Shown here one piece after another: positions 1-35,370 of a stretch of 35,370 bases of DNA. The stretch lies in contig JACRHV010000006.1 of NCBI GenBank assembly GCA_016211945.1, positions 110,723 to 146,092 of the forward strand, in the 5' to 3' direction. A model generated the notes under the pieces. The model ran no database searches and had not been told where the DNA came from. It was given only the letters and a program-made list of their open reading frames with translations. The position numbers and the translations under genes are program-made. Within the stretch, counting starts at the first letter, position 1; each line of letters opens with the position of its first letter. Source of the stretch: Minisyncoccota bacterium (GTDB lineage: Bacteria; Patescibacteriota; Microgenomatia; UBA1400; UBA12028).

Positions 1-130
1 TTTCTGTTGCACCACCGCTGGTTCCTCCACCACTTGACTCTCCACCACGTCCCTGTGCAAAAGCAGGAGACACCATAAAAGGTGACAATGAAACAAGCAA
101 CGCAAGACATATAGTAATGACGTATTTCAT
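1..130 (-). CDS. Partial secreted protein (N-terminal fragment)
   Basis: The minus strand opens with ATG at 130 and stays open to the window edge, giving 43 codons. The visible residues form a classic signal peptide: MKY, a hydrophobic core, then an SPAFA cleavage motif followed by QGRGG. After it the chain is rich in Gly and Ser. The start lies 2 nt past the stop of the upstream Cys-rich VirB2-like gene, so the two are probably co-transcribed and both exported. Only the signal peptide can be read, so no function is proposed. Secretion is clear; identity is unknown. Confidence 0.7.
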   Translation of the reverse strand, partial: MKYVITICLALLVSLSPFMVSPAFAQGRGGESSGGGTSGGATE

Positions 131-132
131 AG

Positions 133-1227
133 TTAAAATCCCGGTATTTTTAATATATCAATTCCAATACTACGGACAAGAACCATTGAGAAAATGATAA
201 ATAATGCTCCTCCGATAGCATTTGTGATCATTGCTTGCGATTCCTCCATCGCCTTTGGATCACCTTTACTCGTTGCAATTTGAAATGCCGCAGAAAGAAT
301 GATAAGAAGAACAACTCCGCCACTGACACCGATCGCGAGTCGTACAAATGCGATGACAATAGATTCTCTGTCTGTTGGAATGCATCCGATTGCAGTCCAG
401 ATCGCCGCACCATTGTGTTTGTCGTAACACGCCTGACATTCCGCACGTCCCTCACCGGTTTGAATACACAGGTTGAAGACGGCAAGATTTTTGGTTGCAT
501 CTTCGGGTGTAAGACAGCGGGTAGAGCCGTCCTTTGTTTCTGTCGCGGTGCCTTGGCCAGGGCGACAGCCTTTGCCTAAAATATTTTGACAGGCAACTTG
601 ACCACGACCGCCACAATTAGGGTCGAGAGAGCAAGAACCGACAATAGGATGACGTCCTTCCAAAATTCCGTTACATACAGGTGGAGGAAATAAGTTTAAT
701 TTATACCCAAAATTGCAGACAGGAAAACCACCAAAGCATGTGGGTTTTTCATCCGTTTCTTGTCCACTATACAATATTGCTGGGTCATCTTCTGGGTGGA
801 GACACACATAACTACCAATACTATCGACGTATTTCATCGTCAATCCCGTATAAGGACAAAAGAGATTGCTTGGTATTTGTGGAAGTAGAATATTTTTTCT
901 ACAGGCTCCTTGTTTGTATCCACCACATGTTGTTGGAATAGTAGAGGAAGTTTCTGAGAGATCTTCTATTGGAGACAAACAAATATTTATTCCGCGACCA
1001 GCATCATATTTAAATGTAAGAAATCCATTACATTTGAGATTTCCTGGAATATTTTGAGGAAGCAATCTATTTATTGCACAAGGTTGTTGTCCATATTCCC
1101 CGTACCCTACGGGGCAATCAGAAGCAGCGTGTACATATGTTACATTTGTACCAAATAATACAAAAAGGACGAGAAAATCAAAAAGACCACAACCCACAAT
1201 TTTTTTTACCTGTGCTAGAAGAATCAT
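133..1227 (-). CDS. Exported Cys-rich repeat protein with VirB2/TrbC-like C-terminal membrane hairpin
   Basis: 364 residues. An N-terminal hydrophobic segment ending near VHA/AS (about residue 35) looks like a signal peptide. Residues 38-244 hold four tandem four-cysteine modules (C38/50/66/83, C101/109/124/142, C164/171/185/199, C205/213/221/238). Three of them end in a CLxP motif, mostly followed by an acidic ED or DD. A further module has C254/264/267/282. The C-terminus (about 287-355) has two membrane helices separated by a short polar turn with KGDP, the layout of TrbC/VirB2 pilins, and ends in IPGF. It probably belongs to a cell-surface or type IV secretion/pilus-like apparatus; that role is inferred. 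The next gene (1-130) follows after 2 nt. The start fits a -10 box TAAAAT exactly 6 nt upstream. Confidence 0.75.
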   Translation of the reverse strand: MILLAQVKKIVGCGLFDFLVLFVLFGTNVTYVHAASDCPVGYGEYGQQPCAINRLLPQNIPGNLKCNGFLTFKYDAGRGINICLSPIEDLSETSSTIPTTCGGYKQGACRKNILLPQIPSNLFCPYTGLTMKYVDSIGSYVCLHPEDDPAILYSGQETDEKPTCFGGFPVCNFGYKLNLFPPPVCNGILEGRHPIVGSCSLDPNCGGRGQVACQNILGKGCRPGQGTATETKDGSTRCLTPEDATKNLAVFNLCIQTGEGRAECQACYDKHNGAAIWTAIGCIPTDRESIVIAFVRLAIGVSGGVVLLIILSAAFQIATSKGDPKAMEESQAMITNAIGGALFIIFSMVLVRSIGIDILKIPGF

Positions 1228-1233
1228 GTGAAT

Positions 1234-1239
1234 ATTTTA
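1234..1239 (-). promoter_or_regulatory. -10 box, leaderless start of the Cys-rich VirB2-like gene
   Basis: TAAAAT on the minus strand lies 6 nt before ATG at 1227. No convincing -35 is visible. Confidence 0.4.
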
Positions 1240-1292
1240 CATGAAAATAATCATATGCACTACGTCGAGTTTGTTGTATTCTGGATGTACGC

Positions 1293-3029
1293 ATGAGAGT
1301 TCGTGTTTTGTTTTCTGTCGCGCTTCTTTCTTTTCTCTTTTTTATGGGGATTTTTCGCAGTTTCGCCATAGAATGTAGCGGTGAGTGCGCCAGCATCCAA
1401 CAAGAAATCAACAATCTCTCTCGAGACCTCCAGTCCAGCGTCAATGCCACCACAAACCTTGAACAACAGGTGGCGCAACTCGATAAACGAATCAAAGGAA
1501 TTCAAGCAACGATTACGAAGGCAAAACAGCAGGCAGACTATCTTGCGCGTTCCATAGAGGAGAGAGAAACGCGATTGGCAAAACAATATCTCATCCTAAA
1601 ACAACGGGTACGGCAGCAGTATAAAAGAAGTCTTACGTTTTCTCCACTCTACGTATTGTTGTCCTCAACAACGGCCTCAAATTTCACAAAGCAACTTATG
1701 TACTGGCAGAATCTGCAGCAGCAAGATCAACAACTCATTCATGCTGTGGGGGGTGAGATCCTCACATTAGAAAAAGATAAGAAAGACTTGGAAAGTGAAC
1801 AAGCGCGGCTTGCAGGACTGCAAAAGCAACTTGACAGCCAAGTGGCATTTTTCAAAAAAGAAATTGCTGGGGCAAAAAAATATCAACAAGAATTATCCGG
1901 GAAAATTGCGGCGCTTTCTGCCCGTCAGCAAGCTATTTTGTCGGAAAAATCGGGGACATTTCAAACAACAGTAGGAGATGTTCCCCTTGCAGATGACTTT
2001 AATGCCTCGCCTGCATACAATCCAGGCTTCAGTCCTGCGTTTGCAGCATTTTCTTTCGGCGCTCCACACTTTAACGGCCTATCACAATACGGTGCACTGG
2101 GCAGGGCAAAAGAGGGGCAAAGCGCAGAGACAATCCTCAAAGCATATTACGGCGATGTTGAGGTGAAGAAAGATTACGACCGCAACGCGCGCATCTGTGT
2201 TGGGACGAGCAAAAACAACTGTCAAAGTATGGACATGGAAACATACGCAAAACGCATTTACGAGGTTCCAGGAGTTTGGGGTGATCAGGGTGGAATGGAG
2301 GCCTTAAAAGCTCAAGCAGTAGCTGCTCGTTCATATGCCCTTGCGGACATGGCGAGACGTGGGTACATTTGTGCGACGGAGTCTTGTCAGGTGTATAAGT
2401 CATCAAATAAAGGAGGGAAGTGGGAGGAGGCAGTGAACGCAACAGCGGGATGGGTTCTCATAAAAAATGGCAAACCATTATGGGCAAAGTATGCCTCTAC
2501 TGCAGGAGGATATATTGATGCGTACACCGATACCGCATCCTCCGGTCATACAACCCCAAGTTTTTGGGATACAAAGAACGGTCGTGATGGTTGGACGAAT
2601 CAGGCGTTTGAGAAGATTGCGGGAAGTCCGTGGTTCTATAAAGCATGGTATAAAACGCGTGGTGGCGATACTTGTGGCCGCTCACATCCTTGGCTCAATC
2701 AAGAAGAAATGGCCGATATTCTCAATGCATGGCGCGTACTTCAACAAGGCGGCGATACTCGGATTTCGCCGTTGGGCGGATGTTGGGGTGGCAGTCCATA
2801 CTCGATGAATGAACTACGTGATAAAGCAAGCGGTATGGGTGGCGCATTTACCTCGGTCAACTCAGTTTCGATTGAATATAGTAACTCAGGATATACGGCA
2901 AAAGTGAAGTTTAATACAAATCAAGGAGAAGTGAATATTGATGGTCTTGAGTTTAAGAAAGTCTTTAACATTCGCGCACCGGGGAGGATAAGTTTGAAGT
3001 CAGGGTTATTTAATTTAGAGAGGCGTTAG
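1293..3029 (+). CDS. Secreted EnvC-like coiled coil fused to a SpoIID/LytB domain
   Basis: 578 residues. Residues 1-25 are a signal peptide (cleavage near SFA/IE). Residues about 30-215 are Gln/Lys/Glu-rich coiled coil, like the N-terminal region of EnvC and CPR peptidoglycan-hydrolase regulators. From about 255 a SpoIID/LytB domain begins: GLSQYGALGRA (262-272), ILKAYY (281-286), EALKAQAVAARSYAL (336-350). SpoIID-family proteins act on peptidoglycan glycan strands or stimulate amidases, so a role in wall remodelling or division outside the membrane is likely. Six cysteines in the domain could form disulfides. A possible -10 box TATTCT is at 1277-1282, 10 nt before ATG. The stop codon overlaps the stop of the convergent toxin gene by 4 nt. 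Confidence 0.85.
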   Translation: MRVRVLFSVALLSFLFFMGIFRSFAIECSGECASIQQEINNLSRDLQSSVNATTNLEQQVAQLDKRIKGIQATITKAKQQADYLARSIEERETRLAKQYLILKQRVRQQYKRSLTFSPLYVLLSSTTASNFTKQLMYWQNLQQQDQQLIHAVGGEILTLEKDKKDLESEQARLAGLQKQLDSQVAFFKKEIAGAKKYQQELSGKIAALSARQQAILSEKSGTFQTTVGDVPLADDFNASPAYNPGFSPAFAAFSFGAPHFNGLSQYGALGRAKEGQSAETILKAYYGDVEVKKDYDRNARICVGTSKNNCQSMDMETYAKRIYEVPGVWGDQGGMEALKAQAVAARSYALADMARRGYICATESCQVYKSSNKGGKWEEAVNATAGWVLIKNGKPLWAKYASTAGGYIDAYTDTASSGHTTPSFWDTKNGRDGWTNQAFEKIAGSPWFYKAWYKTRGGDTCGRSHPWLNQEEMADILNAWRVLQQGGDTRISPLGGCWGGSPYSMNELRDKASGMGGAFTSVNSVSIEYSNSGYTAKVKFNTNQGEVNIDGLEFKKVFNIRAPGRISLKSGLFNLERR

Positions 3030-3298
3030 GGTATATACACATCTTTATGTGTTCCCATCATATAAAAGTATGCGTCACCGGATGAAGTTATTCGGTAAAT
3101 CATGCGATATGAACGATCGAGCGAAATACTCCATGAGCTGCGGAGATTTCCCGCAAGTTTATGTGTTCTCAATGAATGGTGTTTTGGATTTTTCTCAAAA
3201 AGAATGAGTTGTTTTTCTATTCTCGTATACAGTCTCATGTTTCTTTTTTTTATTTCGCCAATTTTCTTGAGAAGATCCTTATCAAAAAGGATGCGCAT
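3026..3298 (-). CDS. RelE/YafQ-like toxin of type II toxin-antitoxin pair 1
   Basis: 90 residues, the usual size for RelE/ParE-superfamily toxins. The C-terminal half has the typical pattern SLRTHKLAG, WSISLDRSYRMIYRI and GTHKDVY, where the conserved Arg, Tyr and His sit in mRNA-interferase members. Such toxins cut ribosome-bound mRNA when the antitoxin is lost. The antitoxin gene ends 2 nt upstream, so the order is antitoxin then toxin in one transcript. The protein is clearly paralogous to the toxin at 30717-30977 (shared NPxHxSLRxxKLxG, WSISLDRS and GTH). Its stop overlaps the stop of the convergent SpoIID gene. Confidence 0.85.
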   Translation of the reverse strand: MRILFDKDLLKKIGEIKKRNMRLYTRIEKQLILFEKNPKHHSLRTHKLAGNLRSSWSISLDRSYRMIYRITSSGDAYFYMMGTHKDVYIP

Positions 3299-3300
3299 AT

Positions 3301-3558
3301 TTAAATACGATCAAGCACTTTTTTCACAGAAAATCCAGTAACATATTGATTATTTTTTTCTGAAACAAGCGATTTTTGATATTGCTTCTCTGTTTGTGAA
3401 CTTGCTTGAAAGATGGGAATACGCTCTTGTTTCAAATCGCTTACAACAAGATGGCGAATATATTGTGTTGGCTTCATACCAAACATGTGTGCCTTTTGTG
3501 TAAGTAGGGAAAGAAGAAGTGGTGGGATGGCAACTTTAAGCTGGGATGATACTTTCAT
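3301..3558 (-). CDS. Putative ribbon-helix-helix antitoxin of pair 1
   Basis: 85 residues. The N-terminus (MKVSSQLKVAIPPLL, then TQYIRHLVVSDLK) fits a ribbon-helix-helix DNA-binding fold: a beta strand followed by two helices. The C-terminal tail is polar and would wrap the toxin. Assignment rests mainly on position, directly upstream of a RelE-like toxin with 2 nt between them. An AAGGA Shine-Dalgarno lies about 6 nt before ATG. A weak inverted repeat (CCTT-GATA-AAGG) just upstream of the start could be an operator for autoregulation; that is speculative. It shows little resemblance to the antitoxin at 30478-30711. Confidence 0.7.
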   Translation of the reverse strand: MKVSSQLKVAIPPLLLSLLTQKAHMFGMKPTQYIRHLVVSDLKQERIPIFQASSQTEKQYQKSLVSEKNNQYVTGFSVKKVLDRI

Positions 3559-3601
3559 AAAAGTCCTTGATAAAGGTCAAATATAGACTAAAAAAAGGAC
3601 A

Positions 3602-3630
3602 TTGTCAAGACTATATGTACACGATACAAT
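3602..3630 (+). promoter_or_regulatory. Sigma70-type promoter, leaderless start of PH-domain gene
   Basis: -35 TTGTCA (3602-3607), 17-bp spacer, -10 TACAAT (3625-3630), then 6 nt to ATG at 3637. Confidence 0.65.
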
Positions 3631-3636
3631 ACCCTC

Positions 3637-4269
3637 ATGCCTTCGTCCTCTCCATCTCCAAGAAAGCCAGAAGACTATTCGCAAGTGCTTGCCGCAGAAG
3701 AACCGTGTGACAATCATCTCCATGCTTTTATGGCACGTCCGCAAAACATGCGATATGAAGCGCAACAGGATGGTGAACAGATCTTACTTTTTCTTCGCAG
3801 GCATCCCATTACAAACTTGCCTTGGATTCTTCTCGCGATTTTTATGATTTTGGCGCCATTCCTTCTCCTTCCGTTTTTCCCGCCGTTTGCAATACTTCCA
3901 GTCAACTTCAAGCTTGTACTGATGCTTGTGTGGTGGCTTTTTACCTCAGGATTTATCATTGAAAAATTATTGGTTTGGTTTTTTGAGTCGTTCATTATTA
4001 CCGATGAACGAATGATTGATGTGGATTTCTATTCGCTGGTATATAAGCGGGTGAACTACGCACAGCTCGAAAAAATCGAGGACGTTGACACGCAGACAGG
4101 AGGAGTGTTGTTTTCACTCATGGACGTTGGTTCTGTCCTTGTACAAACGGCGGCAGAGATTCCACAGTTTGAGATTTCCGGTATTCCTCATCCATCAAAA
4201 GTCGCAAAACTTCTCAATGAGTTGGTCCAAGAAGAGCAACAGGAAAAAATTGAGGGGAGGGTTCGATGA
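3637..4269 (+). CDS. Membrane protein with bacterial PH-like (YdbT-type) domain
   Basis: 210 residues. After a polar N-terminus, two hydrophobic stretches lie at about 57-80 (ITNLPWILLAIFMILAPF) and 91-115. A cytoplasmic domain follows with IITDERMIDVDFYSLVYKR, then IEDVDTQTGG, VLVQTAAE and a C-terminal helix. This is the pattern of the bPH2/YdbT family of membrane-anchored PH-like domains common in CPR genomes. Function is not known in detail; membrane or envelope homeostasis is usually suggested. It starts a three-gene operon: the stop TGA overlaps the ATG of the next gene (ATGA). A promoter with both boxes ends 6 nt before the ATG, giving a probably leaderless mRNA. Confidence 0.8.
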   Translation: MPSSSPSPRKPEDYSQVLAAEEPCDNHLHAFMARPQNMRYEAQQDGEQILLFLRRHPITNLPWILLAIFMILAPFLLLPFFPPFAILPVNFKLVLMLVWWLFTSGFIIEKLLVWFFESFIITDERMIDVDFYSLVYKRVNYAQLEKIEDVDTQTGGVLFSLMDVGSVLVQTAAEIPQFEISGIPHPSKVAKLLNELVQEEQQEKIEGRVR

Positions 4270-4526
4270 CACAACCTCCGATTATCGGTTTTCTCGATTC
4301 ACTTACACGCCTGCAGTTTTCGCCACAAACACCACTCATTGCGTTAAAGTTTGTGCTACTGCTCATGATGACAATGTACGCGCTTTTTGCGCTGGTGATG
4401 ATTCGGCAGATTGACCTCATGACGAAGACGATAGAAACGCCGTATACCGGCATCATCAAGATGATTGGGTATATTCATATGATCGCCGCGCTCGCAGTAT
4501 GGTTCATTGTCTTCACCGTGTTATAG
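4266..4526 (+). CDS. Small two-TM membrane protein
   Basis: 86 residues. Two predicted membrane helices, about 26-47 (LKFVLLLMMTMYALFALVMI) and 64-85 (the C-terminal IGYIHMIAALAVWFIVF), are joined by a polar loop. It overlaps the upstream PH-domain gene by ATGA, so translation is probably coupled. The gene after it begins 7 nt past its stop. This layout, a short 2-TM protein between a PH-domain protein and a phosphatase-like/propeller protein, suggests the three form one membrane complex, which is inference from context only. I do not assign a named family. Confidence 0.75.
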   Translation: MTQPPIIGFLDSLTRLQFSPQTPLIALKFVLLLMMTMYALFALVMIRQIDLMTKTIETPYTGIIKMIGYIHMIAALAVWFIVFTVL

Positions 4527-4527
4527 T
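4522..4527 (+). promoter_or_regulatory. -10 box before pseudo-PP2C/propeller gene
   Basis: TATAGT ends 6 nt before ATG at 4534 and overlaps the stop of the previous gene; it would be an operon-internal promoter. No good -35 is visible. Confidence 0.35.
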
Positions 4528-4533
4528 GAAAAT

Positions 4534-6387
4534 ATGACGTTTTCCTCAGCTCCGGTTGTAGGGGCGCCGGATAGTCAATACTGGCCACAAGTTTTTCAGT
4601 ACAGTCCTGAAGAGTCTCGTGTTTTTATCGTCGCATTTTGTGTGCAGGATGGCGAAAACACCAGAGAAAAAGGTCGAGTGTTTATCGAAAAATTGCAAAA
4701 ACTCTCCTACAGCAGAATCGAAGACCTTTCAACTGCGCTTCAGCGTACATGCACAGAATTTCATAATTATCTCGAATCTTTTACTGCCGCGTATATTGAT
4801 CACGAACTTCTCTATTTATGGTCAATGGGCAACGGGAAGGTCCATCTTCAGCGCGGACAAAAATATGGATGTGTTGTGGACAGTCAAGAATTTCGGGTTA
4901 TTGGAGGACGGATACATCAGGGGGACGTACTAATTCTTGGTACTAAGGGGTTTTTCACCGCTGTTCCGCACATAAAGATTCATGATGGAGCAACAGCTGA
5001 GGAAATAGCCGATACCGCCGTGATCACACTACAGAAATCAGCCATACAAAGTACAAGTGCAGCGTATGTTTTACAGGTAGTGGGACAGGAAGAGGAGAGG
5101 AGTAAGAAAAAAGATGTCATTGAATCGATCGTGCCGATTCACCAAGAAGTTCCTACCACCCCACCCCTTCCTCCACACAAACAGAAAAAATTGCTTTCAC
5201 GCGACGCCATCATCCTTCTTACAACGAACATTTTTCAGGGGGTGCTGAGACAATCATTTCTTCCGCGCATCTTCGTTCACTCCTTTTCAGAGAAACGGAA
5301 AAAGACAGTGATTGCCCTTAGTGCGGGAATACTCTTTGCTGTTCTCGTCCTTGTTATCGCAATAACTCGATACCAAAACAACCAAAGGAAAGCGATTGAC
5401 CGTGTTGTTACGCCATACCAACAGCGTTTAACTTCTGCACAGGGAAAACAATCAGAGGATATGATCGGTGCGCGACAGGAGACACAACAAGTGGTGAACG
5501 ATTCAACTGCGGAGCTACATCGATTAAAACCAAGGTCCACAGAATACAACGCACTGCGCCGCTTTGTTACAACTGCAGAACAATACTATGCAACAATCTC
5601 TGGCGAGAAAAAACTCGACTCACTCCCGTTATTCTATAATTTCCAACTCGTAAAATCGTCGTTTATCGCAAAAAAATCGGCGACAACCAAAAACACCGCA
5701 GTCTTTCTTGACCCAGAAGGGACGGTTATTCAGATGAATCTTCAAACAAAACAACCAACCGTTCTTGAAGCGGGAAGTGTCACTGCCCTACGGGATATAG
5801 GGTTACGCGGAAATGTGGTTGTTCTTTTTGGTGTAGGGAACAGTGGCATATTAGGTCTGTACGAGAGCGGGAAGTCTCTTGGTATTGAGGTAGATGATCG
5901 TTCCGGTCCCTCATTATTCCGCCTTTTTGGTTTATCGGCGTATGTGTATATGAAGGGCGATGGATCACTCATGAAGTATCCAAGTCAAGGTTCTGGGTAT
6001 GGAGCTGGAAAGAATTGGCTCAAATCTGCGCCAGGGCTTGATCGTAACGACGTCACTTCACTCGTTATTGATGGCAAGGTATGGATAGGCACGGCAAAAG
6101 GCGAGATATTTTCATTTGCGCAGGGGACGAAGTTGTCGTTTTCACCAAAAGGAATGTTGACGCCATTTTCCTCGAGTATTATGCTCTATACAACCCCGGA
6201 TTTACCCAATCTCTATGTCCTTGAGCCGAATGCGCAACGGCTCGTTGTCCTCGATAAAAATGGTGTGTATCAAAAGCAAATTATCAGCAAAGATATCGCA
6301 ACCACCACAGACCTTTTTGTTTCCGATGATGGGAAAACAGCATATCTTCTTGCGGGATCGCTCGTCTATTCGGTGAATCTAGAGTAA
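4534..6387 (+). CDS. Degenerate PP2C-like domain / TM helix / beta-propeller-like protein
   Basis: 617 residues from ATG 4534; an in-frame TTG at 4507 lies inside the previous gene and is less likely. Residues 1-190 resemble the PP2C/SpoIIE fold (LLYLWSMGNGKVHL, GDVLILGTKGF), but the metal-binding Asp-Gly motifs are not recognisable, so catalysis is doubtful. After a basic and Pro-rich linker, one TM helix lies at about 258-279 (IALSAGILFAVLVLVIAI). The outer part has a short coiled segment, then repeated beta-strand blocks (VWIGTAKGEIFSF, LYVLEPNAQRLVVLDKNG, DLFVSDDGKTAYLL) typical of a beta-propeller. A role as a membrane sensor or scaffold is inferred. It is the last gene of the PH-domain operon. 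Confidence 0.75.
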   Translation: MTFSSAPVVGAPDSQYWPQVFQYSPEESRVFIVAFCVQDGENTREKGRVFIEKLQKLSYSRIEDLSTALQRTCTEFHNYLESFTAAYIDHELLYLWSMGNGKVHLQRGQKYGCVVDSQEFRVIGGRIHQGDVLILGTKGFFTAVPHIKIHDGATAEEIADTAVITLQKSAIQSTSAAYVLQVVGQEEERSKKKDVIESIVPIHQEVPTTPPLPPHKQKKLLSRDAIILLTTNIFQGVLRQSFLPRIFVHSFSEKRKKTVIALSAGILFAVLVLVIAITRYQNNQRKAIDRVVTPYQQRLTSAQGKQSEDMIGARQETQQVVNDSTAELHRLKPRSTEYNALRRFVTTAEQYYATISGEKKLDSLPLFYNFQLVKSSFIAKKSATTKNTAVFLDPEGTVIQMNLQTKQPTVLEAGSVTALRDIGLRGNVVVLFGVGNSGILGLYESGKSLGIEVDDRSGPSLFRLFGLSAYVYMKGDGSLMKYPSQGSGYGAGKNWLKSAPGLDRNDVTSLVIDGKVWIGTAKGEIFSFAQGTKLSFSPKGMLTPFSSSIMLYTTPDLPNLYVLEPNAQRLVVLDKNGVYQKQIISKDIATTTDLFVSDDGKTAYLLAGSLVYSVNLE

Positions 6388-6390
6388 AAT
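6385..6390 (+). promoter_or_regulatory. -10 box, leaderless start of smpB
   Basis: TAAAAT overlaps the stop of the previous gene and ends 6 nt before the smpB ATG at 6397. Confidence 0.4.
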
Positions 6391-6396
6391 TGCCCC

Positions 6397-6900
6397 ATGA
6401 ACCTTCTCATAGAGAATCGAAAAGCCCATATGGAGTACACGATGGTGGAAACATTTGAGGCGGGGATTCGGTTGACCGGCAGTGAGGTGAAGATGCTTCG
6501 ATTAAAACGCGGCAGTCTTGTTGGTGCGCATGTGCGTGTACTCAACGGCGAGGCGGTGTTATTAAATGCGCAGATTTTGCCGTACCCGTTTTCACGCAAT
6601 GATGATTACGATCCAAAATCAACGCGAAAATTGTTGTTGCACAAACGCGAGATTTTGAAGTTACAGCAGGCGCAGGAGACAAAGGGGTTGGCGCTTATTC
6701 CGCTGAGTATTGGAGTGGCACATAATTTTATCAAGGTGCGCGTTGCAATTGCTCGAGGAAAAAAGGTGTATGAACGGAGGGAAGAGTTGAAGAAGAGGGA
6801 TTTGCAGAGGGAGAGTGAACGGGAGCTGAAGAGGAAGGAGAAAAAGGTGTATAATAACCCGAAAGTAAGAGAAAAAGGAGGAATATGCCATATGAAGTAG
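6397..6900 (+). CDS. smpB: SsrA-binding protein SmpB
   Basis: 167 residues, slightly longer than the usual 150-160. SmpB binds the tRNA-like end of tmRNA and brings it to stalled ribosomes (trans-translation). Diagnostic stretches are LLIENRKAHMEYT, FEAGIRLTGSEVKMLR, GSLVGAHV and NAQILPYPF. The C-terminal tail is very basic (KKVYERREELKKRDLQRE), as needed to enter the empty mRNA channel. The gene lies about 570 nt before the tmRNA gene, with two small paralogous genes between. Its last 16 nt overlap the first of these, and that gene's Shine-Dalgarno lies inside smpB. The start has a TAAAAT box 6 nt upstream and no Shine-Dalgarno, suggesting a leaderless mRNA. Confidence 0.95.
   Translation: MNLLIENRKAHMEYTMVETFEAGIRLTGSEVKMLRLKRGSLVGAHVRVLNGEAVLLNAQILPYPFSRNDDYDPKSTRKLLLHKREILKLQQAQETKGLALIPLSIGVAHNFIKVRVAIARGKKVYERREELKKRDLQRESERELKRKEKKVYNNPKVREKGGICHMK
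6875..6881 (+). promoter_or_regulatory. Strong Shine-Dalgarno inside smpB
   Basis: AAGGAGG within the smpB reading frame, 3 nt before the ATG at 6885. It shows that the short gene at 6885 is translated on its own, and suggests coupling with smpB. Confidence 0.7.
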
Positions 6901-7121
6901 AAGGCTATATAGTAGTGGCAAAGCGTAATGATGGAAGAGGTGGTGATGTTCTTGGAAATAGGGGAACGAGTGAAAATTACCCCGCTATGAGTAGAGCATT
7001 AGCTGAAAAATTTGCTGCAGAACAACCTCAAATGGATGGCGTTGAATATACGCTTCAATTAATAAATGCGAGATTTGTAGAGCAGCTTACAGGAGTAGTT
7101 GTTGATAATAATCTTGGATAA
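6885..7121 (+). CDS. Small protein A of a tandem paralogue pair between smpB and ssrA
   Basis: 78 residues, cytoplasmic, family not recognised. It overlaps the 3' end of smpB by 16 nt and has a near-perfect Shine-Dalgarno. It is a diverged paralogue of the next gene: both begin with a V/I-EGY-I/V hydrophobic strand, carry a central helix (ALAEKFAAEQ versus ETAKAHIESI), then a beta stretch (YTLQLINARFVEQL versus CHLQVIQEARYVGL) and end in GxVxDN. The predicted fold is a small alpha/beta domain. The position suggests some link to trans-translation, but the sequence alone gives no function. Confidence 0.75.
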   Translation: MPYEVEGYIVVAKRNDGRGGDVLGNRGTSENYPAMSRALAEKFAAEQPQMDGVEYTLQLINARFVEQLTGVVVDNNLG

Positions 7122-7146
7122 AAGATTGAGAGTAGCTCATCAATAG

Positions 7147-7155
7147 AGGAAGGAG
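7147..7155 (+). promoter_or_regulatory. Shine-Dalgarno of small protein B
   Basis: AGGAAGGAG ends 4 nt before ATG 7160 and fixes this start. Confidence 0.65.
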
Positions 7156-7159
7156 AAAT

Positions 7160-7420
7160 ATGGGAACTGCGACACAAAGAATAGAAGGATATGTGATTAT
7201 CACAGAATACCAGGGAAAAAGTGGATCTGTTGGATATGAAGGAGAAGAACAATTTAGTCCTGCATTCAGCGAGGAAACAGCAAAAGCACATATAGAATCA
7301 ATAGCAATAGTACCGGGATTTACGTGCCACCTTCAAGTTATTCAAGAGGCGCGGTATGTAGGGCTTGCCTCGGGGCAAGTTATAGATAATGGTCCTAAAA
7401 AACCTCATAGCTCTAGTTAA
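7160..7420 (+). CDS. Small protein B of a tandem paralogue pair between smpB and ssrA
   Basis: 86 residues, with the same layout as small protein A 38 nt upstream: RIEGYVIITEY at the N-terminus, an Ala/Glu-rich helix (EETAKAHIESI), the strand HLQVIQEARYV and a closing GQVIDN. A short Pro/Lys/Ser tail follows. The two genes look like an old tandem duplication with low identity but matched spacing. Downstream there are only 48 nt before the tmRNA gene, containing that gene's own promoter. No known domain is recognised; function unknown. Confidence 0.75.
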   Translation: MGTATQRIEGYVIITEYQGKSGSVGYEGEEQFSPAFSEETAKAHIESIAIVPGFTCHLQVIQEARYVGLASGQVIDNGPKKPHSSS

Positions 7421-7447
7421 TCTGGACGTGCACAACTCATCTTTTTC

Positions 7448-7456
7448 TGCTATAAT
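7448..7456 (+). promoter_or_regulatory. Extended -10 promoter of the tmRNA gene
   Basis: TGCTATAAT is an extended -10 (TG-n-TATAAT), 12 nt before the mature tmRNA 5' end. The -35 region is weak, as is common with extended -10 promoters. Confidence 0.7.
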
Positions 7457-7468
7457 ACCTCAAGTTAC

Positions 7469-7870
7469 GGGGATGTATTGATTCGACGTAACGAGCTCTT
7501 TACCATCTGCACGCCGTTTTGATTCAACGTAAAAGAATCAAAAAACTATCTGTCACAAAAGTACAGAACTTGTTCGCGAAAATCCGCGATGGAGTGAATA
7601 GCTTCGTTGCTGGTTTGACCGTTCAACCTTCTTTGGCATTAGCCTAAGTCGGCATCTCACGCGTCTCTCTCACTGATGGAGCGCACGAGGTGGGAACACA
7701 GTCGGTGTGGTAGCAGTCGTCTAAACGTTGCGGCTGTCTAAACTTTTAACGTTTGTGGAAAGGGAGCGGTTGGTCAGCTTCCCGTCCTTTCCTTCAACAA
7801 AAGTAACACTACGCGTGTAGACGATGATAAAATTCTCTTACGGACCGCGGTTCGTAGCCGCGCATCTCCA
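7469..7870 (+). ncRNA. ssrA: Transfer-messenger RNA (tmRNA)
   Basis: tmRNA rescues stalled ribosomes and tags the nascent chain. The 5' end GGGGATG (7469-7475) pairs with CATCTCC (7863-7869) to form the acceptor stem, followed by discriminator A. Near the 5' end is the expected GATTCGACG, and near the 3' end a T-arm with GGACCGCGGTTCG. The tag reading frame ends at TAA 7645-7647, and its last residues read VAGLTVQPSLALA; the LALA end fits an SsrA degron. The resume codon cannot be fixed from sequence alone. The genome has CAT after the discriminator, so CCA is not encoded and must be added. About 402 nt, a normal size. The gene has its own extended -10 promoter. Confidence 0.95.
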
Positions 7871-7890
7871 CATCTGGGATTTTGGCGGAA

Positions 7891-8355
7891 TTAGAGTGTT
7901 TTTTCTACGCTGATATCGATTTCTTCGTATCCATTTTTCTTATAAAATCGTAATGCAGAAACATTTTTCCAGTATGCCGTAATCGATATTTTGTGATAGC
8001 CGTGATCTTTGGCCCATTGTTCAGTCGCCTGAAGAAGTTGTGTCCCAACCCCCTGTGACTGAACAGATGGATCAACACCGAGCATATCGAGTTCAAACTC
8101 CTTTACCGTACGGAATTTAGCGGAGTCATACAAAAACCCCACACTACAGCCCAAGGTAGTTTCCCCTTCTTTTGCAACAAGAATAACAGAGTTCCCGTCC
8201 GACAACACCTCGAGGAGATATACTTTCGCCTCATCTGAGGAATACCAGTCTCTATTAAAATGTGGGTCGTAGTGTGGATGGCTTTGCTGAAAAGCACGAT
8301 CAAGAACGGTGAGAATTTGCGGGATATCCTGGTGGGTGGCGGGAACAATGGTCAT
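7891..8355 (-). CDS. GNAT-family N-acetyltransferase
   Basis: 154 residues, the standard length of a single GNAT domain. The acetyl-CoA-binding motif A is clear: LDMLGVDPSVQSQGVGTQLL, where QSQGVG is the pyrophosphate loop, followed by the helix ATEQWAKDHGY. Motif B is KNVSALRFYKKNGYE near the C-terminus. The substrate cannot be deduced; small molecules and protein N-termini are both possible. The gene faces the tmRNA gene, with 20 nt between their ends and no clear terminator. A TACAAT box lies 10 nt before the start. Confidence 0.85.
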   Translation of the reverse strand: MTIVPATHQDIPQILTVLDRAFQQSHPHYDPHFNRDWYSSDEAKVYLLEVLSDGNSVILVAKEGETTLGCSVGFLYDSAKFRTVKEFELDMLGVDPSVQSQGVGTQLLQATEQWAKDHGYHKISITAYWKNVSALRFYKKNGYEEIDISVEKTL

Positions 8356-8382
8356 AACGGTGCGTATTGTATCACAAGTATC

Positions 8383-9051
8383 CTAGAACTTATGCGCGAG
8401 TACTATTCCCCAAACAGCTTTTGCGTGAGCTTTTTTGAGGACTTGGCACGCGAGAGACAAAGTAGTGCGAGTTGTTGCAACATCATCAACCAATCCAATA
8501 ATCTTGTTCTGAACATCTTTTTTATACAAACAAACATAGCCTTGTTCCATGTTATGTTTTCGCTCCTTCAATCGAAGACTTGCCTGAGGTGTTGTTTCCC
8601 GAATCTTGATAAGAGTTCGAGTGTTTATGGGTATTTTTGTTTGGATATTGAGGTATTTGGCGAACAGCTCTGCCTGGTTGAAACCTCTAAGTGCGAGTTT
8701 CTTCGGATGAAGTGGGATGGGAAGAAAAAGGTCGAATTTTGGGGCAAAGGCAGGCCAGGAAGGCGCGAGTATCCTATAACCCTCGGTTGTTGCTTCTCGA
8801 ATACGTCCATACTTGACAGCCTTGCTGAAGGAGGCAGATGAGTCCTCGTACTGGACAAAAGCGAGAAATCCGTCAAGTCCGAATGGAGACTGGCAAACGG
8901 GGTGTGTTTTTCCATCGTATGTTGGACGGTCACATATTGGGCAGACAGTGAAATTGAAGTGTCGGATATATGTTTGGCATTTTTCGCACAAATATTTCCC
9001 GAGTTTTTTGCATGACACACATCGTTTTGGAAAAAGGTAATCGAGAATCAT
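8383..9051 (-). CDS. comF: ComF-family phosphoribosyltransferase-like protein
   Basis: 222 residues from ATG 9051; an in-frame ATG at 9075 would add eight residues. The N-terminus has zinc-finger-like pairs (CVSCKKLGKYLCEKC, CPICDRP) as in ComFC. A type I phosphoribosyltransferase domain follows, with LFLPIPLHPKKLALRGFNQAE and the PRPP loop IGLVDDVATTRTT. In ComF proteins this loop is usually DDVxTTGxT; here Gly is replaced by Arg. ComF proteins take part in DNA uptake, probably at the cytoplasmic side; CPR cells are often thought to take up DNA. The neighbouring GNAT gene lies in the same direction 27 nt downstream. Confidence 0.85.
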   Translation of the reverse strand: MILDYLFPKRCVSCKKLGKYLCEKCQTYIRHFNFTVCPICDRPTYDGKTHPVCQSPFGLDGFLAFVQYEDSSASFSKAVKYGRIREATTEGYRILAPSWPAFAPKFDLFLPIPLHPKKLALRGFNQAELFAKYLNIQTKIPINTRTLIKIRETTPQASLRLKERKHNMEQGYVCLYKKDVQNKIIGLVDDVATTRTTLSLACQVLKKAHAKAVWGIVLAHKF

Positions 9052-9169
9052 GATACCGCATACTGTATGCCTCAAATCTTACAAAAACCTTACAAAAGGA
9101 GAACTGCACTTTTTTACGGAAGCGAATCTGGTAAAATTGCGTAAAGTCATTCGTTTTAAGGAAAAACGT

Positions 9170-9252
9170 GGAGGGGTGCTCCGAATGGTAAGGAACCAGT
9201 CTTGAAAACTGGCGTCCGCAAGGACATGCAGGTTCGACTCCTGTCCCCTCCG
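9170..9252 (+). tRNA. tRNA-Ser (anticodon TGA)
   Basis: The acceptor stem GGAGGGG (9170-9176) pairs with CCCCTCC (9245-9251), with discriminator G as usual for serine. The anticodon arm is CCAGT-CTTGAAA-ACTGG, giving anticodon TGA. A long variable arm (GTCC-GCAA-GGAC) marks it as class II, and the T-arm CAGG-TTCGACT-CCTG is clear. CCA is not encoded (CAT follows the discriminator). The downstream HAD gene begins 6 nt later. Confidence 0.93.
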
Positions 9253-9258
9253 CATTAT

Positions 9259-9723
9259 ATGATCACCACACTCATCTCAGATTTTTCATACGTCCTCCTT
9301 TTTCCCAAAGACTTGAGATACAAAGGAAGACTGAATGATCTGCATAAACAGTTGTCGCAAGGTGGCACATATACGATCCTCGATCATTATCTCTTTAACG
9401 ATGAGCTATTCACTGCATATAGCGAATGGAAGAAAAAAACTGGTGGAAGCCTTTTTTTGTACACCGATGGTCAGATGCATCGCATACCGGAACTTCGCCA
9501 ACATCTTGAACCAGTATTTGACGCGTTGTATTGTTCGGACGATGTTGGATATCGAAAAAATAATCCATTGGGCTATACAGCGTTGTTAGCAAAGATAGAG
9601 AAAAATCCAGACGAAGTATTGTTTATTGACGACAAAGATCAAAACTTAGAAGCTTCAAAAGAAGCAGGACTCACAACGCTCAAATATATCTCCAACACAC
9701 AAACGATACAAGCCTTACGCTAA
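9259..9723 (+). CDS. HAD-superfamily hydrolase-like protein
   Basis: 154 residues from ATG 9259. The frame is open further upstream, but that would run through the tRNA gene, so this start is preferred. HAD motifs: motif I near the N-terminus is ISDFSYVL (Asp8 present, the second Asp replaced by Ser10), motif II is LYTDG, a Lys lies in GYRKNNPLGY, and motif IV is VLFIDDKDQN followed by EASKEAGL, as in epoxide-hydrolase/haloacid-type members. The changed motif I could mean altered chemistry, for example dehalogenase-like rather than phosphatase. Substrate unknown. A strong terminator follows the stop codon. Confidence 0.8.
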   Translation: MITTLISDFSYVLLFPKDLRYKGRLNDLHKQLSQGGTYTILDHYLFNDELFTAYSEWKKKTGGSLFLYTDGQMHRIPELRQHLEPVFDALYCSDDVGYRKNNPLGYTALLAKIEKNPDEVLFIDDKDQNLEASKEAGLTTLKYISNTQTIQALR

Positions 9724-9725
9724 AA

Positions 9726-9755
9726 CCCCCGCACTTGGCGGGGGCTTCGATTTTT
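9726..9755 (+). terminator. Intrinsic terminator, probably bidirectional
   Basis: Perfect 7-bp stem CCCCCGC (9726-9732) / GCGGGGG (9738-9744) with a 5-nt loop, followed by a short gap and TTTTT. On the minus strand the same hairpin is followed by TTTT, so it can also end the DUF4870-like gene. It is the only clear intrinsic terminator seen in the window. Confidence 0.8.
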
Positions 9756-9770
9756 ATTTCAACTAAAATT

Positions 9771-10151
9771 TTAGAACTTGAACTGGCTTGCGTACGATCC
9801 AACAACAGGAAGAACTTCTTCCTTGCCATTGAGTGCATTCATCAACCCCTTCACCCAGAGGATAAGAAGAAGAATGCTCACCACAGTTCCGGCAAGTCCA
9901 CCAACGACCCAACCCAAAACTGGAAGGTATCGGAGGAACTGGCTCGCAATGCTCCATCCAATACTGACAATCAAAAGGACGAGCGATTGTTTGACGTGGA
10001 ACTTCACGTACGAGTCATTTTTTGCATCGGTCAACAAGGGAATGAAGAACAACACGTAGGCGAGCGCTGCCATTGCGGTATTCTTTTTTACACCACTAGA
10101 GCTTGAAACTCGAGTTGTTACTTTGGTAGAACGGACAGTTTTCTTTGCCAT
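9771..10151 (-). CDS. DUF4870/Tic20-like small membrane protein
   Basis: 126 residues. A basic, Ser/Thr-rich N-terminus of about 25 residues is followed by three hydrophobic segments: about 27-43 (AALAYVLFFIPLLT), 55-72 (LVLLIVSIGWSIAS) and 79-104. Between the first two is the family signature YVKFHVKQSL, matching the F-H-x-x-Q-S motif of DUF4870 (Tic20-related) proteins. The biochemical role of this family is unknown. The start is supported by a Shine-Dalgarno (GAGGAG) 5 nt before ATG. Transcription probably ends at the shared terminator at 9726-9755. Confidence 0.8.
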   Translation of the reverse strand: MAKKTVRSTKVTTRVSSSSGVKKNTAMAALAYVLFFIPLLTDAKNDSYVKFHVKQSLVLLIVSIGWSIASQFLRYLPVLGWVVGGLAGTVVSILLLILWVKGLMNALNGKEEVLPVVGSYASQFKF

Positions 10152-10206
10152 GGTACTCCTCTTTCTTTTCTATTATTGATCACTATAGCATGGATAAAAT
10201 GTTGGG

Positions 10207-10212
10207 TACAAT
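10207..10212 (+). promoter_or_regulatory. -10 box, leaderless start of M24 peptidase
   Basis: TACAAT ends 6 nt before ATG 10219. Confidence 0.45.
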
Positions 10213-10218
10213 AGATGA

Positions 10219-11259
10219 ATGTGGGAAGAAAGAATACAAAAAGTTCGGGAATGGATAAAAGAGAAAAAAGCAGACGCCGTTTTGGTTTCTAGCGCGTACA
10301 ATATCCAGTATTTAACAGGATTTATCGGTCTTTCTCCGTATGAACGAGAGGCATTTTGTTTGGTTGATGGTGAAAAAACAACTTTGGTTGTACCCATGAT
10401 GTACGAGGAACACGCGCGGTCATTAGGTAAGCAGATTGTGTTGTGTATCGACGGTGAAAGAAAAGGATTACTCCCTTTGGCTTGTTCGTTATTACAAGGA
10501 AAGAAGATAGTCTTGATTGAGGAGCATGTTCTCAAACATACAGAGTATGTGCGGCTTCAACAGGATGGTGGTGAGTTTCGTAGCGCCGAATTATATATAG
10601 AACATTTGCGCGAAAGAAAAGACGACCATGAGATTGCGTTGTTGAAGATGGCGGACGAGTTAACGAAAACTGTGTTGCAGAAATTCGAATATATGTTGAA
10701 AACGGTGGACTATACGCAATTTTCCGAGTTGCAGTGTACAGATATGTTGCGAACTATGGCTATTGAGGTTGGTGGTGATGGGCTCAGTTTTGACCCTATT
10801 GTGGCAAGTGGTGTGGGAAACAGTCAACCGCATTACCGGACATCCTCGAAGAAATTAGAAAAAAATGGAGTGATACTGGTGGATGTGGGAGTGAAATATC
10901 ATGGGTATTGCGGCGATTTGACGCGAACGTTTTTAGTGGGTGATGTGAGTGATGAGGTGAAAAATGTGTATGCGGCGGTTGAGGCTGGACATGATGCGTG
11001 CGTGAAGCAGGTGAGGATTGGAGTAACAGGGGCGCAATTGTATGAAACGTTGTATTCTTCGTTCAGGGAAAGCGGTTTTCTGCAACCAATGCCGCATAGC
11101 CTTGGACATGGAGTGGGACTTGAACTGCATGAGGGACCGCATTTGAAACCTTCAGCAGAACAAGCACTGCAAAAAGGAATGGTGGTAACGATTGAACCGG
11201 GAATATATAGGGCGGGGAAATTTGGTGTGAGAATTGAGAGTATGAGGGTGATAGAATAA
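10219..11259 (+). CDS. M24-family Xaa-Pro aminopeptidase/dipeptidase
   Basis: 346 residues. The N-terminal creatinase-like domain (about 1-130) is followed by the pita-bread catalytic domain. The dinuclear metal ligands are visible: Asp in ILVDVGVKYHGYCGDLTR (two Asp), His in HSLGHGVGLELHEGP, Glu in TIEPGIY and Glu in GVRIES. This supports removal of residues next to proline from peptides in the cytoplasm. The chain stops about ten residues after the last ligand (MRVIE), so the usual short tail after the active site is reduced; the active site itself is complete. The next gene begins 23 nt downstream in the same direction. Confidence 0.9.
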   Translation: MWEERIQKVREWIKEKKADAVLVSSAYNIQYLTGFIGLSPYEREAFCLVDGEKTTLVVPMMYEEHARSLGKQIVLCIDGERKGLLPLACSLLQGKKIVLIEEHVLKHTEYVRLQQDGGEFRSAELYIEHLRERKDDHEIALLKMADELTKTVLQKFEYMLKTVDYTQFSELQCTDMLRTMAIEVGGDGLSFDPIVASGVGNSQPHYRTSSKKLEKNGVILVDVGVKYHGYCGDLTRTFLVGDVSDEVKNVYAAVEAGHDACVKQVRIGVTGAQLYETLYSSFRESGFLQPMPHSLGHGVGLELHEGPHLKPSAEQALQKGMVVTIEPGIYRAGKFGVRIESMRVIE

Positions 11260-11271
11260 AACAAAGGTAGC

Positions 11272-11277
11272 AAGGAG
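11272..11277 (+). promoter_or_regulatory. Shine-Dalgarno fixing the start of the helical repeat protein
   Basis: AAGGAG lies 5 nt before ATG 11283. The in-frame GTG at 11277 overlaps this motif and is therefore unlikely to be the start. Confidence 0.65.
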
Positions 11278-11282
11278 TGAGT

Positions 11283-13553
11283 ATGGTTTCTTTCGATTCT
11301 GTAAATAAGTTCATAGATGCGGCTGTAAGTATTGTCCCTGGCGCAGAAACACCTCAGCAACACTTGGATAAAAAAAGAAACTTATTAAATAGGAACATTC
11401 AAGCACTCACCGCTCTCGTAAAAAATGGAAATAGAGAGCTTCCTACAAGAAATTTTAACGCAAAAACCGCAAATGAATTCATTAATGCGTTTACTACAGT
11501 AATACATCACATTGCTGCAACAATGGATGGAGTGGGAGACGGAGATCGTGCGCGTTTACCAACAATTCCACGAGAATTGGTAACAGATACTCTTGATCTT
11601 ATGAATCTTATCGAGAAAAATGCGAGCGATTTAAGTATGACTGTGGATACGGGGAGGATTGCTTGGATCAGACAAACCCTTAACGGTCTCAATGTTGTAA
11701 GAAGAGAGCCTATTGTGTGGGCTAATGAAGTTGCTCGGGGAGACGAGGTTGGTACCATTGCCAGAACATTAGATACTGTTGTAGGAACAATGCTGGGTTC
11801 CGGAGTAGAGAACGCGAGTAGTACGCAACTTGCACAGATTATTCAAACAATGGCAACAAGACTTCGTGAGATTCGCGAACATCAAGTGGAGCAAGAAAGA
11901 CGAGGGGGAGAAGTTCAAAGACTAGACACGCAGATACAACAAAGGACCCTGTCGTTATGTGGAGCGATATGGCAAAGGGCACTGCTTGTCGGATTGAGAG
12001 ATGCATCTGCGGCTGAGGACTTAGGATTTATTGAGAGGGTTTTAACAAACAAAGATATTTTTGTTGGAGATACTACCCCATCTATTGTGAGAGAATCGGG
12101 CGGGAATAGAGAGGTGTTGGAGAAAGAGAAACAAATTCTTGCAAAATTCAGAGAGATACTTACCAAAGCAACACAAGGAAGAGTTCAGATATTATCGGCG
12201 GAACGGTTACGAGGATTGAATAGCTATGTAAACTCCACCATTGCGGAGCTTATTGAAGTTCACAAAAATCCAGACTGCGTCGGAATTTCCTCTGACGATG
12301 CAAAAGCGCTTGGTAGTTTGTGTCAATGGATGGACGCTCGGGCAAGGGTTTTGGAAGGTCAAGACAAGAAACTCGATCTTACGAGTATCTTGAGCACTGC
12401 GAAGCGTATTCCAGCACAATTAGGCGATAGGATTCATATTGAAGGAGATTTTCGTGGAGGATCTAGCAGTCTTGAAGGACTGTTGGAGGTTATACAAATG
12501 GAACCTCTTGAGGGACTTGATTCACATGGATTAACTAGTTTAGTAAATGATCTTCATCATGTTGTGTTTGATCTTATTGATGCACAAAAAAATAAACAGC
12601 GGAGACCTGTTTCACTTGCTGATGCCAAGTTACTTCACAGAAGTTTGATTTCTCTAAATGAGAGAGTAGAAAATTTGAGTAAAGAAACTCAAGGTTCTCG
12701 CGGAAAAAAAATATTAGAGGAAGCACAAAATCAAATAAAACAAACTCTCTCTAGCATCGGAACAAGTCTCAAAATAGAAGAAGTGTTAGATATTGCCGTA
12801 AACGAAGTTCCTGCAGCAACACAACTAGAAGGTTTAGTCGCAAAAATAAAAAACCTATCTCGTCAAGGAGATCTTGATGTGGGAGATGTGAGCGAAAATA
12901 TTATACTTCTCGATCTAGCACTGGGAAACCTACTAAGAGAACGACAAAGAAATGATGAGAAAATTCCCTATAACACATCAGATTTAACACTCGTATCTGC
13001 TATTTTAGAAAAACGCATGAAGGAACTTCAATTACCACCCCATAGTCATAATCTTTCGTCTTTGACCAACAGAATGAATTCAATTCATCAAAGAATAGAG
13101 CAACTCCGTTCTCGCTGGGAAGATCTTACATCAGTATCATTGGATGATACTCCCATGGCGCATTTACTTGATCTTTTAGGGGGAAATCCCCCAGATGCTG
13201 TAAGTGGATATGGTGAGCGGCAGGTGACTAATCTCACAGCTCAGCTTAACGCAATTATCTACGAGCTTATTGCTCAAAAAAAGCGGGGGGAAAACACTCT
13301 GCTCACTGCGCAAGATATTGAGGATTTACGATCGTTGTTAGATGTGATAAGAAGAGTGTGTGAAGGGGTGTCAGCTGGAGTAGGTCAAGAGCACGCCATG
13401 GATGTAACAATGAACCTCATCCGTCAAATTTCTGGATATTTAGATGATGGAACGTTGGGGATTGGTGGAGGAAACATAAGAAGACCTCAGCAAGCAGCGC
13501 CTCTTCCTTCTCAACCCTCCTCTTCTGGGGAATGGTGGACCAGGAAACAGTAA
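11283..13553 (+). CDS. Large cytoplasmic alpha-helical protein with about six tandem ~115-residue repeats
   Basis: 756 residues, no signal peptide or membrane helix, rich in Leu, Arg, Glu and Gln. I do not recognise a family. Internal repeats are visible: a helix of the type L-x3-L-x3-I-x-ELI-x2-QK, a short loop, then L-S/T-x2-D-x3-L-x-SL-x8-RV-x2-L. Cores begin near residues 63, 180, 309, 415, 534 and 645, giving spacings of 106-129. The clearest copies are at 309 (STIAELIEVHKN, SSDDAKALGSL), 415 (FDLIDAQKNK, SLADAKLLHRSL) and 645 (IYELIAQKKR, TAQDIEDLRSL). The C-terminus is Gly/Pro/Ser-rich and disordered. A scaffold role is a guess. The gene follows the M24 peptidase by 23 nt. Confidence 0.75.
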   Translation: MVSFDSVNKFIDAAVSIVPGAETPQQHLDKKRNLLNRNIQALTALVKNGNRELPTRNFNAKTANEFINAFTTVIHHIAATMDGVGDGDRARLPTIPRELVTDTLDLMNLIEKNASDLSMTVDTGRIAWIRQTLNGLNVVRREPIVWANEVARGDEVGTIARTLDTVVGTMLGSGVENASSTQLAQIIQTMATRLREIREHQVEQERRGGEVQRLDTQIQQRTLSLCGAIWQRALLVGLRDASAAEDLGFIERVLTNKDIFVGDTTPSIVRESGGNREVLEKEKQILAKFREILTKATQGRVQILSAERLRGLNSYVNSTIAELIEVHKNPDCVGISSDDAKALGSLCQWMDARARVLEGQDKKLDLTSILSTAKRIPAQLGDRIHIEGDFRGGSSSLEGLLEVIQMEPLEGLDSHGLTSLVNDLHHVVFDLIDAQKNKQRRPVSLADAKLLHRSLISLNERVENLSKETQGSRGKKILEEAQNQIKQTLSSIGTSLKIEEVLDIAVNEVPAATQLEGLVAKIKNLSRQGDLDVGDVSENIILLDLALGNLLRERQRNDEKIPYNTSDLTLVSAILEKRMKELQLPPHSHNLSSLTNRMNSIHQRIEQLRSRWEDLTSVSLDDTPMAHLLDLLGGNPPDAVSGYGERQVTNLTAQLNAIIYELIAQKKRGENTLLTAQDIEDLRSLLDVIRRVCEGVSAGVGQEHAMDVTMNLIRQISGYLDDGTLGIGGGNIRRPQQAAPLPSQPSSSGEWWTRKQ

Positions 13554-13574
13554 TATTTTTCTCAATGCGTAGTC

Positions 13575-13604
13575 TTGACATGTCTGTATCGTATCGCGTA
13601 CTCT
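13575..13604 (+). promoter_or_regulatory. Sigma70-type promoter, leaderless start of rarA
   Basis: Consensus -35 TTGACA (13575-13580), 18-bp spacer, -10 TACTCT (13599-13604), then 6 nt to ATG 13611. Confidence 0.65.
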
Positions 13605-13610
13605 TTTCTC

Positions 13611-14078
13611 ATGCCCCAAACAAAATCCGAAAATGCAATGCCGCTTGCTGCCCTCATTCGCCCTCAAACACTCGATGAATACATTGGTCAATCACATCTG
13701 GTTGGCCCGAATAAACCGCTTCGGGTTGCGATAGAAAAACACCAGATTTTCTCGATGATTTTTTGGGGACCACCGGGAGTGGGAAAAACGAGTCTTGCTA
13801 AGATTCTCGCACACGCAGTGAATGCGGACTTTTTGGAACTTTCCGCGGTGTCAGCAGGCAAAGCGGATGTGAAAGTGATTATTGAAAACGCGGCACTTTC
13901 CTCGCGCCGCACTGTCATGTTTCTCGATGAAATTCATCGATTCAACAAAGCCCAGCAGGATTTTCTTTTGCCATATGTCGAGTCTGGTCGCATTACGCTT
14001 ATAGGAGCCACAACGGAAAATCCGAGTTTTGAGGTGATCGCGCCGTTACTTTCCCGGTGCCGCGTGTTTTTGTGTTAA
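13611..14078 (+). CDS. rarA: RarA/MgsA AAA+ ATPase, N-terminal part (frameshifted)
   Basis: 155 residues. This is the N-terminal half of RarA (MgsA/WRNIP1-like), a replication-associated recombination ATPase acting at stalled forks. Landmarks: [19 protein letters not shown], Walker [10 protein letters not shown], Walker [10 protein letters not shown], sensor 1 [11 protein letters not shown], and the arginine-finger region LLSRCRVF. The frame then ends abruptly (LC, TAA at 14076-14078), while the rest of the protein continues in the -1 frame. The shift lies in or near a run of five T (14067-14071). Either this copy is truly broken or the run is mis-called. The start at ATG 13611 is supported by the promoter 6 nt upstream. 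Confidence 0.85.
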
Positions 14079-14779
14079 AAGAACTGACAAGCGAGGAGAT
14101 GGTGACGGTGATTGATCGTGCACTTGCAACGCTTAAGGCAAAAATGCCCAACGAAACAAAAGACTGGTTGATCGCGATGGCGAACGGTGATGCTCGGCAG
14201 GCTATTACCATGATTGAGAACACACATGGTTTGTATGGAAAACTGACGGTTGAAACGCTCACCAATACGTTGCAGTCCAAACATTTACGGTTTGATAAAC
14301 ATGGCGAGGAACACTTTAACACGATCAGTGCGTTCATTAAAAGTATGCGCGCGAGCAATCCCGATGCCGCGGTGTACTATTTGGCGCGATTGGTCGAGTC
14401 CGGCGAGGATCCGTTGTTTATTGCACGCCGCATGGTGATTTTTGCGAGTGAGGACATTGGGTTGGCACAGCCTACGGCTTTGGTGGTGGCGAATGCGGTA
14501 TTTCGTGCATGCGAAACGATTGGATACCCAGAGTGCCAGCTGAACCTCGCGCATGGTGCGGTCTATTTGGCGTTAGCAAAGAAGAGTCGTGCGACGAACG
14601 ATGCATTTTTTGCTGCGCTGGGAGATGTGAAGCAGTTTGGAAACTTGCCGATTCCACTCAAATTACGCAACGCGCCCACGAAGTTGATGAAGGCGGTGGG
14701 GTACGGGAAGGGGTATAAGACGTACGACGAGGGGAGTTTACTGCCGGAGGAGTTAGGTGGGAAGAAGTATTTCTCGTAG
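14057..14779 (+). CDS. rarA: RarA/MgsA AAA+ ATPase, C-terminal part (frameshifted)
   Basis: Open from a nominal GTG at 14057, 240 residues. It begins [13 protein letters not shown], exactly where the N-terminal fragment leaves off, and carries sensor 2 ([15 protein letters not shown]), the helical region ([30 protein letters not shown], split here only by description), ASEDIGLA, and the C-terminal [15 protein letters not shown] and KLRNAP of RarA. This part mediates tetramerisation and SSB binding in the known protein. There is no ribosome site for GTG 14057, so independent translation is unlikely. The two parts together give a full-length RarA of about 390 residues. Confidence 0.85.
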
Positions 14780-14780
14780 T

Positions 14781-15008
14781 TTATGAAAAAGCATTGAGGC
14801 CAGCAAACGACTTAAACTTATCAACTGGAATATTGAGTGCTTCTGCAGCTGCTGCGACATTATTGTTGTGAACTTCTCGAACATATTTTTGAACAGTAGC
14901 TAAATCGCCGGCTTCTAAATCAATACCAGAAAACCAATCTTTATAAAGGGCTCCCACTGTGTCTGTCAAAGATCCTGTTGTTTGTGTCTCACGTCCATCT
15001 TCTGCCAT
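14781..15008 (-). CDS. Small acidic protein of unknown function
   Basis: 75 residues, no cysteines, no membrane segment. The chain is mostly helical with an Ala-rich centre (NNNVAAAAEALNIPVDKF) resembling a short helix-turn-helix-like bundle, but no family is recognised. A good promoter supports expression: -35 TTGTAA, 17-bp spacer, -10 TAGTAT ending 6 nt before the ATG. Its stop lies 1 nt from the stop of the convergent rarA fragment. Confidence 0.6.
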   Translation of the reverse strand: MAEDGRETQTTGSLTDTVGALYKDWFSGIDLEAGDLATVQKYVREVHNNNVAAAAEALNIPVDKFKSFAGLNAFS

Positions 15009-15014
15009 GAGTAC

Positions 15015-15043
15015 ATACTAAATGAGCAACTGTAAAATTACAA
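15015..15043 (-). promoter_or_regulatory. Sigma70-type promoter of the small gene at 14781-15008
   Basis: On the minus strand: -35 TTGTAA (15043-15038), 17-bp spacer, -10 TAGTAT (15020-15015), 6 nt to ATG. Confidence 0.55.
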
Positions 15044-15057
15044 GTGAAAAAATACTA

Positions 15058-15240
15058 CTATTCTTTATCTATCTCAATATAGGGTGAGCCCGATAAATCT
15101 CCAGACCGTATATACGTTTGATTGGTTTCAGGGTCAGTAACAGTGTTCGCATCTCCAATCTCTTTTAAAGTTCCATCTCCTATTCTTCGTTCAACTTCTT
15201 CTTTCGTTAACACGTTTGGTCCTTCTTGTCTTATTATCAT
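15058..15240 (-). CDS. Small protein of unknown function
   Basis: 60 residues from ATG 15240, chosen because AAAGGA lies 6 nt upstream; the longer open frame would run into yqeY and has no such site. The protein is charged and soluble (TKEEVERRIGDGTLKEIG in the first half, then Asp/Thr/Ser-rich). Family not recognised. It is divergent from yqeY, with 37 nt between the starts, so the two share one promoter region. Confidence 0.55.
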   Translation of the reverse strand: MIIRQEGPNVLTKEEVERRIGDGTLKEIGDANTVTDPETNQTYIRSGDLSGSPYIEIDKE

Positions 15241-15264
15241 AACAATCCTTTCAAAATATGCTGG

Positions 15265-15270
15265 TATAAT
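15265..15270 (+). promoter_or_regulatory. Extended -10 box, leaderless start of YqeY gene
   Basis: TGG-TATAAT (TG at 15262-15263) ends 7 nt before ATG 15278. Confidence 0.5.
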
Positions 15271-15277
15271 ACTACGC

Positions 15278-15712
15278 ATGTCCCTCCGCACACAGCTCAC
15301 CGATTCTATCAAAACCGCAATGAAGGCACACGACACCATAGCACTCGACGCACTTCGATATCTTCTTTCGCTTATCAAAAACGTCGAGATCGATACAAAA
15401 AAAGAATTAACAGATGAAGAGATTATTTCGCTTCTCCAAAAAGAAGTAAAAAAACGTCGAGAGGCTATTGATCAATTCAAAACAGCCGGTCGTCAAGAGC
15501 TTGTAGAAAAAGAGGAACAGCAATTAGTGATTCTTCTCCCATTTCTACCAAAACAACTTTCAGTAGAAGAAGTCGAAATAGAGGTGAAATCGCTTATTGA
15601 TGCACTACCAAACAAAGACATGTCTACTGCAATGCGCGAGATTATGCCAAAGTTTAAAGGGAGAGCGGACGGTAAACTCGTCTCAGATCTTGTGAAAAAA
15701 CTTCTCGCCTAA
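15278..15712 (+). CDS. GatB/YqeY domain protein
   Basis: 144 residues, the normal length of stand-alone YqeY proteins. Features: N-terminal helix LRTQLTDSIKTAMKAHD, then ALRYLLSLIKNVEID, EIISLLQKEVKKRREAI, ILLPFLPKQLS and the C-terminal MREIMPKFKGRADGKLV. YqeY resembles the tail domain of GatB, which binds tRNA in Asp/Glu-tRNA amidotransferase, so a tRNA-related role is possible but unproven. The start is set by homology and by the TATAAT box; the open frame upstream of it is not used. Convergent with superoxide dismutase, 8 nt between stops. Confidence 0.88.
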   Translation: MSLRTQLTDSIKTAMKAHDTIALDALRYLLSLIKNVEIDTKKELTDEEIISLLQKEVKKRREAIDQFKTAGRQELVEKEEQQLVILLPFLPKQLSVEEVEIEVKSLIDALPNKDMSTAMREIMPKFKGRADGKLVSDLVKKLLA

Positions 15713-15720
15713 AAACAAAA

Positions 15721-16326
15721 TTATTTCGAGTATCTTTCCGCAACTTTTTGCCAATCTACCACATTCCACCAATTCGTCACGTATTCTGGTCTACGATTTT
15801 GATATTTGAGATAATACGCGTGTTCCCACACATCCAATCCCAACAAAGGAGTTTTTCCTTCCATCAACGGACTATCTTGGTTTGTGGTAGAGTACACACT
15901 CAATGCCTTACTCGAGTCCATCACGAGCCATGCCCATCCGCTTCCAAATCTCCCGGCCGCCTCCTTGGCAAAAAGGTCCTTAAACGTGGTCATACTACTA
16001 AATGTTGTGGTCAACGCAGCCGCCAGTTCACCAGATGGCTCTCCGCCTTTTCCCGGTCCCATGCTTTCCCAAAATAACGTATGGTTCAGGTGACCACCGC
16101 CATGATTGCGAATGGCCATACGGATATCCTCCGGCACAGCATTCAAATCGCTCACGAAAGCCTCAACGGTTTTGTCGCCCAATTCTGGATGTTTTGCCAC
16201 CGCCTCATTCAATTTATCGATATATGCTTGATGGTGCTTCGTGTGGTGAATTTGCATGGTTTGTGCATCGATATATGGCTCGAGTGCTTCATACGCGTAC
16301 GGAAGTGTTGGTAGAGAAAATGGCAT
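15721..16326 (-). CDS. Fe/Mn superoxide dismutase
   Basis: 201 residues, typical length. Catalyses superoxide dismutation in the cytoplasm. The metal ligands are visible: His27 in [10 protein letters not shown], His82 in GHLNHTLFW, and Asp and His in [21 protein letters not shown] and the closing [11 protein letters not shown] are typical. The choice of Fe or Mn cannot be made safely by eye. A clear Shine-Dalgarno (AAAGGAG) precedes ATG 16326, so this gene is SD-led, unlike its divergent neighbour. It suggests the organism meets oxygen. Confidence 0.95.
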
Positions 16327-16343
16327 AAAACTCCTTTATATAT

Positions 16344-16372
16344 TTGCTGTTTTGTTTCTTCTAGGATAGCAT
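16344..16372 (+). promoter_or_regulatory. Sigma70-type promoter of the aldolase-mutY operon
   Basis: -35 TTGCTG (16344-16349), 17-bp spacer, -10 TAGCAT (16367-16372), 7 nt to ATG 16380. Confidence 0.5.
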
Positions 16373-16379
16373 AGTTCGC

Positions 16380-17228
16380 ATGACAGTGCGCGACCTTCAA
16401 ACACAATCCGGACATATTACCTTAGCACCATTTGATCAACGAGGTTCACTTGCAAAGTTGTTGGGCGTAGATCCAGCTTCGGATTCAGGAAAACAACAAC
16501 TTTCAGATCTCAAATCGGTATTTATGCAGACATTTTCTCCGTTCTGTTCGGCAGTTCTTGTTGATCCAGAATTTGGACTGCCGAGTATTCAAAAAAAAGA
16601 TCCACATGCCGCACTTTTATTATCGTTAGAAAAGTCTTCATATGACGCAGAAAACAAAGACGCGATGCCACAGTTTTATGAGGGATGGGGAGTACCCGAA
16701 ATTGTTGTGCGCAATGCTGCAGTGAAGCTTCTACTTTTTTATCATCCGGAAAGTACAACCGCTTTTCAAAAACGCCAACTCGTTGAAAGAATGTATAAAG
16801 AATCGAAACAATACAATGTGCCATTTTTACTTGAACCACTTCTCTATCCACCGCAACAATCAACACTTTCATCATTTGAAGCGCAACTTCAAATGGTTCG
16901 TGATTTTACTCCATTATGTGATGTACTCAAACTGGAATTTCCGTTAGGGGCAGAAGAAGCATTTGACGAGCAGACAGCCGCAAATTATTGCGACCAAATC
17001 ACAAAAACATCAACCGTTCCATGGATTTTACTTTCACGCGGAATGGGATATGAGCGATTTTCTCTCGCTCTGAGTACCGCAATGAAACATGGCGCACATG
17101 GATTTGCAGTTGGCAGAGCTATATGGAAAGAGGTTGGTGAGTATACAACACAAGAAGACCAATTTGCATTTGTTCGTACTACTGCAAAAGAACGACTGCA
17201 AAAATTAATTGAGATTGTGGAAGCATGA
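16380..17228 (+). CDS. LacD-like (tagatose-1,6-bisphosphate) aldolase family protein
   Basis: 282 residues. The N-terminal motif LAPFDQRGSLAKLLG is the signature of LacD and related class I aldolases. Lys184 in CDVLKLEFPLG matches the Schiff-base lysine region, and Lys116 in AVKLLLFYHP a second conserved Lys. LLSRGMGYERFSLALSTAMKHGAHGFAVGRAIW is the phosphate-binding end of a TIM barrel (here shown only by its key words SRG, GAHGFAVGRA). LacD enzymes split ketose-bisphosphates to triose phosphates; the true sugar substrate is uncertain. The gene overlaps mutY by ATGA, so the two are translated together, an unexpected pairing. Confidence 0.8.
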   Translation: MTVRDLQTQSGHITLAPFDQRGSLAKLLGVDPASDSGKQQLSDLKSVFMQTFSPFCSAVLVDPEFGLPSIQKKDPHAALLLSLEKSSYDAENKDAMPQFYEGWGVPEIVVRNAAVKLLLFYHPESTTAFQKRQLVERMYKESKQYNVPFLLEPLLYPPQQSTLSSFEAQLQMVRDFTPLCDVLKLEFPLGAEEAFDEQTAANYCDQITKTSTVPWILLSRGMGYERFSLALSTAMKHGAHGFAVGRAIWKEVGEYTTQEDQFAFVRTTAKERLQKLIEIVEA

Positions 17229-18211
17229 ATCGTGCTCTTTTCCAAAAAATTATTTTCGCTTGGTTTGAAAAACATGGGAGAGTGCTGCCATGGAGAGTGA
17301 AAAACCACGAAGATGCGCAACGTATGTCAGGTGTTCGCGAAACACTCGCGACCTATTTCACAAAAGCCTGGCGCCGTGACCCCTATCGTGTGATTGTTTC
17401 TGAACTCATGTTGCAACAAACACAGGTTGATCGCGTTCTTCCAAAGTTCGAGCACTTTATCAAAAGGTGGCCTACGGTACTCGATCTATCAAGAGCAAAA
17501 TTGTCTGAAGTTATGATTGAATGGCAAGGTTTGGGATACAACAGACGCGCACGATTTTTGCATGAAATGGCAAAACGTGTTGTTGAAAAATATAATGGTG
17601 TCTTTCCACAAACAGAAACAGAACTACGAACACTTCCCGGTATTGGAGAGTATACGGCACGCGCGGTGTTAGCATTTGCATATGGACAAGATATCGGTGT
17701 TATTGATACCAATATCAAACGCATTTTTGCTCGAGTTGAGCTTGGTGTTGAGGCAAATGCCATTCCAATTTCTCCAAAGGAATTTCAATCTTTTATCGAT
17801 TTTTCTGTGCCAAAACACCACGGAGATCCGTGGAACCAAGCACTTATGGATTTTGGTGCATTGGTGTGTACTGCAAAATCACCAAAATGTGATCACTGTC
17901 CAGCAAAAACACTGTGCATAGCTCAGCGTATAGCAGAGGAATACCGTGTAAAAACATATGCTGAATTTCTTAAAACTCCGCACCGCAACCAACAGAAAAA
18001 ACAATCAATTCCATTCGAACAAACGAATCGGTATTTTCGTGGACGTATTGTTGATAAATTGCGCGAATCTCCAATACACATGGAGGAACTACGTATGCAC
18101 ATGGAAACGAATCACGGTCTTTCAAGTAGAAAAAAATTCGGTGAGATTATTGAGTCACTTGTTCTTGATAAACTCATTTATATTCGAGGATCAAGAGCAT
18201 CACTCGATTAA
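17225..18211 (+). CDS. mutY: A/G-specific adenine glycosylase MutY-like, short, with an insertion
   Basis: 328 residues. Removes adenine mispaired with 8-oxoG. Visible: catalytic Glu60 in SELMLQQTQVDRV, helix-hairpin-helix LPGIGEYTARAV, catalytic Asp161 in VIDTNIKRI, and the [4Fe-4S] pattern C215-x6-C222-x2-C225-x5-C231. Between LPWR (21-24) and DPYRV (52-56), which normally almost touch, there is an extra segment of about 25 residues. The NUDIX-like 8-oxoG recognition domain is missing; instead about 90 residues with a winged-helix look end the chain. It is a likely client of the SUF system encoded nearby. The stop overlaps the stop of the convergent MFS gene (TTAA). Confidence 0.9.
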   Translation: MNRALFQKIIFAWFEKHGRVLPWRVKNHEDAQRMSGVRETLATYFTKAWRRDPYRVIVSELMLQQTQVDRVLPKFEHFIKRWPTVLDLSRAKLSEVMIEWQGLGYNRRARFLHEMAKRVVEKYNGVFPQTETELRTLPGIGEYTARAVLAFAYGQDIGVIDTNIKRIFARVELGVEANAIPISPKEFQSFIDFSVPKHHGDPWNQALMDFGALVCTAKSPKCDHCPAKTLCIAQRIAEEYRVKTYAEFLKTPHRNQQKKQSIPFEQTNRYFRGRIVDKLRESPIHMEELRMHMETNHGLSSRKKFGEIIESLVLDKLIYIRGSRASLD

Positions 18212-19497
18212 TAGAGAGATTCAATACGTTCTAATTCTTTTTGTGGCATCTGAATTTTTCGCGGAACAACGAGGAGCGCAATGAATGATGCGCTCATCAG
18301 CGTGAGGCCCATGACGCCGATTGTTTGCCGATCACCAACAACAGATGCAAGTGCTCCCGCGACCACAGGTCCCACAATATACGCGACACTGCCGGCAGAA
18401 TTCTGAAGTCCTATTAAATCATTGCCGGACTTTCCGATGCGCGCAATATAATCTTCGAACGTTGCGTAAATTTCTGGTCGTGCCACCGCCGCAAACACAG
18501 ATGAAAAGAAAACAACAAGAATCAGTGCAAGTGCTGATTCAACAATAAAGCACAACGCAAGTAATAACCCCGCAATGCCTCCCGATATAAACGCAATTCT
18601 CTTCTTCCCAAACGGTCGTGCTAATTTTCCTGCAAACAGTCCCATAAATAATGAAGGAAGCGTGTACATTGGAAGGAACAATCCCCCATAGATATGTGTT
18701 TCACGCAATCGTTCGGAAATGAGAGTTCCCACAGTCCAAAATGTAGAGTCGACCAAAATTGTCGTAAAGATAAACATATAGAGCGGCCATATTTTTTTCC
18801 ACAACACAGCCCAGACCCTCAGTTCTTGCAATGTCGAGATCTTTTTTGGTACAACGTATAAGGAATCACCCTCTTTCGGCGCATGGTGTAATCGGTATGA
18901 CTGCAGAAAAAGAATAAATCCGAACAATGCGACCGCAAAAAATCCTAGCGCCCCATAATGCGGAGCGTCCTCATGAATAGAAACGAGAAACGTCGCAACA
19001 AGAGGCCCAACAAAATACGCAAGCGACAGAATTGACTCTAATAGTCCCCAAGCTTTAGCATGTTCGTCCTTGTGAACGACTGTGTGGATAAAATGGAAAT
19101 CGGAAAATTTCATGAGTTCAAAATAAATACCCCATATCGCCATGGCGAAAAGAAGTACAGGAACCCAAGGAGGGACGGCAATAAAAGATAGTGGGAAGAG
19201 GAATGTGGTTGCAAATACACCAAAAAGAAAAAAGACAAATGTTTTTCCATGAAACCATTGAGCAAAAAACATGTCACAGAAAAATCCGACAAACGATGAG
19301 AAAGAAATAATCATTCCCATGAGAAGCTCACTACTCACATGGCGTTCAATCTCAACAGGAGCAATATACGACATAATAGCGTCTGCAAAACAGAGAAAAA
19401 ACGAGATGAGTGCGTACACAATAATAGGAGGAAACCAAGACTTTATACTGAATGGAGGTGTATTCTTTCGTCGTAAGAAAGTGGAGAAACCAATCAT
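18208..19497 (-). CDS. Major facilitator superfamily transporter
   Basis: 429 residues from ATG 19497, with about 12 hydrophobic helices separated by short polar loops. Loop motifs such as GLFAGKLARPFGKKRIAFISG and the corresponding first-half loop (DMFFAQWFHGKTF) fit the MFS pattern between helices 2/3 and 8/9. The substrate cannot be told. The open frame extends 17 codons further upstream, but the ATG at 19497 is favoured because a TATCAT box ends exactly 6 nt before it. The gene is divergent from the nuclease gene at 19585. Confidence 0.85.
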   Translation of the reverse strand: MIGFSTFLRRKNTPPFSIKSWFPPIIVYALISFFLCFADAIMSYIAPVEIERHVSSELLMGMIISFSSFVGFFCDMFFAQWFHGKTFVFFLFGVFATTFLFPLSFIAVPPWVPVLLFAMAIWGIYFELMKFSDFHFIHTVVHKDEHAKAWGLLESILSLAYFVGPLVATFLVSIHEDAPHYGALGFFAVALFGFILFLQSYRLHHAPKEGDSLYVVPKKISTLQELRVWAVLWKKIWPLYMFIFTTILVDSTFWTVGTLISERLRETHIYGGLFLPMYTLPSLFMGLFAGKLARPFGKKRIAFISGGIAGLLLALCFIVESALALILVVFFSSVFAAVARPEIYATFEDYIARIGKSGNDLIGLQNSAGSVAYIVGPVVAGALASVVGDRQTIGVMGLTLMSASFIALLVVPRKIQMPQKELERIESLY

Positions 19498-19503
19498 TTT
19501 TCT

Positions 19504-19509
19504 ATGATA
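19504..19509 (-). promoter_or_regulatory. -10 box, leaderless start of MFS gene
   Basis: TATCAT on the minus strand ends 6 nt before ATG 19497 and decides this start. Confidence 0.4.
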
Positions 19510-19547
19510 CAAAGTGGTAGAGTGATTGCATAGTCTACAGTTACTCA

Positions 19548-19576
19548 TTGAAAAAGAACGAATAATTCTGTAGGCT
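19548..19576 (+). promoter_or_regulatory. Sigma70-type promoter of nuclease gene
   Basis: -35 TTGAAA (19548-19553), 17-bp spacer, -10 TAGGCT (19571-19576), 8 nt to ATG 19585. Confidence 0.5.
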
Positions 19577-19584
19577 CAACTGTT

Positions 19585-20169
19585 ATGCTTCAAGTCTTTT
19601 TAGATGTGGAAACACAAAAGTCATTTGATCAGGTGGGTGGGAATTTTCCCGACCGTCTCGGCATTTCCTTCGTTGGTATTTGCATGCGAGAGGGATTTGA
19701 TGGAAAAGGGAAAATGGAGGGATTTTTTGAACAGGATCTTCCAAAACTTTGGCCAATTGTCGAACACGCGGATGTGATTGTAGGCTTTAACATTGTGAGT
19801 TTTGATATAGAAACATTTCGTCCGTATTACTCTGGAAATTTAGCACATTGGCCAGTTTTAGACATGTTGGATCGATTTAAGGAAGCCACCGGTCACCGCG
19901 TGAGTTTAGATTCGATTGCGGGACAAACACTTGGAGTACACAAGAGCGGATCTGGACTCGATGCACTCGAATTTTATGCAAAAAAACAATTCGATAAGCT
20001 GTCATCATACTGTTTGAAAGATGTGGAAATTACCCGAGATGTGTACGATTACGGAAGAACTAAAGGAAAAGTAAAGTTTATGAACAAATGGAATCGTCTC
20101 ATTGAAACAGCTGTTGATTTCAGTTTTTCGCCAACAAAAACTTCAGGTGTGCAGATGACACTATTGTAA
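19585..20169 (+). CDS. RNase H-like (DnaQ/YprB-type) 3'-5' exonuclease domain protein
   Basis: 194 residues. The DEDD-type exonuclease motifs are readable: ExoI FLDVET (Asp7, Glu9), ExoII VGFNIVSFDIETF (Asp74) and ExoIII SYCLKDVEITRDVY (Asp146). This matches the predicted RNase H-like exonuclease family seen in YprB and in some helicase-associated proteins. Whether it acts on DNA or RNA is not known. No fused polymerase or helicase domain is present. The end overlaps the convergent kinase-like gene by 9 nt. Confidence 0.82.
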   Translation: MLQVFLDVETQKSFDQVGGNFPDRLGISFVGICMREGFDGKGKMEGFFEQDLPKLWPIVEHADVIVGFNIVSFDIETFRPYYSGNLAHWPVLDMLDRFKEATGHRVSLDSIAGQTLGVHKSGSGLDALEFYAKKQFDKLSSYCLKDVEITRDVYDYGRTKGKVKFMNKWNRLIETAVDFSFSPTKTSGVQMTLL

Positions 20170-21105
20170 TAACTGGATTTCTTTTTTAGCGCGATGGAGT
20201 GTACGTAGTCTTCCTCGAGTGACTTCCTCAACAATTTGTTGAGTGTCCGAAAGCATATTCAATTTTTTCGCGTGATGTTGACCATAAAGGTGATGAAGTC
20301 CTTTTAATGTTTTGTAGGCAACACAACGCCAAAAATATAGATGTATTTGATGGTCTTTCAAATGTTCAGCAGCATGAAACGCATCAAGAAAGCTATCTTG
20401 TTTTTGTTCAGATAAGCAAAACCTGGAGTATATTCTCGCCTCATCCCATCCAGGACGGGCAAGTCCAAAGGTCTCAAGATCAATGAGTTGTACGTGATGT
20501 TCATTGCGAATAGTGACGACATTCCAATTTTGATGGTGTGCATCTCGATGTGCCGACAATCTTGGTAATGTTAAGGCGGGTGAAGTTTTCTGCATCAGAG
20601 CTTGAAAAGAATCTTCAGTGAGATCCTCTAATACATTATTTGGAATATCGGCATATGCGTGTTGAATGCGCGGTAAAAAATATTCATCACGATCGTCATC
20701 AAGGCTCTCTGGAAATAAAGAAGAGGGAATGCATTGTCTTATCGATTCAAATGCTTGCAGTATTGTTGGAAAAATATAGGGTTCATATCCGGGTGTTCCC
20801 GCTCCGTAACTTTCAGTAAATGAATGTTGATGCTGTGGAAAAGCGGGAAGAGAAATGAGTGAACTTATTCCCGCGAATTCTTTTCGAAAAAGGAAGGGAA
20901 TATGGATAGGAGGTTTTCCGCGTAATAATTCTAAAACATATGGGGCTAATACTTCATAGACATGAAGTTCATGGGGTGTAAGTTTTTTCTCAACACGCAT
21001 ACCATCCTCCGTGAGAATGGTAGTATTTCTGCCGTGTGTAGTATTTTTTCCGGCATCATCACCACCGCCTACTCCTTTTTCAATAAAAATTAGACGGTGT
21101 GGCAT
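20161..21105 (-). CDS. APH/choline-kinase-like phosphotransferase
   Basis: 314 residues. The kinase-like catalytic loop is LSAHRDAHHQNWNVV, matching the H-x-D-x(4)-N pattern of aminoglycoside and choline kinases. The metal-binding motif follows as VQLIDLETFGLARPGWDEAR, where Asp coordinates Mg-ATP. The N-terminal lobe is short, with a possible ATP-binding Lys in RVEKKLT. The target, a small molecule or sugar, is unknown; resistance is only one of several options. A TAGAAT box lies 8 nt before ATG. Confidence 0.75.
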   Translation of the reverse strand: MPHRLIFIEKGVGGGDDAGKNTTHGRNTTILTEDGMRVEKKLTPHELHVYEVLAPYVLELLRGKPPIHIPFLFRKEFAGISSLISLPAFPQHQHSFTESYGAGTPGYEPYIFPTILQAFESIRQCIPSSLFPESLDDDRDEYFLPRIQHAYADIPNNVLEDLTEDSFQALMQKTSPALTLPRLSAHRDAHHQNWNVVTIRNEHHVQLIDLETFGLARPGWDEARIYSRFCLSEQKQDSFLDAFHAAEHLKDHQIHLYFWRCVAYKTLKGLHHLYGQHHAKKLNMLSDTQQIVEEVTRGRLRTLHRAKKEIQLLQ

Positions 21106-21134
21106 AGAGTTAGATTCTAACAGATCAAAATGAA

Positions 21135-21326
21135 CTAATATAACTGAATCAAATCAGAAGCTATAAGGAAGAGAGAGACAGCTGAGCAAGTAGACCCAAA
21201 CAAAAGTGATACGAGAATAATTGTTCTTACCATTTTCATATCAGCCTCCACTCCAAAAGTGTCAGCGGAAAAAGGACGCATAACCATTTCCCGAAGTAGC
21301 TGATGAAGCTCTTTTTCTTCAGACAT
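21135..21326 (-). CDS. Small single-TM protein
   Basis: 63 residues. The first 32 are polar (EEKELHQLLREMV) and are followed by one hydrophobic helix of about 22 residues (TIILVSLLFGSTCSAVSLFLI). A TATAAT box (21343-21338) lies 11 nt before ATG, supporting a real gene. It is divergent from the NUDIX gene, with 54 nt between the starts, and lies 29 nt before the kinase-like gene in the same direction. No family recognised. Confidence 0.55.
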   Translation of the reverse strand: MSEEKELHQLLREMVMRPFSADTFGVEADMKMVRTIILVSLLFGSTCSAVSLFLIASDLIQLY

Positions 21327-21365
21327 ATGATGCCCATATTATACCCGAACATATCAAGTTTCTCA

Positions 21366-21374
21366 TGGTATACT
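21366..21374 (+). promoter_or_regulatory. Extended -10 promoter of NUDIX-suf operon
   Basis: TGG-TATACT ends 6 nt before ATG 21381. It is the best candidate promoter for NUDIX-sufC-sufB-sufD. Confidence 0.5.
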
Positions 21375-21380
21375 TCCTGT

Positions 21381-21887
21381 ATGAAACTCCAAAATATTTC
21401 CGCAGACCGCTGTCTCACAGCCGCAGGCTTCCTTGTACACAAAGACAAAATTCTATTAATCAAGCACAAAATGCTTGGGATTTGGCTTGCTCCAGGCGGA
21501 CATGTAGAGCCAAATGAACTTCCACACCACGCTGCCGAACGTGAGTTTTTTGAGGAAACAGGAGTTAGGGTTCAAGCAATTACTGCATTCCCAACGTTGC
21601 CTTCGCTAGAATCGGAAAATCTTCCACTTCCTTTTGCATATAACCTTCATTGGATCAATAAACCAGGAGAGAAAAAGGCGCGGTCAAATGGAAAAATCTG
21701 TGGCCAGCACTATGTTTTTGCTTTTTTTGTCGAACCAGTTAGTGCGATAAAACTCAGCGATGCTGATGATGGAGTGGACGCGGTACGATGGTTTACTCGG
21801 GAAGAAGTGAAAAAGATTGAAACGCGAGATGGACTTCGGCAAGAAATGATCTATGTCCTCGATCACTATCCAAAACGTACCGAATAG
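21381..21887 (+). CDS. NUDIX hydrolase
   Basis: 168 residues from ATG 21381, chosen because a promoter ends 6 nt before it. The Nudix box is complete: GHVEPNE, then seven residues, REFFEETGV, matching G-x5-E-x7-RE-U-x-EE-x-G-U. Such enzymes hydrolyse nucleoside diphosphates linked to another group; the exact substrate is unknown. sufC follows after 12 nt, so the gene heads the suf operon. A link to Fe-S assembly is not established and the grouping may only reflect shared housekeeping transcription. Confidence 0.9.
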   Translation: MKLQNISADRCLTAAGFLVHKDKILLIKHKMLGIWLAPGGHVEPNELPHHAAEREFFEETGVRVQAITAFPTLPSLESENLPLPFAYNLHWINKPGEKKARSNGKICGQHYVFAFFVEPVSAIKLSDADDGVDAVRWFTREEVKKIETRDGLRQEMIYVLDHYPKRTE

Positions 21888-21899
21888 AGGAAAGAAAAC

Positions 21900-22628
21900 A
21901 TGCTAAAGATACACAATGTGCAGGTTTCCGTCGAGGGAAAACACATTCTCAATGGAGTAGACATTGAAATAAAGCCCGGTGAAATTCATGCAATCATGGG
22001 CCCAAACGGCAGTGGCAAGTCTACGTTGGCATATACACTTGCTGGGCATCCAAAATACCATGTGGATGGTGGGGAAATAGGATTAGATGGAATCAACATA
22101 CTTGACCAGTCGCCAGATCTCCGGGCGCGCTCGGGCCTTTTCCTTGCATTCCAGTATCCCGTGGAGATTGCTGGAGTTTCTGTGCAAAACTTCTTGCGTG
22201 TAGCATATGAAGCAAAATTCGGCAAGCTCAAAAGCATTATAGAATTTCGCAAGCACCTGCAAGAATTAGCAGAAGAACTTCATGTCAAAAAAGAATTAGT
22301 TGAGCGTAGTCTAAACGATGGATTTTCCGGTGGCGAAAAAAAGCGCGTCGAGATTTTGCAGATGGCAGCCCTGCAGCCAAAGTATGCGGTACTCGATGAG
22401 ACGGACTCAGGATTAGATGTTGATGCAATTAAAACCATTGCGGAAGGTGTGCGAGCAATTGTGAAAAAACACAAAACCGGTGTGATTGTTATTACACACT
22501 ATCAACGTATTCTCAAATATCTTAAACCGGATAAGGTGCATGTCATGGTCAAAGGAAAAATTATCAAAAGCGGCGGAAAAAGTTTTGCACAAGAACTCGA
22601 AAAAAGCGGGTACGCGGCATATGTCTAG
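21900..22628 (+). CDS. sufC: SufC, ABC ATPase of Fe-S cluster assembly
   Basis: 242 residues, usual length. SufC powers the SufBCD scaffold. Walker A GPNGSGKST (34-42), signature FSGGEKKRVE, Walker B YAVLDETDSGLD and the switch His in VIVITHY are all present. The SufC-typical AFQYPVEIAGVS and FLRVAYEAK stretches are clear. An AGAGGAAAG ribosome site lies upstream. Its last 8 nt overlap sufB in another frame, so sufB translation is probably coupled. Confidence 0.96.
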   Translation: MLKIHNVQVSVEGKHILNGVDIEIKPGEIHAIMGPNGSGKSTLAYTLAGHPKYHVDGGEIGLDGINILDQSPDLRARSGLFLAFQYPVEIAGVSVQNFLRVAYEAKFGKLKSIIEFRKHLQELAEELHVKKELVERSLNDGFSGGEKKRVEILQMAALQPKYAVLDETDSGLDVDAIKTIAEGVRAIVKKHKTGVIVITHYQRILKYLKPDKVHVMVKGKIIKSGGKSFAQELEKSGYAAYV

Positions 22629-24054
22629 ATTCGCTCCCATTCAGCACCCTCAACCTCAAAACAATGCGGTGATTTCTGATACCTACTCGCTCGGTTTTTC
22701 CGATCCAACAGATTCGTATGCACTGCACTCAAAAAAAGGGCTGGATGTAGCGATGATTGAACGAATCTCCGCAGAAAAAGATGAACCTGCGTGGATGTTG
22801 GCTACACGATTAGAGGCGTACAAAACATTTTTAGCAAAACCCCATCACGTCTGGCTTCCTGGGACGCACGTACTCAACTTTGAAGATATTTCATACTACT
22901 TAAAACCTGTGAATACTCGCCCGCAATCATGGGACGATGTTCCGGCCTATATCAAAAACACCTTTGACCGTATTGGTGTTCCGCAAGCAGAGCGTGATCA
23001 TTTGGCGGGACTTACCGCGCAGTACGAAAGCGAGAAAATCTACGGAAGTATTAAGAAGATTTGGGCGGATAAAGGCGTGATTTTTTTGAGTATGGATGAA
23101 GGTTTGAAACAGTACCCCGATTTAGTACAAGAATATTTTGGCAAAGTGATTCCAACTGGAGACAATAAGTTTTCAGCATTAAATACCGCATGTTGGTCCG
23201 GCGGGTCATTTGTGTATGTGCCAAAAGGTGTTCACATTGATTTGCCATTGCAAACCTATTTCAGAATTAACGCACAAAATGCGGGACAGTTTGAGCGAAC
23301 ATTGATTATCGCTGATGAGGGGAGTCAAGTAACCTATGCAGAAGGATGTTCGAGTCCGAGCTACTCCACCGCCAGTCTCCATGCCGCAGTGGTAGAAATC
23401 TTTGTGAAAAAAGGCGCACGCGTGCAGTACATTACGGTCCAGAATTGGTACAAGGATGTCTATAACTTGGTGACCAAACGTGCCTGGGTTGAGGAAGAGG
23501 GCCACATGGAGTGGTTGGATTGCAACTTGGGGAGTAAATTAACCGTGAAATATCCATCCTTTATCTTGGCAGGCAAAGGCGCGCGTGGAGAAACAATGTC
23601 TATTGCGGTCGCAAGTGGTGACCAACACCAGGATACCGGAAGCAAGGCAATCCATTTGGCTCCATATACTTCATCCACAATTATCAGTAAATCTATTTGT
23701 AAGGGGGGTGGGCGGACAACATACCGTGGCATGGTAAACATTGGGCCGAATGCGCACGGAAGTAAAAACAAAGTCGTGTGCGATGCATTGATTTTTGATC
23801 CAGAATCTCGGTCTGATACTTATCCGACTGAACGTGTGTTTACCAACGATGTTTCATTAGAGCATGAGGCAACTGTTTCTCGCATTGGCGAGGATCAGCT
23901 GTTTTATCTCATTAGTCGTGGTCTGACCGAGGAAGAGGCGGGCAAAATGATTGTGCGTGGATTCGCCGAACCATTGGTAAAAAAATTGCCGATGGAGTTT
24001 GCGGTAGAGATGAATCGATTGATTGATTTAGAGATGGAAGGATCGGTAGGATGA
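22621..24054 (+). CDS. sufB: SufB, Fe-S cluster scaffold
   Basis: 477 residues from ATG 22621, matching SufB homologues in length. The open frame extends upstream across sufC, but those codons do not look like SufB. Conserved blocks: FSALNTACWSGGSFVYVPKGVH, split here into CWSGGS and PKGVHI, then YAEGCSSP (Cys243), CKGGGRTTYRG, SKNKVVCDAL (Cys387) and LEHEATVSRIGEDQLFYL (His415). These residues are implicated in persulfide transfer and cluster assembly at the SufB-SufD interface. It overlaps sufC by 8 nt and sufD by ATGA. Confidence 0.96.
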   Translation: MSRFAPIQHPQPQNNAVISDTYSLGFSDPTDSYALHSKKGLDVAMIERISAEKDEPAWMLATRLEAYKTFLAKPHHVWLPGTHVLNFEDISYYLKPVNTRPQSWDDVPAYIKNTFDRIGVPQAERDHLAGLTAQYESEKIYGSIKKIWADKGVIFLSMDEGLKQYPDLVQEYFGKVIPTGDNKFSALNTACWSGGSFVYVPKGVHIDLPLQTYFRINAQNAGQFERTLIIADEGSQVTYAEGCSSPSYSTASLHAAVVEIFVKKGARVQYITVQNWYKDVYNLVTKRAWVEEEGHMEWLDCNLGSKLTVKYPSFILAGKGARGETMSIAVASGDQHQDTGSKAIHLAPYTSSTIISKSICKGGGRTTYRGMVNIGPNAHGSKNKVVCDALIFDPESRSDTYPTERVFTNDVSLEHEATVSRIGEDQLFYLISRGLTEEEAGKMIVRGFAEPLVKKLPMEFAVEMNRLIDLEMEGSVG

Positions 24055-24509
24055 GAAAAATTGATGTATCAGATAAATCTGGTCTTGTAGAAATAGTTCT
24101 GGATAAAGAAGGAGAAGATGTTCAGATTTTTGGTACGTTTGAAACCCGAGAGAATGAGGTACGCGAGTTGCATGTTCGCGTCATTCATATTGCCGAGCAT
24201 ACTTTAGCGAACACTGTGTTAAAGGGTGTAGCGTGGGATTCTTCGCAACTGAAATTATCTGGCACCATTGTGATCCAAAAATCTGCACAACACACAAACT
24301 CATTTTTACGTGAGAATATTTTGTTATTGTCTCCAACAGCCAAAGCAGAGGCTATTCCAAACTTGGAGATTGAGGCAAACGAGGTAAAGTGTTCGCACGC
24401 CGCAACAATTTCAAACATTCCAGAAGAGCATTTGTTTTATTTAATGAGCCGAGGAATTGAAAAACGAGAGGCAGAGGTGTTAGTGGTGAAGGGGTTTTTG
24501 GGGAGATAA
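24051..24509 (+). CDS. sufD: Very short SufD-like protein
   Basis: 152 residues, against roughly 400 or more in typical SufD. Only part of the beta-helix core and the C-terminal helical segment remain: NLEIEANEVKCSHAATIS (Cys114, His116), then EEHLFYLMSRGIEKREAE and the terminal VVKGFLG. His116 matches the conserved SufD histidine at the SufB interface. It overlaps sufB by ATGA and is probably the SufB partner. A complete, well-kept C-terminus and a start in the operon argue for real shortening, not decay. Its end is 8 nt from the stop of an unknown convergent gene. Confidence 0.85.
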   Translation: MRKIDVSDKSGLVEIVLDKEGEDVQIFGTFETRENEVRELHVRVIHIAEHTLANTVLKGVAWDSSQLKLSGTIVIQKSAQHTNSFLRENILLLSPTAKAEAIPNLEIEANEVKCSHAATISNIPEEHLFYLMSRGIEKREAEVLVVKGFLGR

Positions 24510-24517
24510 ATTTTCAT

Positions 24518-24928
24518 TCAAATAGTTTGTCCTGTAGGGAATTTTCTAGGCCTGAGAAGTTTTTCTGATGAAGTCGAACACAGTATAAAAATAATATGTT
24601 TCCCATCATTTCCTTCATATGCCGTTGGAATATTATTATTCAACAAATGTCTCCGAATATGAGCAATATTTTTTTCTTTTAGAATCGGTATAAAAAGGAA
24701 AATTTTTGCAGAATAACCATTGGTCCACGCATGTTCTTCAGATTCGAGACATAAATGACATCCTTGGTTATGAATGAATGCCCCAACCGAAATAACAAAC
24801 TCACCGAACAACGATTCTATAGAGCATTTTTCCTTTTCAATGGGTTTACGTATTGAAGTAGTGTTCAGAATAATTTCTGACGCACATTTCTTAAAAAAAT
24901 GTGAGATTCTTCTTTCAAAATGTGGCAT
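24518..24928 (-). CDS. Protein of unknown function with CxxC
   Basis: 136 residues, soluble, moderately basic. It contains a GCHLC motif near the middle, possibly redox or metal-binding, and mixed beta/alpha segments (AKIFLFIPILKEKNIAHIRRHL, shown as two parts: AKIFLFIPIL and HIRRHLL). No family recognised. A TACAAT box (24949-24944) lies 15 nt before ATG, with AGAGAG near the start as a weak ribosome site. The end faces sufD. The 136 bases between this gene and the next (24929-25064) show no gene. Confidence 0.6.
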   Translation of the reverse strand: MPHFERRISHFFKKCASEIILNTTSIRKPIEKEKCSIESLFGEFVISVGAFIHNQGCHLCLESEEHAWTNGYSAKIFLFIPILKEKNIAHIRRHLLNNNIPTAYEGNDGKHIIFILCSTSSEKLLRPRKFPTGQTI

Positions 24929-25064
24929 ATCTCTCTTTTGGAGATTGTAGCAATAATTATTTCCTGTTACAACAATGTATTTTTACTATTTACCCTCGCG
25001 TACCGTTCTCTGGAAACCTTCAAAATGCTCTCTTTGTTTATTAGAAATTTGGGATTGAATAAAA

Positions 25065-25394
25065 TTAAAGTCCAGTTTTCATCCCCTGGATAAGACATCT
25101 TCCTGCATACCCGACTGATAAGGAAAACATTATTAATGATGGAACATATTCTCCGGTAGTTATGAGATAAAGAAGTGGAGGACCATTAGCGGCAAAAGCT
25201 AAAAGTAGTGAGGGTTTGATATCGGAAGTATCAGTAATAAATCTTCGCAATGGAGTAGCGTCAGAGGCAATACGAAGAATTGAACCTAGAAGTCCAGCAA
25301 TAACACAGGAAAACCATCGTGCTCCATCACTTGAATGCATGAATTCAACGAATTTTTGATAGTATTCGATAGGAGTTTCGGGGGATATATTCAT
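25065..25394 (-). CDS. Small membrane protein of unknown function
   Basis: 109 residues. Two ATG codons are adjacent; the second (25394) is preferred because TATAAT ends exactly 6 nt before it. The N-terminus is polar. Two or three hydrophobic segments follow: about 28-45 (WFSCVIAGLLGSILRIA), 62-78 (SLLLAFAANGPPLLYLI) and 82-100. No family recognised. It lies between an unknown gene and the CsoSCA-like gene, all on the minus strand. Confidence 0.6.
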   Translation of the reverse strand: MNISPETPIEYYQKFVEFMHSSDGARWFSCVIAGLLGSILRIASDATPLRRFITDTSDIKPSLLLAFAANGPPLLYLITTGEYVPSLIMFSLSVGYAGRCLIQGMKTGL

Positions 25395-25400
25395 CATTTA

Positions 25401-25406
25401 ATTATA
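25401..25406 (-). promoter_or_regulatory. -10 box, leaderless start of small membrane protein
   Basis: TATAAT on the minus strand ends 6 nt before ATG 25394; a second TATAAT overlaps just upstream (25413-25408). Confidence 0.45.
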
Positions 25407-25460
25407 CATTATAGGTTATTATAAAGATAGACGTAAAAACCTCATTTTCTAGAGAAGTTC

Positions 25461-27185
25461 CTACACCACAAACGGAATCACCAATCTCGGTTTGCGGTTG
25501 TTGTCTACCACAGTGTTCAACACCACCACGTTTCCATGCAAGATCATATGACGGAACGCTTTGTCCTGCATCATCAATCGCATACGATCAAACAACTCGT
25601 ATACAACGTCAACAAACATGAGCATGGTTTCGGCATCGATCTTCACACGTTGTCCGCGAACGGCCTCTTTAATTAATTCTAGGACATCCTGTTTCTGCCA
25701 ACTCAACACAGTATCACTATCCCAGTTGAGTCCAGCAAACGCTCGCGCAACATGTGTTTCTGCAAAGAAGGCCCAACTTTCCTCATCGCTTCCTCGTAAT
25801 ATAGCCTTGTTGGAAATCAACACAGGAGCAGAAATAAACTGCTCTTTACTCAAGTGAAAAGTGCTCAATGGATCGCTCGCATTTCCGTTTTCACGGAACT
25901 GCCGAATCAAATCAATTGTCAATTTTGTATTTGGCAATAAAGCATTGCGATCGCGGGAGAACACCGCAAAGGCATCCAACTGCGGGAATGGCGCGTATCC
26001 ACCATCGGTAATAACGACCAAGTCCTCCTTATGATGTTCATACGGCCAGTGATGATCAATACCCGCAATAGACCATCGCGTCACCATATTTTTCATCAAA
26101 AACTTTGCCTTTTGACGGAGCGTTTTTTCGGAAATCATATGACTTTCAATATTATCATCGTGTCCAATTTTCCACACGCCCTTCTCATATGTAGAGCGAA
26201 GATATTGCAAAACAAGGTGATACACCTGACCCTCACCATGTTTATACAACTCGTGAACCGCTTTCCAGTTTGCCAACAAACTTTGAGGGAATCGCATACG
26301 AAAATCAGCGGATCCTGGTTTCAACACTGCTTTCATTGCTTTCTCTACCTCTGGTTTTTCCAAAAGATCGAGTGCGCGGACAATACGACCAGCCTTCGCC
26401 AAACTTGTCAAGACCTCTTCCGTGAACCCATGTTCTATAACACTTGGCTCATCAACGCATGTTTCCAGCCCCATCACCACACTTCCCGCGTGCGGATCAT
26501 AGGAGAAAAAGACGGGAATCACTTCCGCAACCTCTCTTTTTTGTACAAAGAGGCGACGACGAAGCTCTAAAATACCCCGAGCCGTCATCATTTTCGCCAC
26601 AATGTCTGCGCGCAGTCCCTTATCTTTTTGTTTTCCACCCTCTGTTGCATGAATAAGCCCACGGGCAGCGCATCCCAAATGTGAATCCAGGCCGTAAAAC
26701 ACCGTTTGGTGTGGCCGATCAAGCAATAATTTTTCAATTTGCTGAACGACAAATGAGGTCGTATCAATAAAAACAGCGTTAGGGCGCGCGCCTTCCATAA
26801 AACCGGTTACGATACCAGCCGGTGCGCGAAGCACGCCTCCTACATGAGGCGGTTTGGAGAACATCACGGTTGGCATGTTGCGACCATCGACACATGTTGC
26901 AAAGAAGTCGTGATTTCCAGCGCCAATATACGAACGCGCTAATTCTTGAGCTTGTGCAGTTTCCTGTGTTTCCAAATCAAGCGCACGTGCAGTACGGGAT
27001 TGAAGATAGAGCAAAGCAAATTCACGAGCCCAATCGAAAAGCTTCTCGACCTCATGTTGTGTTACTAATGTTCCGGTTCGTTTTTTGCTCTTCTCGAGTT
27101 GGTGGGTGAAAAAATAATCGAGCTGTGTGTGAAGTGTTTGAATAAGCGTTGGCAGAATAGCAGCTTTTTGTTTTTGTGCAGACAT
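25461..27185 (-). CDS. Large beta-carbonic-anhydrase / CsoSCA-like zinc protein
   Basis: 574 residues, soluble. Residues 94-102 read FFATCVDGR and 167-176 read DSHLGCAARG. This gives Cys98-x-Asp100-x-Arg102 and His169-x2-Cys172, the zinc ligands and the Asp-Arg dyad of beta-carbonic anhydrases. The GCAA-x-G after the His is close to the H-x-GCAAHG of carboxysomal CsoSCA. Between them lies VLRAPAGIVTGF, like the Ala-Gly stretch of these enzymes. About 90 residues precede and 370 follow the site; the C-terminal part has no recognised domain. Reversible CO2 hydration is possible but not proved. No carboxysome genes are seen here. The start has a strong AAGGAG site. Confidence 0.65.
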   Translation of the reverse strand: MSAQKQKAAILPTLIQTLHTQLDYFFTHQLEKSKKRTGTLVTQHEVEKLFDWAREFALLYLQSRTARALDLETQETAQAQELARSYIGAGNHDFFATCVDGRNMPTVMFSKPPHVGGVLRAPAGIVTGFMEGARPNAVFIDTTSFVVQQIEKLLLDRPHQTVFYGLDSHLGCAARGLIHATEGGKQKDKGLRADIVAKMMTARGILELRRRLFVQKREVAEVIPVFFSYDPHAGSVVMGLETCVDEPSVIEHGFTEEVLTSLAKAGRIVRALDLLEKPEVEKAMKAVLKPGSADFRMRFPQSLLANWKAVHELYKHGEGQVYHLVLQYLRSTYEKGVWKIGHDDNIESHMISEKTLRQKAKFLMKNMVTRWSIAGIDHHWPYEHHKEDLVVITDGGYAPFPQLDAFAVFSRDRNALLPNTKLTIDLIRQFRENGNASDPLSTFHLSKEQFISAPVLISNKAILRGSDEESWAFFAETHVARAFAGLNWDSDTVLSWQKQDVLELIKEAVRGQRVKIDAETMLMFVDVVYELFDRMRLMMQDKAFRHMILHGNVVVLNTVVDNNRKPRLVIPFVV

Positions 27186-27349
27186 GATGCTCCTTGAAAC
27201 TCATCTGTTTTCTTTCACGATACCCGATACTATACCACATCAAGAGATGGAGAAAATATAGGGTGAGGTTGTAGGAAAAGAAATGGTTGAAAACGTGGAT
27301 ACATACGTATACAATACACACTTCATTTAGGAAAAAGTGGGATGCGTTT

Positions 27350-28315
27350 ATGAGTAAACCACAAGAGACAAAACAATTTAATCAATCTCCTGGTTTTCCT
27401 GCAACAGGAGATGAGATAGAGTCATCTGAACAAGGAATACCCTTCATTCCGCTCAAGGATGTTTTGAGGTATGTCATAGAATCAACCGCTGTTATAGCAG
27501 CTCTTCTTGGAATGCAGCATCTTGGTCTTTTCCAGCCATATATTGAGTTATTAAATGCAGTAAAGCAATTAGAAATTCTTCAAGAAATGCTTGCCAAACC
27601 TCAAGAATTACTCAAACGTCCAGAACTTTTGGAAGAATATACAATGCTTTTTGGATTTTTACTTGGCTGCGCAGAAAATGTCTACCTTCTCATGGATATT
27701 TTGTTTCTCAAAGGTCTTATATCAACCGCAACAATGAATTGGGCCTCTACAGGAACATACACAATTGAGGACGATACGGGAGTTCGTGTGCAAGAAGTAC
27801 GATGTGGAGATCCACGAATTGAAAAGTCACTGAAGAGATCGGTCATTTTAGGTGTTGGATATAACGGTGGAAATGCATTAATGCATATGTTTGGAGGTAT
27901 GTTGCTGAATAAAATTGCTGGTGGTGGAGTAGGAGCAAAATTTGCTGTTGGTTATCTCATGGGAAGAAATTTCCCAACATTTCTCTATCAAACTCTTAGT
28001 GATTCGGTAGATATGGTAAAAGAAGGATTGGGAAGAAGGTTGTTTGTTGGGGCTGTGATAAAAAAACATCATCCGCACGATTGTGGATGTGCGATGTGTG
28101 CGATAAGCGGAATTGTTCCGCACGGACTGAAACACTCAAAGGGTGAAAGTCATAAGGCTAAGATAAAGATGTTGGATGCAATCTCAATACCAGCGCAACT
28201 TGTTCATCAAATTGCCTATCGTCCATTGGCGAACCTCGTTCTTACCCCAGCAAGTTGGGGGGGGTATTTTATACGACCAACATTAGAAGTGGATCATATT
28301 GAAGAACATCATTAA
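27350..28315 (+). CDS. Membrane-associated protein with a Cys/His cluster, unknown function
   Basis: 321 residues from ATG 27350; an earlier in-frame ATG (27287) would place the TACAAT box (27310-27315) inside the gene, so it is not preferred. Hydrophobic segments occur near 40-58, 98-120 and in a Gly-rich region (LGVGYNGGNALMHMFGG, then GGGVGAKFAVGYLMG). Residues 240-250 read HHPHDCGCAMC, a cluster that could bind metal. No family recognised. Convergent with the FemAB-like gene; the stop codons overlap on TTAA. Confidence 0.65.
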   Translation: MSKPQETKQFNQSPGFPATGDEIESSEQGIPFIPLKDVLRYVIESTAVIAALLGMQHLGLFQPYIELLNAVKQLEILQEMLAKPQELLKRPELLEEYTMLFGFLLGCAENVYLLMDILFLKGLISTATMNWASTGTYTIEDDTGVRVQEVRCGDPRIEKSLKRSVILGVGYNGGNALMHMFGGMLLNKIAGGGVGAKFAVGYLMGRNFPTFLYQTLSDSVDMVKEGLGRRLFVGAVIKKHHPHDCGCAMCAISGIVPHGLKHSKGESHKAKIKMLDAISIPAQLVHQIAYRPLANLVLTPASWGGYFIRPTLEVDHIEEHH

Positions 28316-29208
28316 ACTTTTCTTGGTCTTTCATAAATTATTTCTTTTGTCCCAAATCCTTCCTTAAATATTGTGAACCCCCTCCAATGTTTATAGTCTT
28401 GTGGAAATCGTTCATCATAGATACCGCCAAAATCAAAAACTTTGCATCCGTGTTTTTTACTTTTTCGTAATGCTTCCCATGTCAACAATGTAGGTGCGTG
28501 TTCCAAATATCCTTCTTGTGTTGAAAATGCGGTGTAGTATGTTGCAACACATTTCAACATTGGGACAATAAGCGCGGCAACCCATTGATCCTCAATTTCT
28601 GCAATAAACAATGATCCATGTCCGGCAAATTCATGGAGAAATGCAAGAAGAAAATTTGATGGATATGCGACAGCAAATTGTTTCTTTTCCCATTCTTTCT
28701 TCAGTTCAAATAATTTTTTCAAATCTTCCGGAGTAAGTTTTTCCAGAGGGATTTCTCGAATTTTTATGACATTTTTTCTTTGAGCTAATCGGATATTGTA
28801 TCGAGTTTTTTGCTTCATCTGCGCAAGAAGTTGATCTTCTGTTAAACGCAAATCAATGATTGATGTTTTTGTATGTGCAAGTGGTGAGGTTGTTGGTAAA
28901 GACTCAAATTCTTTTGCTTGTACAATATGTGCAGAAAGCGCGGGTTCGATTTGACACACAATAGTCCATCTTTCCTTTTTTATTTTTCGAATTTCATTGA
29001 GATTAATAACTTCAATTCTCTGCGCTTTCATTATTTGAAGTGGTCCGATTTTTCGAACAAAAATGTATGACCCAGATTTTCCGATTGTTTCCCAACCGAT
29101 AGCTTTCATTGTTTTCGCATACATAGGAGATTGATGAAGATCGCGAAAGTGTGAAAAAAGAGCAATACTATCAGAGGAGTTTTGTGGTTTCCGGTATAAT
29201 ACGCTCAT
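28312..29208 (-). CDS. FemAB/peptidoglycan-bridge-type aminoacyltransferase (GNAT fold)
   Basis: 298 residues. The pattern is that of CPR FemAB-like proteins: FRDLHQSPMYAKTMKAIGWE near the start, IIDLRLTEDQLLAQMKQKTRYNIRLA in the middle (TRYNIRLAQRK is the typical Fem stretch), GHGSLFIAEIEDQWVAALIV, and a C-terminal LLTWEALRKSKKHGCKVFDFGG with the closing FKEGFG (long motifs given by key words only). FemAB enzymes add amino acids to the lipid II stem peptide. The start codon shares CATG with the divergent sufS start; GAGG 7 nt upstream supports it. The stop overlaps the convergent gene. Confidence 0.82.
   Translation of the reverse strand: MSVLYRKPQNSSDSIALFSHFRDLHQSPMYAKTMKAIGWETIGKSGSYIFVRKIGPLQIMKAQRIEVINLNEIRKIKKERWTIVCQIEPALSAHIVQAKEFESLPTTSPLAHTKTSIIDLRLTEDQLLAQMKQKTRYNIRLAQRKNVIKIREIPLEKLTPEDLKKLFELKKEWEKKQFAVAYPSNFLLAFLHEFAGHGSLFIAEIEDQWVAALIVPMLKCVATYYTAFSTQEGYLEHAPTLLTWEALRKSKKHGCKVFDFGGIYDERFPQDYKHWRGFTIFKEGFGTKEIIYERPRKV
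29195..29200 (+). promoter_or_regulatory. -10 box, leaderless start of sufS, inside the FemAB-like gene
   Basis: TATAAT ends 6 nt before ATG 29207. It lies within the first codons of the divergent FemAB-like gene. Confidence 0.5.
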
Positions 29209-30436
29209 GATTGATCCTCAAAAAATACGACAGGATTTTCCCATTCTACGCCGGGTTGTTCATGGCGACAAACCATTGGTGTATCTGGACTCTGCTGCAA
29301 CAAGTCAAAAACCACAAGCGGTTCTTGATGCAATCGTACAGTATTACACGAATCATAATGCAAATGTTCATCGTGGTATTCATGTGTTGGGAGACGAGAG
29401 TACCAAAATGTTTACTTCCGCGCGGGACACCATTGCAAAGTTTTTTGGAGCAGATTCCGACGAACTGATTTTGACGAGAAATACAACAGAGGGACTCAAT
29501 GCAGTTGTATATTCTTGGGTAGAGTCTCATATCCGTAAAGAAGATACGATTCTTTTGACGGAAATGGAGCACCACAGCAACATAGTTCCGTGGCAGAGAT
29601 TTGCAAAAAGAACTGGCTGTTCTCTCGAATATATCCGCGTTTCTCCTGATGGCGAACTTGATTTGCAAGACCTCAAAAAAAAATGTACAAAACATATAAA
29701 ACTTATTGCAGTCGCACATGTTTCAAACACATTGGGGGTTATCAATCCCATCACTGATATTGTAGAACTTGCACATACTGTTGGTGCAAAAGTTGTGGTC
29801 GATGGTGCACAAAGCGCTCCGCATATGCCGATAAATTTTCACACATTAGAGTGCGATGCGTTTGCATTTTCCGGTCATAAAATGCTTGGGCCAATGGGTA
29901 TTGGTGGATTAGTGGTGCGCAAAGAAATGATGAACGAAATGGATCCATTTTTATTTGGCGGCGGCATGATCCGCGAGGTGACCTATGAAGAAACAACATT
30001 CGCAGATCTTCCGGATAAATTTATTGGCGGTACTCCGGATGTAGCAAGCACGGTTGGACTTGCTACTGCATGTGAATATTTAACAAAACTAGGAATGGAT
30101 CAGGTTTTTGCACATGATCACGAACTTGTTGAATATGCACTCGAAAAACTTTCTACTGTAGATGGTGTAAACATTGTAGGGCCTATGGAAGCAAAGAAGC
30201 GATGCGGAAGTGTTGCGTTTACCTACACAGGAGTTCATGCACATGATGTTGCACAAATTTTAGATAGCGAAGGAGTTGCAGTGCGATCAGGACATCACTG
30301 CACCATGCCGCTCCACGAAAAATTTGGATGGATAGCAACAACGCGTGCGAGTTTTAATGTCTATACAACAAAAGAAGATATTGATGCGTTAGTGCGCGCA
30401 TTGGCAAAAGTAAAAAAGGTGTTTTCTCGAGTCTAA
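29207..30436 (+). CDS. sufS: Cysteine desulfurase SufS (class V aminotransferase fold)
   Basis: 409 residues, typical SufS length. Uses PLP to take sulfur from cysteine and pass it to SufU. Visible: LDSAATSQKP near the N-terminus, HHSNIVPWQ, VVVDGAQSAPH (PLP-binding Asp), the PLP lysine Lys225 in FSGHKMLGP, and the catalytic Cys365 in RSGHHCTMPL. This is the group II (SufS-type) arrangement. The ATG at 29207 overlaps the ATG of the divergent FemAB-like gene (CATG). sufU lies downstream beyond a toxin-antitoxin pair, separated from sufCBD by about 4.7 kb. Confidence 0.95.
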   Translation: MIDPQKIRQDFPILRRVVHGDKPLVYLDSAATSQKPQAVLDAIVQYYTNHNANVHRGIHVLGDESTKMFTSARDTIAKFFGADSDELILTRNTTEGLNAVVYSWVESHIRKEDTILLTEMEHHSNIVPWQRFAKRTGCSLEYIRVSPDGELDLQDLKKKCTKHIKLIAVAHVSNTLGVINPITDIVELAHTVGAKVVVDGAQSAPHMPINFHTLECDAFAFSGHKMLGPMGIGGLVVRKEMMNEMDPFLFGGGMIREVTYEETTFADLPDKFIGGTPDVASTVGLATACEYLTKLGMDQVFAHDHELVEYALEKLSTVDGVNIVGPMEAKKRCGSVAFTYTGVHAHDVAQILDSEGVAVRSGHHCTMPLHEKFGWIATTRASFNVYTTKEDIDALVRALAKVKKVFSRV

Positions 30437-30443
30437 AATGTTC

Positions 30444-30471
30444 TTGTTTTTATGTATGAATATTGTATAAT
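30444..30471 (+). promoter_or_regulatory. Sigma70-type promoter of toxin-antitoxin pair 2
   Basis: -35 TTGTTT (30444-30449), 16-bp spacer, -10 TATAAT (30466-30471), 6 nt to ATG 30478. Confidence 0.6.
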
Positions 30472-30477
30472 TATTGT

Positions 30478-30711
30478 ATGAAAACATTAAACATTTCTCT
30501 TCCAGAAAAACTTCAAGAGGAGGCAAGCCTCTTGGTGAAGCGTGGTCATTATGTTTCTTTCAGTGATCTTGTTCGTACTGCAATACGATCTCTTTTGGAA
30601 AGATCGGTCTATGATTCGTGGTATGAAGAAACAAAAGGTGATGTAAAAAAGGGAAAGGCTATTATCCTTGAAAATAAAAAACAATTACGTCGATATATGG
30701 CGGGACTGTAA
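30478..30711 (+). CDS. ParD/CopG-like ribbon-helix-helix antitoxin of pair 2
   Basis: 77 residues from ATG 30478; the promoter decides this start over an upstream ATG at 30463. The N-terminus KTLNISLPEKLQEEASLLVKRG and YVSFSDLVRTAIRSLLE is a standard ribbon-helix-helix: strand, helix, turn, helix (quoted in two parts). The C-terminal half is charged and would bind the toxin. RHH antitoxins normally repress their own promoter, so the -10/start region is the likely operator. The toxin gene follows after 5 nt. Confidence 0.82.
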   Translation: MKTLNISLPEKLQEEASLLVKRGHYVSFSDLVRTAIRSLLERSVYDSWYEETKGDVKKGKAIILENKKQLRRYMAGL

Positions 30712-30716
30712 TAGAG

Positions 30717-30977
30717 ATGCGCACAGTATTTTCCGTTCATTTCCAAAAAGATTTAAAAAAAATAATAAAGAAAAATCCGGGATATAAGAAAAAAATAACA
30801 GCCAGTATTGAAAAGCTCATGGAAAATCCACAACATCCGTCTTTACGACTTCAAAAACTTTCTGGTCAACATAACTGGTCTATTTCTCTTGATAGATCAA
30901 TACGCATGATTTTTCGCTATGAAGAAAATACGCTCTATTTCACAAGAATAGGAACGCATGACGAACTATATATGTAA
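30717..30977 (+). CDS. RelE/YafQ-like toxin of pair 2
   Basis: 86 residues. It shows the RelE-superfamily pattern: basic N-terminal helices (FQKDLKKIIKKNPGYKKK), then NPQHPSLRLQKLSG, WSISLDRSIRMIFRY and the closing IGTHDELY, with the Arg and His expected in the active cleft. Probably a ribosome-dependent mRNA interferase. It is a paralogue of the toxin at 3026-3298, although the antitoxins differ. The pair is inserted between sufS and sufU. Confidence 0.87.
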   Translation: MRTVFSVHFQKDLKKIIKKNPGYKKKITASIEKLMENPQHPSLRLQKLSGQHNWSISLDRSIRMIFRYEENTLYFTRIGTHDELYM

Positions 30978-30996
30978 ATGAATGTGTTCATTGGAG

Positions 30997-31002
30997 TATG
31001 AT
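30997..31002 (+). promoter_or_regulatory. -10 box, leaderless start of sufU
   Basis: TATGAT ends 6 nt before ATG 31009. Confidence 0.4.
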
Positions 31003-31008
31003 ACTGCG

Positions 31009-31368
31009 ATGTCCGATCTCTACCAAGAAATTATTCTCGATCACGCGCAACACCCAAGAAACTTTGGTGTGTTAGACAATCCAACACACACGATTCGGGA
31101 ACTCAACGCAAGTTGTGGCGACAACATTGAGTTTTCATTTCACATAAAAGACAATATTATTCAGGATATCGCATGGAAAGGAGCGGGATGTGCGATAAGC
31201 ACCGCGAGTTCTAGTATTATTTCCGATCTCATCAAGGGAAGAACGGTCCAATACGCAAAATCGCTGACTCAGCATGAAGTTTTTCGTGAAATAGGCGTTT
31301 CTTCGATCCTTCCTACTCGAGAAAAATGCCTCATGCTTCCGCTCCGCGTTCTTCGCAGTCTTCCTTGA
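31009..31368 (+). CDS. sufU: SufU-like Fe-S scaffold / sulfur-transfer protein, compact form
   Basis: 119 residues from ATG 31009. The three ligand cysteines are present: NASCGDNI, GAGCAISTASSS and REKCLMLPLR. The N-terminus SDLYQEIILDHAQHPRNFG is SufU-like. The segment between the second and third Cys is shorter than in Bacillus-type SufU, lacking the roughly 20-residue insertion, so the length is nearer to IscU. It would accept sulfur from SufS. The Asn in NASCGD replaces the more usual Pro-containing NPxCGD. The tsaC-tsaE gene follows after 18 nt. Confidence 0.88.
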   Translation: MSDLYQEIILDHAQHPRNFGVLDNPTHTIRELNASCGDNIEFSFHIKDNIIQDIAWKGAGCAISTASSSIISDLIKGRTVQYAKSLTQHEVFREIGVSSILPTREKCLMLPLRVLRSLP

Positions 31369-31386
31369 GGTACAATACGCAAGTAT

Positions 31387-32472
31387 ATGAAGATTCTCGA
31401 TCTCAAAACTCTCCCCGTTGATCAAGTCATTCAGGAGACTGTCCATGTTCTATCTGAAGGAGGTCTTGTGGTGTATCCAACAGAAACGACCTACGGCATT
31501 GGCGTTGACGCAACGAATCAATTCGCGGTAGATAATCTTTTGAAATATAAAAAACGACGTGAAGGAAAACCCCTTTCTATTGCGGTATTTGATGAATACA
31601 TGGCCGCATATTATGTTCAGTTGAACGAAAAAGCACGCGAAATCTACGCAACATTTTTACCGGGGCCAGTAACAGTTGTTTCAACAGGAAGACATGTGGT
31701 TGCACAAGGGGTGGAGTCGGAGGTCGGAACGTTGGGCATTCGTATTCCCAACTATCCACTTGTACTTCAAATAGTGAAAGCGTTTGGAAAACCGATTACC
31801 GCAACAGGGGCCAATGCATCGTATAAAAAACGCCCATATTCGATACAAGATATTTTCAATCATATTTCTGAGCGTCAAAAAGCACGGATTGCGTTAGTGT
31901 TGGATGCGGGTGAGCTTCCGCATAACGAACCGTCAACAGTGATAGACACAACATTGGATGACGTAATGGTTTTGCGGCAAGGAAAAATTTCATTTTCTGA
32001 AAAAAATGTAAAGATAACGAAAAATGCAGAAGAAACGCAAATACTTGGGAAGCAATTGATGTCAAAGTATAAAAATATACTGACGTATAAAGCGATTGTA
32101 TTTTGTTTACAAGGAGAAATGGGAGCGGGGAAAACGCAGTTTGCAAAGGGCATAGCACAAGCGTTGGGAGTACACCAAACAGTGAGTTCACCAACCTACA
32201 CCCTCTCGAATGAGTATGTATTTGAAGCAGAGGGAAAAAAGACAAAGTTCATTCATATTGATACATGGCGTTTATTTAATAGTAAAGAATTTTTAGAACT
32301 AGGATTCGAACATATGATTGATGCGTGTGATGTTATTGTGATTGAGTGGGCGGAAAAAATTGAAGATGTTCTCCACCAATTTGGTGATGAAGCAAAACTT
32401 CTCTGGGTAATGATTGACCAAGGGAAAAAGGAAAATGAGAGAATCATTCATGTTGGAGATATGGCTCTATGA
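31387..32472 (+). CDS. TsaC-TsaE fusion protein (t6A tRNA modification)
   Basis: 361 residues. Residues 1 to about 205 are a TsaC/YrdC/Sua5-type threonylcarbamoyl-AMP synthase: VVYPTETTYGIG, KYKKRREGKPLSIAV, LPGPVTVV, GIRIPNYP, TATGANAS and PSTVID. From about 208 the chain becomes TsaE, the ATPase of the TsaBDE complex: Walker A GEMGAGKT (243-250), SSPTYTLSNEY, HIDTWRL and the conserved IEWAEKI. The two are normally separate proteins. The open frame is continuous with no stop between the domains. The last 4 nt overlap tsaD (ATGA), so the t6A genes are one unit. A TACAAT box ends 10 nt before ATG. Confidence 0.92.
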   Translation: MKILDLKTLPVDQVIQETVHVLSEGGLVVYPTETTYGIGVDATNQFAVDNLLKYKKRREGKPLSIAVFDEYMAAYYVQLNEKAREIYATFLPGPVTVVSTGRHVVAQGVESEVGTLGIRIPNYPLVLQIVKAFGKPITATGANASYKKRPYSIQDIFNHISERQKARIALVLDAGELPHNEPSTVIDTTLDDVMVLRQGKISFSEKNVKITKNAEETQILGKQLMSKYKNILTYKAIVFCLQGEMGAGKTQFAKGIAQALGVHQTVSSPTYTLSNEYVFEAEGKKTKFIHIDTWRLFNSKEFLELGFEHMIDACDVIVIEWAEKIEDVLHQFGDEAKLLWVMIDQGKKENERIIHVGDMAL

Positions 32473-33503
32473 TCATTCTTGCGATCGATACATCATGCGA
32501 TGATACTTCGGTGGCGATTTCGAGTGACAATGTTGTATTGGCAAACATTATTTTCTCACAAGTTGCACTACACAAAGAATGGGGTGGTGTGGTTCCAACT
32601 ATTGCAAAACGCGCACACCAAGAACACATTGATGGTGTGATTCAGAAAGCAATGAAACAAGCAAAAATGTCACTTTCATCAATAGAAGTGTTCGGGGTGA
32701 CGCAAGGGCCGGGGCTTGCCATTGCGTTGGAAGTTGGAATCGCGAAAGCAAAAGAATTGGCAAGTACATACAACAAGCCTTTGGTTGCGGTGAATCACAT
32801 GGAAGGACACTTGTATGCGAATTTTGCTGCAACGCATAGTAGTCAAAAAAAAGACATTCAATTTCCCGCGCTCGTATTATTAGTGTCAGGTGGACATTCC
32901 GATCTTTTCATTATGCGTGATCATGGACACTACGAAAAATTAGGGGAGAAATTAGACGATGCAGTGGGAGAGGCATTTGATAAGGTGGCGCGTATGCTTG
33001 GCCTTGGATATCCTGGTGGTGCATTGCTCGCAAAATTAGCAGAAAAAGGCGATTCATCAATCTATAAATTTCCAGTACCACTGCATCAAGTGAAGGATTT
33101 TAACTTTAGCTATTCTGGATTAAAAACGGCGATTCAACGCGTCATAAAGGAAAAAACAGCGAATGGCACACTGTTAGCACAATATGAAATTTGTGATATT
33201 TCAGCATCATTTCAACGCGTTGCAATACACCATCTCATTGAAAGAGTTGAACGCGCACTTCAAATATATGAAGTGAAAAGTTTATTGTTGGGAGGCGGTG
33301 TTTCTGCAAATCTTCTTTTACGAAAACATTTGAGAAATATAGCAAAAAAATATCATGTCGAATTTTTCTATCCAAAAAATAAAAAGTTATGTATGGATAA
33401 CGCTGCGATGATTGCGGTAACGGCGTGGTACAAGGCGATGCGTGGAGAATTTGTAAAAGATTTTGACAGAAATCCTGGTATGAGCATTGAGAGTTCTCAC
33501 TAA
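32469..33503 (+). CDS. tsaD: tRNA N6-adenosine threonylcarbamoyltransferase TsaD
   Basis: 344 residues, normal length. TsaD transfers threonylcarbamoyl to A37 of ANN-decoding tRNAs. The ASKHA-fold ATP motifs are present (AIDTSCDDTSVAI, LLVSGGHSDL, LLLGGGVSAN). The metal ligands are His110 and His114 in NHMEGHL and Asp310 in LCMDNAAMIA. It overlaps the TsaC-TsaE gene. A TsaB gene, its usual partner, is not seen in the window. The stop overlaps the stop of the small convergent gene (CTAA). Confidence 0.96.
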   Translation: MIILAIDTSCDDTSVAISSDNVVLANIIFSQVALHKEWGGVVPTIAKRAHQEHIDGVIQKAMKQAKMSLSSIEVFGVTQGPGLAIALEVGIAKAKELASTYNKPLVAVNHMEGHLYANFAATHSSQKKDIQFPALVLLVSGGHSDLFIMRDHGHYEKLGEKLDDAVGEAFDKVARMLGLGYPGGALLAKLAEKGDSSIYKFPVPLHQVKDFNFSYSGLKTAIQRVIKEKTANGTLLAQYEICDISASFQRVAIHHLIERVERALQIYEVKSLLLGGGVSANLLLRKHLRNIAKKYHVEFFYPKNKKLCMDNAAMIAVTAWYKAMRGEFVKDFDRNPGMSIESSH

Positions 33504-33775
33504 CGACTGTTAACTTGAATAAATACAAGGGGAAGTGGAGTTTCCAGTGGATAGTTCGGAAAAGATCTTCCATCACCATTCACTTTCCCATCTGTGTCGG
33601 GGATAACTTGATCCGCTGTTGCTCCAACTAACTCATTAACCCAATGGAGATTATGTTGAGTTGTCAGTATTGTAACGACGAATTTTCCACCCTCAACTTT
33701 AACCGAAAGATCTGATGTAAGCGGATAATGATTCCAGGCGGATTTTTGTTCTAAATATGCGTGAATTTTTGGCAT
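33500..33775 (-). CDS. Small protein of unknown function (second of a pair)
   Basis: 91 residues from ATG 33775. The open frame extends upstream to 33967, but that part overlaps the preceding gene in another frame. The chain has a beta-rich pattern (LSVKVEGGKFVVTILTTQ) and a Pro-rich end (YPLETPLPLVF). It begins 4 nt after the stop of the gene at 33780-34028. The two may be separate coupled genes, or one gene broken by a frameshift; homologues would decide. No family recognised. Confidence 0.5.
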   Translation of the reverse strand: MPKIHAYLEQKSAWNHYPLTSDLSVKVEGGKFVVTILTTQHNLHWVNELVGATADQVIPDTDGKVNGDGRSFPNYPLETPLPLVFIQVNSR

Positions 33776-33779
33776 GATT

Positions 33780-34028
33780 TTATGTACCCGAACGCATTGA
33801 TAATCCATCAGATTCTGATAGCATTTGATTTCCAAGATATCCTGGACCAGCATAAATAACAAAGTTTTCATATCTCTTTTGTATTTCTTGAGGAAGTCTT
33901 TCAAATAATTCAAGAATAGCATCGGGGAGAAGACCACTAACATCCACCCCTCGCAGTACCTCAACATCTTCAGATTGAAGGCTTAAGAGAAAAAAGAATT
34001 TTTTATTTGAGTCAATTTGTCCATTCAT
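33780..34028 (-). CDS. Small protein of unknown function (first of a pair)
   Basis: 82 residues from ATG 34028, chosen because GGTGA lies about 6 nt upstream; ATG 34040 is also possible. The chain is soluble, with a strand (KKFFFLLSLQ), an acidic helix (DAILELFERLPQEIQKRYEN) and FVIYAGPGYLGN. It ends close to the start of the next gene, 4 nt away. Divergent from the YjjX-like gene. No family recognised. Confidence 0.5.
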   Translation of the reverse strand: MNGQIDSNKKFFFLLSLQSEDVEVLRGVDVSGLLPDAILELFERLPQEIQKRYENFVIYAGPGYLGNQMLSESDGLSMRSGT

Positions 34029-34041
34029 ATTTTTCACCATG

Positions 34042-34047
34042 TACAAT
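34042..34047 (+). promoter_or_regulatory. -10 box, leaderless start of YjjX-like gene
   Basis: TACAAT ends 6 nt before ATG 34054. A possible -35 TTGTCC (34017-34022) is at a long 19-bp spacing. Confidence 0.45.
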
Positions 34048-34053
34048 ACCACC

Positions 34054-34587
34054 ATGACCATTGCCGTGGGAAGTACCAATCCAGTAAAGATCGAGGCGGT
34101 GCGAAGAGCGTTTCTTAAACTCGATCCAAATGTGAGAGTGGTGGGTGTTGAAGCACAAAGTGGCGTTTCACATCAACCAAGAAGCGATGAAGAAACGAGG
34201 AAGGGTTCAGAGAATCGGGCGCGGTCGGCGTTGCGCCTAACTCCAAAAGCGGACATTGGGTTTGGACTTGAGGGTGGAGTGCAGGAAACGTCAGAAGGAT
34301 TATCGAATACGGTTTGGGTATGCCTCGTTGATAAAGATGATCATGTCTTTTTTGCAAATGGTGAACGATTTATATTGCCACGGTCTATTGCTGATGCTAT
34401 TCAAGCGGGTGGCGAGATGGGCCCGGTCCTCGATACAATGATCAAACAGGAAAACGTGAAGCAAAAACAGGGAATGATCGGAATTATTTCAAAGGGATAC
34501 ATTGATCGAACGGAAATTTACAGTAATCTCGCAAAATTGGTCATTGGATTGTGGTATGGGCGGGATTGGGAAAAGGAATATGTATAG
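34054..34587 (+). CDS. yjjX: Inosine/xanthosine triphosphatase (YjjX/DUF84 family)
   Basis: 177 residues from ATG 34054. The family signature is clear: AVGSTNPVKIEAVRRAF at the N-terminus, SGVSHQPRSDEET, GSENRARSAL, and ADIGFGLEGGV. These proteins hydrolyse non-canonical purine NTPs (ITP, XTP) to keep them out of nucleic acids. The chain also has FANGERFILPRSIADAI and KQGMIGIISKGYIDR, as expected (quoted as key words). A TACAAT box 6 nt before the ATG fixes the start. Its stop directly abuts the stop of the convergent 30-residue peptide gene. Confidence 0.88.
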   Translation: MTIAVGSTNPVKIEAVRRAFLKLDPNVRVVGVEAQSGVSHQPRSDEETRKGSENRARSALRLTPKADIGFGLEGGVQETSEGLSNTVWVCLVDKDDHVFFANGERFILPRSIADAIQAGGEMGPVLDTMIKQENVKQKQGMIGIISKGYIDRTEIYSNLAKLVIGLWYGRDWEKEYV

Positions 34588-34680
34588 CTACCACGGCGGC
34601 GTTCGATTACTGTATAACGCAAAGAGAAGCATAAAAACAATGGTAGCGATAAAGAGTACGACTCTGGCGGGATCTTCCAT
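34588..34680 (-). CDS. 30-residue single-TM membrane peptide
   Basis: A short open frame starts at ATG 34680: MEDPAR, then a hydrophobic helix of about 17 residues (VVLFIATIVFMLLFALY) and a polar SNRTPPW end. An almost perfect Shine-Dalgarno (AAGGAG at 34690-34685) lies 4 nt before the ATG, which is the main reason to accept it. A longer frame from 34836 exists but its first part is Arg/Pro-rich and lacks a start signal. Function unknown; it may be a small membrane regulator. Confidence 0.55.
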   Translation of the reverse strand: MEDPARVVLFIATIVFMLLFALYSNRTPPW

Positions 34681-34684
34681 ACGT

Positions 34685-34690
34685 CTCCTT
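34685..34690 (-). promoter_or_regulatory. Shine-Dalgarno of the 30-residue membrane peptide
   Basis: AAGGAG on the minus strand, preceded by further A residues, 4 nt before ATG 34680. Confidence 0.6.
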
Positions 34691-34828
34691 TTTCCAAACG
34701 TTGGGGTTGCTCGGAGGTGCGGATGTCTAGGCATACGCTCGGAAGATTTTCGATACAAATCTGCAACGAATCTATCGTAACAAGAAGTATGTAGATTTAC
34801 AAGAGATAGAATATAATGAGATGAATCT

Positions 34829-35370
34829 ATGAACACACATCGCGTTTTATCCGGTATTCGTGCAACGGGCCGACTTCACCTCGGTAACTATCTTGGTGCG
34901 GTGAAAGGGTTTTTGGAGCTTCAAGATAATCCAACATACCAAACGCTCTACATGGTTGCGGATGTCCACACGCTTACGACGCCATATCATATCGATGAAC
35001 TCCGTAAAAATCGTCGTGAGGTCATCATCGATTACCTTGCCGCGGGTCTTGATCCTAAAAAGAGTATTCTTTTTCAGCAGGCTGAAGTGAACGAGCACAT
35101 TGAACTTGCATTTTATTTTTCTAGTGTTACCACGATTGCAAAGATGCAGCACCTTCCCACCTTTAAAGATAAGGTGAAACAATATCCAGAACACGCGACG
35201 ATGGCGTTGTTAAACTATCCAATCTTAATGGCAGCAGACATTCTTGTGTACAAAGCGAGTCTTGTTCCCGTGGGCATTGATCAAGAACCACACCTGGAGG
35301 TTGCGCGCGAGATAGCGCGTCGTATGAACCAGGACTACGGGACTGATTTTCCGGAACCGCAACGATTTGC
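34829..35370 (+). CDS. trpS: Tryptophanyl-tRNA synthetase, N-terminal part (cut by window end)
   Basis: The first 180 residues are visible. TrpS charges tRNA-Trp. SGIRATGRLHLGNYLGA carries the class I HIGH-type motif, followed by MVADVHTLTT, AAGLDPKKSILFQQ, NYPILMAADILVY and VPVGIDQEPHLEVAREIARR, all standard TrpS blocks (quoted in pieces). The KMSKS loop would lie beyond the window. A TATAAT box (34812-34817) ends 11 nt before ATG 34829; there is no Shine-Dalgarno. An ATG at 34821 is out of frame. Confidence 0.95.
   Translation, partial: MNTHRVLSGIRATGRLHLGNYLGAVKGFLELQDNPTYQTLYMVADVHTLTTPYHIDELRKNRREVIIDYLAAGLDPKKSILFQQAEVNEHIELAFYFSSVTTIAKMQHLPTFKDKVKQYPEHATMALLNYPILMAADILVYKASLVPVGIDQEPHLEVAREIARRMNQDYGTDFPEPQRF

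Follow-up and report, generated by a model that had tools for sequence, protein, structure and literature searches.

A cysteine-rich ectodomain on a VirB2-like hairpin at a Patescibacterial type IV secretion locus: a candidate contact subunit

Type IV secretion system (T4SS) loci situated near dnaA and equipped with VirB2 arrays have already been published for Patescibacteria, and the locus presented here agrees with that survey (PMC12102498). In the cultured relative S. epibionticum, the T4SS and its pilin array were reported as essential for epibiotic growth (PMC10633639). According to the survey, no known conjugation adhesin has been found in Patescibacteria (PMC12102498), and for Saccharibacteria a 2024 perspective described what the T4SS does as completely unknown (PMC11665869). 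Host recognition by epibiotic Patescibacteria and the job of their essential T4SS are the questions on which the subunit described below bears. Like the Patescibacterial T4SS of these accounts (PMC12102498, PMC10633639), the present locus has VirB4, TrsD-like and PrgI genes in the vicinity of dnaA/dnaN, together with tandem VirB2-like pilins and a PF18895 hairpin. In contrast to them, one of its hairpins carries a large N-terminal ectodomain and a conserved juxtamembrane Cys core, and it is encoded with a partner hairpin gene, beside a divergent SpoIID gene and away from VirB4. T4SS and pilin arrays as such are known; for the ectodomain-bearing subunit, or for a class of such pilins, no description was found in the papers searched.

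The window, that is the whole stretch of 35,370 nucleotides that was analysed (G000:C3:110723-146092), lies in a 908-kb genome whose nearest named relatives are Microgenomates bacteria, e.g. GW2011_GWC1_46_15, which assigns it to class Microgenomatia of the Patescibacteria. The gene proposed by the initial annotation at positions 133..1227 is judged to be real; it is a minus-strand open reading frame (ORF) of 364 aa and encodes a signal peptide, a Cys-rich ectodomain and a VirB2-like hairpin. Hydropathy predicts a Sec signal peptide at about residues 1-35 (1123..1227, minus strand) with a probable cleavage site near VHA-AS, and places an ectodomain of about 250 residues between this N-terminal hydrophobic segment and two C-terminal transmembrane helices. 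A signal peptide and a pair of long helices joined by a short turn are also the features of VirB2/TrbC/TraA conjugative pilins; unlike them, the protein is longer by about 250 N-terminal residues, which contain 20 Cys, and its 364 aa lie outside the size of the VirB2/PF18895 family (about 80-150 aa).

The reading preferred here, to which a probability of roughly 0.55 is given, is that the fusion protein is a minor or tip subunit of the VirB2 class in the Patescibacterial T4SS and displays a lineage-specific domain for host contact. The Sec signal peptide would export its N-terminal part, the disulfide-rich ectodomain would fold outside the membrane, and the hairpin would reside in the membrane in the manner of a pilin precursor, with both ends out and the KGDP turn in the cytoplasm. 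Together with the array pilins and the short partner hairpin, this hairpin may then become part of the T4SS pilus or of its base, and the ectodomain, presented at the tip or surface of the pilus, could bind host-cell or envelope ligands. The likeness to the VirB5 pilus-tip adhesin would be one of proposed role only, namely a contact domain presented on a T4SS pilus; VirB5 is a separate protein without the VirB2 hairpin.

The two helices that flank KGDP at the C-terminus (154..369, minus strand), as claimed at the outset, were confirmed by hydropathy and by a confident AF2 hairpin of residues 287-319 and 324-358. Their likeness to VirB2 was borne out by an HMM built solely from array and partner pilins, with which the window protein reached 39.4 bits (shuffle maximum 14.8), and by the profile-profile comparison of hhalign, which gave the hairpin a probability of 98.6. 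At the sequence level the case for homology of the hairpin to VirB2-type T4SS pilins is strong. PF18895 T4SS_pilin was matched at E<0.001 by 63 of the 64 family members scanned, the exception being the window protein itself, which stays below Pfam detection; this copy would thus escape a survey that relies on Pfam, and most of the others would be counted simply as VirB2. The core profile gave no match in a search of PDB sequences, and a plasmid search gave none either. In one relative (L101) the hairpin resembles the Mbov_0395 family of pilin-like conjugal transfer proteins (NF045849) with E 3.4e-8, which is below the curated cut-off, and this family (model length 80) has no ectodomain, unlike the fusion protein. 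Structural alignment to the conjugation pilus of Aeropyrum pernix (PDB 8dfu; VIA-align Z 8.4, rmsd 3.4, 76 residues) is unspecific, being equalled by histidine-kinase hairpins.

Genes of a T4SS had been anticipated beyond the window edge at position 1, and it is there that they were found, since VirB4, the TrsD-like and PrgI genes and a seven-gene pilin array are all located downstream of the fusion gene. Directly downstream is the partner hairpin gene of 145 aa (L032:18416-18853), whose start occupies positions 1..130 on the minus strand and which runs beyond the window; it matches PF18895 T4SS_pilin with E 1.7e-7. About 11 kb further downstream seven small hairpin genes stand in an array behind PilN/PilO-like genes. 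At a distance of 18 to 34 kb there are VirB4, a TrsD/TraC-like protein, PrgI (VirB3), an M23 peptidase protein and a polytopic protein; these T4SS genes are in L033, and dnaA and dnaN lie beyond them. On its other side the fusion gene is adjoined by a SpoIID/LytB gene (1293..3029, plus strand), which stands beside it and divergent from it wherever the layout was inspected. The relative G001 keeps the order array, PilN/O, IPK, UppS, partner, fusion and SpoIID. It is without the gene of a 1328-aa protein with a transglutaminase-like core which in the present genome lies just downstream of the partner hairpin gene (L032:14402-18388, minus strand) and which occurs in none of the 74 related loci examined.

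This arrangement bears on the possibility that the hairpin is a mere membrane anchor and the protein an ordinary surface protein with a borrowed VirB2 hairpin, standing outside the T4SS. Such an explanation seems rather unlikely. It would accommodate the 34 kb, with unrelated genes in between, that separate the fusion gene from VirB4 here, as well as the VirB2-like hairpins that adjoin long C-terminal extensions in other Patescibacteria. However, VirB4 is found 14-39 kb downstream in 26/26 genomes with both genes on one contig (including G008, where it is reached across the circular junction), on the same strand in 24 of the 26, and in 52 of the 60 loci for which a following ORF was found, that ORF is a partner hairpin gene. 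In G057 the fusion gene even stands at the head of the pilin array. The closed genome G080 lacks both VirB4 and the hairpin genes, both being present in its congeners G057 and G186, and it is the single clear case that points to a joint loss. G002 has the fusion gene and no VirB4 was detected in it, and nine genomes of the phylum have VirB4 and no hairpin match.

The protein has a match in 50 of 53 relatives of the order, and hairpin matches were obtained in 275 of 287 genomes across the phylum. The conserved core consists of the juxtamembrane Cys, the hairpin and a C-terminal ILxIPGF, and the full core, with the TAxGCxP juxtamembrane motif and the ILxIPGF end, is typical of the class. Members of the Pacebacteria type have four conserved Cys in the juxtamembrane element, which in the window protein comprises residues 254-284 (M5; 376..468, minus strand) and reads WTAIGCIP; the initial annotation had counted it as a fifth Cys module, and it belongs instead to the conserved pilin core, being kept throughout the order. 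The ectodomain in front of the core is of about 33 to 496 aa, with a median of 276 in 61 named loci picked by two core motifs, and in some relatives it is nearly absent (33-78 aa), which means that domain display is not universal. Its folds are unrelated: Cys modules are present here and Ig-like sandwiches in a sister family; in the model of one of its members (L096; pLDDT 82.6) the same core is preceded by two beta-sandwich domains. These sandwiches align to immunoglobulin-type domains with a VIA-align Z of about 8 over 100-110 residues, which in a predicted model is a resemblance of fold and does not thereby indicate a function. Within one genus the identity of the core is 72-89%, a level that an anchor alone would not need while the remainder diverges, and that of the ectodomains is 32-38% or they are unalignable. 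Judged from these alignments, the ectodomain diverges far faster than the core, within a single genus too. Several genomes have tandem fusion genes of differing lengths. The ectodomain of G043 resembles that of partner hairpin proteins, its own partner included, and the match, part of which is signal peptide, suggests a possible exchange between neighbouring genes.

The same comparison has to be set against a purely structural role, in which the protein would be a wall-spanning or other structural part of the T4SS (a base, plug or pilus initiator that stands in for VirB5, VirB7 or VirB8) and would bind no host, its ectodomain doing no more than span the cell wall, perhaps in concert with the SpoIID enzyme encoded next door. 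This is judged rather unlikely. A SpoIID/LytB gene in 53 of 74 related loci and the deep conservation of the core, including the forms with almost no ectodomain, would agree with it, but unrelated folds over such a range of lengths are ill-suited to a fixed spacer, and the replacement of the ectodomain occurs within one genus. For the preferred reading of a contact subunit, it may be taken to suggest host contact that the ectodomain changes so fast while its core is conserved, at a T4SS locus that is essential for epibiosis in a cultured relative (PMC10633639). It is a more tentative thought that T4SS pili of Microgenomatia have a built-in recognition subunit, the exchangeable ectodomain of which sets the host contacted and which replaces separate adhesins; the types exchanged could then be, just as speculatively, Ig-like, Cys-module and other ectodomains. 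A class-wide pilin-like subunit with exchangeable ectodomains would be a concrete, testable candidate for the contact part, a piece by which ultrasmall epibionts may grip or sense other cells and whose outer part is swapped between relatives.

The 20 Cys of the mature protein form five groups of four (38/50/66/83, 101/109/124/142, 164/171/185/199, 205/213/221/238 and 254/264/267/282). The groups in front of the juxtamembrane element, all on the minus strand, are M1 (residues 38-92, 952..1116), M2 (101-151, 775..927), M3 (164-199, 631..738) and M4 (205-246, 490..615). They had been described as tandem modules of the spacing C-x(7-12)-C-x(8-16)-C-x(14-18)-C, most of them closed by CLxPED or a similar ending. 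The spacing applies to groups 1 and 2, groups 3 (x6, x13, x13) and 4 (x7, x7, x16) being just outside it, and only groups 1, 2 and 4 close with a CLxPED-like ending. In pairwise tests with shuffles M1 and M2 scored 80 (shuffle mean 23; reached by 0/1000 shuffles) and M2 and M4 scored 45 (shuffle mean 21; reached by 2/1000 shuffles with Cys fixed), and M3 and M5 had no above-chance match to any other group. There are hence three true repeats among the four proposed (M1, M2 and M4), one merely similar Cys group (M3) and a different M5, and five equal modules are ruled out. A widespread module is ruled out as well: the repeat profile found three copies in the window protein, one in the relative G001, with which M4 is common (G001/L069), and nothing in the other 86 genomes of the order. 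CGxxGQxC was considered as a general ectodomain motif and rejected; it had 3 hits among 70 proteins (shuffled mean 0.19) and is not a common theme of the ectodomains. The ectodomain matched no Pfam or NCBIfam family, and no described Cys-rich repeat family was matched. A VKOR disulfide enzyme is encoded in the genome, which is consistent with disulfide formation. In a single ORF of 510 aa (L151:382-1914, G000:C8), VKOR (E 5e-25) is joined with dihydroorotate dehydrogenase (E 1e-49), which links disulfide formation to a quinone-type pyrimidine enzyme. It is very improbable that the hairpin serves to carry a Cys-rich effector, toxin or redox domain, for in spite of a Cys content of 8% in residues 36-285 and a CxxC in M5, no enzyme or toxin family was matched in Pfam/NCBIfam and the repeats are present in only 2 of the 88 genomes of the order.

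Structure prediction had been proposed at the outset as a search for repeated disulfide folds. For the window protein, AF2 gave a confident model only for the part that begins at residue 227 (pLDDT mostly 80-96) and contains the beta-hairpin ending M4, a juxtamembrane beta-hairpin and the long helical hairpin. A beta-hairpin of moderate confidence closes M2 as well (130-143), and across most of residues 32-218 the pLDDT is <50, so that most of the ectodomain took no clear model. Foldseek found nothing with E below 1 for this model in the PDB. Both true repeats and nearby T4SS genes, on which the initial annotation had staked its idea, were found, and a contact structure can be regarded as a plausible proposal for this Cys-rich pilin-like protein.

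Several further genes deserve mention. In one array pilin (L032:5984-6553, minus strand) the hairpin is followed by a C-terminal tail rich in Cys (CGGKNQGMC...), and beside the pilin array there is a secreted-looking protein of 1348 aa with 25 Cys (L032:705-4751, plus strand) and no Pfam/NCBIfam match. At the end of the pilin array of G007, a 960-aa protein (L035:6563-9445, minus strand) has the same hairpin core at its C-terminus; a lytic transglycosylase was suspected in its ectodomain and was dropped, as Pfam and NCBIfam gave no support. The reverse layout, a VirB2-like hairpin at the N-terminus followed by a C-terminal extension of hundreds of residues or more, was seen in other classes of Patescibacteria (L142, L143, L145 and L146). 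In several genomes (e.g. G023, G044 and G046) the VirB4 match is split in two within frames of ~1200 aa, with the query break at about residue 288, which suggests a large in-frame insertion or possibly an intein. Elsewhere in the window there are two YafQ/ParE-like toxin genes, one (30463-30977) behind a ribbon-helix-helix antitoxin-like gene and the other (3026-3558) beside an unassigned ORF of 85 aa, and at 31387-32472 (plus strand) Sua5/YrdC and TsaE are read in one ORF, followed by a TsaD-like reading.

Follow-up and report, generated by a model that had tools for sequence, protein, structure and literature searches.

A probable free cytosolic beta-carbonic anhydrase of CsoSCA-like architecture in CPR bacteria

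What a protein bearing the motifs of a carboxysomal carbonic anhydrase might do in a CPR bacterium, away from any carboxysome or Rubisco gene, is the question raised by an open reading frame on the minus strand (25461-27185) of the 35,370-nucleotide stretch of DNA analyzed here, hereafter the window. The frame runs from an ATG at 27185-27183 to a stop at 25461 and encodes 574 amino acids; a ribosome binding site, AAGGAG, can be read from the sequence 4 nt upstream of the ATG (27190-27195, minus strand). The gene occurs once in the 908-kb genome assembly, which is listed as 100% complete. An earlier reading made from the sequence alone (the sequence-only reading), which gave no strand, had singled out the motifs CVDGR (residues 98-102), HLGC (169-172) and GCAARG (171-176) in a protein of this length, and both the frame and the motifs are as it described. 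The analysis presented here indicates that the protein is probably a free cytosolic type-I beta-carbonic anhydrase (beta-CA) with the architecture of CsoSCA, and that it represents a new family.

Single-sequence searches of Pfam, NCBIfam, PHROGs and the PDB returned nothing useful and recognized no family; weak matches to CGI-121, STAND and SDR were discarded as noise. The Pfam model of canonical beta-CAs (Pro_CA, PF00484) did not match the protein, nor did the DabA model (PF10070, E up to 10). The three CsoSCA models (PF20687, PF20686, PF08936) did not match the query at E 0.001 or any of 11 family members at E up to 10, and in a positive control two true CsoSCA proteins matched all three of them at 1e-36 to 1e-105. 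A profile search had been proposed as a check by the sequence-only reading. The standard profiles miss the protein; the three best PDB matches of a profile built from the family itself were beta-CAs, aligned at the Cys98 motif with weak E-values of 0.07-0.43. The family is too diverged to be recognized by current family databases.

Searches of whole genomes, together with a scan covering 85,000 species genomes, identified 21 relatives of the protein, and all named records from the scan belong to CPR/Patescibacteria (Roizmanbacteria, Pacebacteria, Paceibacterota, Beckwithbacteria, Woesebacteria, Levyibacteriota, Peribacteria and Magasanikbacteria). The family comprises two subfamilies and has a patchy distribution, its carriers amounting to 5 of the 88 genomes of the order and 13 of the 374 genomes of the class, one doubtful match included. 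Collections of phages, plasmids and viral contigs contained no relative, and the literature searched, with partial coverage, yielded no description of a CsoSCA-like CPR family. Two genomes harbor tandem, diverged paralogs of the gene (L045/L047 and L043/L046), all of which keep CxDxR, HxxC and HxE.

Pairwise identity within the alignment of 22 sequences (the query and its 21 relatives) ranges from 19 to 79% with a median of 25%, and only 11 positions are invariant: C98, D100, R102, G124, H169, C172, A174, G190, H385, E387 and P399. The C-x-D-x-R and H-x-x-C motifs of the beta-CA fold are thus present in 22 of 22 sequences, and even the most diverged members retain them together with HxE. Since C98, D100, R102, H169 and C172 are invariant at a median identity of 25%, the motifs are not due to chance, and the proposal that CVDGR (26880-26894, minus strand) and HLGC (26670-26681, minus strand, followed by AARG) occupy the zinc and Asp-Arg positions of beta-CAs is upheld, with Cys98, His169 and Cys172 as putative zinc ligands and Asp100-Arg102 as the putative dyad. 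The active-site residues of Halothiobacillus CsoSCA are C173, D175, R177, H242, C253, H397 and E399 (PMC9164163, Table 2), a list that was consulted only after the 11 invariant positions had been determined, and all seven have invariant counterparts in the CPR family (C98, D100, R102, H169, C172, H385 and E387). The nominal probability of placing seven named sites among 11 of 574 positions is about 1e-13, a figure that is too favorable, since motifs partly guided the choice of counterparts.

A structural model was predicted with AlphaFold2 from the 22 sequences (pLDDT 90.4, pTM 0.89), replacing an earlier model from 5 sequences in which the active-site region was of low confidence and CsoSCA was already the top match. 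In a Foldseek comparison of the new model with the PDB, matches one to five were CsoSCA chains (E 6e-6 to 1e-4, probability 1.00), the sixth was the duplicated (fused) Porphyridium beta-CA 1ddz, and the remainder of the top 50 consisted of beta-CAs only, so that the predicted model has the beta-CA fold. Structure prediction had been suggested by the sequence-only reading, and its outcome agrees with that reading, CsoSCA being the best match, followed by other beta-CAs rather than an unrelated fold. A Foldseek comparison with the viral library yielded nothing significant, the two best entries being viral carbonic anhydrases. Alignments to CsoSCA span 559-623 columns; for the predicted model the TM-scores are modest (0.40-0.51), with an rmsd of 8-11 A and about 10% identity, and these modest scores and the large rmsd suggest that the domain arrangement or loops differ from those of CsoSCA.

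In the predicted model an N-terminal helical domain (residues 1-88, with an approximate edge at residue 88; 26922-27185, minus strand) with helices at 2-36, 40-71 and 74-87 precedes a catalytic beta-CA domain (approximately residues 89-384; 26034-26921, minus strand). Here, a strand at 91-98 ends at Cys98 and a strand at 161-167 leads into His169 and Cys172, and in the model these three residues sit where beta-CAs place their zinc ligands. The C-terminal domain (residues 385-574; 25464-26033, minus strand; strands 387-393, 404-409 and 455-462) opens with His385-Lys386-Glu387 (26025-26033, minus strand), the putative counterpart of CsoSCA His397 and Glu399, and reads ITDGG at residues 392-396 in contrast to CVDGR in the catalytic domain. 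This degeneration and the span of the Foldseek alignments point to a pseudo-dimer in which a single zinc site is left and the second domain is defunct. No internal repeat between the two domains was detected by hhalign, and their duplication therefore rests on structure. The most plausible reading of the C-terminal 370 residues, which the sequence-only reading had left without a role, is that they comprise the remainder of the catalytic domain and a second, defunct CA domain that carries His385 and Glu387.

CsoSCA (PDB 2FGY, 9G4T, 8THM; PF20687-PF20686-PF08936) follows the same three-domain plan with one active and one defunct CA domain, and C-x-D-G-R, GCAA-x-G and an H-x-E in the second domain are common to it and the CPR protein, whose best Foldseek matches it provides. 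Four CsoSCA sequences (Hn and Cyanobium from PDB alignments, two more from plasmid records) read C(A/S)DGR, YH-x10-C within GCAAHG, and GHxE, which bears out the earlier remark that GCAARG echoes CsoSCA. In domain-wise hhalign comparisons, the best local pairs brought together CVDGR and CADGR in the catalytic domain and H385-x-E387 and H397-x-E399 (GHAER in CsoSCA) in the C-terminal domain, and column shuffles scored as high in 2 of 300 and 1 of 300 cases, respectively. The hhalign probabilities are low (below 1% for whole profiles and at most 2.5% domain-wise) because the CsoSCA profile has four sequences; the domain-wise alignments are weak but in register.

The differences from CsoSCA are nevertheless considerable. 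The CPR protein has HxxC where CsoSCA has H-x10-C (3 versus 11 residues from His to Cys), so that the equivalence of His169 and H242 rests on role and not on register; it is longer (574 versus 514 aa) at about 10% identity, and its gene lies outside any context of the kind formed by the cso operon, in which CsoSCA is encoded with Rubisco and shell genes. N-terminal helices are predicted by AlphaFold for the CPR protein, and CsoSCA has an N-terminal hook motif and forms a hexamer. Given the HxxC spacing, the lack of matches to the CsoSCA Pfam models and the absence of a cso operon, we refer to a CsoSCA-like, CPR-specific family and not to CsoSCA. Free-standing CsoSCA homologs outside carboxysome loci, CsoSCA2, are known from other phyla (PMC9164163, PMC11086599), and it has been suggested that the carboxysomal enzyme may have arisen from free ones (PMC9164163). 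The CPR protein resembles CsoSCA2 in lying outside any carboxysome locus, in combining a putatively active and a defunct domain, and in having counterparts of all active-site residues; CsoSCA2, however, can be assigned to CsoSCA on sequence grounds and falls short of it in length, whereas the CPR protein is longer and is missed by the CsoSCA models. Thus, this kind of protein is already known, and the CPR family is a new, much diverged variant of it.

Other beta-CAs share parts of this organization. The beta-CA of Porphyridium purpureum (PDB 1DDZ), the sixth Foldseek match, likewise has two beta-CA domains in one chain. Both of its halves are active, whereas the CPR protein keeps the zinc residues in only one. 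Canonical Pro_CA proteins share the C-x-D-x-R ... H-x-x-C zinc site with its canonical spacing, but are single-domain homo-oligomers of about 200 aa. Three CPR proteins of about 150-170 aa (L049, L050 and L051) carry C(M/I)D(G/F)R and H-x-x-C, fall below the Pro_CA cut-off and are, judging from these motifs, other unrecognized single-domain beta-CA-like proteins.

The absence of carboxysome and Rubisco genes, remarked upon in the sequence-only reading, extends to the whole genome. No PF00016 (Rubisco) was detected in the source genome and no PF00936 (BMC shell) in 17 carrier genomes, and Rubisco-positive genomes and carriers do not overlap except in one genome (G287), whose weak match to the family (E 4e-4) is probably false; concentrating CO2 for Rubisco is therefore not the role of the protein. 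PF00484 has no match in the source genome either, and 0 of 137 genomes searched in the class pass its cut-off. Gene order is not conserved around the relatives examined, and since their flanking genes differ, the CA gene behaves as an independent unit. The simplest interpretation of its role in the cell is that it provides bicarbonate for small needs or buffers pH. Bicarbonate is consumed by TsaC in t6A synthesis, and the window encodes a TsaC-TsaE fusion and TsaD; the presence of TsaC in the same window as the CA gene is only suggestive of a link to bicarbonate demand.

Several further features of the window were recorded. The fusion of TsaC (Sua5/YrdC) and TsaE (361 aa; 31387-32472, plus strand) is followed directly by TsaD (32469-33503, plus strand) in a compact t6A operon. 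The SUF genes (21900-31368) form two blocks, sufC-sufB-sufD and sufS with a sufU-like gene, with the CA gene and others between them. Directly after sufB lies a SufD-like gene (24051-24509, plus strand; 152 aa) whose match is confined to the latter part of the SufBD core (profile 97-232), and a ribbon-helix-helix antitoxin and YafQ/ParE-like toxin pair (30463-30977, plus strand) separates the sufS-like from the sufU-like gene. Two large open reading frames on the plus strand (4507-6387, 626 aa; 11277-13553, 758 aa) have no Pfam match at E 0.001.

Based on homology and conservation, a mechanism can be proposed, in which we infer the zinc, CO2 as the substrate, the direction of the reaction and a position of His385 close to the metal. 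Zn2+ would be bound by Cys98, His169 and Cys172, with water as the fourth ligand. Asp100, held off the zinc by a salt bridge to Arg102, would orient the zinc-bound hydroxide attacking CO2, and His385 with Glu387, contributed by the dead domain, would stabilize the bound intermediate, as is thought for His397 of CsoSCA; in ordinary beta-CAs this residue is Gln. The enzyme would thereby equilibrate CO2 and bicarbonate in the cytosol and buffer pH, and might supply bicarbonate to the few reactions needing it, a candidate being the synthesis of threonylcarbamoyl-AMP by TsaC in t6A formation.

The same fold and zinc site could instead serve another substrate. The beta-CA fold supports hydrolysis of COS and CS2 in known enzymes, and the position of the gene between sufC-sufB-sufD and the sufS/sufU-like genes would suit such a function in sulfur handling, but the relatives examined lack a SUF neighborhood and have other flanking genes, and the invariant His385/Glu387 pair fits the CA-active CsoSCA set; we consider this reading unlikely. 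Loss of catalysis, with the beta-CA fold kept for a structural or regulatory function, would be in line with the degeneration already seen in the second domain and with a genetic context that does not point to CO2 use. This is very improbable, however, given that all catalytic residues are invariant in a family whose subfamilies otherwise share about 20-25% identity. Chance occurrence of the motifs in an unrelated fold, a notion to which the lack of any significant single-sequence match might lend itself, is refuted by the invariance of the motifs in 22 homologs and by the Foldseek results, and we give it practically no weight.

The organization of the protein is also reminiscent of DabA, the PF10070 subunit of the DAB CO2 uptake complex, which is built from a helical domain at the N terminus and two beta-CA-like domains, with an Asp-Arg dyad and a single Cys2His zinc site (PMC13144422), so that the CPR protein could be imagined as the cytosolic part of a membrane pump that takes up CO2, a pseudo-dimeric beta-CA subunit working as a vectorial CA. 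DabA, however, has a membrane partner, DabB, and among the neighboring genes of the window that were tested there was no match to a DabB-type membrane family; DabA has His524 and Cys539 in place of HxxC, and PF10070 found no match. Moreover, the stabilizing residue of canonical beta-CAs is Gln or His, and DabA2 has Leu658 at this transition-state position, a substitution considered partly responsible for its low basal activity (PMC13144422). This loss is not seen in the CPR family, where His385 is invariant in 22 of 22 sequences, which argues for an ordinary active CA and makes a DabA-like pump highly unlikely.

With a free cytosolic CA as the preferred explanation, a broader proposal can be put forward tentatively, and with considerable doubt: that the family is a CPR-restricted, deep lineage of asymmetric beta-CAs with one active site for two domains, which forms the sister group of CsoSCA and has at no time had a link to Rubisco, or else acts on another substrate. 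If the sister relationship is true, asymmetric pseudo-dimers were present earlier than carboxysomes and independently of them. The family bears on the origin of CsoSCA in that it may combine this asymmetric architecture with the canonical HxxC spacing in cells that lack Rubisco. It would also offer a natural test of the function of the dead domain, in which His385 and Glu387 are as conserved as the putative zinc ligands. Finally, CPR bacteria seem nearly devoid of recognizable beta-CAs, and in scattered lineages this gap would be filled by a hidden family that has the full CsoSCA-type site.

Follow-up and report, generated by a model that had tools for sequence, protein, structure and literature searches.

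In the window analysed here, a stretch of 35,370 nucleotides from a Minisyncoccota bacterium (contig JACRHV010000006.1), TsaC and TsaE are encoded as a single chain that is coupled to tsaD, in a genome in which TsaB is not detectable, and the TsaD belongs to a single clade whose TsaB-binding interface is charged. Together, these features make it probable that the fusion and TsaD form a t6A synthase that functions without TsaB, encoded by a cassette that arose once and then spread horizontally, the function being predicted from sequence. The first-pass annotation of this DNA had pointed to the fusion and its coupling to tsaD; the larger point, which it missed, is that TsaB was not detected anywhere in the genome and that the TsaD comes from a distinct clade, one that has given up the TsaB-binding surface.

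The fusion gene and its coupling to tsaD

The fusion is an open reading frame of 361 codons on the plus strand (31387-32472), of which residues 1-203 (31387-31995) form the TsaC (L-threonylcarbamoyl-AMP synthase) domain and residues 204-361, with the stop codon, the TsaE (P-loop ATPase) domain (31996-32472). The naming of both domains in the first-pass annotation is borne out by Pfam and NCBIfam matches over cut-off: Sua5_yciO_yrdC (PF01300) lies at residues 21-199 (3.5e-43) and TsaE (PF02367) at residues 212-345 (3.6e-31), and the chain scores 163.6 bits with TIGR00057 (cut-off 123.2) and 80.6 bits with TIGR00150 (cut-off 60.1). The TsaE domain carries the motif GEMGAGKT (32113-32136), which we take to be its Walker A motif, and the P-loop residues G243, G246, G248, K249 and T250 are invariant across 20 aligned fusions. 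In an AlphaFold2 model of the fusion (pLDDT 90, pTM 0.60) the individual domains are confident and their mutual placement is unusable; the TsaC part matches Sua5/TsaC2 structures with Z scores of 25-27 over about 200 residues, and the TsaE part matches TsaE structures with Z scores of 17-19. Two smaller features of the chain also deserve mention. Residue 294, in the TsaE domain, is Trp in 51/52 fused and Tyr in 45/46 unfused proteins (HxDxW versus HxDxY), and the TATGAN motif of the TsaC domain has GAN in family f1 (the window, G001, G002 and G003) and SAN in most other fusions.

The adjoining tsaD gene (32469-33503, plus strand) overlaps the fusion by the four bases ATGA (32469-32472), so that the coupling described earlier is plainly present in the sequence. 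Among 66 records with both open reading frames on one strand, the gap between fusion and tsaD is at most 97 bases in 52 and an exact 4-base overlap in 13, counts that rest on mechanically assigned starts and may include some genomes under two handles. The protein scores 377 bits with TIGR03723 (cut-off 296.1) and 207.5 bits with arch_KAE1, below that profile's cut-off of 375, and is thus of the TsaD type and not the Kae1-type transferase of KEOPS. Its model (pLDDT 93) has E. coli TsaD as the top match (Z 46, rmsd 1.4-1.6, about 330 residues). The metal-binding residues H110 and H114 (HMEGH, 32796-32810) are both His in 38/38 TsaDs of the fusion-associated clade and in 29/29 unfused TsaDs, and the third ligand, D310 (33396-33398), is invariant in 18 aligned TsaDs and is also Asp in those fused rows from named genomes that reach this position. 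Across the whole genome, PF01300, PF00814 and PF02367 each give one match over cut-off, all of them at the fusion/tsaD locus.

The joining of TsaC and TsaE in a single frame is common among relatives of this organism. It was found in 57 of 88 genomes of the window's order (a count in which G362 is included from two pieces lying in one frame), in 23 of the 286 genomes of a phylum sample, and in the closed genomes CP011210.1 (Ca. Beckwithbacteria) and NZ_AP019860.1. This is the survey of CPR genomes that the first-pass annotation had proposed, and it also disposes of the refuting case raised there, a sequencing error hiding a stop near codon 205: because the single-frame fusion is conserved in many genomes, including closed ones, a sequencing error is not its source. 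Nothing was found in favour of a sequencing or assembly artefact, and the chance of one is negligible.

Elsewhere in the window, a ribbon-helix-helix protein and a YafQ/ParE-like toxin are encoded between sufS and sufU (30463-30977, plus strand; Pfam matches), apparently a toxin-antitoxin pair inserted in the suf operon, and two open reading frames lack any Pfam match (33500-33967, minus strand, 155 aa; 27287-28315, plus strand, 342 aa).

TsaB in fusion genomes and their relatives

The first-pass annotation had remarked that TsaB is not nearby, and this observation extends to the whole genome. Searches of the window's genome for TsaB with PF00814, with TIGR03725 at E<=1 and with a profile built from five short TsaB proteins of related unfused genomes at E<=10 all matched the TsaD locus alone. 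The same is true of most fusion genomes in the survey that had been proposed for TsaB. In the phylum sample, two or more TIGR03725 matches occur in 1/23 fusion genomes versus 196/263 others (Fisher p 2e-11), and in the order, short TsaB occurs in 1/57 fusion genomes versus 17/31 others (Fisher p 6e-9), although both p values overstate the association, as the genomes are not phylogenetically independent and the TsaD clade represents one event in the gene tree. Likewise, the absence of a TsaB match in 22/23 fusion genomes of the phylum sample must be read beside the 67/263 other genomes with fewer than two TIGR03725 matches, in which either the profile overlooks some TsaB or TsaB is absent too; a single match can also represent TsaB with TsaD overlooked, and most of the genomes are drafts. 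The five fusion genomes of the phylum sample that consist of a single contig (G008, G024, G057, G122 and G186) each have one TIGR03725 match, and within family f16 the fusion genomes G057 and G186 have one match each and the unfused G331 has TsaB.

TsaB of the related unfused genomes is about 106-121 aa long, comprises the N-lobe, has GPGxFTGxR in most cases, and is often encoded beside tsaE. More generally, TsaB proteins of about 100-150 aa, consisting of the N-lobe alone and a conserved short tail, are seen in G005, G006, G014, G016, G029 and other genomes of the order (L047-L062). The only fusion genome of the order with a short TsaB is G011. There we note a possible INTERMEDIATE: the TsaB gene adjoins a gene that we take to be VanZ-like, as it does in relatives, with no tsaE found between them. 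The G011 protein reads GPSPDLNVG where GPGSFTGTRVG is usual, such that the GPGxFTGxR motif is broken, and we read it as a probable decaying leftover.

It is also worth considering whether another gene might travel with the cassette. Clustering of the open reading frames from 21 loci, in windows of at most about 14 kb, left the fusion (21/21) and tsaD (20/21) as the only recurring full-length genes; no third conserved gene emerged, and a hidden partner beside the cassette was rejected on this basis. Two clusters of short open reading frames (median 68 and 61 aa, from 16 and 12 loci) are taken to be shadows of the fusion and tsaD. Apart from these loci, searches for TsaE, for a TsaC-TsaE fusion and for TsaB/TsaD gave no match in G080 (one contig, completeness 100) and G219 (two contigs, completeness 95), where the whole t6A pathway has possibly been lost.

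Fusions of other kinds help to place these observations. Two genomes, G144 (L359) and G289 (L360), encode both domains in one chain as the window does, but in the opposite order, TsaE-TsaC, and in each a TsaB-like open reading frame follows directly; both genomes have two TIGR03725 matches, and the GPG part of the motif is altered in the G289 TsaB-like protein. The idea that fusion itself causes the loss of TsaB is contradicted by these examples, of which there are only two, and because they keep a TsaB-like gene, the loss appears to go with the TsaD clade and not with fusion as such. A further arrangement is present in G247 (L222, 1095-2024, plus strand), where a 310-aa TsaC-TsaB fusion lies directly after tsaE. 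Among viral contigs no cassette was found, the single match covering the TsaE part only.

A separate TsaD clade with a charged face

In a tree of 67 TsaD proteins, one per genome after removal of 13 near-duplicates, a branch supported at 100 separates the 37 from fusion genomes and that of G048 from the rest; this tree and the others described here are quick ones, with support from SH-aLRT alone. In G048, TsaE stands alone ahead of tsaD, so that a split TsaE adjoins a TsaD of the fused clade. The clade does not originate in the interface columns described below, as its support is still 99 when these and the C-terminal columns are deleted. Furthermore, when family f9, which contributes one TsaD from a fusion genome and two from other genomes, is forced into a single group, the cost is 181.5 log-likelihood units. 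The TsaC and TsaE domain trees require two label changes each, compared with about 22 and about 32 in shuffles, and the fused TsaC and TsaE domains are therefore nearly single groups. The TsaDs of fusion genomes group together even in families whose other members have a different TsaD, a pattern that fits a cassette transferred between lineages.

What distinguishes this clade is concentrated on one part of the protein. As published, two TsaD helices pack on TsaB and TsaE touches other parts of TsaD (PMC11648230), and in E. coli TsaD, L89 lies at the interface and the substitutions S97E, S97R and F100E abolish both homodimers and heterodimers (PMC4330362). When 38 TsaDs of the fused clade are set against 29 unfused ones, the ten most clade-specific columns include eight that fall at 42-62 or 80-102 (with boundaries drawn after the columns were seen, hypergeometric p 1.5e-6). 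In the window's TsaD, the first of these regions overlaps the helix at residues 43-65 (32595-32663), which corresponds to one that packs on TsaB in other bacteria (PMC11648230) and in which K47, Q51 and D55 replace small or apolar residues; the second contains the interface helix within residues 84-100 (32718-32768; 87-100 in the model), where A84, E88 and E96 correspond to V85, L89 and S97 of E. coli and residue 99 to F100. The columns that have changed in the fused clade are 44, 47, 51, 55, 84, 85, 88, 96 and 100. Position 88 is E in 38/38 fused-clade and L, M or I in 29/29 unfused TsaDs, position 47 is K or R in 38/38 versus A or S in 29/29, and E at position 44 is found in unfused TsaDs only, in 29/29. 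The equivalent of E. coli S97 is E, K, D, Q or N in 33/38 fused-clade TsaDs. Over eleven face positions, picked after the data were seen, charged residues occupy 210 of 418 cells in the fused clade versus 53 of 319 in the unfused set. The TsaE ATP-site contacts D158, K162, K166 and K213, assigned from PMC11648230, are identical in all 38 and all 29 proteins, the printed T. maritima chain having E at position 162. In the fused clade, the helices that receive TsaB elsewhere have exchanged an apolar surface for a charged one, with the TsaE contacts and the metal site unchanged, and the state created by S97E in E. coli is close to the natural one of these TsaDs.

The cassette is found beyond the Patescibacteria as well. 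A wider scan of genome contigs brought up at least 577 relatives, and of the best 80 of these, 31 (L223-L253) hold both domains in one frame, several of them being the same genomes as some surveyed above under G handles; among the 31 are two from Aenigmarchaeota and, from Planctomycetota, a MAG and the closed Ca. Uabimicrobium amorphum chromosome (NZ_AP019860.1). Within these best 80, TsaB was found in 0/31 fusion genomes: 28 yielded their own TsaD, in one case together with a weak match in a frame of 580 aa, and 3 gave nothing; the sole non-fusion genome of this named set gave TsaB at 162 bits. Where the region is present in the fused TsaDs of the same set, again drawn from the best 80 of at least 577, position 47 is K or R in 28/28 and position 88 is E in 23/28. 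In each of nine fusion genomes tested, the fusion is the only TsaE match over cut-off. No second protein of the Kae1/TsaD family was found in Ca. Uabimicrobium amorphum or the two Aenigmarchaeota, and each of the two archaeal draft genomes has one PF00814 match, the cassette TsaD, with no separate Kae1. On one archaeal contig (L223, PFTQ01000027.1) the cassette is surrounded by archaeal-type S2, aIF2-alpha, DnaG and Hel308-like genes, and the other (L224, JAGVVZ010000001.1) carries an archaeal RqcH; the bacterial-type cassette appears to stand in for Kae1 in these two genomes.

A predicted TsaB-independent synthase and known t6A systems

In the mechanism that we propose, the TsaC domain would make threonylcarbamoyl-AMP (TC-AMP), and the tethered TsaE domain, with ATP, would dock on the TsaD surface used by TsaE in other bacteria, bringing TsaC next to TsaD, which would transfer the threonylcarbamoyl group to A37 of tRNAs; it is plausible that TC-AMP would be channelled from the one to the other. 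As the clade's TsaD lacks the apolar helical bundle for TsaB or for a second TsaD, the TsaB-TsaD heterodimer would no longer be part of the machine, and the TsaC-TsaE chain would take over the role of TsaB. The TsaC domain covering the altered helices is our first choice for how this might occur; TsaD might instead act as a bare monomer, and a homodimer like that of Qri7 is less likely. The cassette would have arisen once and spread by horizontal transfer, with its hosts losing their old tsaB, tsaE and tsaD. Two published observations count against this model: docking of TsaE on TsaD in T. maritima is reported to involve the C-terminal helix of TsaB as well (PMC11648230), and E. coli TsaE is reported to bind the TsaD-TsaB heterodimer only (PMC4330362). 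A precedent for TsaE docking without TsaB was not found in the parts of the literature consulted.

The main alternative is that TsaB is present and was overlooked, being too diverged or encoded elsewhere, in which case this would be an ordinary fusion in an ordinary t6A pathway. The incomplete detection by TIGR03725 in non-fusion genomes and the frequent shrinkage of TsaB in this phylum lend it some weight, but TsaB is easily detected in unfused genomes of the same order, the one short TsaB in a fusion genome of that order appears decayed, no third gene is conserved among the 21 loci, and the face that would receive TsaB is charged in this clade; we judge an overlooked TsaB unlikely. TsaB might also be dispensable if TsaD were a homodimer like yeast Qri7, which modifies tRNA in this form; E. 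coli TsaD can reportedly homodimerise through the same helices (PMC4330362), and Qri7 shares a common fold with the TsaD model (Z 35 over 333 residues). However, these are the helices that are charged here, with E at the L89 position throughout and mostly charged or polar residues at the S97 position, and E. coli S97E forms neither homodimers nor heterodimers (PMC4330362). In addition, TsaE is retained in these genomes whereas Qri7 uses none, and a homodimer seems quite improbable. The reading that we prefer remains the TsaB-free synthase of fusion and TsaD. Its fullest form, in which a two-gene synthase of single origin has spread among Patescibacteria, Planctomycetota and Aenigmarchaeota and displaced both the native bacterial machinery and the archaeal KEOPS Kae1, with TsaC in the seat of TsaB on TsaD and the maker of TC-AMP thereby at the transferase, is put forward only tentatively.

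With TsaE and TsaD naturally retained, TsaB dispensed with and the changed surface of TsaD on display, such a system would open the role of TsaB to direct test. Should TsaC prove to sit at TsaD, the old idea that TC-AMP, being unstable, is passed on directly instead of diffusing could be tested as well, and if the cassette does stand in for Kae1 in two archaeal genomes, this would be an unusual case of a near-universal enzyme being replaced. A TsaC-TsaE fusion or a TsaB-free system with TsaE was not found in the titles and opening lines of abstracts of open-licence papers. According to a 2022 review, TsaD is accompanied by TsaB in every bacterial genome (PMC9654439), although a 2024 study of Proteobacteria reports some genomes, mostly small ones, without tsaB (PMC11332805).

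It is informative to set the predicted synthase beside the systems that are already characterized. The bacterial pathway of TsaC with TsaD-TsaB-TsaE (E. coli, T. maritima, A. aeolicus) uses the same protein families, and the window has its TsaC domain, a TsaE with an intact P-loop and a TsaD with the HxxxH and Asp metal ligands and conserved contacts to the TsaE ATP site; it differs in that TsaC and TsaE are one chain, TsaB is not detectable in the genome by profiles, and the TsaB-binding helices are altered, the face no longer being apolar. The mitochondrial pair of Qri7/OSGEPL1 and Sua5/YRDC needs no TsaB, two proteins being reported to suffice (PMC4330362, PMC7102964), and in gene content the window fits this pattern; Qri7 differs in that it dimerises through helices that are charged in the window's clade and has no TsaE. 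TsaN, described as a modular TsaD-TsaC-SUA5-TcdA enzyme (PDB 8ide), is also a natural fusion of t6A enzymes, although there TsaD is fused with TsaC, whereas the window fuses TsaC with TsaE. Finally, HypF and TobZ hold YrdC and Kae1-like domains in one chain, so that the maker of a carbamoyl-adenylate is tethered to the transferase, and a reaction channel has been described for enzymes of this type (PMC9654439). In contrast, TsaC would here be tethered to the ATPase that is proposed to dock on the transferase, and the substrate would be tRNA.
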